A DNA stretch of 34,777 nt, from contig MGEK01000026.1 in assembly GCA_001791325.1 (NCBI GenBank), positions 1 through 34,777 on the forward strand, read 5' to 3'. Below the pieces are notes generated by a model. It saw only the letters and a list, made by a program, of their open reading frames with translations, searched no databases and was not told the origin of the DNA. The translations under genes and the position numbers were made by a program. Source of the stretch: Candidatus Uhrbacteria bacterium RIFCSPLOWO2_01_FULL_47_25 (GTDB lineage Bacteria > Patescibacteriota > Patescibacteriia > GWA2-46-9). Shown piece by piece: positions 1 to 34,777 of this stretch (positions are counted from its first letter, which is position 1; each line of letters opens with the position of its first letter).

Positions 1-52
1 AAGCACGTGTATTACCATTATACTACAAGCACGTGTATTACCATTATACTAC
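1..52. repeat. 26-bp perfect tandem repeat, two copies
   Basis: The unit AAGCACGTGTATTACCATTA plus TACTAC occurs twice back to back with no spacer and stops at GCCCGCAG. The window begins exactly at a unit boundary, so the array may continue to the left. There is no spacer DNA, so it is not a CRISPR. It could be a minisatellite or an assembly-edge artefact. Confidence 0.8.
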
Positions 53-156
53 GCCCGCAGGTTTATTGAAAAGATTGTTTAAAAGATTAACAACATTAAA
101 TCACGGCAAGAGAATATAATCAATACTTATTCAAATTTATAATCATGCCCCGCGAC

Positions 157-306
157 CTATATGCTATTCGCGTACCAAGAGGGATCAACGATCGGCTTTT
201 GGAATTCGCGCCAAACCCAAATCCACAGACCAACAGCAACAATAAGCAAAATTGCTAAGTAGGCCCAGTCCTTCTTGGTCATAAGTTGCTTCATCTGGAA
301 CATCAT
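157..306 (-). CDS. Small single-pass membrane protein (49 aa)
   Basis: This short frame is missing from the ORF track. It encodes a Lys-containing N-terminus (MKQLMTKKD), one strong hydrophobic helix (WAYLAILLIVAVGLWIWVW) and a short polar tail ending DPSWYANSI. I chose the ATG at 306 because AGGA lies nine bases upstream; in-frame ATGs at 312 and 303 are alternatives. The pattern suggests an anchor with a cytoplasmic N-terminus. It has no recognisable family. It lies downstream of, and on the same strand as, the secreted protein at 395-886, so the two could be co-transcribed. Function is unknown; the composition supports a real gene more than chance. Confidence 0.5.
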   Translation of the reverse strand: MMFQMKQLMTKKDWAYLAILLIVAVGLWIWVWREFQKPIVDPSWYANSI

Positions 307-394
307 AATCATTGGTCCTAATTATATATTTTTTTGAGAATCAGCGAAACCCCACGGTTTGATTCGTTCTTGGCGTGTTATTTGTGGGGAAATG

Positions 395-886
395 CTATTT
401 TTGGATAGTTACGATTTTTATTGAATTGCCGTGAGGATTTTTCTCAACGAAAATATCAATCGTAGGCAGGCCCCTTTTTTGGTCTAGCCATTTGGCGTAG
501 CGGTCTTCACAAGCATAGGACTTACCGTCAATGTTCACCTGGGTTCCAAGATCAAGGAAAATAGGGCAAGCGGCAGCACCCACATAAACAGGTCGTCCGC
601 TAGCCATAATACACTTACCTTTCCGAATAGTGTGGCAGCTGTCGGCGCGACTATATTGAGTAATGACAGCTTGAAAAATTATCATCGGTGCGGGCGGTGG
701 AAAAGCAGAGGCAGAATTATCAGTCGTGGCAGCTTCAGTTTGAGCGCTTGTTTTGACCGCAAGATTAGATGCCGCCACGGCATCAGTCAGCGATCCATCA
801 AGCATCGCGAGAATGACCCCCAGCACAATAACAGTAAAAAATGTTTTTTCAGCGCAGCGCCATGTGTAATAAACACAAAAGTTCAT
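395..886 (-). CDS. Secreted 3D-domain-like protein
   Basis: The protein starts with a signal peptide: a Lys-containing n-region, a hydrophobic core (FFTVIVLGVILAML) and a likely signal-peptidase site after DAVAA. A low-complexity Ser/Ala/Pro stretch follows. The C-terminal ~90 residues (ITQYSRADSCHT, then AAACPIFLDLGTQVNIDGKSYACEDRY, then TIDIFVEKNP) match the layout of the 3D (Asp-Asp-Asp) / double-psi beta-barrel domain found in cell-wall lytic proteins: a Tyr-Ser start, a CP-x-LG-T segment, an acidic ED and a terminal hydrophobic strand. Three cysteines in the domain may form disulfides outside the cell. The ORF-track frame extends to a GTG at 946; I prefer ATG 886 because it gives a normal signal peptide. 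The likely role is in wall binding or remodelling, from resemblance only. Confidence 0.6.
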   Translation of the reverse strand: MNFCVYYTWRCAEKTFFTVIVLGVILAMLDGSLTDAVAASNLAVKTSAQTEAATTDNSASAFPPPAPMIIFQAVITQYSRADSCHTIRKGKCIMASGRPVYVGAAACPIFLDLGTQVNIDGKSYACEDRYAKWLDQKRGLPTIDIFVEKNPHGNSIKIVTIQK

Positions 887-1031
887 AATAGACAGAATAT
901 GTTGGCTAATAAAAAATCTGCCTTTAAATTTTGGCAGGCGACACACCTTAGCATAATCTAAAATTTTTGTCCAGAGTTAGGTGATTGCTTGAAAATTTAG
1001 AATATGTTATGTTGCACTTTCCTTTTAGCGT

Positions 1032-2924
1032 ATGAGGTTTAAGATTGTATCAAGATTTAAACCAACCAGTGATCAGCCCGAAGCAATTCGGCAGATTTCA
1101 ACATGGCTTAAAGCTGGTGAGCGACACCAAACCTTGCTTGGTGTTACCGGTTCAGGAAAAACTTTTACTATGGCCAAGGTGATTGAGGAGTTGCAACGCC
1201 CCACGTTGGTAATTTCTCCAAACAAAACTCTGGCCGCCCAACTCTATAGCGAATTCAAGCAATTTTTTCCGGATAATGCCGTTCACTATTTTGTTTCATA
1301 CTATGATTACTACCAGCCCGAAGCCTATATTCCGCAAACAGATACCTACATTGCCAAGGAGGCGATGATCAATGATGAAATTGATCGGCTGCGTCACGCC
1401 GCCACCCAATCGCTTTTAACGCGTCCGGATGTTTTAATTGTGGCTTCAGTTTCTTGCATTTATGGTTTGGGTTCCCCGCTCACATATCAATCGCAAAAAA
1501 TTTCAATCCAGCAGGGTGAACAAATCTCGCGGCAAAAATTTTTGAAAGAATTGGTGGCCATGCAATACAACCGTAATGACATTGATTTTGGCCGTGGCAC
1601 ATTCCGCGCCCGCGGCGATATCGTGGAAATTCATCCAGTGACCGGCGAAGATATTATTCGTGTGGAGTGGCTGGGGGATATTTTAGAAAAAATTACTTTA
1701 CTGCCTAATATTGTGCGCAAAAAAGCGGGACAAGCTATTAAGGCAACGCAAGTACTTAAACAAATTGATATCTATCCGGCCAAACATTTTGTGACGCCCT
1801 TGCATGAAGAAGAGGACGCGCTCAAGGCTATTCGCGCCGAGCTTAAGGAGCGGCTGAACATTCTTCAAGCTGAAGGCAAGGAGCTTGAAGCGCAGCGTTT
1901 AGAACAGCGGACTAATTATGATTTGGAGCTCATTGCCACAACTGGCTACTGTAATGGTATTGAAAATTATTCGCGTCATTTTGATCGTCGCCATCCAGGC
2001 CAGCCGCCCTTTGCTTTGTTGGATTATTTTACCTACGCCGTAAAGGAGCAAAAACTAGACGGGTATTTAACATTTCTTGACGAGAGCCATATCGTCATTC
2101 CCCAGCTTCGCGGGATGTATGCCGGCGATTATTCCAGAAAACAAATGCTGGTGGATTACGGCTGGCGTCTGCCTTCGGCTTTTGACAATCGCCCTTTAAA
2201 TTTTCAAGAATTTTCGGACAGGATACAGCAGCTTTTATACGTTTCTGCCACCCCCAATGATTATGAATTAAGCTTGTCCGGTGCCAAACATGGATTTAAA
2301 GATCTTAGCGAAAGGAAAGAGAAATCGGTACGGGTGGCCCAGCAGCTAATTAGGCCAACCGGTATTCTTGATCCAGAAGTTGTGGTGCGGCCAACCGATG
2401 GTCAGCTTGACGATTTAATGGTAGAGATCAGAAAGAGGATATCTAAGAGTGAGCGTACTTTGGTAACCACCCTAACAAAGCGCTTGGCCGAAGAGTTGAC
2501 TGATTATTTAGCGGAGGCGGGAATTAAAGTACAATATTTGCATTCTGACGTAGAAACTCTGGAACGCGTTGAAATTTTGAAGAGTCTTCGCGCGGGGGTG
2601 TATGATGTGGTGGTTGGCATTAACTTATTGCGCGAAGGCTTGGACTTGCCAGAGGTTTCGCTGGTTGCAATATTAGACGCTGACAAGGAAGGATTTTTAC
2701 GCAACGAAACAACACTAATCCAAACCATGGGTCGGGCGGCGCGTCATGTTGAGGGAAAAGTTATTATGTATGCCGACACTATGACTTCGTCTATGAAACG
2801 CGCCATCGCCGAGGTGGAGCGTCGCCGCGCCATTCAACGGGCTTACAATAAAAAACATGGCATAACTCCGCAGCCTATTGAGCGGTCAGATGAAGTGATG
2901 ATCGTAGATTATATAGTGAAATAA
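1032..2924 (+). CDS. uvrB: Excinuclease ABC subunit B (UvrB)
   Basis: UvrB is the helicase-like damage-verification subunit of nucleotide excision repair, loading onto DNA from UvrA and recruiting UvrC. Visible motifs are Walker A GVTGSGKT (residues 37-44), the UvrB beta-hairpin region ([21 protein letters not shown]), the DEAD-like LDESH, YVSATP, motif V ([15 protein letters not shown]) and motif VI (QTMGRAARH). At 630 residues it is shorter than E. coli UvrB (673). It stops soon after HGITPQ, so the C-terminal UVR domain that contacts UvrC is missing. I see no UVR sequence in any frame downstream, so this is not a simple frameshift. The start follows a spacer with a possible TTGCTT-16-TATGTT promoter (986-1013); no Shine-Dalgarno is visible. 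Confidence 0.97.
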
Positions 2925-2948
2925 ACACTTTACTTACTTGAACCTTCG

Positions 2949-2977
2949 TTGACAAACTAAAACAACTAACGTACTCT
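2949..2977 (+). promoter_or_regulatory. Sigma70-type promoter, TTGACA-17-TACTCT
   Basis: A perfect -35 (TTGACA, 2949-2954) is followed after 17 bases by TACTCT (2972-2977). It lies just after uvrB and would transcribe the small ORF at 3048. Confidence 0.5.
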
Positions 2978-3047
2978 TGCGCGAGGCGTTCATCTTCAAC
3001 AAGCGAGCAGCCAGTAGTTTGCTAAAAAGGGAGGGGGGTAATGTCAT

Positions 3048-3185
3048 ATGTCACATAATGAGAAGGGAGCTACGTCAGTGAACTCCCCAATGTTATCGGG
3101 GTGGGCCTATCTGAGGGTACTCGGTTTAGTCTTGCTGTATGGCGGCTTCCCCCTTGCGGCATTTTGGCTTATCGCCTACTGGTAA
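3048..3185 (+). CDS. Small hydrophobic protein (45 aa)
   Basis: This frame is not in the ORF track. ATG 3048 is preceded by an unusually strong purine ribosome-binding site (GGGAGGGGGG, 3029-3038), rare in this window. The product has a polar start (MSHNEKGATSVNS) and one C-terminal membrane helix (GWAYLRVLGLVLLYGGFPLAAFWLIAYW). It has its own promoter at 2949 and a hairpin at 3211, making a self-contained unit. The composition recalls small membrane-active peptides such as type I toxins or leader peptides, but I do not recognise a family. It marks the left end of the accessory island. Confidence 0.55.
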   Translation: MSHNEKGATSVNSPMLSGWAYLRVLGLVLLYGGFPLAAFWLIAYW

Positions 3186-3210
3186 ACAAGAAGCACGCCA
3201 TATAGTTACG

Positions 3211-3233
3211 CCCCGGGCAGCCAATGCTCGGGG
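3211..3233. terminator. GC-rich hairpin between converging frames
   Basis: CCCCGGGCA and TGCTCGGGG pair across a 5-nt loop with one mismatch, followed by a weak T-run (TTCTCATTT). It lies after the 45-aa ORF and beside the end of the reverse-strand uvrC remnant, so it may terminate transcription from the left. Confidence 0.45.
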
Positions 3234-3236
3234 TTC

Positions 3237-3341
3237 TCATTTACCGATAAGTTTTTTTCGACACAGCAATTTGTGATAGCTCACCGCAAAACGATGGGCT
3301 TCGTCGCAATCAAGAAAGGTGACTACAACGCCACCCTTGAT
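3237..3341 (-). pseudogene. Remnant of a uvrC 3' end
   Basis: Read on the reverse strand, this stretch encodes DCDEAHRFAVSYHKLLCRKK then LIGK and a TGA stop. The intact UvrC in this window ends RDEAHRFAVSYHKVLRRKQL then LFR. At the DNA level the two are clearly related but diverged (roughly three quarters identical over about 70 bp by eye), so this is not a recent exact duplication. An in-frame TAA lies just upstream, so only about 34 codons survive. It has the same orientation as the real uvrC and lies at the opposite side of the DGR-like island, suggesting the island entered at, or was carried with, a uvrC 3' end. Confidence 0.75.
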
Positions 3342-3365
3342 TTATTTTAGGAAGCATGCTAGGAT
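3337..3365 (+). promoter_or_regulatory. Extended -10 promoter of the putative DGR target gene
   Basis: TTGATT (3337-3342), a 17-base spacer and TAGGAT (3360-3365) preceded by TGC form a good extended -10 promoter. The predicted leader is about 105 nt. It overlaps the end of the uvrC remnant. Confidence 0.45.
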
Positions 3366-3370
3366 AGGGT

Positions 3371-3415
3371 GTCTTTTCTCGAGTTTCTCATTCTGATTTT
3401 CTGAGCAGAAAAGAC
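3371..3415 (+). promoter_or_regulatory. Leader with two competing hairpins
   Basis: GTCTTTTCT (3371-3379) can pair perfectly with AGAAAAGAC (3407-3415). The same 3' arm can instead form a tight TTTTCT-gagc-AGAAAA hairpin (3397-3412). The two folds exclude each other. This is the 5' leader of the gene at 3477; a regulatory role is inference. Confidence 0.35.
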
Positions 3416-3476
3416 CCCAACGGCCAAGGGATAGCGGCTAGAGAAAATCGGGCACGCAGCCTGATAGGAGGCCAAA

Positions 3477-4439
3477 ATGGCAAAGTACAGTTCGTTGACA
3501 AAGGGACAAGATGAGGCGCTCGTCAATCGTTTGGGCGACGCCTTCGGCGGCGACGGTCTCGCAGCCGTGCACGCCATCTTGGCTGGTGCCAAGGTGACGA
3601 TCGAAGAGATCATCGCGACCTTCTTCGACAAGCATGGTCGGCGTATCCCGCCCCGCGGCATCAAAGCTGCGGTCTGCGACGCGAACTACAAGTTCCACCT
3701 GGTCCAGCCGGAGACCGTCGACTACGCCGCTCGGATCGAGCGCGTGATTGACGCCTTTGAGGGCAAGGTGGCATTCCCGGAAGCGGCCTGGTTTGAGGAT
3801 GCAATCGGCGGTCTCAAGATGAAGATTGAGGGCGATTCCAAGATCGTCAATGCTTTGAAGGGCATCCATCTCCCGAATGTCGTTCCGCAAATGGTCATCA
3901 CCAACCACGGCCAGACCTTGGACGAGGTGCTCCTTGTCGCTCTTGGCCGCTCCTACCAGAAGGAGTTCCCGGAGGGCCGTCCCTTCAATAACTACTGCAA
4001 GGGCGAATTGGTCAACCAGGTCAGGGTTCTCTCCGAGAGCCGTCTCGATCTCTTGGTCGAGCGGGCGAAGCAGGGACCGGTTCCGATACTCGAGTTCCCG
4101 ACCGCGACTCAGGGGTTCTCGGTCGACGCTCAGCGCGAGCAGATGGAAACGATGCTGGAGGGGTTCATCCTCAACGGTTTCAACGCCGTGCTCGCCATGA
4201 TCATGTGGCCCGATGTCTTGGCTCGGGATTTCAACACCCCAGTGATCGACCTTTCCGCCTATCAGCGGCAGTCGGCCGAGTACTCGCTCTGCCTGCGCCC
4301 GCGCGGCGCCCTCCGCTTCGGCTACAGGGCGAACCTCGCGGATGCGAACGACAACTACTCAGGAGGGGTGTCCTTCGTCGGATTGTGTCTACTTTGTAGC
4401 TGCCCAGGAGTTTTTCCAGAAGGGAAAACTCCTGGCTAA
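3477..4439 (+). CDS. Putative DGR variable (target) protein
   Basis: The start follows a clear AGGAGG (3466-3471) five bases upstream. The N-terminal ~240 residues are soluble, mixed alpha/beta and not recognised. The C-terminal part, from DLSAYQRQSAEYSLCLRPRG to ANDNYSGGVSFVG, has the look of a DGR variable region: many Tyr, Arg, Asn and Ser positions, consecutive AAC/GAC/AAC/TAC codons, then a Gly-Gly-hydrophobic ending. The final ~15 residues are encoded partly by a perfect hairpin and may be an extension past the normal end. The gene is much richer in G and C than its neighbours, with CTC/CGC/GTC codons favoured, which suggests transfer. It converges on, and overlaps by 3 nt, the Avd-like gene. 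I found no template repeat in the window, so the target role is inferred from neighbours and composition. Confidence 0.6.
   Translation: MAKYSSLTKGQDEALVNRLGDAFGGDGLAAVHAILAGAKVTIEEIIATFFDKHGRRIPPRGIKAAVCDANYKFHLVQPETVDYAARIERVIDAFEGKVAFPEAAWFEDAIGGLKMKIEGDSKIVNALKGIHLPNVVPQMVITNHGQTLDEVLLVALGRSYQKEFPEGRPFNNYCKGELVNQVRVLSESRLDLLVERAKQGPVPILEFPTATQGFSVDAQREQMETMLEGFILNGFNAVLAMIMWPDVLARDFNTPVIDLSAYQRQSAEYSLCLRPRGALRFGYRANLADANDNYSGGVSFVGLCLLCSCPGVFPEGKTPG
4404..4435. repeat. Perfect 11-bp hairpin at the end of the putative variable region
   Basis: CCAGGAGTTTT (4404-4414) pairs perfectly with AAAACTCCTGG (4425-4435) around a 10-nt loop. Known DGR targets often have a hairpin/cruciform just past the variable repeat that promotes retrohoming; position and orientation fit. 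The U-run is inside the stem rather than after it, so it is not a standard intrinsic terminator. Confidence 0.6.
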
Positions 4440-4801
4440 GCTTTTGCAGCTTCGGCGAGCGATCGCTGCCATCCGCCGATCATGCGTCCGATTTCTCGAA
4501 TCTGTGTTTGTAGAACGATGTACTTTTTGGCATCAATTGCGCCAATTTCTCGGGAGAGACGCAGGAGGACTTTAAGCGTGTCGAACTTGACGTTGGCTTG
4601 ACGAAGTAGCGCGAGTTTTTCTGACTGCGGAACGCTACTTGCCGCTAGCATAAACTCGAGCGTTCCTATGATGTAGTGCTCGCATTTGGCTCCAAGCGTG
4701 TACTTATCTTTCTTGGGGAAGAGGAGCGAGTATCCATAGAATGTTTTGTAGAGGTCGTAGAGTTTTTGGACAATCGGTATTTCTTTATCGTTATTGTTTG
4801 T

Positions 4802-4816
<15 letters not shown>
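4436..4816 (-). CDS. avd: Avd-like four-helix bundle protein of a DGR
   Basis: The predicted product (126 aa) runs from MDTPHTNNNDKEIPIVQKLYD to GGWQRSLAEAAKA. The EIPIVQKLYDLYK start, the LGAKCEHYIIGTLEFMLAA helix, the LLRQANVKFDTLKVLLRLSREIGAI helix and the YIVLQTQIREIGRMIGGW ending are the pattern of Avd / 23S-intervening-sequence four-helix proteins. In DGRs such a protein binds the RT and is needed for mutagenic retrohoming. The length matches Bordetella phage Avd (about 128). The ORF track extends upstream to 5062, but that part lies antisense inside the RT. The gene is inverted relative to the RT: its ATG and the RT's ATG overlap head to head by 15 bp. The stop overlaps the target gene's stop on the other strand. 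Confidence 0.75.
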
Positions 4817-5882
<1,066 letters not shown>

Positions 5883-5944
5883 GATTATATGCTCAGCAGT
5901 TGACTATGAGTCATATGGGCGCGAGATATACTTATTTATGAGGC

Positions 5945-7507
5945 TCACCGAAAAAGCAGTTGTTTTCTACGTAATACCTTATGATAACTAACCGCAAAGC
6001 GGTGGGCCTCGTCGCGCACGCGTTGAAGCAGGTGCAGCGCGCCAGAGGTACGCGGGAGTACTATTGGGTTTAACTGATTGGGCACAAATATTTCCTCAAG
6101 ACGTTTGGCGAGCGAGACAATAGGAATATCAAGTTTGAATTCTCGCCAAACTTCCATGGCCGCGCCGAGCTGCGGTCGTCCGCCGTCAACAACAACTAGG
6201 TCGGGCTTTGGCCAAACCGAGCCCTGTTTGTTTTTTGATTTTTCTTTCCCCCACCTAGTATACGCCATGGCGTATACTAGGTGGGGTGGGCGAGATGGTG
6301 GATTTTTTATTGAAATAGATGACGGTATTTCCTGATTGATGTAATGATTAAAGCGTCGCCGTAAGATTTCTTTAAGCATAGCCACGTCGTTTGCTCCGTG
6401 GACAGTTTTGATTTTGAATTTTCGGTACTGGCTTTTATCAGTCTGCCCCGCGGTGAATACGACCATTGAAGCAGTGGCGAGCGTCCCCATTATATTTGAG
6501 ACGTCATATCCCTCAATGCGGTGAGGCGGTTTTTTGAGGTCCAGCACTTTCGCGAGCTCAATAATATCACCTTCAATTTTCTCGCCAAAAGAGAGAATGT
6601 GCGACATGGCCAGCACTTTTTCTAGATTTTCTATTTTATATTCTACCCTCCTTCGCAGAAAGCCATCCGCCCGGGGCGGATAAACCCATGGATGAACCCC
6701 GTTAGAAGCCTTGCTTCTAACGGGGTGAATGCGCGAGGAGGGTACCCTGCGTAGCCTTGGCGAAGCAGGGTACGCTTCGGAGGGTTCCGCCCGACGAAAT
6801 ATGTGGAGCGGTGCCACGGGTGTAAACTCATAGGGCTCCACATTCTCGGCACGTTTTAGAGATGGCTCGTCTCTCATTCGTCGCAGCATTTTTAGCTGAC
6901 GTTTGAGGTTGTTTAAAATTCGCTGACGCTTGCCAGCAAAAAAATCTTTTATGTATTTTATGTTCTGACGGTATTCTTGAAGGCTGATTTTGCCGATACA
7001 CACTCCAGGACAAAGTCCTAGATGATAATATAGACAAGCGCGGTCGTTGTTTGGCACGCAATTGGTTCGGTAAGGAAAGAAGCGACGCAAAATTTTCAAG
7101 GTTTCTTTAACCGCGCGCGCGTCGGTAAATGGGCCGAAGTAAGTGCCGTCTTTTTCTATTTTTCTCGTTGTTAAGACGCGTGGATATTCTTCATCGGTTA
7201 TTTTGACCGAAAGATAAGTTTTGTCATCACGCAAGAGCACGTTAAAACGCGGCTGATATTTTTTGATGTAGTGAGATTCTTGCAGCAGGGCCTCTATTTC
7301 TGACGGCGTTTCTTCCCAGGTGACCGTGGCTGCTTCATCAAGAAGACGATGCTTGGCCGGCGATAGGCCATTATTCTTTACAAAGTAGCTTGATATTCGG
7401 TTTTTTAGACTGGTCGCCTTGCCAACATAGAGCATGTTGCCATTTTTATCCTTAAAGAAATACACTCCGGGGGATGTTGGAATTTTTTCTTTTTTTATCT
7501 TAACCAT
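5945..7507 (-). CDS. uvrC: Excinuclease ABC subunit C (UvrC), with in-frame palindromic insertions
   Basis: UvrC makes the two incisions in nucleotide excision repair. The N-terminal GIY-YIG nuclease is intact (GVYFFKDKNGNMLYVGKATSLKNRISSYF, residues ~14-43), followed by the Cys-rich YYHLGLCPGVC segment and the RNase H-like half (EGYDVSNIMGT, VVVDGGRPQLGAA, RDEAHRFAVSYH). At 520 residues it is shorter than E. coli UvrC (610) and ends straight after the RNase H fold, lacking the C-terminal HhH pair. The central UVR motif region is split: about 65 residues (roughly FTPVAPLHIF to GFLRRRV) come from DNA made of palindromes. A second palindrome adds PPHLVYAMAYTRWG before the last DGG motif. Both insertions keep the frame. 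It is divergent from ileS and faces the DGR-like RT tail to tail. Confidence 0.95.
   Translation of the reverse strand: MVKIKKEKIPTSPGVYFFKDKNGNMLYVGKATSLKNRISSYFVKNNGLSPAKHRLLDEAATVTWEETPSEIEALLQESHYIKKYQPRFNVLLRDDKTYLSVKITDEEYPRVLTTRKIEKDGTYFGPFTDARAVKETLKILRRFFPYRTNCVPNNDRACLYYHLGLCPGVCIGKISLQEYRQNIKYIKDFFAGKRQRILNNLKRQLKMLRRMRDEPSLKRAENVEPYEFTPVAPLHIFRRAEPSEAYPASPRLRRVPSSRIHPVRSKASNGVHPWVYPPRADGFLRRRVEYKIENLEKVLAMSHILSFGEKIEGDIIELAKVLDLKKPPHRIEGYDVSNIMGTLATASMVVFTAGQTDKSQYRKFKIKTVHGANDVAMLKEILRRRFNHYINQEIPSSISIKNPPSRPPHLVYAMAYTRWGKEKSKNKQGSVWPKPDLVVVDGGRPQLGAAMEVWREFKLDIPIVSLAKRLEEIFVPNQLNPIVLPRTSGALHLLQRVRDEAHRFAVSYHKVLRRKQLLFR
6249..6286. repeat. 38-bp perfect palindrome inside uvrC
   Basis: CCCCACCTAGTATACGCCA is followed directly by its exact reverse complement, with no loop. 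Both strands read HLVYAMAYTRWG. It lies in a surface-loop region of UvrC between the FNHYINQE and DLVVVDGG segments. Confidence 0.9.
6644..6843. repeat. Composite palindromic element inserted in frame in uvrC
   Basis: The ~200 bp holds nested inverted repeats: TACCCTCCT...AGGAGGGTA (6644/6736), ATCCGCC-GGCGGAT (6664-6680), ACCCCGTTAGAAGC-ctt-GCTTCTAACGGGGT (6696-6726, 14-bp perfect stem), TACCCTGC...GCAGGGTA (6743/6765) and ATGTGGAGC...GCTCCACAT (6801/6835). The CCCGTTAGAA core recurs at 12295 and 18673. The uvrC reading frame passes through without a stop. Confidence 0.85.
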
Positions 7508-7550
7508 AAGTATTGTTATACAACGATAAAGAGAATTTGAATAGGTATGA

Positions 7551-7579
7551 TGGACAAACTGCTATTCTCGCGATATTAT
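7551..7579 (+). promoter_or_regulatory. ileS promoter, TGGACA-17-TATTAT
   Basis: TGGACA (7551-7556) and TATTAT (7574-7579) are spaced 17 bases, each 5/6 to consensus, and predict a leader of about 11 nt before the ileS ATG. It lies in the uvrC/ileS divergent spacer; I see no equally clear promoter for uvrC. Confidence 0.5.
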
Positions 7580-7596
7580 AGGTTAATATAAGATAT

Positions 7597-10533
7597 ATGC
7601 CGCAAGAAAAAGAATCAAAACAAGAAATTAAAAGCGCGCCATTTAGCTTTTCTAAAATTGAAGAGCAGGTGCTGGCGTTTTGGCAAAAGGAGAAAATTTT
7701 TGAACGTTCGGTTAATGAACGTTCCGACGAAAAAGAATACGTTTTTTACGACGGCCCACCTTTTGCCACAGGCCTTCCTCACATTGGACATCTTTTGGCT
7801 TCAGCTATTAAAGACATTGTACCGCGCTATCAGACCATGAAGGGCCATCGCGTGGAGCGGCGATTTGGCTGGGATTGCCACGGGCTTCCCGTGGAGACGA
7901 TGGTTGAAAAAGAATTAGGGGTTAACAGTAAAAAAGAGATTGAAAAATTGGGCATCCAAAAATTCAATGACGCTTGTCGCGCGGCGGTGCTGCGTTACGT
8001 GGCCGAGTGGCGGCGCACCATTACTCGCTTCGGCCGTTGGGTTGATTTTGACAATGATTACAAAACCATGGATCCAAAATACATGGAGTCGGTCATTTGG
8101 GTGTTTGGCGAACTATATAAAAAGAAACTCATCTACGAAGATTTTCGTTGCTCACTTTACTGCACGCGCTGCGAGACGCCGCTCTCAAACTTTGAAACAG
8201 CCATGGACAACAACTATCAGGAAGTTGAGGACCCTTCCATATATATAGTGTTTGAGGCGATGAAGAAACCCAATACTTTTTTCCTCTCTTGGACTACTAC
8301 TCCCTGGACACTTTCGGCCAATGTGGCCTTGGCCGTGAAAGAAGATGCTAAATACGTGGAGGTAGAATTAACCAAAGGTGGCAAGGTTTGGAAAGGCCGT
8401 CATATTATTCTAGCTAAGGACAGATTATCGTTTGTCTTCGCGGATCAGCCGTATCAAATTGTGAAGGAATTTAATGGGGCTGATTTTATTGGCTGGGAAT
8501 ACAAGCCAATTCAAGGTTTTATTAAGCCAGACAAAGAAGCGCATCGGGTAGTGGCCGCTGATTTTGTTTCACTTGAAGATGGCACAGGCATTGTCCATAT
8601 CGCTCCAGCTTTTGGCGAAGATGATTTTAATATATCCAAAAAAGAAAACTTGCCTATGGTGTTAACGGTTGACGATGGCGGCAAATTTTTACCGGCCATT
8701 GCCCCATGGGCGGGTCAGTATGTCAAGGCCGCTGACCAAAGCATTATTGAGGTCTTAAAAAATGAAGGCAAATTGTGGCGCGCCGAAACAATAACACACA
8801 GTTATCCTTTCTGCTGGCGCTGTGCGAGCCCTCTTATATATAAAGTGCAGACTTCATGGTATATCAAAGTAGAAGCTTTGAAGAAAAAAATGCTTGCCAC
8901 AAATGAAAAAATCCATTGGGTGCCGGAACACTTAAAGCATGGCCGGTTTCAAAAAGGCATAGAGAGCGCGCCTGATTGGGGGGTGTCCAGAAGCCGTTAT
9001 TGGGGCGTGCCCATTCCGGTGTGGCGATGTGATCGGTGTAAGAAGGAGCGGGTCGTCGGCAGTTTGGATGAGTTGGAAAAATTGTCCGGGAAAAGGCCGC
9101 ACGACCTCCATCGGCCATTGATTGATGAAGTAGCCTGGGCTTGCGCTTGCGGTGGGATATTTCAAAGAGTGCCGGAAGTTTTTGATGTGTGGTTTGAGTC
9201 TGGCTCCATGCCCTATGCTCAAGTTCATTATCCTTTTGAAAATAAGGAAAAGTTTGAAGTGACTTTTCCAGCCGATTTTATTACCGAATACATTGCCCAG
9301 ACGCGTGGCTGGTTTTACGTCATGCATGTTTTGTCTAATGCTCTGTTTGGCAAGCATAGCTTCAAGCACGTTGTGACCACGGGTACCATTCTCGCCGAAG
9401 ACGGCTCTAAGATGTCTAAGTCCAAGGGCAATGCTCCAGACGTTAATCTCATTTTAGATCGTTATGGCGCCGACGCTTTGCGCTATTATTTTTTGGCATC
9501 TTCGGTCATGCAGGCCGAATCAGTGAATTTTTCTGAATCAGAAATTGCCGAGGCGGTACGAAAAATTTTATTGCCGCTTTGGAATGTTTTTACCTTTTTT
9601 AAGTTATATGCGCCGGAAGGAAAAAAATTAAGACCAATGCGTGAGCCAAAACACGTGCTTGATAAATGGATTTTGGCGCGGCTGGAAGAAACGCGGCACG
9701 AGGTTGAAGGAGCCATGGAAAGCTATGAACTTTGGCTGACCGCCCGTCCGCTTGCCGAGTTTGTGAACGATCTTTCTACTTGGTATTTGCGGCGATCGCG
9801 CGACCGCTTTAAGAGCGACAATGAAGAAGATAAACATGAGGCACTTACTACTTTGTATTCGGTTTTAGTGACCGCTAGTAAAATTTTTGCGCCCTTCACG
9901 CCGTTTTTGGCCGAGCATTTATATCAAAACTTGAAACCTTGGAATGCCAAACCAAAAGATTCCGTTCATCTGGAGCCGTGGCCAAAAAGCCATAAAGAAT
10001 TTGTTGATGAAAAATTGCTTCAGGAGATGTCTGCGGCGCGGGAAATTATTGAGGCCGGGCACGCTCTTCGCTCCGAAGCCAAGCTCAAGGTTCGCCAGCC
10101 GCTGGCCGCCGTATGGGTGCATGGCTCTGCGGCCATTTCTAAAAACATTGAGCGATTAATTTTGGATGAACTTAATGTGAAACAGTGGACCAGCAGCAAG
10201 GCGCCCAAGGGGAAAAATATCGTTTCTTGGAAGTCGCCCGCGGGTAAGCTGGAAATTTCTTTTGACACTAATCTCACCGATGATCTTAAGCTTGAAGGCT
10301 TGCGGCGCGAACTGGTTCGTCAAATTAATGCTTTGCGCAAAAAGCAGGGGCTCACTATTCGCGACAAAGTTATTGTTCATTACAATACCGACAGCGCGCC
10401 GTTGTTAAAATTGTTGAAAAATCAAGAGGCGGCAATTGCCAAAGACATTATCGCTTCCGGTTTTGAATATGGTGAGGGGGCGCATGAATTAAAGATTGAT
10501 TTGGAAGTGATAAAAATTTCTTTAGAAAAATAA
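7597..10533 (+). CDS. ileS: Isoleucyl-tRNA synthetase
   Basis: This is a class I aminoacyl-tRNA synthetase that charges tRNA-Ile in the cytoplasm. It has HIGH within PPFATGLPHIGH (residues ~62-65), the KMSKS loop (SKMSKSKGNAPDV, ~605), and the CP1 editing domain (TTTPWTLSANVALAV and GTGIVHIAPAFGEDDF). It also has two Cys pairs in the insert (CDRCKKE and ACACGG) and a C-terminal anticodon-binding half ending in LEGLRRELVRQINALRKKQGL. Length (978) is normal for the long IleS form resembling archaeal/eukaryotic enzymes, and no C-terminal zinc finger of the E. coli type is seen. It starts at an ATG without a Shine-Dalgarno. The M24 peptidase gene follows after about 10 nt, so the two are probably one operon. 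Confidence 0.97.
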   Translation: MPQEKESKQEIKSAPFSFSKIEEQVLAFWQKEKIFERSVNERSDEKEYVFYDGPPFATGLPHIGHLLASAIKDIVPRYQTMKGHRVERRFGWDCHGLPVETMVEKELGVNSKKEIEKLGIQKFNDACRAAVLRYVAEWRRTITRFGRWVDFDNDYKTMDPKYMESVIWVFGELYKKKLIYEDFRCSLYCTRCETPLSNFETAMDNNYQEVEDPSIYIVFEAMKKPNTFFLSWTTTPWTLSANVALAVKEDAKYVEVELTKGGKVWKGRHIILAKDRLSFVFADQPYQIVKEFNGADFIGWEYKPIQGFIKPDKEAHRVVAADFVSLEDGTGIVHIAPAFGEDDFNISKKENLPMVLTVDDGGKFLPAIAPWAGQYVKAADQSIIEVLKNEGKLWRAETITHSYPFCWRCASPLIYKVQTSWYIKVEALKKKMLATNEKIHWVPEHLKHGRFQKGIESAPDWGVSRSRYWGVPIPVWRCDRCKKERVVGSLDELEKLSGKRPHDLHRPLIDEVAWACACGGIFQRVPEVFDVWFESGSMPYAQVHYPFENKEKFEVTFPADFITEYIAQTRGWFYVMHVLSNALFGKHSFKHVVTTGTILAEDGSKMSKSKGNAPDVNLILDRYGADALRYYFLASSVMQAESVNFSESEIAEAVRKILLPLWNVFTFFKLYAPEGKKLRPMREPKHVLDKWILARLEETRHEVEGAMESYELWLTARPLAEFVNDLSTWYLRRSRDRFKSDNEEDKHEALTTLYSVLVTASKIFAPFTPFLAEHLYQNLKPWNAKPKDSVHLEPWPKSHKEFVDEKLLQEMSAAREIIEAGHALRSEAKLKVRQPLAAVWVHGSAAISKNIERLILDELNVKQWTSSKAPKGKNIVSWKSPAGKLEISFDTNLTDDLKLEGLRRELVRQINALRKKQGLTIRDKVIVHYNTDSAPLLKLLKNQEAAIAKDIIASGFEYGEGAHELKIDLEVIKISLEK

Positions 10534-10543
10534 TTTGACTTGT

Positions 10544-11650
10544 ATGCGAAGCATCTACCCTGGCCGTTTGGCTCATTTGCGTCGCGCCATGAAACAGCGA
10601 GGTTTAGCGGCCGTATATCTAACTTCAACTGTTTCGCGACGTTATATCACTGGTTTTACTGGTACATCCGGCACGGTGTTGATTACGCCGCACTTAGCCG
10701 AATTTTTTACTGACTTTCGTTATTTGGAGCGCGCCGCCGAAGAAACTTTGGGATTATTCAAAATTATTGACGTCGGCAATGATGGTCTTAAAGTTTTGAG
10801 CCAAATTTTGAAAGATAATCATGTTCGCCGTTTGGGTTTTGAAGATCGGGCGATAAGCGTGGCTAGACATAAGTCATTGCAAAAACAGTTAAAACCATGT
10901 TCGCTCGTTGGCATTGGCGATATGGTTGAAAAATTGCGCGCGGTGAAAGACGATTATGAGCTAGATACTTTGCGGCGAGCAGTTGGAGCTACTGATAAAA
11001 CATTTCAGGAACTAATTCGGTGGCTGAAACATTTAAAGCGAATAAAGCGCTTGCCCAGTGAAGAAGCCGCGGCTTGGAAAGTACGCGACATTATCCACAG
11101 CAAGAAATTTGGAGAAATATCATTTGAGCCGATTATCGCGAGTGGCGCGAACGCTGCGCGGCCGCATCATGAGCCAAGCCCGAAAAAATTAAAACTTGGA
11201 GAAATGGTCATCATTGATTTGGGCGTGAAAGTCAATGGCTATCATGCCGATATGACGCGCACTATATTTTTGGGAGAGCCAACAACCAAACAAAGAAAAA
11301 TATATGAGACAACTTTAAGCTCGCAGCTATCAGCCATCAGCTATTTGAAGAAAGGTGGAAGAAGCGCTAAGCAGGCGGATATGCAAGCGCGGCGTATTAT
11401 TGACGCTAAGTTTCCGGGCGCGTTCGGCCACGCCCTCGGCCACGGCGTTGGTTTGGAGATCCACGAGCGACCCAAGCTCGCGCAAAACAGCGATGATATT
11501 CTGAAATCAAATATGGTCTTTTCCATAGAACCCGGCATTTATCTCCCGGGCGAAGGTGGCGTCAGAATTGAGGATTTGGTAGTATTGAAGGAGAGCGGCT
11601 CTGAAGTAATAAGCAAATCACCGAAGATTCTCCGTCAAACAATTATATAA
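10544..11650 (+). CDS. pepQ: M24 family Xaa-Pro aminopeptidase/dipeptidase
   Basis: This is a metal-dependent peptidase of the pita-bread fold that cleaves peptides at Xaa-Pro bonds. All five metal ligands are visible: Asp in VIIDLGVK, Asp in YHADMTRT, His in GHALGHGVGLEIHE, Glu in FSIEPGIYL and Glu in GGVRIEDLV. An N-terminal creatinase-like domain (RLAHLRRAMKQRGL to about residue 130) precedes it. The ORF track begins at TTG 10535; ATG 10544 is more likely. Between the second Asp and the His, the sequence ETTLSSQLSAISYLKKGG replaces the usual helix and is encoded by near-repeats (AGCTATC/AGCCATC/AGCTATT). The pepQ symbol is a family-level guess; aminopeptidase P is equally possible. Confidence 0.88.
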   Translation: MRSIYPGRLAHLRRAMKQRGLAAVYLTSTVSRRYITGFTGTSGTVLITPHLAEFFTDFRYLERAAEETLGLFKIIDVGNDGLKVLSQILKDNHVRRLGFEDRAISVARHKSLQKQLKPCSLVGIGDMVEKLRAVKDDYELDTLRRAVGATDKTFQELIRWLKHLKRIKRLPSEEAAAWKVRDIIHSKKFGEISFEPIIASGANAARPHHEPSPKKLKLGEMVIIDLGVKVNGYHADMTRTIFLGEPTTKQRKIYETTLSSQLSAISYLKKGGRSAKQADMQARRIIDAKFPGAFGHALGHGVGLEIHERPKLAQNSDDILKSNMVFSIEPGIYLPGEGGVRIEDLVVLKESGSEVISKSPKILRQTII

Positions 11651-11692
11651 ACTTATTTATAATAGCCATAAGCTCCAAGTCTTAAGCTTTTT

Positions 11693-12292
11693 ATGATTGC
11701 CTACCTTGAAGGAATAATTCAATCTAAGGGGGAACAGTATGTGATTGTGGTGGTGAACGGGGTTGGGTATAAGATTTTTGTTTTGCCCCCCTTGATTTTA
11801 ACCGCGGAAGTGGGCGCTACGGCCGCTCTGCACACTCATCAATACGTGCGCGAAGATTCACTCGAACTTTATGGCTTTGAGCGGCCGGAAGAATTGCGGA
11901 TGTTTGAGGTGCTCATTGGCGTTACTGGCATTGGCCCTAAAACTGCCTTGGGCATTTTATCCATTACCACTCCCGAGCAATTGCGCGCCGCAGTGATCAG
12001 CGGCAATGTTGGGCTACTTACAAAAGTTTCAGGTATTGGCAAAAAAACAGCCGAACGGTTGCTTGTTGAATTGAAAGACACATTTATCGCTGAGCAAAAA
12101 AAGCGCATAGGCGAGGTCGCGCCAACAATGTATGAAGGAGATGTTGAAGTTATTGAAGCGCTGGAACGCTTAGGGTATAGCGTTAGCGAAGCGAGGAAAG
12201 CATTAGAAGGTTTGCCAAAAGAATTAATTGACACTGAAGCTAGACTTAAGGCGGCACTACGCCAGCTCGGAGGAGCTGGACGCAAATCCTAA
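11693..12292 (+). CDS. ruvA: Holliday junction DNA helicase subunit RuvA
   Basis: RuvA binds Holliday junctions as a tetramer and loads the RuvB motor. The N-terminal OB-fold (MIAYLEGIIQSKGEQYVIVVVNGVGYKI, then HTHQYVREDSLELYGF), the two helix-hairpin-helix motifs (VTGIGPKTALGILS and VSGIGKKTAERLLVELKD) and the C-terminal RuvB-contact domain (EVIEALERLGYSVSEARKALE) are all present. Length (199) matches E. coli RuvA (203). It lies 42 bp after the M24 gene on the same strand; ruvB and ruvC are not in the window. The last codons and stop lie inside the left arm of an inverted-repeat element. Confidence 0.97.
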   Translation: MIAYLEGIIQSKGEQYVIVVVNGVGYKIFVLPPLILTAEVGATAALHTHQYVREDSLELYGFERPEELRMFEVLIGVTGIGPKTALGILSITTPEQLRAAVISGNVGLLTKVSGIGKKTAERLLVELKDTFIAEQKKRIGEVAPTMYEGDVEVIEALERLGYSVSEARKALEGLPKELIDTEARLKAALRQLGGAGRKS

Positions 12293-12404
12293 ACCCCGTT
12301 AGAAATATAATCAGTATTTACCAATAAGAGAATAACGTTTTTTTGTGTTAGATATATTTGAGATTTATGTATCGTAGTTTAGATTTCTAACGGAGTTTAG
12401 GATT
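12285..12404. repeat. Inverted-repeat element with CCCGTTAGAA core, between ruvA and femX
   Basis: AATCCTAAACCCCGTTAGAAAT (12285-12306) and its near-exact inverted copy (12383-12404) match at 21 of 22 positions and bound a 120-bp AT-rich element. The left arm includes the ruvA stop codon. No coding potential is seen inside. It shares the core with elements at 6697 and 18673. Confidence 0.85.
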
Positions 12405-12427
12405 TAGAGCTTAGAGTTTAATGTATC

Positions 12428-13540
12428 ATGGATTTCCGCTTCATTGACGACGAATACGTTTGGAATATTCCTTTGAGTAGCCCCGCTGTTCGCGGGGCGC
12501 AGTTTTTACAATCGTGGGAATGGGGGGTATTTCAGCAGACGTTCGGGCGAGCAGTTCACCGTATTCAGATTGTGGAGGAGGAAACAGTGATGGCCATTAT
12601 GCAGGTTTTTGAATATCCTCTGCCGTTTGGAAAAAGATATTTATACGCGCCGCGCGGACCAGTTATCTTATCTGATGACCATGATGCTTTGAGCACGATT
12701 GTGCATTTAATACATCGTGCTTGTCGCGAGGTGGGGTATAATGTTGGCGCCATGTTCGTGCGCCTTGAGCCGATGTATTATCATCCTTACATACTTGAGA
12801 ATGTCAGGATGATTAATATAGAGGAAGAGGAGACGAGGAGTAGTTTGCTTGAGGAGCTTAGAGCATTAGGTTTTCGGTCTGGTTTTTCAGTTCAGCCAAT
12901 GGATGAGCTTGCAGTTGTTTTAGACAAAGATGAAGATGATTTGCTTGCCGCCATGCACGAGAAAACTCGCTACAACATTCGTCTGGCCATAAAGCACGGC
13001 GTTCGCGCGCGGCTCATAGAACAGCCCGATTACGCGAAGCGAGTCTTTCCCTTTTTTTGGTCTTTACTTCAAGAAACGGCCAAGCGACAAAAAATTCGTA
13101 CTCACTCACGGCAATATTACGAGCGTATGGTTGACTTATTGGTGCCGCGCGGGGTGTTAAAGTTGATGCTAGCTGAATATGACAATAAAATCATTGCCGC
13201 GCATTTACTTTCCGTTTTTGGCGATACAGTATATTATCTTCATGGCGGTTCTAGTTATGATAACCGTCAGCTAATGGCGCCATATCTATTACATTGGGAG
13301 GAGATAAAGTTAGCCAAGCGGATGAAAAAAAAATTCTATAATTTTGGCGGTATTGTCCCAGCCGGTGAAACCAACCACTCTTGGCAGAATTTAACTAAAT
13401 TTAAGGAGGGCTTTGTAAGGGATGGCGAAACTGGCCAGAGACTTCATTATATTGGCGCGTTTGATTTGGTATTTCAGCCAATGTGGTATAGGATTTACAA
13501 GGCAGCTCGCCATCTGCAAAGCTTCATAAGAATTAGATAA
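12428..13540 (+). CDS. FemAB/FemX-family aminoacyltransferase
   Basis: FemX-like proteins are GNAT-fold enzymes that use aminoacyl-tRNA to add residues to the peptidoglycan stem peptide. Supporting segments are FLQSWEWGVFQQTFG at the start, RYLYAPRGPVI, the central EKTRYNIRLAIKHGVRARL (the usual K-x-R-YN-R-A-K signature), AAHLLSVFGDTVYYLHGGSS and LLHWEEIKLAKRMKKKFYNFGGI near the end. Length (370) fits the single-domain CPR type. A GCCCCGC-tgttc-GCGGGGC hairpin (12480-12498) lies in frame near the N-terminus and encodes SSPAVRGA. The substrate amino acid cannot be told. No Shine-Dalgarno is present; the gene follows the inverted-repeat element directly. Confidence 0.88.
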   Translation: MDFRFIDDEYVWNIPLSSPAVRGAQFLQSWEWGVFQQTFGRAVHRIQIVEEETVMAIMQVFEYPLPFGKRYLYAPRGPVILSDDHDALSTIVHLIHRACREVGYNVGAMFVRLEPMYYHPYILENVRMINIEEEETRSSLLEELRALGFRSGFSVQPMDELAVVLDKDEDDLLAAMHEKTRYNIRLAIKHGVRARLIEQPDYAKRVFPFFWSLLQETAKRQKIRTHSRQYYERMVDLLVPRGVLKLMLAEYDNKIIAAHLLSVFGDTVYYLHGGSSYDNRQLMAPYLLHWEEIKLAKRMKKKFYNFGGIVPAGETNHSWQNLTKFKEGFVRDGETGQRLHYIGAFDLVFQPMWYRIYKAARHLQSFIRIR

Positions 13541-13554
13541 GTTATTCTTTTGAA

Positions 13555-13647
13555 TTGGGTGGATACCCTGCACCTTTTGGTGCCTTCGTAGTTTCCACCC
13601 AAGGCGGACCCGCCTGGGGCGGGCAACGGATACCTGCCCGCCATGGC
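13555..13647. repeat. Cluster of palindromes before tRNA-Arg
   Basis: Within the 372-bp spacer (13541-13912), TGGGTGGA...TCCACCCA encloses GCACC-tttt-GGTGC, followed by GGCGGACCCGCC and GGCGGGC...GCCCGCC. These stems form a REP-like cluster rather than a single terminator. The rest of the spacer holds the tRNA, the tRNA-like fragment and repeat A. Confidence 0.65.
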
Positions 13648-13651
13648 CTGA

Positions 13652-13723
13652 GCCCCCATAGCTCAATGGATAGAGCGTAAGCCTCCGGAGCTTGAGATAG
13701 AGGTTCAATCCCTCTTGGGGGTA
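13652..13723 (+). tRNA. tRNA-Arg (anticodon CCG)
   Basis: The cloverleaf is complete. The acceptor GCCCCCA pairs with TGGGGGT (one G-U at the end). The D-arm is GCTC-AATGGATA-GAGC, the anticodon arm TAAGC-CTCCGGA-GCTTG with anticodon CCG (reads CGG), the variable loop AGAT, and the T-arm AGAGG-TTCAATC-CCTCT. The discriminator is A and no CCA is encoded. The T-loop is TTCAATC, near-canonical. Confidence 0.9.
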
Positions 13724-13746
13724 TTGGCGATGGCAGGCGGGGAACA

Positions 13747-13792
13747 CAGGTTTCCGGAACCTAGGATCCAAGTTCGATTCTTGGCGAGGGCA
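13747..13792 (+). pseudogene. tRNA-like 3' half (CCG anticodon arm, T-arm, acceptor strand)
   Basis: CAGGT-TTCCGGA-ACCTA resembles an anticodon arm with CCG. CCAAG-TTCGATT-CTTGG is a perfect T-arm, and CGAGGGC-A looks like a 3' acceptor plus discriminator. No matching GCCCTCG acceptor strand or good D-arm lies upstream, so the 5' half is missing or replaced. Its last bases overlap the start of repeat A, as expected if the tRNA end served as an integration site. It could also be a highly unusual functional tRNA. Confidence 0.55.
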
Positions 13793-13884
13793 ATGGAAAG
13801 GTGCGGGGCAGGGCGAATTGGCTCTCCACTTGGCCCTTGGCATAAACGATATTAATTTTGGGGGAAGAAAATTTTTTAATCATA
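13790..13884 (+). repeat. Repeat A, copy 1 (95 bp)
   Basis: The 95 bases from GCAATGGAAAGGTGCGGGGC to TTTTTTAATCATA are identical to 14661-14755. Copy 1 begins inside the tRNA-like acceptor end and lies 28 bp before gene 1. Both strands are largely open, so it may derive from a coding sequence. Confidence 0.95.
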
Positions 13885-13912
13885 AAGTCGAAAATTATTA
13901 ACTAATAAATTT

Positions 13913-14518
13913 ATGAACAATCAAAAAGGTTTTGCAAACATAGTGTTAATTGTTTTGGTCGTCGTTTTGGCGGGTGCTTTGGGATATGTAACTTTAGTTA
14001 AGAAACCAGCTCCTTCGACAATACCCACTACTTCAGAAAAATATGCTATTTCCCTAAAAACCATACCCATTACGTTTGAGTTACCTAATGGATATGCAAT
14101 TTTCCAACGGGAAGGTTTTGAAGGGGGTTACGCAACCACAATTTCTGTCGGTAAAGAAGTGTCCAGCGGTCATTTCAATTATGCCCCTCTCGGAATGGAA
14201 TTTCTTGCTACGGCCTACGACACTCAACTTAAGCGCGAGTATTCTCCAAAGGAATATGTTGATGTTGTATTCAATGAGCAAAAAAAAGATTCTGTTTCAA
14301 ATCCTCAATACATACAGCTTTTTGGAAATAAAGCTGTTAGCTACGCAAACGCCGTTGATGGTAGCATTACAATTGTTGGGTATTTAAGAACAGATCAACT
14401 ACCCGAACTATCACATGAATATCTCGTGAGGATTTCATCTTTCACTTACGGCAGTGATGTTGGAATTGACAAAGAACCCTTCGATACGGTAGTTAATTCT
14501 TTAAGGGTCAGTAAATAA
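13913..14518 (+). CDS. Membrane-anchored extracytoplasmic protein, cassette gene 1 (201 aa)
   Basis: The N-terminus MNNQKGFANIVLIVLVVVLAGALGYVTLV is a short basic start plus one membrane helix, with a KGF start like type IV pilin or uncleaved-anchor proteins of CPR bacteria. After a Pro/Ser/Thr linker the rest is a soluble beta-rich domain (FELPNGYAIFQREGFEGGYATTISVG through DKEPFDTVVNSLRVS), vaguely like PsbP-type surface domains. No catalytic motif is seen. The gene sits precisely between repeat A copy 1 and repeat B copy 1. The unrelated gene 2 sits between the second copies. Function is unknown; cell-surface location is likely. Confidence 0.75.
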   Translation: MNNQKGFANIVLIVLVVVLAGALGYVTLVKKPAPSTIPTTSEKYAISLKTIPITFELPNGYAIFQREGFEGGYATTISVGKEVSSGHFNYAPLGMEFLATAYDTQLKREYSPKEYVDVVFNEQKKDSVSNPQYIQLFGNKAVSYANAVDGSITIVGYLRTDQLPELSHEYLVRISSFTYGSDVGIDKEPFDTVVNSLRVSK

Positions 14519-14522
14519 ATTC

Positions 14523-14591
14523 TGCCGCCAAAGAAAAACTTGAAACCCGCCTGAACGAATTCATTCGGGCAGGTTGTCAGCGGTGCGGCTC
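14523..14591 (+). repeat. Repeat B, copy 1 (69 bp) with GAATTC-centred palindrome
   Basis: TGCCGCCAAAGAAAAACTTG to GGTGCGGCTC is identical to 15709-15777. It contains the imperfect palindrome ACCCGCCTGAACGAATTCATTCGGGCAGGT (14545-14574). It starts within five bases of the gene 1 stop codon. Weaker similarity continues beyond 14591. Confidence 0.95.
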
Positions 14592-14660
14592 CGCCGCCTT
14601 TCCGAATTTTCGCGGGGGGATTTTTCCGGCAAAATGCGTTCGGACTAATTCAAGAATACT

Positions 14661-14755
14661 GCAATGGAAAGGTGCGGGGCAGGGCGAATTGGCTCTCCAC
14701 TTGGCCCTTGGCATAAACGATATTAATTTTGGGGGAAGAAAATTTTTTAATCATA
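14661..14755 (+). repeat. Repeat A, copy 2 (95 bp)
   Basis: Identical to 13790-13884. Its final base is the A of the gene 2 start codon. An open frame runs from repeat B1 through this copy into gene 2. Confidence 0.95.
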
Positions 14756-15702
14756 TGAATGAAAATTCTAATTTAATAACTGAATCTAATTTCTCTAATC
14801 CTGTTCCGCCAGACAAGAAACCAAAAGGTGGTTTGCTACTGGCAATTTTATTGGGACTACTCACTTTTATCGTTACTGGAGTTATCGCTTTAGTAATAGC
14901 TATACCATTTTTCTTTCTTGGCAAGGTTTCTGAAAGCTTTAATCCGATAGTAATTATTGCCGGAATTTTCGGGCTTCGAGAACTGGGCGGATTTTTCGCC
15001 GCGCAATTCATACTGATACTATTTTTTGCATTGCTTGGTGATTTTGGGACTGCAATAATTTCTTGGTTCATAAATCGTTCTAAAAAATTAGCGACTGTTA
15101 CTTTTTTCTCTGCACTCATTTTCCAAATTATTGCTGTTGCTATTGTGCTTCCCGCTACTCTAAAGAAATCACAAGAGACAATGAATGCAGGTATTGAGCG
15201 CGAAAAATCTTTTGAACAATATGCGACAATAGGTAATGTCAGTTTTGAGACACAAGAACCATTTTCAGAATCGCGGGGCATAAATGGAAAATTGGTCGAG
15301 GTGTCGTTGTTCAAAAAATTGGTCATAGTCGTTCCGATTTCTGTATCACGAACGGGAATTTATCAAGTTAATGTTCAATACAGCGATAGTGAAATTGGCA
15401 GTACTCCAATGAAAGATGTTAAACAAACTCTTAATGTTGGCGATAACACAATCAAGGTAGAATTTTTGTCTAACGAATCGCGAGAGTACGGCTATGTGTC
15501 TCCAAAATCTGTAGGAGGAACAGCTCAAATTCAATTATCTTACCTTGCCTCGCAACAAGAACTTCTTGACAGCTTGAAATCAGACAATACAACTGATCCG
15601 AAAGTGCTCCAACAATTTATGAAAGATGAAGGGCTCGACCAAGGAGTAAACTCCAACCCTACCGTCAATAAGTTTGTTGGCAGAAAAGAAGTCCAATTCT
15701 GA
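14755..15702 (+). CDS. Multi-pass membrane protein, cassette gene 2 (315 aa)
   Basis: The start is ATG 14755 (MNENSNLITESNFSNPVPPDKK); the ORF track's 14689 start lies within repeat A. The N-terminal half holds about four hydrophobic helices (GGLLLAILLGLLTFIVTGVIALVIAIPFFFL, NPIVIIAGIFGL, FAAQFILILFFALLGDFGTAIISWFI, TVTFFSALIFQIIAVAIVLP). The C-terminal half is a hydrophilic beta-rich domain (GIYQVNVQYSDSEIG, KQTLNVGDNTIKVEF) suggesting an extracellular or adhesive module. No family was recognised. The flanking A and B repeats are the same as around gene 1, although the two proteins are unrelated. Confidence 0.75.
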   Translation: MNENSNLITESNFSNPVPPDKKPKGGLLLAILLGLLTFIVTGVIALVIAIPFFFLGKVSESFNPIVIIAGIFGLRELGGFFAAQFILILFFALLGDFGTAIISWFINRSKKLATVTFFSALIFQIIAVAIVLPATLKKSQETMNAGIEREKSFEQYATIGNVSFETQEPFSESRGINGKLVEVSLFKKLVIVVPISVSRTGIYQVNVQYSDSEIGSTPMKDVKQTLNVGDNTIKVEFLSNESREYGYVSPKSVGGTAQIQLSYLASQQELLDSLKSDNTTDPKVLQQFMKDEGLDQGVNSNPTVNKFVGRKEVQF

Positions 15703-15708
15703 ATTCAA

Positions 15709-15777
15709 TGCCGCCAAAGAAAAACTTGAAACCCGCCTGAACGAATTCATTCGGGCAGGTTGTCAGCGGTGCGGCTC
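15709..15777 (+). repeat. Repeat B, copy 2 (69 bp)
   Basis: Identical to 14523-14591, starting six bases after the gene 2 stop. Just beyond it, about 25 bp (ACTTCGACTTCGCTCAGTAC...) interrupts sequence that is otherwise similar to that after copy 1 (CCGCCGCCTTTT...). Confidence 0.95.
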
Positions 15778-15884
15778 ACTTCGACTTCGCTCAGTACAAG
15801 CCGCCGCCTTTTCGGACTTTTGCGAGGACTTCCCGCATGGCTGAAGATCGCGAAATATGTTGTGCTATATGGCCATACGGTACA

Positions 15885-15913
15885 TTGACTTTTTTTTGTG
15901 ATTTTTTTAATAT
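15885..15913 (+). promoter_or_regulatory. hicBA promoter, TTGACT-17-TAATAT, probably leaderless
   Basis: TTGACT (15885-15890) and TAATAT (15908-15913) are 17 bases apart. The hicB GTG begins seven bases after the -10, at the expected transcription start, so the mRNA may be leaderless. Confidence 0.6.
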
Positions 15914-15919
15914 ATAAAC

Positions 15920-16168
15920 GTGGCTAAACATATTTCCCGCAAAGTGTGTCAATATACTGCTATTTTTGAACCAGATAGAAAATCTGGTGGATTTACTGTG
16001 ACCATTCCCGCCCTGCCTGGCTGTATATCTGAAGGCGATACATTTGAAGAAGCATTTCGCAACGTTGAAGAGGCGGCCAGTTTGTATCTTGAAGTTATGC
16101 TGAAGAAAAATACAAAGGTATTTAAAGAAGAAGGAGTAGTCATCGCTCCAGTGACTGTTCGCATTTAA
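15920..16168 (+). CDS. hicB: HicB-family antitoxin
   Basis: The 82-residue protein has the HicB partial RNase H-like fold: YTAIFEPDRKSGGFTVTIPALPGCISEGDTFEEAFRNVEEAASLYLEVM is a close match to the family signature (PxLPGCxSxGDTxEEAxxNxxEA). HicB neutralises HicA and usually represses the operon. No separate DNA-binding C-terminal domain is visible, so regulation may be weak or need the complex. The start is GTG. The stop overlaps the hicA ATG by one base (TAATG), implying translational coupling. Confidence 0.93.
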   Translation: MAKHISRKVCQYTAIFEPDRKSGGFTVTIPALPGCISEGDTFEEAFRNVEEAASLYLEVMLKKNTKVFKEEGVVIAPVTVRI

Positions 16169-16386
16169 TGCCCAAGCTGCCAGTTTTGAAACCAAAGGAA
16201 GCAATAAAGGCCCTTGAACGGGCTGGTTTTATTTTTGTACGGCAGAATGGCAGTCATCGTATTTACACCAAAGGATCCCTGGGGGTGACCGTTCCTTATC
16301 ACAATAAGGATTTAAAACCAAAGACCTTGAAGCATATTATCAAGCATTCTGGTCTAGAGCTTGAAGAATTTATCAAATTTCTTTAG
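16168..16386 (+). CDS. hicA: HicA-family mRNA interferase toxin
   Basis: HicA is a small dsRBD-like RNase that cleaves mRNA when free of HicB. The 72 residues include LKPKEAIKALERAGFIFVRQNGSHRIYTKGS, with the catalytic His in GSHRIY, then VTVPYHNKDLKPKTLKHIIKHSGLELEEF, the usual HicA ending. The length is typical. It is downstream of and overlaps hicB, the order seen in many HicBA modules. The toxin looks intact. Confidence 0.93.
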   Translation: MPKLPVLKPKEAIKALERAGFIFVRQNGSHRIYTKGSLGVTVPYHNKDLKPKTLKHIIKHSGLELEEFIKFL

Positions 16387-16493
16387 CGGTTTAAGCAGTA
16401 GATGATGGCTTGTGGCAGGGCTTGGTCGGGATTCGCTCTATCAAGAATAGAGCAAAGACGCATAAATTTTGTTATATTTATTTTGCCTTTGTG

Positions 16494-17828
16494 ATGAAAA
16501 ATTTCGTTAAAAAATTTGTTCCAAAATTTTTGTTGCGTTTATATCACTTAGCACTTGCTTGTCTCGCCGCTTTTTGGTATGGCTATCCGTCGGAAAAACT
16601 TATTGTCATTGGTGTAACGGGCACTAAGGGGAAATCAACAACTGCGAATTTGATCGCCCAATTTTTAGAAATGACTGGTTGTCGGGTGGGCTTAACTTCA
16701 ACGGCGACCATGAAAGTAGCGGAGCGTGAGTGGTTGTCAGACAAAAAAATGACAATGCCAGGGAGGTTTCAATTGCAAAAACTTCTCTGGGAAATGGTCA
16801 AGGCAAAATGCGAGTACGCAATCATTGAAACGTCGTCTGAAGGTATTGAGCAATTTCGTAGCCGCGGCATTAACTATGATGTGGTGCTTCTCACCAACTT
16901 AACACCGGAGCATATTGAAGCGCATGGCTCGTATGAGGCCTATCGCGCGGCTAAGGCAAAATTATTTTATCAATTAAAATTTTCGCCAGTTAAAAAAATA
17001 AAAGGAAACGTTATTAATAAAAAAGTTATTTTAGATTCGACCATTAGTGAGTATGGTTTCTTTTCAAAAATTCAAGCTGGTGAAGAATGGTATTTTTGTT
17101 TAAGTCAACAGAGAGCGGAAACGAAGAACACTGAACGAAAAATTATCGGATGCGTTGTTGAATTACGTGCTGACGGTGCAATTTTTGAATGCGCAGGAAA
17201 AATATTGGTCACTCATTTACTCTTTGAATTTAATATAAAAAATATTTTAGCAGCCATGGCAGCCTGTATGGCGGTTGGCATTTCTTTTGATCAACTGGCG
17301 GCCGTTGTGGCAAACTTGAAACCGGTGCCTGGGCGTCAAGAGTTAATTGAAGAGGGTCAGCCATTCAAGGTAATGGTTGATTATACTTATGAGCCAACAT
17401 CCATGCGAGCGCTTTATGAAAATTTGAATATTATTCCGCATCGCCGCGTTATTCATGTATTGGGGCCAACGGGCGGCGGACGTGATAAGTGGCGCCGGCC
17501 AGTGCTTGGAGAAATTGCCGCGCAGTTTGCTGATATAGTTATTGGCACTACTGATGATCCACACGATGACGATCCCTCAGAGATTTTAGATGTACTGTTG
17601 GCTGGTGCCCTGAAGGTTCAGCGGGCAGGCCGAGCAGTGGAGGTGCTAAAGATTTTAGATCGTCGGCAGGCCATAGCCGAGGCCTTGCGCCGAGCGCAAG
17701 CCAACGATCTCATTTTGATTACCGGCAAGGGCGCCGAACAAAAAATGGCGCTCGCTCACGGAAAGTATATCCCGTGGGATGATAGACAAGTGGTTCGCGA
17801 GGAGCTTCGCAAGCTTGTAGCTTCTTAG
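16494..17828 (+). CDS. Mur ligase (MurE-like UDP-N-acetylmuramoyl-peptide synthetase)
   Basis: This is an ATP-dependent cytoplasmic ligase of peptidoglycan precursor synthesis. The P-loop GVTGTKGKST (about residues 40-49), the central IIETSSEGIEQFRSRGI and VVLLTNLTPEHIEAHGSYEAYRAAKAKLF, and the C-terminal VPGRQELIE, VMVDYTYEPTSMRALYENL, VLGPTGGGRDKWRRP and ITGKGAEQ are MurE-like. The usual ATP-contact Asn-His pair appears as LTPEHIEAHGS. The ORF track starts at 16410; I prefer ATG 16494 (MKNFVKKFVPKF). The N-terminal UDP-MurNAc-binding domain is replaced by a short basic/hydrophobic segment (LLRLYHLALACLAAFWYGYPS), so the substrate may differ from true MurE. The last codons overlap an inverted-repeat spacer. 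Confidence 0.85.
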   Translation: MKNFVKKFVPKFLLRLYHLALACLAAFWYGYPSEKLIVIGVTGTKGKSTTANLIAQFLEMTGCRVGLTSTATMKVAEREWLSDKKMTMPGRFQLQKLLWEMVKAKCEYAIIETSSEGIEQFRSRGINYDVVLLTNLTPEHIEAHGSYEAYRAAKAKLFYQLKFSPVKKIKGNVINKKVILDSTISEYGFFSKIQAGEEWYFCLSQQRAETKNTERKIIGCVVELRADGAIFECAGKILVTHLLFEFNIKNILAAMAACMAVGISFDQLAAVVANLKPVPGRQELIEEGQPFKVMVDYTYEPTSMRALYENLNIIPHRRVIHVLGPTGGGRDKWRRPVLGEIAAQFADIVIGTTDDPHDDDPSEILDVLLAGALKVQRAGRAVEVLKILDRRQAIAEALRRAQANDLILITGKGAEQKMALAHGKYIPWDDRQVVREELRKLVAS

Positions 17829-17895
17829 CTTGTAGCTTGTGGAAATAGGCGTTATGATAAAATTAATAAGCTACAACCTACAAGCTACCAGCTAA
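17825..17895. repeat. Inverted-repeat spacer at Mur ligase stop codon, with embedded promoter
   Basis: TTAGCTTGTAGCTTGT (17825-17840) and ACAAGCTACCAGCTAA (17880-17895) are inverted copies (15/16). The left arm contains the TAG stop. Inside, TTGTAG (17830) and TATGAT (17853-17858) spaced 17 form a likely promoter for the next gene. Confidence 0.7.
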
Positions 17896-17899
17896 TGAT

Positions 17900-18481
17900 A
17901 TGCCCTTATTTAGCTCTCCCAAACACATCCCCACTAGCCGCATCTGTCCTCTGCAGTATCGCAAGATTTGGAAAAAGCTTTTGGTATTGGAAATATCACC
18001 TAGCCCGCAAAGCCAAAAGATGTGGCGTTCAATTTTTGTGAGCTTGCTTTCATTGGCAGGCTTGTATATTGTTTTGGGATTGGCCACATCGTCAGTTAAG
18101 CCACTTGACTGGTCGGTATTTTTGGCGCCGATCATCGGGTTATTCTCAATTATTATATTCCTGTTGATTTTTTATCAATGGCTTTATATCTGGACTTATT
18201 TTTACGATGTTGATGAGTCCTTTTTAAAAATTCGCAAAGGCGTTATCATTCGCCGTGAAATCACTATCCCTTACAACCGCATTCAGGATGTGTATTTAGA
18301 TCAGGATATTATGGACCATTTGTTTCATCTTTATGATCTTTATATTTCCACGGCCACACCGACTTCTATTATTGAATCTCACATAGATGGCCTAAATAGT
18401 CATAACGCCCAAAAAATTCGTGATCTTATTTTAGCCAAGGTGACGGCTGCTAATGTAGCTACCCCCAATGGCGGGGTCTAA
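17900..18481 (+). CDS. Bacterial PH-domain (bPH2/YdbS-like) membrane protein
   Basis: Two membrane helices (IFVSLLSLAGLYIVLGLAT and VFLAPIIGLFSIIIFLLIFYQWLYIWTYF) precede a bPH2 domain. The domain is recognised by YFYDVDESFLKIRKGVIIRREITIPYNRIQDVYLDQDIMDHLFHLYDLYISTAT, the YdbS/YdbT signature in which the R-I-Q-D strand and an LG(L)Y helix are conserved. The protein would sit in the cytoplasmic membrane with the PH domain on one face. Family members are poorly understood. It ends with ANVATPNGGV. Expression probably starts from the promoter within the preceding inverted repeat. Confidence 0.85.
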   Translation: MPLFSSPKHIPTSRICPLQYRKIWKKLLVLEISPSPQSQKMWRSIFVSLLSLAGLYIVLGLATSSVKPLDWSVFLAPIIGLFSIIIFLLIFYQWLYIWTYFYDVDESFLKIRKGVIIRREITIPYNRIQDVYLDQDIMDHLFHLYDLYISTATPTSIIESHIDGLNSHNAQKIRDLILAKVTAANVATPNGGV

Positions 18482-18489
18482 ATAAGCCC

Positions 18490-18518
18490 TTGACAGCCTT
18501 TTGGCAGGTTGTTATTGT
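18490..18518 (+). promoter_or_regulatory. Distal rpoBC promoter, TTGACA-17-TATTGT
   Basis: A perfect -35 TTGACA (18490-18495) and TATTGT (18513-18518) are spaced 17 bases. It begins a leader of over 400 nt to rpoB. The 484-bp spacer 18482-18965 holds this promoter, a possible attenuator, an inverted-repeat element, a second promoter and competing hairpins. Confidence 0.55.
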
Positions 18519-18550
18519 ATATATACTTTAAGTCCGCAATTACAAAATTT

Positions 18551-18667
18551 AGCTTAGTTAAGCTATTTTTGCTTTTTTAGCTCACATGTTCGGTAGCGGG
18601 CTAACCCGCGACAAGTTCACATAATGATGAAATACTCTTCCCAAGAAAGGGGAGGGGGTATTTTTTG
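18551..18667 (+). terminator. Possible attenuator region in rpoB leader
   Basis: Three hairpins lie in order: AGCTTA-gt-TAAGCT (18551-18564), GCGGG-ctaa-CCCGC (18596-18609) and AATACTCTTCCC-(6 nt)-GGGGAGGGGGTATT (18631-18662, with G-U pairs and a mismatch). TTTTT follows the last. The last has the form of an intrinsic terminator between promoter and gene. Confidence 0.4.
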
Positions 18668-18670
18668 TTT

Positions 18671-18796
18671 ATCCCGTTAGAAAACTTTATTGTTTCATAT
18701 CGCGCCGGATAACCATGTATGTCATTTTTTAGTATGTCATTTCTTGGCATAGCAGAGACAGAGAAAAAGTAAGGGTTCGCCATTTTCTAACGGGAT
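18671..18796. repeat. Inverted-repeat element with CCCGTTAGAA core in the rpoB leader
   Basis: ATCCCGTTAGAAAA (18671-18684) and TTTTCTAACGGGAT (18783-18796) are perfect 14-bp inverted repeats bounding 126 bp. Size and core match the element at 12285-12404; the interior differs. Confidence 0.85.
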
Positions 18797-18810
18797 TTAC
18801 CACGGTCAGT

Positions 18811-18839
18811 TTGAAAAAATAAAAAGTTTCAAATATTCA
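18811..18839 (+). promoter_or_regulatory. Proximal rpoBC promoter, TTGAAA-17-TATTCA
   Basis: TTGAAA (18811-18816) and TATTCA (18834-18839) are 17 bases apart, just after the inverted-repeat element. It would give a leader of about 120 nt. Confidence 0.4.
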
Positions 18840-18876
18840 TTCACTTTTTAACTATTTTAAATAATTTAACCGCATG

Positions 18877-18925
18877 ACCGTCGCTGGAACTATTCAACAT
18901 ATATTACGACGGTTGCCAAGCAACC
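18877..18925 (+). promoter_or_regulatory. Mutually exclusive hairpins upstream of rpoB
   Basis: ACCGTCG (18877-18883) pairs with CGACGGT (18907-18913). GGTTGC (18911-18916) pairs with GCAACC (18920-18925). The two stems share GGT, so only one can form. They lie about 40 nt before the rpoB start. Confidence 0.4.
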
Positions 18926-18965
18926 AAACGGCGAAGCCTTTTCCAAAATTGATTGCGTAATTTTT

Positions 18966-21900
18966 ATGGCCCAAACAAGAACTTTTTTTACCAAAGTTCA
19001 TGAGGCGGCGCCGTTGCCAGACCTCATAGCTATCCAGAAACAGTCCTATGATTGGTTTCTTAGAGAAGGCTTGAAAGAATTATGTGACGAAATTTCTCCA
19101 ATTAAAGATTTTACGGGCCGCGATCTTGAGCTGTACTTTACGGATTATTATTTAGATGAGCCGAAGTTTGACGAAGTGACTAGTAAAGCCAAGAATGTTA
19201 CTTATGAGTCGCCCTTACGAGTAAACGCAAAATTAGTAAACCGCCGCACCGGAGAGATGAAAGAGCAAGAAATTTATCTTGGCGATTTTCCACTAATGAC
19301 TCCACGTGGCACTTTCGTGGTGAACGGTATTGAACGCGTGGTTGTTTCGCAGGTGATTAGATCAGCCGGAGTTTTCTTTACTTCGGACACTTGGCGTGGC
19401 CATCGTTATTATGGAGCCAAAATCATCCCTAACCGTGGCGCTTGGTTAGAGATGGAAACCGATCCGAGCGGCGTCATTTGGGTGAAGATAGATCGTAAAC
19501 GCAAAGTGGTGGTGACATCTCTATTGCGTGCTTTTGGGTACGGCTCTGATGATCAATTGGGAACTCTTTTTAGTGATGATATCTATAAGATGAATTTGGA
19601 GGCAACTCTCCAAAAAGACACAGCCAAAAATGAGGCGGAAGGTGTGCTGGAGGTTTACAAACGCGTTCGCCCCGGCGATTTAGCCACTACTGATAATGCC
19701 CGCAGTCTTATCCATTCAATGTTCTTTCGCTTTGATCGTTATGATTTTGGACGAGTCGGTCGTTACAAACTTAATCAGCGCTTTGGCTTTGACTTACCGA
19801 ATAACAAGGAAACAAGGGTTCTGCGTCCAGAAGATTTAGTGAGCATTATTAAGGAAGTAATGCGTCTTAATGTTACTCAGGAAGAAGCTGATGATATTGA
19901 CCATTTAGGGAATCGTCGTATTCGTGCCATCGGCGAACTTATTCAAAACCGTTTTCGGATTGGTCTTACGCGCATGGAAAGAATAGTCAAAGACCGTATG
20001 AGCACGGCGGAGATCTCCACCTTAACACCCAACCGATTAATTAATGCCCGACCAGTGATTGGCGCGATTAAAGAATTCTTCATGTCCTCGCAGTTATCAC
20101 AGTTTATGGATCAGACGAATCCTTTGGCCGAATTGGAACATAAACGTCGTCTTTCGGCCATGGGGCCGGGCGGGCTTTCTCGCGAGCGTGCCGGATTTGA
20201 AGTGCGTGACGTGCATCCCACTCATTACGGTCGCATTTGTCCTATTGCCACTCCGGAAGGACCAAACATTGGGTTGGTTGGCCACTTGGCTTGCTATGCA
20301 AAAGTGAACGATTACGGTTTTATTGAGACGCCATTTAGGCGGGTTCTTCATGACGTACCCAATAATCCTAAACACACGGTTGGCGAAATATTGCGCCAAA
20401 ATATTACCAACCAAGATAATGGCAAAGTAGTGGCTGAAGCAGGTGTTAAGATTACTCGCGAATTAGCGCAAGAGCTTTCTAAATTATCTGATACAAAATC
20501 CATTCCGATAAAACCGCGAGTGACGAATGAGGTAGTTTATCTGGACGCGTTTACGGAGGAGCGTCACGTCACCACTGCCGCGACCACGCCGCTGGATGCT
20601 AATGGCTATTTTATGGAAGAGAAAGCTGAAGTGCGTGCTCATGGCGAGCCGTCCGTTGATAATGTTGAAACGATTGATTTTATGGATGTGTCGCCCAAGC
20701 AAATAGTTAGCATTAGCACTGCTCTCATCCCTTTTTTAGAGCACGATGATGCGATTCGTGCCCTCATGGGAACAAATATGCAGCGTCAAGCCGTTTCCTT
20801 GATTAATCCTCAGTCACCGGTTGTCGGTACCGGCGTGGAAGCAAAAGCCGCTTTGGATTCTGGGCATTTGATTGTGGCTGATGATGACGGAGAAATTGCG
20901 GAAGTAGATGGTAAGCATATAGTACTTTTAAGCGCCAGCGGTCAGCGATATGTCTATGAGTTTTCCAAATTCGTCCGTTCCAATGCTTCTACTTGTATCA
21001 ATCAACGTCCCATTGTCAGCAAAGGCCAGCAAGTCATTAAAGGTGAAACCTTAGCTGATGGGCCGTCCACTGACCATGGTGAGCTGGCTTTGGGTCAGAA
21101 TATTACCGTCGCCTTTATGGCTTGGGAGGGGTATAATTATGAAGATGCTATTATAATTTCCGAGCGGCTAGTGCATGATGATCGTTATACCTCTATACAC
21201 ATTGAGGATTATATTGTTGATATTCGCGATACCAAACTCGGCCCGGAAGTAATTACTTCTGATATTCCTAACATCGGAGAGGAGAAATTGAAAGATTTGG
21301 ACGCAGAAGGAATTGTGTGCATTGGCGCAGAGGTTTCTTCGGGCGACATTTTGGTTGGGAAAATTACGCCCAAAGGCGAAACCGAACTTTCTGCTGAGGA
21401 AAAATTACTGCGCGCGATTTTTGGCGATAAGGCTAAAGATGTGCGCGACAGCTCGTTGTATCTTGAACATGGCGAACACGGTAAGGTCGTTGACGTTAAA
21501 ATTTTTTCGCGTGAAGTGGGGGATAAATTACCAGCCGGAGTAATTAAGTCGGTGCAGGTGACGGTAGCTAATCTGCGCAAGATTCAGGTTGGTGATAAAA
21601 TGGCTGGTCGTCACGGCAATAAGGGTGTCATTTCCAAAATTGTGCCCGTTGAAGATATGCCGTTTTTGGAAGACGGTACGCCAGTTGACATTATTCTTTC
21701 CCCTCTTGGCGTGGTGTCTCGCATGAATCTTGGACAGGTTCTGGAAACTCATCTTGGCTTTGCCGCTCGCTCTCTTGGCTATAATGTAGCTTCGCCGGCC
21801 CTTGATGGAGTGCCAGAAACAATAATTCAACGAGAATTGGAGCGCGCCCACCTGCCGATTGATGGTCAGGTTACCTTATATAATGGTCGCACCGGAGAAC

Positions 21901-22361
21901 CTTTTGATAATCCAATAACCGTTGGCTGTATTTATATGCTTAAATTGAATCACATGGTTGAGGATAAAATTCACCAGCGATCCATTGGGCCATATTCTCT
22001 CATTACCCAACAGCCCTTGGGTGGTAAGGCGCAATTTGGCGGTCAGCGGTTTGGCGAAATGGAGGTGTGGGCGCTGGAGGGTTATGGCGCGGCACACACC
22101 TTGCAGGAGATTTTGACTATTAAGTCGGATGATGTGCCGGGGCGCTCTAAGGCGTATGAAGCCATTATTAAGGGAGAAGCAATACGCAAGATGAATGTAC
22201 CGGAATCGTTTAATGTTTTAGTTCGTGAGTTGAAAGGGCTTTGCCTTGACGTAGAGTTGCTTGATGAATCAGGAAACATTATGCGCGAGCAAGTGACAGC
22301 TGAATTAGCGTCGTCAACAGGCGCCGTATCGGTTAATAATAATGAAAAAACGCTAGTATGA
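18966..22361 (+). CDS. rpoB: RNA polymerase beta subunit
   Basis: This is the beta subunit of the core RNA polymerase. Conserved landmarks are [14 protein letters not shown] at the start and the rifampicin-binding region [30 protein letters not shown]. The positions equivalent to E. coli Asp516, His526 and Ser531 are unchanged. Others are [61 protein letters not shown] and the C-terminal [33 protein letters not shown]. Length (1131) is compact, without the large E. coli insertions. There is no Shine-Dalgarno before the ATG. It overlaps rpoC by 4 nt, implying coupled translation. No rplJL genes lie upstream, unlike the common bacterial order. Confidence 0.98.
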
Positions 22362-25300
22362 TTATGCCGGAACCATCACGTCCAACTGATTTTGTTTCCA
22401 TTCGGTTGAAGCTAGCATCGCCTGAAGCGGTGCGGCGTTGGTCCTATGGTGAAGTAACGAAGCCCGAGACAGTGAACTATCGTACGCAAAAACCAGAAAA
22501 AGAGGGTTTGTTCTCAGAGAGGATTTTTGGACCGTCCAAAGATTGGGAGTGTTACTGCGGTAAGTATAAGAAAATTCGTTATAAGGGGATTGTTTGCGAT
22601 AAGTGCGGTGTGGAAGTTACACGTTCCATCGTGCGCCGCGAGCGTATGGGGCATATTGATTTGAAAGCGCCGGTGTCGCATATTTGGTTTTTACGCGGCG
22701 TGCCTTCCAAGATCGGGCTTCTTCTTGATCTGTCTGTCCAGAATTTAGAAAAAGTTATTTACTTTGCCAATTTCATAATTACCCACGTAGATGAGGATCT
22801 ACGGGCGGCAACCTTGGAGCAGGTCAAGCAGGAGTATTCTATGAAACGCAAAGCCATTGACGCAGAATACCATCGTGAGCTTAAGGCTATGGGTGAAGGT
22901 GCGCCAGAAGGACGGCGAGCCTCATTGGGGAAAATTCGTGACACCCGTTTGAAGGAACTGGAAGAAGCTTTTATGGTTGCGACGCGCGAACTTAAAGAAC
23001 TTCGGCCGTTAAGAATCATTGCGGAAAGCGCTTATCATGATTTGTCTTTGAAATATGGCCATGTGTTTGAGGCAGCCATTGGCGCCGAAGCTATTTATGA
23101 ACTGCTAAAAAAATTTAATTTATCAACCGAAGTGGCCAAGCTTGAGCGTGAGCTTAATGAATTAAGCGGGGCGCGCGCCGAGAAAATTGTTCGTCGCTTG
23201 AAGCTGATTAAAAGCTTGGAGCATAATCATTTACGCCCCGAGTGGATGATTATTACTGTTTTGCCCGTGATTCCACCCGATCTCCGACCGATGGTGCCAC
23301 TGGACGGAGGGCGTTTTGCCACCTCGGATCTTAATGATTTATATCGGCGCGTCATTAATCGCAATAATCGTTTAAAGCAACTTATTGAACTAAACGCGCC
23401 GGAAGTTATAACCCGCAATGAAAAGAGAATGTTGCAGGAGGCGGTTGATGCTCTGATAGACAATAGCGCTCGTCACGGCAAGACCGTGGTTGCTTCAACC
23501 GGCCAGAAGCGCATGCTGAAATCTTTAGCCGATATGCTGAAAGGCAAACAAGGACGGTTCCGCCAGAATTTACTTGGCAAACGCGTGGATTACTCTGGGC
23601 GCAGTGTTATCGTCGTGGGACCAACATTGAAAATGCATCAGTGCGGTCTGCCTAAACGCATGGCTCTTGAACTTTTTCGTCCGTTTGTTATCTCCCAGCT
23701 CATTAAACGCGAGTTTGTGCATAATGTTAGAAGCGCTAATCGTTTTATTGAGAGCGGTCGCGCGGAAGTTTGGGATATCTTGGAGGAAATTACCAAAGAT
23801 GCGTATGTGCTTTTGAATCGCGCTCCAACCTTGCACCGTCTTGGGATTCAGGCATTTCAACCGATTTTAGTTGAGGGCAAAGCTATTCAGCTTCACCCCT
23901 TGGTTTGTCCGGCCTTTAATGCTGACTTTGACGGCGACCAGATGGCCGTTCATGTTCCTTTAACCGAGGAAGCCAAAATGGAAGCCAAGGAAATCATGCT
24001 TTCCAGTAAGAACCTCCTGAAGCCGGCGCATGGCGAACCGGTGGCCACACCCACCCAAGACATCGTTTGGGGTTTATATTATCTGACTTCTCTTGAACCA
24101 AACGCCGTCGGCCCTCTAAAAACATTTGCCAATGTCAATGAGGCTTCGGCCGCGTATGATCATGGGATTACTTCTCTAAAACAAATGATTAAAGTGCGTC
24201 TTGACGACGGCAGTATTATTGAAACGACAGTAGGGCGTTTACGTTTTAATGAAGTTCTGCCCGCTAGCTTGCGCTATTGCAATAAGGCGATGGATAAAAA
24301 AAGTCTGGGGGCGCTTGTTAAACGATCATTAATTATTGAAGGCGTAGAGCGTACGGCCGTATTGCTGGATGATTTAAAGGAGCTTGGTTTCAAGTCGTTA
24401 ACACAATCTGGTTTGTCCTGGGGAATGAAAGACTTGCCTCATCTGGCCGATAAACCAGAGATGGTTGAGGCAACAATTCGTCAAGTTGAAGAAGTTGAGC
24501 AACAGTATGCCGAAGGTCTTCTAACCAAAGACGAAAGGCACAGTCAGATAGTGCAATTGTGGACGGCTGTTAAAGATCGCATTGTTGCTTTATCTAAGAA
24601 GTCATTGCCGCGCGAGGGTTCGGTTTTTACCATGATTGAGTCCGGGGCGCGTGGTTCTTGGGGGCAATTAACGCAGATTGTGGGGATGAAGGGATTAGTT
24701 ACCAATCCGGCTGGCGATATTATTGAATTGCCGGTGAAAGCCAGTTTTAAAGAAGGTTTTGATGTTTTGGAATATTTTATTTCTACCCACGGCGCTCGCA
24801 AAGGACTATCTGATACCGCCCTAAGAACAGCCAATGCCGGTTATCTTACCCGGCGGTTGGTTGATGTGGCTCAAGATGTTATCGTGCAGGCCGAGGATTG
24901 TGGTGACGAGGAAGGACTAGAAATCACTCAGACTGAATCTGGCTCAATGGGTGAATCTTTGGAGAATCGGGTGGTTGGACGGTTTAGCAACCAAAAAGTA
25001 ATAGATCCCAAAACTCGTAAGGTTATTGTGAAGTCTGGTGAGCTCATTACGCCGAACCACGTAGAGTTATTTAAACCATTGGACTTGCCTTCTTTAGTGA
25101 TTCGTTCCGTGTTAACTTGCAGTTTAAAAAAAGGGGTGTGCCAAAAATGTTATGGTATTGATTTGGGGTATAACCGGTTGGTTGAAATAGGCACGGCCGT
25201 TGGTATTATTGCTGCTCAATCTATTGGCGAACCCGGCACGCAACTTACTATGAGAACCTTTCACACCGGCGGCGTCGCCAGCGAAGAAGATATTACTCAA

Positions 25301-26077
25301 GGTTTGCCGCGAGTTGAGGAGTTATTTGAGGCCAGGCCGCCTAAACGTGCGGCGCTGATGGCTGACGTGGCTGGGGTAGTTTCCATACATGAGGTTAATA
25401 ATCACGAACACAATCCTGGCAGTAGCCGAGCGACGCGCATCCAACGGGTCATTAAAATTACGGCCGCCGAACCAATCAACAGGAAGGGGCGTGGCCGAGG
25501 AAAAGGAAAGATCAAAACGACTGACACAAATGTTCGTGAATTTGTAGTGCCGCCCGGTTATGCGTTTTTGGTTAAAGACGGTGAGCCCGTTGCCGTCGGC
25601 GATCAACTGACCGATGGAGCTTTTGACTTGCAGCAGCTAGTGCGGTTGCGCGGACGCTTAGAGGCCCAGCGTTATATTATTAAGGAGATACAATACATTT
25701 ATTCTTCGCAAGGGCAAAGACTAAACGACAAGCATATTGAAATTATCTGCCGTCAGATGTTCTCGCGCGCTTATGTCAGAGATGGCGGAGACACCAATCT
25801 TTTGCCGGGCGAGATTGTGGAACGCTCAGTGGTGGCTGAAGCTAACGCGACTGTCGTGGGTAAGCCGGCGGAGACGGAAGACTTGCTTCTTGGAATGACT
25901 AAAGCCGCTTTGTCTACCAAGAGTTTTCTGGCCGCCGCTTCATTCCAGGAGACGGCTCGGGTTTTGATTAATGCGGCAATTACTGGACGAATAGACACTT
26001 TAGATGGCTTAAAGGAAAATGTAATTATTGGGCGTTTGATACCGGCCGGCACAGGCTATCACCGTAGTGCTGACTAA
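22358..26077 (+). CDS. rpoC: RNA polymerase beta-prime subunit
   Basis: This is the catalytic beta-prime subunit. The active-site motif [12 protein letters not shown] (around residue 520) is intact. The N-terminal zinc site ([20 protein letters not shown]), the DNA-entry Cys cluster ([24 protein letters not shown]), the bridge/trigger region ([42 protein letters not shown]) and the C-terminal [15 protein letters not shown] are visible. Length (1239) is usual for short beta-prime forms. Its ATG overlaps the rpoB stop (ATGA); ATG 22364 is an alternative start. A lysine/arginine-rich stretch [13 protein letters not shown] interrupts the C-terminal part (about residue 1045). Confidence 0.98.
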
Positions 26078-26143
26078 CACCCCCAGTGGTTGTTTTGGAC
26101 TCATTCGCACTATTACTTCAGCATTGTATTGAATAAGGGGCGG

Positions 26144-26172
26144 TTGTTGTCAGCCATTATTGGTGTTATAAT
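26144..26172 (+). promoter_or_regulatory. Strong promoter, TTGTTG-17-TGtTATAAT
   Basis: TTGTTG (26144-26149) is 17 bases from a perfect TATAAT (26167-26172) with an extended TGn. It drives the dual-receiver gene, with about 30 nt of leader. Confidence 0.65.
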
Positions 26173-26210
26173 AAAATTAGTTATTTTTAATAATATTCAT
26201 AAATTAAGAT

Positions 26211-27038
26211 ATGCCCGAGGCAAATCCTGTTAAAATCCTTATTATTGAAGATGAAGAAGTGTTACTGTCAGTACTGGAACACAAGCTGACCCATGAGGGT
26301 TATCAGGTGTTTTTAGCGCGAGATGGAGAACAGGGTTTAGAGCAGATTAAAGCTATAAAGCCAGATATAGTTCTCTTAGACATTTTGATGCCCAAATTAG
26401 ATGGTTTTGGCGTCCTCCAGCGTCTTCATGACGATGGCACAATTGCTAAACTGCCAGTGATTATTATTTCCAATTCCGGTCAACCAGTAGAAATTGACAG
26501 AGCCTTAAAACTTGGTGCAAGGGACTATTTGATTAAGGCGGAGTTTTCTCCAGAAGAAGTCGTCGCTAAAGTGCGTAAGATTCAAGTTGATCCACCAGAG
26601 GATGAGATGCCTGAGGCAGAATCGGCATCTATTCTTCCACCCAACGCTCGCGGCGGTGCGGGAGGACAGATGGGACGAATTCTTATTATTGAGGATGATC
26701 AATTCTTGCGAGATCTTATGGAACGCAAATTAGTGAAGGAAGGATTTATAGTAGAAACAGCCATTGAGGGAGAATCGGGTTTGCAGAAAATTAAAAAATG
26801 GCGACCTGATCTTGTGCTTTTAGATATTATTTTGCCCGGGCTTGATGGTTTTAGTATTTTGGAAAAAGTTAAAGAAGACGCGTCTGTCGCGAATATACCA
26901 GTTATTCTTCTGACCAATCTTGGCCAGCGCGATGACGTGGAAAAGGGTTTGAAGCTCGGAGCTGTCGGCTACTTGGTGAAAGCACATTTCACCCCCGGCG
27001 ATATTGTGGAGAAGGTGAAAAGCGTGCTGAAGAAATAA
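26211..27038 (+). CDS. Tandem two-receiver response regulator (no output domain)
   Basis: Two CheY-like receiver domains are fused through a ~40-residue linker rich in Glu/Pro/Ala/Gly. Each has the acidic pair (IIEDEE, IIEDDQ), the phospho-acceptor Asp (VLLDILMP, VLLDIILP), the Thr/Ser position (IISNS, LLTN) and the conserved Lys (LIKAEF, LVKAHF). The two copies are clearly homologous, indicating internal duplication. There is no DNA-binding or enzymatic domain, so it may act by protein contact or as a phosphate relay or sink. No histidine kinase is in the window. It has its own strong promoter and is followed by an inverted-repeat spacer and a glutaredoxin gene. Confidence 0.92.
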   Translation: MPEANPVKILIIEDEEVLLSVLEHKLTHEGYQVFLARDGEQGLEQIKAIKPDIVLLDILMPKLDGFGVLQRLHDDGTIAKLPVIIISNSGQPVEIDRALKLGARDYLIKAEFSPEEVVAKVRKIQVDPPEDEMPEAESASILPPNARGGAGGQMGRILIIEDDQFLRDLMERKLVKEGFIVETAIEGESGLQKIKKWRPDLVLLDIILPGLDGFSILEKVKEDASVANIPVILLTNLGQRDDVEKGLKLGAVGYLVKAHFTPGDIVEKVKSVLKK

Positions 27039-27139
27039 TTCAAAAGTCAAAATGCAAAGGTCAAATGAATGCTTTAATGACCGAAATTTTTCTGCCCTAG
27101 GCAGATCAGCCTTGGGCTGAGAATTTTAACTTTTGACTT
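27037..27139. repeat. Inverted-repeat spacer between response regulator and glutaredoxin genes
   Basis: AATTCAAAAGTCAAAAT (27037-27053) and ATTTTAACTTTTGACTT (27123-27139) are inverted copies (15/17) that fill the spacer from the stop to the next ATG. Inside are two adjacent hairpins, TCTGCC-cta-GGCAGA and TCAGCC-ttg-GGCTGA (27091-27120). Confidence 0.75.
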
Positions 27140-27376
27140 ATGCCAAGCGTTATCATCTATACCACCATCACTTGCCCTTACTGCAAAATGGCCAAAGCGT
27201 TTTTTAAGGAGCACAATGTTGAGTTCGTAGAAAAGGACGTGACCAGCGATGTGGCCGCCCAGCAGGAAATGATCAGCAAATCCAATCAATTAGCCGTGCC
27301 CGTGATTGATGTCGGTGGACAGATCGTTGTGGGCTTTCAACAGCCGAAACTCAAGGAGCTATTGGGAATCACATAG
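27140..27376 (+). CDS. Glutaredoxin-like protein (CPYC)
   Basis: The 78-residue thioredoxin-fold protein has the redox motif TCPYC at the end of the first strand (VIIYTTITCPYCKMAKAFF), the cis-Pro segment LAVPVIDVGGQIVVGF and a C-terminal helix (QPKLKELLGI). These are the three glutathione/substrate contact regions of glutaredoxins of the NrdH/YruB type. It probably reduces disulfides in the cytoplasm. The donor could be glutathione or a thioredoxin reductase; neither is encoded here. It starts directly at the end of the inverted-repeat spacer and has no Shine-Dalgarno. The SPFH gene follows after 8 nt. Confidence 0.92.
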   Translation: MPSVIIYTTITCPYCKMAKAFFKEHNVEFVEKDVTSDVAAQQEMISKSNQLAVPVIDVGGQIVVGFQQPKLKELLGIT

Positions 27377-27384
27377 TCTGAACT

Positions 27385-28230
27385 ATGAATAATATGCCTG
27401 ATTTTTCGCGTTTCGGCCGTATCATAAAATGGGCGGCCTTAATTATTCTGGCCCTGATTATTATTCCTCGTTTTTTGGTGGTTATTCCCGCGGGTACAAC
27501 CGGCGTTTACCACCTTTTTGGTAGAGTATCCGACAAACCATTGTCTTCTGGCCTTCATTTTGTGATTCCTTTGGCCGTCGTTACCAAAATGAGCATTCAA
27601 ACTCAAGACTACACAATGAGCATTGTTAAAGAAGAAGGACGGCGCTTGGGCGACGATTCTATTGACGCTCTAACCAAGGAAGGGTTGAATGTGGCCTTAG
27701 ATATCACGGTTTTGTTCAAGTTGCGTGAAGAGTCATCTCCATCGGTTTTTCGTGAGCTTGGCGTTAATTACCAGGAGATAATTATTAGACCAGAAACAAG
27801 GAGTATCATTCGTGAAGTGGTCGCGCAATATGACGCCAAATCTTTGTATTCAGAAAAGCGAGGGGAGGCTGTTGAAGCAATTAAAAATGGGCTCAAGGAC
27901 AAAATTGAACCGCGCGGCATAATTGTGGAGGAAGTATTATTAAGAAATGTTAAATTGCCGGACAGATTAGCCAAAAGCATTGAAGAAAAACTGCAAGCCG
28001 AGCAAGAGTCTGCCCGCTATGATTTCGTTTTGGAAAAAGAGAAAAAAGAAGCGGACAGGAAACGCATTGAGGCCCAGGGCCAGCGCGACGCCCAAAAAAC
28101 CATCAGCGAAAGTTTAACATCGTCATATCTTGAATATCTTTATTTGACTGGCCTCAAGGACAGGCAAGGCACGATCTACGTGCCGACTAATCCTGCGAAC
28201 GGCTTGCCATTGTTTAGAGATACACGGTAG
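27385..28230 (+). CDS. SPFH/prohibitin-family membrane protein
   Basis: An N-terminal membrane helix (AALIILALIIIPRFLVVIPAG) is followed by the SPFH (band 7) domain: GVYHLFGRVSDKPLSSGLHFVIPL, ALTKEGLNVALDITVLFKLRE, and IRPETRSIIREVVAQYDAKSLYSEKRGEAVEAIKNGLKDKIEPRGIIVEEVLLRNVKLP. A charged coiled coil (AKSIEEKLQAEQESARYDFVLEKEKKEADRKRIEAQGQRDAQKTI) follows. This order is that of prohibitin/HflK/HflC proteins, which form ring scaffolds that regulate membrane proteases such as FtsH. Length (281) is typical. No NfeD or protease gene is adjacent. A terminator follows. Confidence 0.92.
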   Translation: MNNMPDFSRFGRIIKWAALIILALIIIPRFLVVIPAGTTGVYHLFGRVSDKPLSSGLHFVIPLAVVTKMSIQTQDYTMSIVKEEGRRLGDDSIDALTKEGLNVALDITVLFKLREESSPSVFRELGVNYQEIIIRPETRSIIREVVAQYDAKSLYSEKRGEAVEAIKNGLKDKIEPRGIIVEEVLLRNVKLPDRLAKSIEEKLQAEQESARYDFVLEKEKKEADRKRIEAQGQRDAQKTISESLTSSYLEYLYLTGLKDRQGTIYVPTNPANGLPLFRDTR

Positions 28231-28346
28231 GTCATTTGATAGTTAGACAAAATAGGCAATGCCGCGCTTGCGCGGTTTTTTGTTTTGGGCTAAGATACTC
28301 AACACCAAAATACTACATTCTACATACTACCCACTATCATAATGAC
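28231..28346. repeat. Inverted-repeat spacer between SPFH gene and pepA
   Basis: GTCATTTGATAGT (28231-28243) starts immediately after the SPFH stop. Its inverted copy ACTATCATAATGAC (28333-28346) overlaps the pepA start codon (one indel). The interior holds a terminator and TACTACATTCTACATACTAC near-repeats. Confidence 0.6.
28262..28281 (+). terminator. Rho-independent terminator after the SPFH gene
   Basis: CCGCG-CTTG-CGCGG is followed by TTTTTTG, a compact intrinsic terminator 31 bp after the stop codon. Confidence 0.85.
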
Positions 28347-29862
28347 TATCCGCGTTCTCAAATCTGACCCATTAAAACATTCTACTGACCTTTTAGCCGT
28401 GGCCGTGTTTGAGGGCGAGAAAAAATTGCGGGGGCTCGCGGCCGAGATTGACAAATCACTCGGAGGTATTTTGTCGTCTCTGATTCAAGATGAGGGGTTC
28501 AAAGGAAAGGAACGTGAAACATTGCTGGCGCAAACGCATGGACGCATCGGAGCCAAACGTGTACTTTTTGTTGGGCTTGGCAAGGAGAAAAATTTCACCA
28601 CCGACTCGGCTCGTCAAGCCGCGGCCTTGACGGTCAAGCGCGCTCACGAATATGCCGCCAAATCTGTGTCGTTTTCTGTGGGCAAAGCCTTGCGAGCGTC
28701 TGCTATGCGGTTTAATGAACGAGCCAGAGCCATTACTGAAGGAGTGTTGCTCGGGAGCTATCACTATACAACTTATCACGGACAGGAAACCAAAGATGAG
28801 CACGAGAAACGTCGCGCGGAAGAGGTCATTCTTCTTGCGCCCGACGCTTTGAGCACAAAACAAATTGAAGCGGGCATCGCCGAAGGGCAACTCAATGCTG
28901 AAGCCGCAATTTTTGCGCGCGATTTGGTGAACGCACCAGCTTCAGACATGACTCCACAGCATCTCGTTGATGTGGCCAAAGACATTGCTGGTAAATCAAA
29001 AAGAATTTCTTTGGAAGTTTTTGACGAAAAAGAAGCGAGAAAGCGCGGCATGGGTGCGTTTCTGGCTGTGGCCAAGGGTTCTGATATTCCACCATATTTT
29101 ATACATCTTACCTATAAACCCAAAGCAAAGAAAACCAAAAAAGTTTTTTTGGTCGGCAAGGGAATCACCTTTGATTCAGGCGGACTTTCTCTAAAGCCGT
29201 CAAAGAATATGGAAAGCATGAAGAACGATATGGCCGGAGGCGCGGCCGTGCTCGCTGTTTTTTACAAACTTGATGAGCTTCAGCCAAAAGTTGAAGTACA
29301 CGGCGTTATCCCTTGCACAGAAAATATGCCATCTGGCAGGGCAGTCAAGCCCGGCGATATCGCTCGCGCCATGAATGGTAAAACAATTGAGATATTGAAT
29401 ACCGATGCCGAAGGGCGAGTGGCGCTCGCCGATGCATTGTCTTTCGCCGTCAAAGAGGGAGCCGATACAATTGTTGATTTGGCTACACTTACGGGTTCAT
29501 GCATTGAGGCGCTTGGCGAAGAGGTGGCTGGCTTGTTTGGCAACAGCCGACAGCTAACAAAACAACTAACGACAGCCGCTGAAAACGCCGGAGAATATGT
29601 TTGGGAAATGCCGATGGTCAAAGAATATCAGCCCTTAATTAAAAGCAAAGTGGCGGACATAAAAAACATCGGCGACGGCCGTGGCGCTGGCTCAATCACG
29701 GCCGCGCTGTTTCTCAAAGAATTTATCGGCGAAACGCCGTGGGCGCACCTGGACATCGCCGGCCCAGCTTGGGCTGAAAAAGAAACTTTTCCGTCCGTGC
29801 CGCTCGGCGCCACCGGCTTTGGCGTGAGGACACTCATAATGTTTTTGAAAAGCTTGCGCTAG
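28342..29862 (+). CDS. pepA: Leucyl aminopeptidase (M17 family)
   Basis: M17 enzymes are hexameric two-metal aminopeptidases of the cytoplasm. The catalytic C-terminal domain shows GKGITFDSGGLSLKPSKNMESMKNDMAGGAAVL (metal-binding Lys and Asp), NTDAEGRVALADAL (about residue 352, metal-binding Asp and Glu plus the catalytic Arg) and DLATLTGSCIEALGEEVAGLFGN. The N-terminal macro-like domain (residues ~1-170) contains VLFVGLGKEKNF. Length (506) matches E. coli PepA (503). The start codon overlaps the right arm of the preceding inverted repeat, which could affect initiation. A DNA-binding role as in E. coli PepA cannot be judged from sequence. Confidence 0.96.
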   Translation: MTIRVLKSDPLKHSTDLLAVAVFEGEKKLRGLAAEIDKSLGGILSSLIQDEGFKGKERETLLAQTHGRIGAKRVLFVGLGKEKNFTTDSARQAAALTVKRAHEYAAKSVSFSVGKALRASAMRFNERARAITEGVLLGSYHYTTYHGQETKDEHEKRRAEEVILLAPDALSTKQIEAGIAEGQLNAEAAIFARDLVNAPASDMTPQHLVDVAKDIAGKSKRISLEVFDEKEARKRGMGAFLAVAKGSDIPPYFIHLTYKPKAKKTKKVFLVGKGITFDSGGLSLKPSKNMESMKNDMAGGAAVLAVFYKLDELQPKVEVHGVIPCTENMPSGRAVKPGDIARAMNGKTIEILNTDAEGRVALADALSFAVKEGADTIVDLATLTGSCIEALGEEVAGLFGNSRQLTKQLTTAAENAGEYVWEMPMVKEYQPLIKSKVADIKNIGDGRGAGSITAALFLKEFIGETPWAHLDIAGPAWAEKETFPSVPLGATGFGVRTLIMFLKSLR

Positions 29863-29869
29863 TAATCTT

Positions 29870-29898
29870 TTGTGTCTGTATTGTGTTTGTGATATTAT
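29870..29898 (+). promoter_or_regulatory. Promoter TTGTGT-17-TATTAT (extended -10)
   Basis: TTGTGT (29870-29875) and TATTAT (29893-29898, preceded by TGA) are 17 bases apart and precede the 65-aa gene. Confidence 0.5.
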
Positions 29899-29915
29899 GA
29901 AATTAGTAAATTAAT

Positions 29916-30113
29916 ATGTTGAATAAACAGACAATCCAGCCAAATCCAGTGTTAGAGCCCAAGAAGCTTTTAGAAGAAATTAAAAGACAAAGAGATCGTT
30001 ATAAGGCATCTCTTGACATGCTTGATTCTTTGGAAACTCAACTAAAACAATCAATATCTGATGATGATAAATCGGAAATTGAAGTCATTAAAAATAAAAT
30101 AGACGATACATAA
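29916..30113 (+). CDS. Small coiled-coil protein (65 aa)
   Basis: The product is charged and helical (LLEEIKRQRDRYKASLDMLDSLETQLKQSISDDDKSEIEVIKNKI) with heptad-like spacing and no membrane segment or signal peptide. It has its own promoter and is followed five bases later by another helical gene, so the two probably form a pair. No family was recognised; it may be a scaffold or adaptor. Confidence 0.6.
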   Translation: MLNKQTIQPNPVLEPKKLLEEIKRQRDRYKASLDMLDSLETQLKQSISDDDKSEIEVIKNKIDDT

Positions 30114-30118
30114 TTACT

Positions 30119-30592
30119 ATGACGCGTTCACACGAAGATTTACGCAATGAGCCGCCATCAAGAACGCCAGACCAATTCCTTGATGTCGAAATTTTTGGCG
30201 AACTTGGCCAGAGACTTGATTTACGTAAAGAAGGGCGGCTTCCACCCGAGGCCATGCCTGGTATTATAGACTACTACAAACAATTACAAGGCGAGATCGG
30301 ACGTAGAATAAAAGAAATAGAAGAGGAAGTGGTCGCGCGTTTTCGGGCCGGATCTAATGTCGATGATTTTCAAGCTCGAAGAAGGCTTTCTGATCTTGAA
30401 ACCAGTGCCAGAGAGGCAGAGCTTAGGGCAAAACAGTTTGGGGTATTAGAGAAAATAATGCAAATCAAAAGAGAAATTACGGAACGTGAACGAGAACTAT
30501 CTGTTCTTGAGGGCATGCTTAACGATATTGTTGAGCAAGATAAACGGACGCCAAGATCAGAAATAGACACGGAATATGGAGCCGGAAGATAA
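30119..30592 (+). CDS. Coiled-coil hypothetical protein (157 aa)
   Basis: A short N-terminal part rich in polar residues (MTRSHEDLRNEPPSRTPDQF) leads to a long alpha-helical region (YYKQLQGEIGRRIKEIEEEVVARFRAG, then RRLSDLETSAREAELRAKQFGVLEKIMQIKREITERERELSVLEGMLNDI). No Cys, no signal peptide, no membrane helix. It lies 5 nt behind the 65-aa coiled-coil gene, implying co-transcription and perhaps interaction. The family is not recognised. Confidence 0.65.
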   Translation: MTRSHEDLRNEPPSRTPDQFLDVEIFGELGQRLDLRKEGRLPPEAMPGIIDYYKQLQGEIGRRIKEIEEEVVARFRAGSNVDDFQARRRLSDLETSAREAELRAKQFGVLEKIMQIKREITERERELSVLEGMLNDIVEQDKRTPRSEIDTEYGAGR

Positions 30593-30714
30593 AACGCCGC
30601 ACATAACTTACGAGCCTTTACTGAAAAATTCTTCCTTTTTGGGTTTCTTTCAAAATTGACAATCATTCACGACCGTTCCCAATATCCCCAATTATAGAAT
30701 GAGGCGTACACCGA

Positions 30715-30763
30715 GTAGAACCGTTGTGCTGGTTGTTCTACTGGAGTAAATTTATGGTAAAAT
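30715..30763 (+). promoter_or_regulatory. Inverted repeat and extended -10 before the AbiEii module
   Basis: GTAGAAC (30715-30721) and GTTCTAC (30735-30741) form an inverted repeat. TGgTAAAAT (-10 at 30758-30763) lies just downstream. The antitoxin ATG is seven bases after the -10, so the mRNA may be leaderless. The repeat is a candidate operator. Confidence 0.4.
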
Positions 30764-30769
30764 TCAAAT

Positions 30770-30964
30770 ATGTATAATTGGTCAACAGATGAAGAACGGC
30801 TGAAAAAAAATCCCGAAAAATATGCCATCTGGCGGCTTGAGCAGATGGTTAATTTTGGTATTGGGAGTAGCAAAATAAAAGAGGCTGACTTGAAAAGATA
30901 TTGGGATCGTATTGAGATAGACGAATCGCGTCGTAAGTTTTTAGCAATTCTACTTCATAAGTAA
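30770..30964 (+). CDS. Small partner (putative antitoxin) of AbiEii-type toxin 1
   Basis: This 64-residue protein (MYNWSTDEERLKKNPEKYAIWRLEQMVNFGIG...LKRYWDRIEIDESRRKFLAILLHK) is basic and helical. Its stop is one base before the toxin ATG. In CPR genomes a short protein of this type commonly precedes AbiEii nucleotidyltransferase genes (from memory, not checked). It lacks the winged-helix AbiEi domain of classical AbiE systems, so the module is a variant. An antitoxin role is inferred from operon position only. Confidence 0.6.
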   Translation: MYNWSTDEERLKKNPEKYAIWRLEQMVNFGIGSSKIKEADLKRYWDRIEIDESRRKFLAILLHK

Positions 30965-30965
30965 A

Positions 30966-31622
30966 ATGGTACTCACGAGCGATCAAGTAGCCGTTCTTGA
31001 GGCGGTTGGGCGAAACGCGCACCTTGTCAAGCGGTTTTATCTCACTGGCGGTACGCCGCTCGCCGCTTTCTATCTTCATCATCGTTACTCCGAAGATCTA
31101 GACTTTTTTTCGGAGAGAGAAGTTGATATTGCGCCCCTCAACATTTTTTTTCATGAGCTTAAAAAGCCGCTTGGCATTATTTCACTTGATTTTCAGCAGA
31201 GCTACGATCGCAATTTGTTTTTTCTCCATCTTCCAAGCGGCGTTCTCAAAACAGAATTCACCTATTTCCCGTTTTTGAGAATAGAGAAGGGCCGGCCACA
31301 GTATGGCGTTGAGGTTGATAGTCCGCTTGATATCGCGGTGAATAAGCTGTTTACGATTTATCAGCGCACTAAAGCTCGTGACTACATTGATTTGTATTAC
31401 CTCTGTCAGAAGCAAGGATTCAGCGTTGCCGACTTGGTGGGGAAAGCACGAATTAAATTTGATACGACAATTGATCCACTGCAACTCGGGACGCAATTTG
31501 TCAAAGTCGGAGAAGCGCTGGATTTGCCGAGAATGCTTATTGATCTTGCGCCAGACTTATGGCAGAAATTTTTTATTGAGGAAGCAAAAAAACTTAAGCC
31601 GATTATTATTGACAATAGTTAA
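30966..31622 (+). CDS. AbiEii/AbiGii-family nucleotidyltransferase toxin 1
   Basis: The fold is the minimal nucleotidyltransferase. YLTGGTPLAAFYLHHRYSEDLDFFS holds the GG(T) motif and the Asp-x-Asp metal site (residues ~28-46), followed by the KTEFTYFPF strand that usually carries the third Asp/Glu, and SPLDIAVNKLFTIYQRTKARDYIDLYYL, the family-typical C-terminal signature. Such toxins (AbiEii, MenT type) transfer nucleotides, for some onto tRNA, and protect against phage. The frame is complete at 218 residues. It is operonic with the 64-aa partner. Confidence 0.85.
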   Translation: MVLTSDQVAVLEAVGRNAHLVKRFYLTGGTPLAAFYLHHRYSEDLDFFSEREVDIAPLNIFFHELKKPLGIISLDFQQSYDRNLFFLHLPSGVLKTEFTYFPFLRIEKGRPQYGVEVDSPLDIAVNKLFTIYQRTKARDYIDLYYLCQKQGFSVADLVGKARIKFDTTIDPLQLGTQFVKVGEALDLPRMLIDLAPDLWQKFFIEEAKKLKPIIIDNS

Positions 31623-31663
31623 TCTCTCTATTTTTTCTATGATTTTTTTGATAAATTTTAAAT

Positions 31664-31891
31664 ATGAAATTCAGACAAGCATTATTTTGGGACACTGATC
31701 CAAAAAGAATTGACGTTAAAAAAAACGCGCAATACATTATTGAGCGCGTGGCTGATTTTGGTCGCGATAAAGAAGCGCGTTGGGTTTTGGAGCATTATGA
31801 TAAAGCGCTGTTGCGGAGGGTAATTTCCAAATCAAGGTGTTTGCGTCCGCGCACAAAAAATTTATGGCTCTTACTTCTGAAAAACAAGTGA
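31664..31891 (+). CDS. Putative antitoxin partner of AbiEii-type toxin 2 (75 aa)
   Basis: MKFRQALFWDTDPKRIDVKKNAQYIIERVADFGRDKEARWVLEHYDKALLRRVISKSRCLRPRTKNLWLLLL has the FWDTDPxxIDxxKN...IIERVxDFG signature of a small family found beside nucleotidyltransferase genes in CPR and related bacteria (recalled, not searched). It overlaps the next gene start (31864) by 28 nt, a strong sign of translational coupling. It is unrelated in sequence to the partner at 30770, so the two modules are independent. Confidence 0.7.
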   Translation: MKFRQALFWDTDPKRIDVKKNAQYIIERVADFGRDKEARWVLEHYDKALLRRVISKSRCLRPRTKNLWLLLLKNK

Positions 31892-32557
31892 AACAGACGA
31901 AGTTGTATTTTGACATTTTGTCATCCGAGGCCAGAAGGGCGTTGGATTATTTGTCTTTAAAAAAATGGCTTAGGGAATCAAGGTGGTATTTGGCCGGCGG
32001 AACAGCCCTGGCGCTTCAGGCGAGGAATCGTCAATCAATTGATTTAGATTTTTTCACAGAGGATAAGGAATTCAATGTAAAAAAATTGATTGCTCGTTTT
32101 GTCGGCGAAGAAGGTTGGCACGTCAGCGTAGAGGAAAATAATACCATTTACGGAGAATTATTCAAAGTAAAAGTGAGTTTTATCGCCTATCCATTTTTTG
32201 TTCCTAAGCAAAAGCCAATATTTTACGGCGCTATTCGTATTTTGTCGCCGCTTGATATCGCAGTCATGAAAATTATCGCCGTGTCCCAGCGTGGCAGGAA
32301 GCGAGATTTTTTTGATCTTTTTTGATCTTTATTGGTGCGCGCATAATCTTGAATCATTGGAGAAAACTATCAAACGGCTCAAGGTGCAGTACCCGACAGT
32401 CGCCCACAATTATCATCATATTCTAAAAGCGTTGGTTTATTTTGCTGACACGGAAAGCGACCCTGAACCAATAATATATTTTGACGCCACTTGGAAAAAA
32501 GTAAAAAGTTTTTTTACCAAAGAAATCCCAGTCATTGCGGATAAGGTAATGAGATAA
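31864..32557 (+). pseudogene. AbiEii-type nucleotidyltransferase toxin 2, frameshifted by a 10-bp tandem duplication
   Basis: Starting at ATG 31864 (MALTSEKQVKQTKLYFDILSSEARRALDYL), the N-terminal half has the motif YLAGGTALALQARNRQSIDLDFFTE and the later SPLDIAVMKIIAVSQRGRKRDFFDLF, then a stop at 32325. The frame resumes as DLYWCAHNLESLEKTIKRLKVQ...EIPVIADKVMR to 32557. TTTGATCTTT is repeated exactly (32311-32330); removing one copy gives RDFFDLYWCAH, the expected ending. Nothing else is damaged. The toxin is therefore off in this sequence, either lost recently or reversibly switched. The ORF track starts at 31837, but the upstream ten residues have no support. Confidence 0.85.
32311..32330 (+). 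repeat. 10-bp tandem duplication TTTGATCTTT x2 in toxin 2
   Basis: The exact direct repeat shifts the toxin frame by +1 and creates an early stop two codons later. Loss of one unit would restore the frame. Confidence 0.95.
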
Positions 32558-32588
32558 AGAGGCTTTAAGACATAAGCCGTAAGCATGG

Positions 32589-32604
32589 CCCCGCTTGCGC
32601 GGGG
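32589..32604 (+). terminator. Hairpin after toxin 2
   Basis: CCCCGC-ttgc-GCGGGG is a strong stem 32 bp past the toxin frame. The following TTGATTGTTGATT is only weakly U-rich, so termination is plausible but not textbook. The 414-bp spacer 32558-32971 holds this hairpin, the palindrome element and a candidate promoter. Confidence 0.5.
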
Positions 32605-32611
32605 TTGATTG

Positions 32612-32649
32612 TTGATTACTTTCTTTGTGCGGGCAAAGAAAGTAATCAA
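32612..32649. repeat. Perfect 16-bp inverted repeat, head of a REP-like intergenic element
   Basis: TTGATTACTTTCTTTG-tgcggg-CAAAGAAAGTAATCAA is perfect. It leads into a GC-rich stretch (32650-32870: CCGCCCTTCGCTGCC, TGCAAACTCACCTCGCACGG...) that looks like the AAAGAAAGTAAC-type repeats I recall from proteobacterial spacers. The ORFs predicted across it are not convincing. Confidence 0.6.
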
Positions 32650-32898
32650 ACCGCCCTTCGCTGCCTACTTAGTTAAAGCTTCGCAGGTCAAGAAAGCTTC
32701 GGCGTGGCGCAGGAATGACACCCTCGGAGTCGGCGTCGGGAACAGTCGCTCTCTTTGGGGCGGCAGGTGCAAACTCACCTCGCACGGCTCGGTTCAGACA
32801 TGCACCCGCTTGTCCGCCTCACTTCGCTTGCAGTTCCACGACACCGCTCCCATGGATTTAATTGTTGTTGTCACGCTACGCATCTCCGATGTTTAATC

Positions 32899-32926
32899 TT
32901 GACGGAATGGTCGGGGGGGGTAAGAT
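32899..32926 (+). promoter_or_regulatory. Promoter with G8 tract in its spacer
   Basis: TTGACG (32899-32904) and TAAGAT (32921-32926) are 16 bases apart, and the spacer contains eight consecutive G (32913-32920). It lies 45 bp before the 146-aa gene. Slippage in the G run would alter the -35/-10 spacing. Confidence 0.45.
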
Positions 32927-32971
32927 ATGAGCAAGAAAATACATACTTATTCATTTTTAATTAATTAAAAT

Positions 32972-33412
32972 ATGCCAAGAGATATTGGAGGACCAACTCC
33001 GGAGGAGATGGGAATAAAAACAGACTCCGCTGATATTAATTTAAAAATGCTTGATGACGAAGCACTAATTTTACGAAAACAAAAGGCGGAAAAATATAAT
33101 GATACAATTAGACAGTTTACTCCAAAAGAAAAAGAGTGTTTTGAAAGAGAACTTGAATTGGAAAAAATTCATGAAGCTCTCCAGTATCTTAAAACAGCGG
33201 CGGAGATAACCAAGGATACCGGATTGAGTAAAGCATTAAATACTGTAGATCGCTCAGTAGATGTATTGTTGAATGATGCCTTGAAGATTCGGCATGAGGC
33301 CATGGGAGAACAGCGAAGTACAGAAATTGGTAATTTCGTTTATGAATATTTCACCGATTCTGATTCCCCATACGCGATGCAGCTAGAGAAAGAAGCCAAA
33401 TCTCAGTCATGA
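32972..33412 (+). CDS. Hypothetical helical protein (146 aa)
   Basis: The protein begins MPRDIGGPTPEEMGIKTDSAD and is mostly charged alpha-helix (MLDDEALILRKQKAEKYNDTIRQFTPKEKECFERELELEKIHEALQYLKTAAEI). It then has KALNTVDRSVDVLLNDALKIRHEAMGEQRSTEIGNFVYEYF. No membrane helix, signal or catalytic motif is seen. Its opening resembles small proteins scattered in CPR accessory regions, but I cannot name a family. The upstream promoter with a G8 spacer may make its expression variable. Confidence 0.65.
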   Translation: MPRDIGGPTPEEMGIKTDSADINLKMLDDEALILRKQKAEKYNDTIRQFTPKEKECFERELELEKIHEALQYLKTAAEITKDTGLSKALNTVDRSVDVLLNDALKIRHEAMGEQRSTEIGNFVYEYFTDSDSPYAMQLEKEAKSQS

Positions 33413-33635
33413 TCATAATTACACAGACGTCTTATTGATGTGACTGTTAATCGTTTGCTTGGACGATTAGGGGCGTGTTTGAAATGCTGGTTGGCGCCCT
33501 TATTTAGCGATGAGATTGACGTCGCCCGATTGGGTATCGCGCAATATCCCCGGTGCTGCTTCTGAGGCAGATCTTTTTCCTTTCTTGTGTAACAAAGAAA
33601 GCGGGAAAACTGTTTTTCATTAATCGAATTCAAGA

Positions 33636-33660
33636 AGTCCCAATAATTAGGGCTTTTTTG
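33636..33660 (+). terminator. Intrinsic terminator in the spacer 33413-33721
   Basis: AGtCCC-aataatta-GGGCT is followed by TTTTTT: a short stem with one bulge and a good U-run. The rest of this 309-bp spacer has a CTTTCTT...AAGAAAG inverted repeat (33582-33602) and no convincing gene. Confidence 0.55.
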
Positions 33661-33665
33661 ATGGT

Positions 33666-33694
33666 TTGACGAGATGTTACACTGGTGTTACACT
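33666..33694 (+). promoter_or_regulatory. RHH/RelE operon promoter and direct-repeat operator
   Basis: TTGACG (33666-33671) and TACACT (33689-33694) are spaced 17 bases. TGTTACACT occurs at 33675-33683 and 33686-33694, exactly 11 bp (one helical turn) apart, the second covering the -10. Such spacing suits cooperative binding of ribbon-helix-helix dimers, so this is probably the autoregulatory operator. Confidence 0.65.
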
Positions 33695-33721
33695 AGCAGT
33701 ATAGTTTTTAAATTGATTTTT

Positions 33722-33943
33722 ATGCCGACAATAAAGAATAGAATTAATCTTACTGTACCGCGCGATCTTAATTTAGTGCTTAATCGTTTAGCGGTGCGCG
33801 ATGACCGCTCTGTTTCTTCAAAGGCCCTTGAGCTCATTGAACGGGCGCTTGAATTAGAGGAAGACATTGTCTTGCAAAAAGTAGCAGAGGATCGCGACCG
33901 CAAGGGCGTTAAATATATATTGCACAAATCAGCCTGGCGATAA
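33722..33943 (+). CDS. Ribbon-helix-helix antitoxin
   Basis: From ATG 33722, the 73-residue protein MPTIKNRINLTVPRDLNLVLNRLAVRDDRSVSSKALELIERALELEEDIVLQKVAEDRD has the RHH layout: a beta-strand (RINLTVPRDL), helix A (LNLVLNRLAVRD), a turn with Ser-Val-Ser-Ser and helix B (KALELIERALELEED). The C-terminal tail would wrap the toxin. The ORF track starts at 33674, upstream of the true start and inside the operator. It precedes the RelE-like toxin by 6 nt. The tandem TGTTACACT sites just upstream suggest it represses its own operon. Confidence 0.88.
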   Translation: MPTIKNRINLTVPRDLNLVLNRLAVRDDRSVSSKALELIERALELEEDIVLQKVAEDRDRKGVKYILHKSAWR

Positions 33944-33949
33944 CGGATT

Positions 33950-34225
33950 ATGTATACTATCCAGTACCACCCATTGGTGGTACATGATGATATCCCTAAA
34001 CTTGACGCGACGCATAAGCAACGAATTAAACGAAGCATTGAGCAAAGACTTTTGATTGACCCAGAAACATTTGGCATCCCACTTCGTCGCTCGTTGAGAG
34101 GTTACCGCAAGCTTCGTGTGGGCGACTATAGAATTGTGTTTCGTATAGCTGGCAACACGGTTTACATATTAGCCATTATGCACCGGTCAATAGTTTATGA
34201 TCACATGTCTAAGCGGGTCTGGTAA
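33950..34225 (+). CDS. RelE/ParE-family toxin
   Basis: The 91-residue protein MYTIQYHPLVVHDDIPKLDATHKQRIKRSIEQRLLIDPETFGIPLRRSLRGYRKLRVGDYRIVFRIAGNTVYILAIMHRSIVYDHMSKRVW carries the family pattern: an N-terminal strand, helices with a KQRIKRSIEQRL stretch, LRGYRKLRVGDYRIVFRI and VYILAIMHRSIVY. RelE members cut mRNA on the ribosome; the basic Lys/Arg and Tyr residues fit an RNase, but ParE-type gyrase inhibition cannot be excluded. It is preceded closely by its antitoxin and looks intact. Confidence 0.9.
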   Translation: MYTIQYHPLVVHDDIPKLDATHKQRIKRSIEQRLLIDPETFGIPLRRSLRGYRKLRVGDYRIVFRIAGNTVYILAIMHRSIVYDHMSKRVW

Positions 34226-34303
34226 TGAGGACGAGATAAGGATTTTTGTTGTGTGAAACTCATGGCTTTACAGCCGTGGATCTTCACAGTAAACTGGAGG
34301 CAT

Positions 34304-34600
34304 ATGAAGATTGTCGAGATTCGCCGTAAAACTGCGCCGGTGTTTGAGGCCTACAACGTAAAGTTCGCCGGGCTCTTTGGGTCATACGCGCGCGGGAAGC
34401 CGGGCACTAGAAGCGATATTGATATTGCGGTTATTCTCGGTCCCGATGCTGACCTTTTTGATTTTGTTGGTTTAAAATTAGATCTTCGCAAGGTGTTAAA
34501 AAAGCCCGTTGATTTGGTGACATATAGAACGATGTACCCATACGTCAAGCGATCTGCCAAGCGAGGTATGAAGAAACTCTATGGCCAAACGGCTCACTGA
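34304..34600 (+). CDS. MNT-type minimal nucleotidyltransferase
   Basis: From ATG 34304 the 98-residue protein starts MKIVEIRRKTAPVFEAYNVKFAGLFGSYARGKPGTRSDIDIAVILG, which holds the nucleotidyltransferase signature GS-YARG-x(5)-SDIDIAV with the two catalytic Asp. KVLKKPVDLVTYRTM supplies the third acidic residue (VDLV). MNT proteins usually pair with a HEPN toxin, which they modify by AMPylation. No HEPN gene is visible downstream before the window's last gene, so this is an orphan or uses a distant partner. The ORF track's 34253 start adds 17 unsupported residues. Confidence 0.85.
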   Translation: MKIVEIRRKTAPVFEAYNVKFAGLFGSYARGKPGTRSDIDIAVILGPDADLFDFVGLKLDLRKVLKKPVDLVTYRTMYPYVKRSAKRGMKKLYGQTAH

Positions 34601-34699
34601 AAGCGAGTCACAGCGAAGACTCTTGAGTTGTTTGCAGTCATATCACTTGTTATGGTATCCTTGATGGCGTGAGCATTAACTCAAATTTATTCTGAATAT

Positions 34700-34777
34700 A
34701 TGCAACAACTTAATCCGCGGGCGACGTGGTTGTTCTTCATAAGTTATCTAATTGGCTGGTTTCTTTTTGCCTTCTTC
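34700..34777 (+). CDS. Membrane protein N-terminus (cut by window end)
   Basis: From ATG 34700, 26 codons to the window edge read MQQLNPRATWLFFISYLIGWFLFAFF. A short basic start followed by a strong hydrophobic helix fits the beginning of a bPH2/YdbS-type or other multi-pass membrane protein, as at 17900. TTGCAG-18-TATCCT (34632-34661) could be its promoter. The product cannot be identified from this fragment. Confidence 0.5.
   Translation, partial: MQQLNPRATWLFFISYLIGWFLFAFF

Follow-up and report, generated by a model that had tools for sequence, protein, structure and literature searches.

A promoter and predicted terminator ahead of rpoBC across a class of Patescibacteria, probably forming a premature-termination attenuator

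How RNA polymerase levels are set is still incompletely understood even in Escherichia coli (PMC4670729), and the rpoBC locus analyzed here raises this question for the Patescibacteria, a very large and mostly uncultured group of bacteria with small genomes. The locus lies in a stretch of 34,777 nucleotides, hereafter the window, from Candidatus Uhrbacteria bacterium RIFCSPLOWO2_01_FULL_47_25 (contig MGEK01000026.1). Its rpoBC genes are located outside the rplKAJL-rpoBC operon in which the E. coli genes reside. As the earlier note on this DNA had stated, rpoB does not follow rplJL; the genes 5′ of it encode, by Pfam match, a Mur ligase and a bPH_2 protein, the latter with an ortholog at the equivalent position in both of the related genomes available. 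What, then, could control the synthesis of the β and β′ subunits in such a setting?

Comparison within the family and order was based on the window and the two other genomes available, a congener (G002) and a second member of the family (G001). For the class, 144 genomes were searched for rpoB upstream regions, and the leader set also drew on Falkowbacteria, Uhrbacteria, Magasanikbacteria, Buchananbacteria and other contig records.

Table 1. Features of the rpoBC locus and of a candidate retroelement region in the window (positions count from the first letter of the window)
Feature	Position	Strand	Evidence and remarks
bPH_2 protein gene, upstream neighbor, outside the proposed device	17900..18481	+	Pfam PF03703, E=4e-14
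Main promoter, TTGACA-N17-TATTGT with TG before the -10	18490..18518	+	10/12 match; conservation in G002 and G001
Early hairpin UAGCUU-AGUU-AAGCUA with a U-rich stretch 3′ of it	18550..18565	+	In minimum-energy fold
Candidate 12-codon uORF, MFGSGLTRDKFT and stop	18586..18624	+	Stop 10 nt before terminator stem; frame kept in G002
Hairpin GCGGG-CUAA-CCCGC within the uORF	18596..18609	+	One compensatory change relative to G002
Intrinsic-terminator hairpin AAAUACUCUUCCC-GGGGAGGGGGUAUUUUUU, proposed attenuator	about 18630..18666	+	-12.9 kcal/mol; six U
MITE-like insertion, 126 bp	18671..18796	.	Perfect 14-bp terminal inverted repeats ATCCCGTTAGAAAA/TTTTCTAACGGGAT
Previously proposed second promoter, TTGAAA-N17-TATTCA, not supported	18811..18839	+	8/12 match
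rpoB, controlled gene	18966..22361	+	Pfam RNA_pol_Rpb2 domains
rpoC, 4-nt overlap with rpoB	22358..26077	+	Pfam RNA_pol_Rpb1 domains
bAvd-like protein	within 4439-4888	-	PF22296
Reverse transcriptase	4676-5470		PF00078

The perfect TTGACA promoter described in the earlier note is indeed present, beginning only about 9 nt 3′ of the bPH_2 stop codon. It is kept in G002, and its counterpart in G001 reads TTGACA-N17-TACGTT; transcription of rpoBC would start at this strong σ70-type promoter of its own. The terminator-like hairpin with a U-run, also correctly described, lies about 140 nt 3′ of the transcription start and 305 nt 5′ of the rpoB ATG. Alignment with G002 shows an invariant terminator stem with an altered loop and, in the hairpin within the uORF, replacement of the closing G-C pair of the window by A-U (GCGGA-CUUU-UCCGC). 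The two supposedly competing hairpins that share a GGT can be drawn in the window but are absent from both G002 and G001. The 96-nt segment that carries them folds at chance level (z = -0.14 against shuffles), and we reject them. The second promoter is also rejected: its match falls below the scan threshold, leaving it out of the promoter scan list, and it is absent from the congener. The early hairpin is not established either, because its stem is weakened in G002.

Between the window and G002, identity amounts to 75% across the promoter-terminator block, with one gap in 179 columns, but past the terminator it is 39% in the inserted element and 55% beyond it. The order promoter, terminator, rpoB is also present in G001, with the terminator 27 nt before the ATG, and the spacer of about 300 nt in the window therefore looks added within the genus. 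The leader is indeed long, with about 440 nt between the likely start site and the ATG (about 450 nt in the earlier note), but roughly 300 nt of it lie 3′ of the terminator and appear to have been added later. Within this genus, the device would have become separated from rpoB by these 300 nt, of which 126 nt correspond to the MITE-like insertion.

This insertion, directly 3′ of the terminator, bears out the inverted-repeat element previously noticed. A genome-wide search for its ends, allowing at most one mismatch, gave 33 occurrences versus 2 control hits, mostly paired about 80-130 bp apart, which places the element in a dispersed family; copies elsewhere in the genome have these ends in common, and the interior of the window copy differs. 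The family, with ends ATCCCGTTAGAAA/TTTCTAACGGGAT, comprises about a dozen other paired copies, most of them 80-130 bp long, and a short TT or AA repeat seems to border its copies. At the equivalent position, G002 also has one end of a related element, close to a stretch of N in the assembly. A RAYT transposase as the mover of the element, and with it a REP/RAYT identity, was rejected, as the window's assembly contains no match to RAYT/Y1_Tnp (PF01797).

Other loci of the window merit mention. The region 3477-5882 holds a candidate diversity-generating retroelement, in which a bAvd-like protein adjoins a reverse transcriptase. The reading frame of the latter is interrupted at a long TC repeat (about 5358-5390), with an apparent continuation in a different frame up to 5882, and the gene may be a pseudogene or phase-variable, or the assembly may be in error here. 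No direct repeat of at least 25 nt was found. A cluster at 30966-34600 encodes two AbiEii-like nucleotidyltransferases, a Polbeta-type nucleotidyltransferase and a ParE-like toxin (33950-34225) preceded by a small protein (33674-33943).

The arrangement seen in the window recurs in most leaders of the class. A promoter matching at least 10 of 12 positions is found in 113 of 141 class rpoB leaders, with a median distance of 190 nt between the -10 and the ATG. Between this promoter and the ATG, a hairpin (at or below -8 kcal/mol) with a U-run is present in 90 of the 113 leaders, versus 36 of 113 in dinucleotide shuffles, and in 69 versus 21 at a cut-off of -10 kcal/mol; because the leaders are related by descent, these counts are not independent. 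When 250 nt are considered irrespective of promoters, a hairpin occurs in 84% of rpoB leaders in sense orientation, compared with 44% in antisense and 39% after shuffling. The promoters of ileS and uvrB were detected in only 8/27 and 5/30 cases, making these genes poor controls, and genome samples were therefore substituted: 800 kb of sequence, 220 kb of it from the window's own genome, yielded 373 genes with an upstream gap, 49 of them promoter-bearing. Seven of the 49 show the order promoter, terminator, gene, but only 20 have a leader of at least 85 nt (at most 7 of those 20 with a hairpin), so that the excess over background is partly a matter of leader length. The dinucleotide shuffle, which covers leader length, is the firmer control. 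In a phylum sample, nearly all from outside the class, the hairpin occurs in 11 of 18 promoter-bearing leaders. On the sequence evidence, the promoter and terminator before rpoBC are real, conserved and class-wide; of the elements that the earlier note had combined, the attenuator is thus supported, while the second promoter and the competing hairpins are not.

A nearly invariant stem with a variable loop, CCCGCUAU..GUAGUGGG, was observed in ten rpoB leaders of some families (among them L184, L226, L240, L007 and L237) and is not found in the window leader; it looks like a specific binding site.

The best explanation of this arrangement, which we consider probable, is a premature-termination attenuator that meters read-through into rpoBC behind a dedicated promoter. 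Some polymerases would stop at the intrinsic terminator, about 140 nt past the start and before rpoB, and the level of read-through would set β and β′ output. We infer that termination is incomplete in vivo and read-through subject to regulation. The terminator hairpins have little sequence in common between families, and the class-wide retention of a terminator by leaders whose sequences are otherwise so dissimilar suggests selection for metering at this step.

The hairpin could instead be nothing but the terminator of the upstream gene, with a chance promoter match in front of it. The window itself would suit this explanation, given that the bPH_2 gene is co-directional and stops just before the promoter, but the same order is found in 16 of 18 leaders whose nearest upstream ORF is divergent, where the hairpin is therefore not the neighbor's terminator. 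The promoter, moreover, is conserved in three genomes of the family, and we regard this explanation as highly improbable.

In many class leaders, the U-run ends directly at the ATG or 5-6 nt before it. Where it abuts the ATG, a GGAG-like 3′ arm falls at Shine-Dalgarno distance, as would be the case if the hairpin hid the ribosome-binding site and controlled translation rather than ending transcription. At 305 nt (window) and 27 nt (G001) from the ATG, however, the hairpin cannot hide that site, yet both genomes retain hairpin and U-run despite the distance, which makes translational masking distinctly unlikely. The same short distances weigh against a separate small-RNA gene of about 140 nt, delimited by the promoter and terminator, with rpoB transcribed from a promoter behind it. 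The 300 nt or so between terminator and rpoB in the window would have room for another promoter, but a U-run 5-6 nt from the ATG leaves none in many relatives, and the second promoter, with its 8/12 match, is not conserved. Nor do the families have any sequence in common, contrary to what a conserved RNA would show, and searches against the covariance models of Rfam 15 gave no match for the window leader at E <= 1 or for the leaders of 20 relatives at gathering score. We consider such a gene unlikely; a 6S-like separate small RNA was rejected, no structure being conserved between families.

If a premature-termination attenuator is indeed at work, its read-through must respond to some input. 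The leader portion before the terminator is structured above chance (mean z -1.39). Pairing between the leader and the 5′ arm of the terminator has a mean z of 0.0 (sem 0.11) over 89 leaders, with z = 0.15 in the window, and pairing with the other arm also stays at the level of shuffles (mean z -0.09, 89 leaders). This lack of enriched antiterminator pairing argues against a riboswitch-type terminator/antiterminator switch, built from RNA alone with mutually exclusive pairing to the terminator arms, as a general mechanism. The likely inputs would therefore be external ones, acting on the polymerase during elongation or on the RNA. Candidates would be NusA/NusG, nucleotide supply, the rate of initiation and a ribosome on a short uORF; autoregulation by RNA polymerase is possible as one of several inputs.

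The last of these candidates corresponds to a special case of the premature-termination attenuator, in which a ribosome finishing the uORF covers the 5′ arm and the polymerase passes. A ribosome translating the uORF of the window, which ends about 10 nt before the stem, would cover that arm. In G002 the reading frame, start and stop are retained (MSDSGLFRNMGT and stop), with little conservation of the peptide, and G001 has a 12-codon uORF of unrelated sequence (MGFCTFLASDNK and stop) at the same distance from the stem. More generally, a uORF stop falls between -25 and +20 nt relative to the stem in 45 of 91 leaders, versus 24 expected. A ranking of mock starts assigns the largest excess among 26 trinucleotides to GTG and ATG, under a shuffle null that is imperfect because the non-start triplets AAG and ATA also exceed it. 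An ATG is located 6 nt behind the -10, at the expected +1 and hence at the start of a leaderless message, in 10 of 116 leaders, and no antiterminator pairing was found that would render a ribosome unnecessary. Against translational coupling, about half of the leaders are without such a uORF, the peptides are poorly conserved, and among close pairs the frame is kept in some while start or stop is lost in several; the conserved DNA of family f26 also forms a hairpin in the alignment, which could explain its conservation. Given the mixed conservation of frame and the poor conservation of peptide, coupling to translation is a candidate rather than a result, and we put it forward tentatively, as a minority possibility. 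The broader proposition that in Patescibacteria read-through of the rpoBC terminator requires translation of a short ORF in the leader, in many cases a leaderless one, strikes us as doubtful. If true, polymerase output would track translation capacity without a dedicated regulator, tying polymerase supply directly to translation.

One family of leaders (L139, L147, L148, L151, L310 and L311) carries a MHQLFLVFVKHCFCFSK-like uORF that begins near +1 and overlaps a conserved hairpin, UUUUGUGAAACA..UGUUUCUCAAAA.

Whichever input acts on it, the terminator before rpoBC constitutes a defined, testable site. A literature search for rpoB leaders in Patescibacteria, with most subscription journals outside its coverage, found no paper; the type of device is known from E. 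coli, and its spread and form in patescibacteria appear undescribed.

Leader-peptide attenuators of the trp and pyrBI type consist of a promoter, a short ORF, a terminator and the structural gene, in an order that could allow a ribosome close to the stem to prevent termination. The leaders analyzed here resemble them in having a short ORF that ends near the terminator stem, but differ in that neither an antiterminator hairpin nor a regulatory codon run was found in them and in that about half of them are without a uORF. The L10(L12)4 attenuator of Bacillus subtilis rplJL also acts by transcription attenuation, in an operon that neighbors the polymerase genes in many bacteria (PMC4538822), whereas at the present locus rplJL is absent and the Rfam L10 leader has no match. 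In cyanobacteria, a structured leader 5′ of rpoBC was predicted as cluster 245 of a 2005 comparative screen, whose authors identified it with the attenuator of E. coli (PMC1242208). It is likened to the present leaders by description, not by sequence, and it is a comparative prediction for which the authors forwent a direct test (PMC1242208). The E. coli rplL-rpoB attenuator itself (Barry 1980, Steward and Linn 1992 and Dykxhoorn 1996, cited in PMC1242208, PMC2659441 and PMC4670729) is, going by these citing accounts, likewise a terminator-like element directly 5′ of rpoBC that decouples it from upstream transcription. Control by transcription frequency was proposed for it (Steward and Linn 1992, cited in PMC2659441 and PMC1242208), and according to the same accounts it has been proposed to join autogenous control. 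The E. coli element, however, lies inside the rplKAJL-rpoBC operon, whereas its patescibacterial counterpart stands behind a dedicated promoter, in many leaders together with a short uORF, and has no ribosomal-protein genes upstream.
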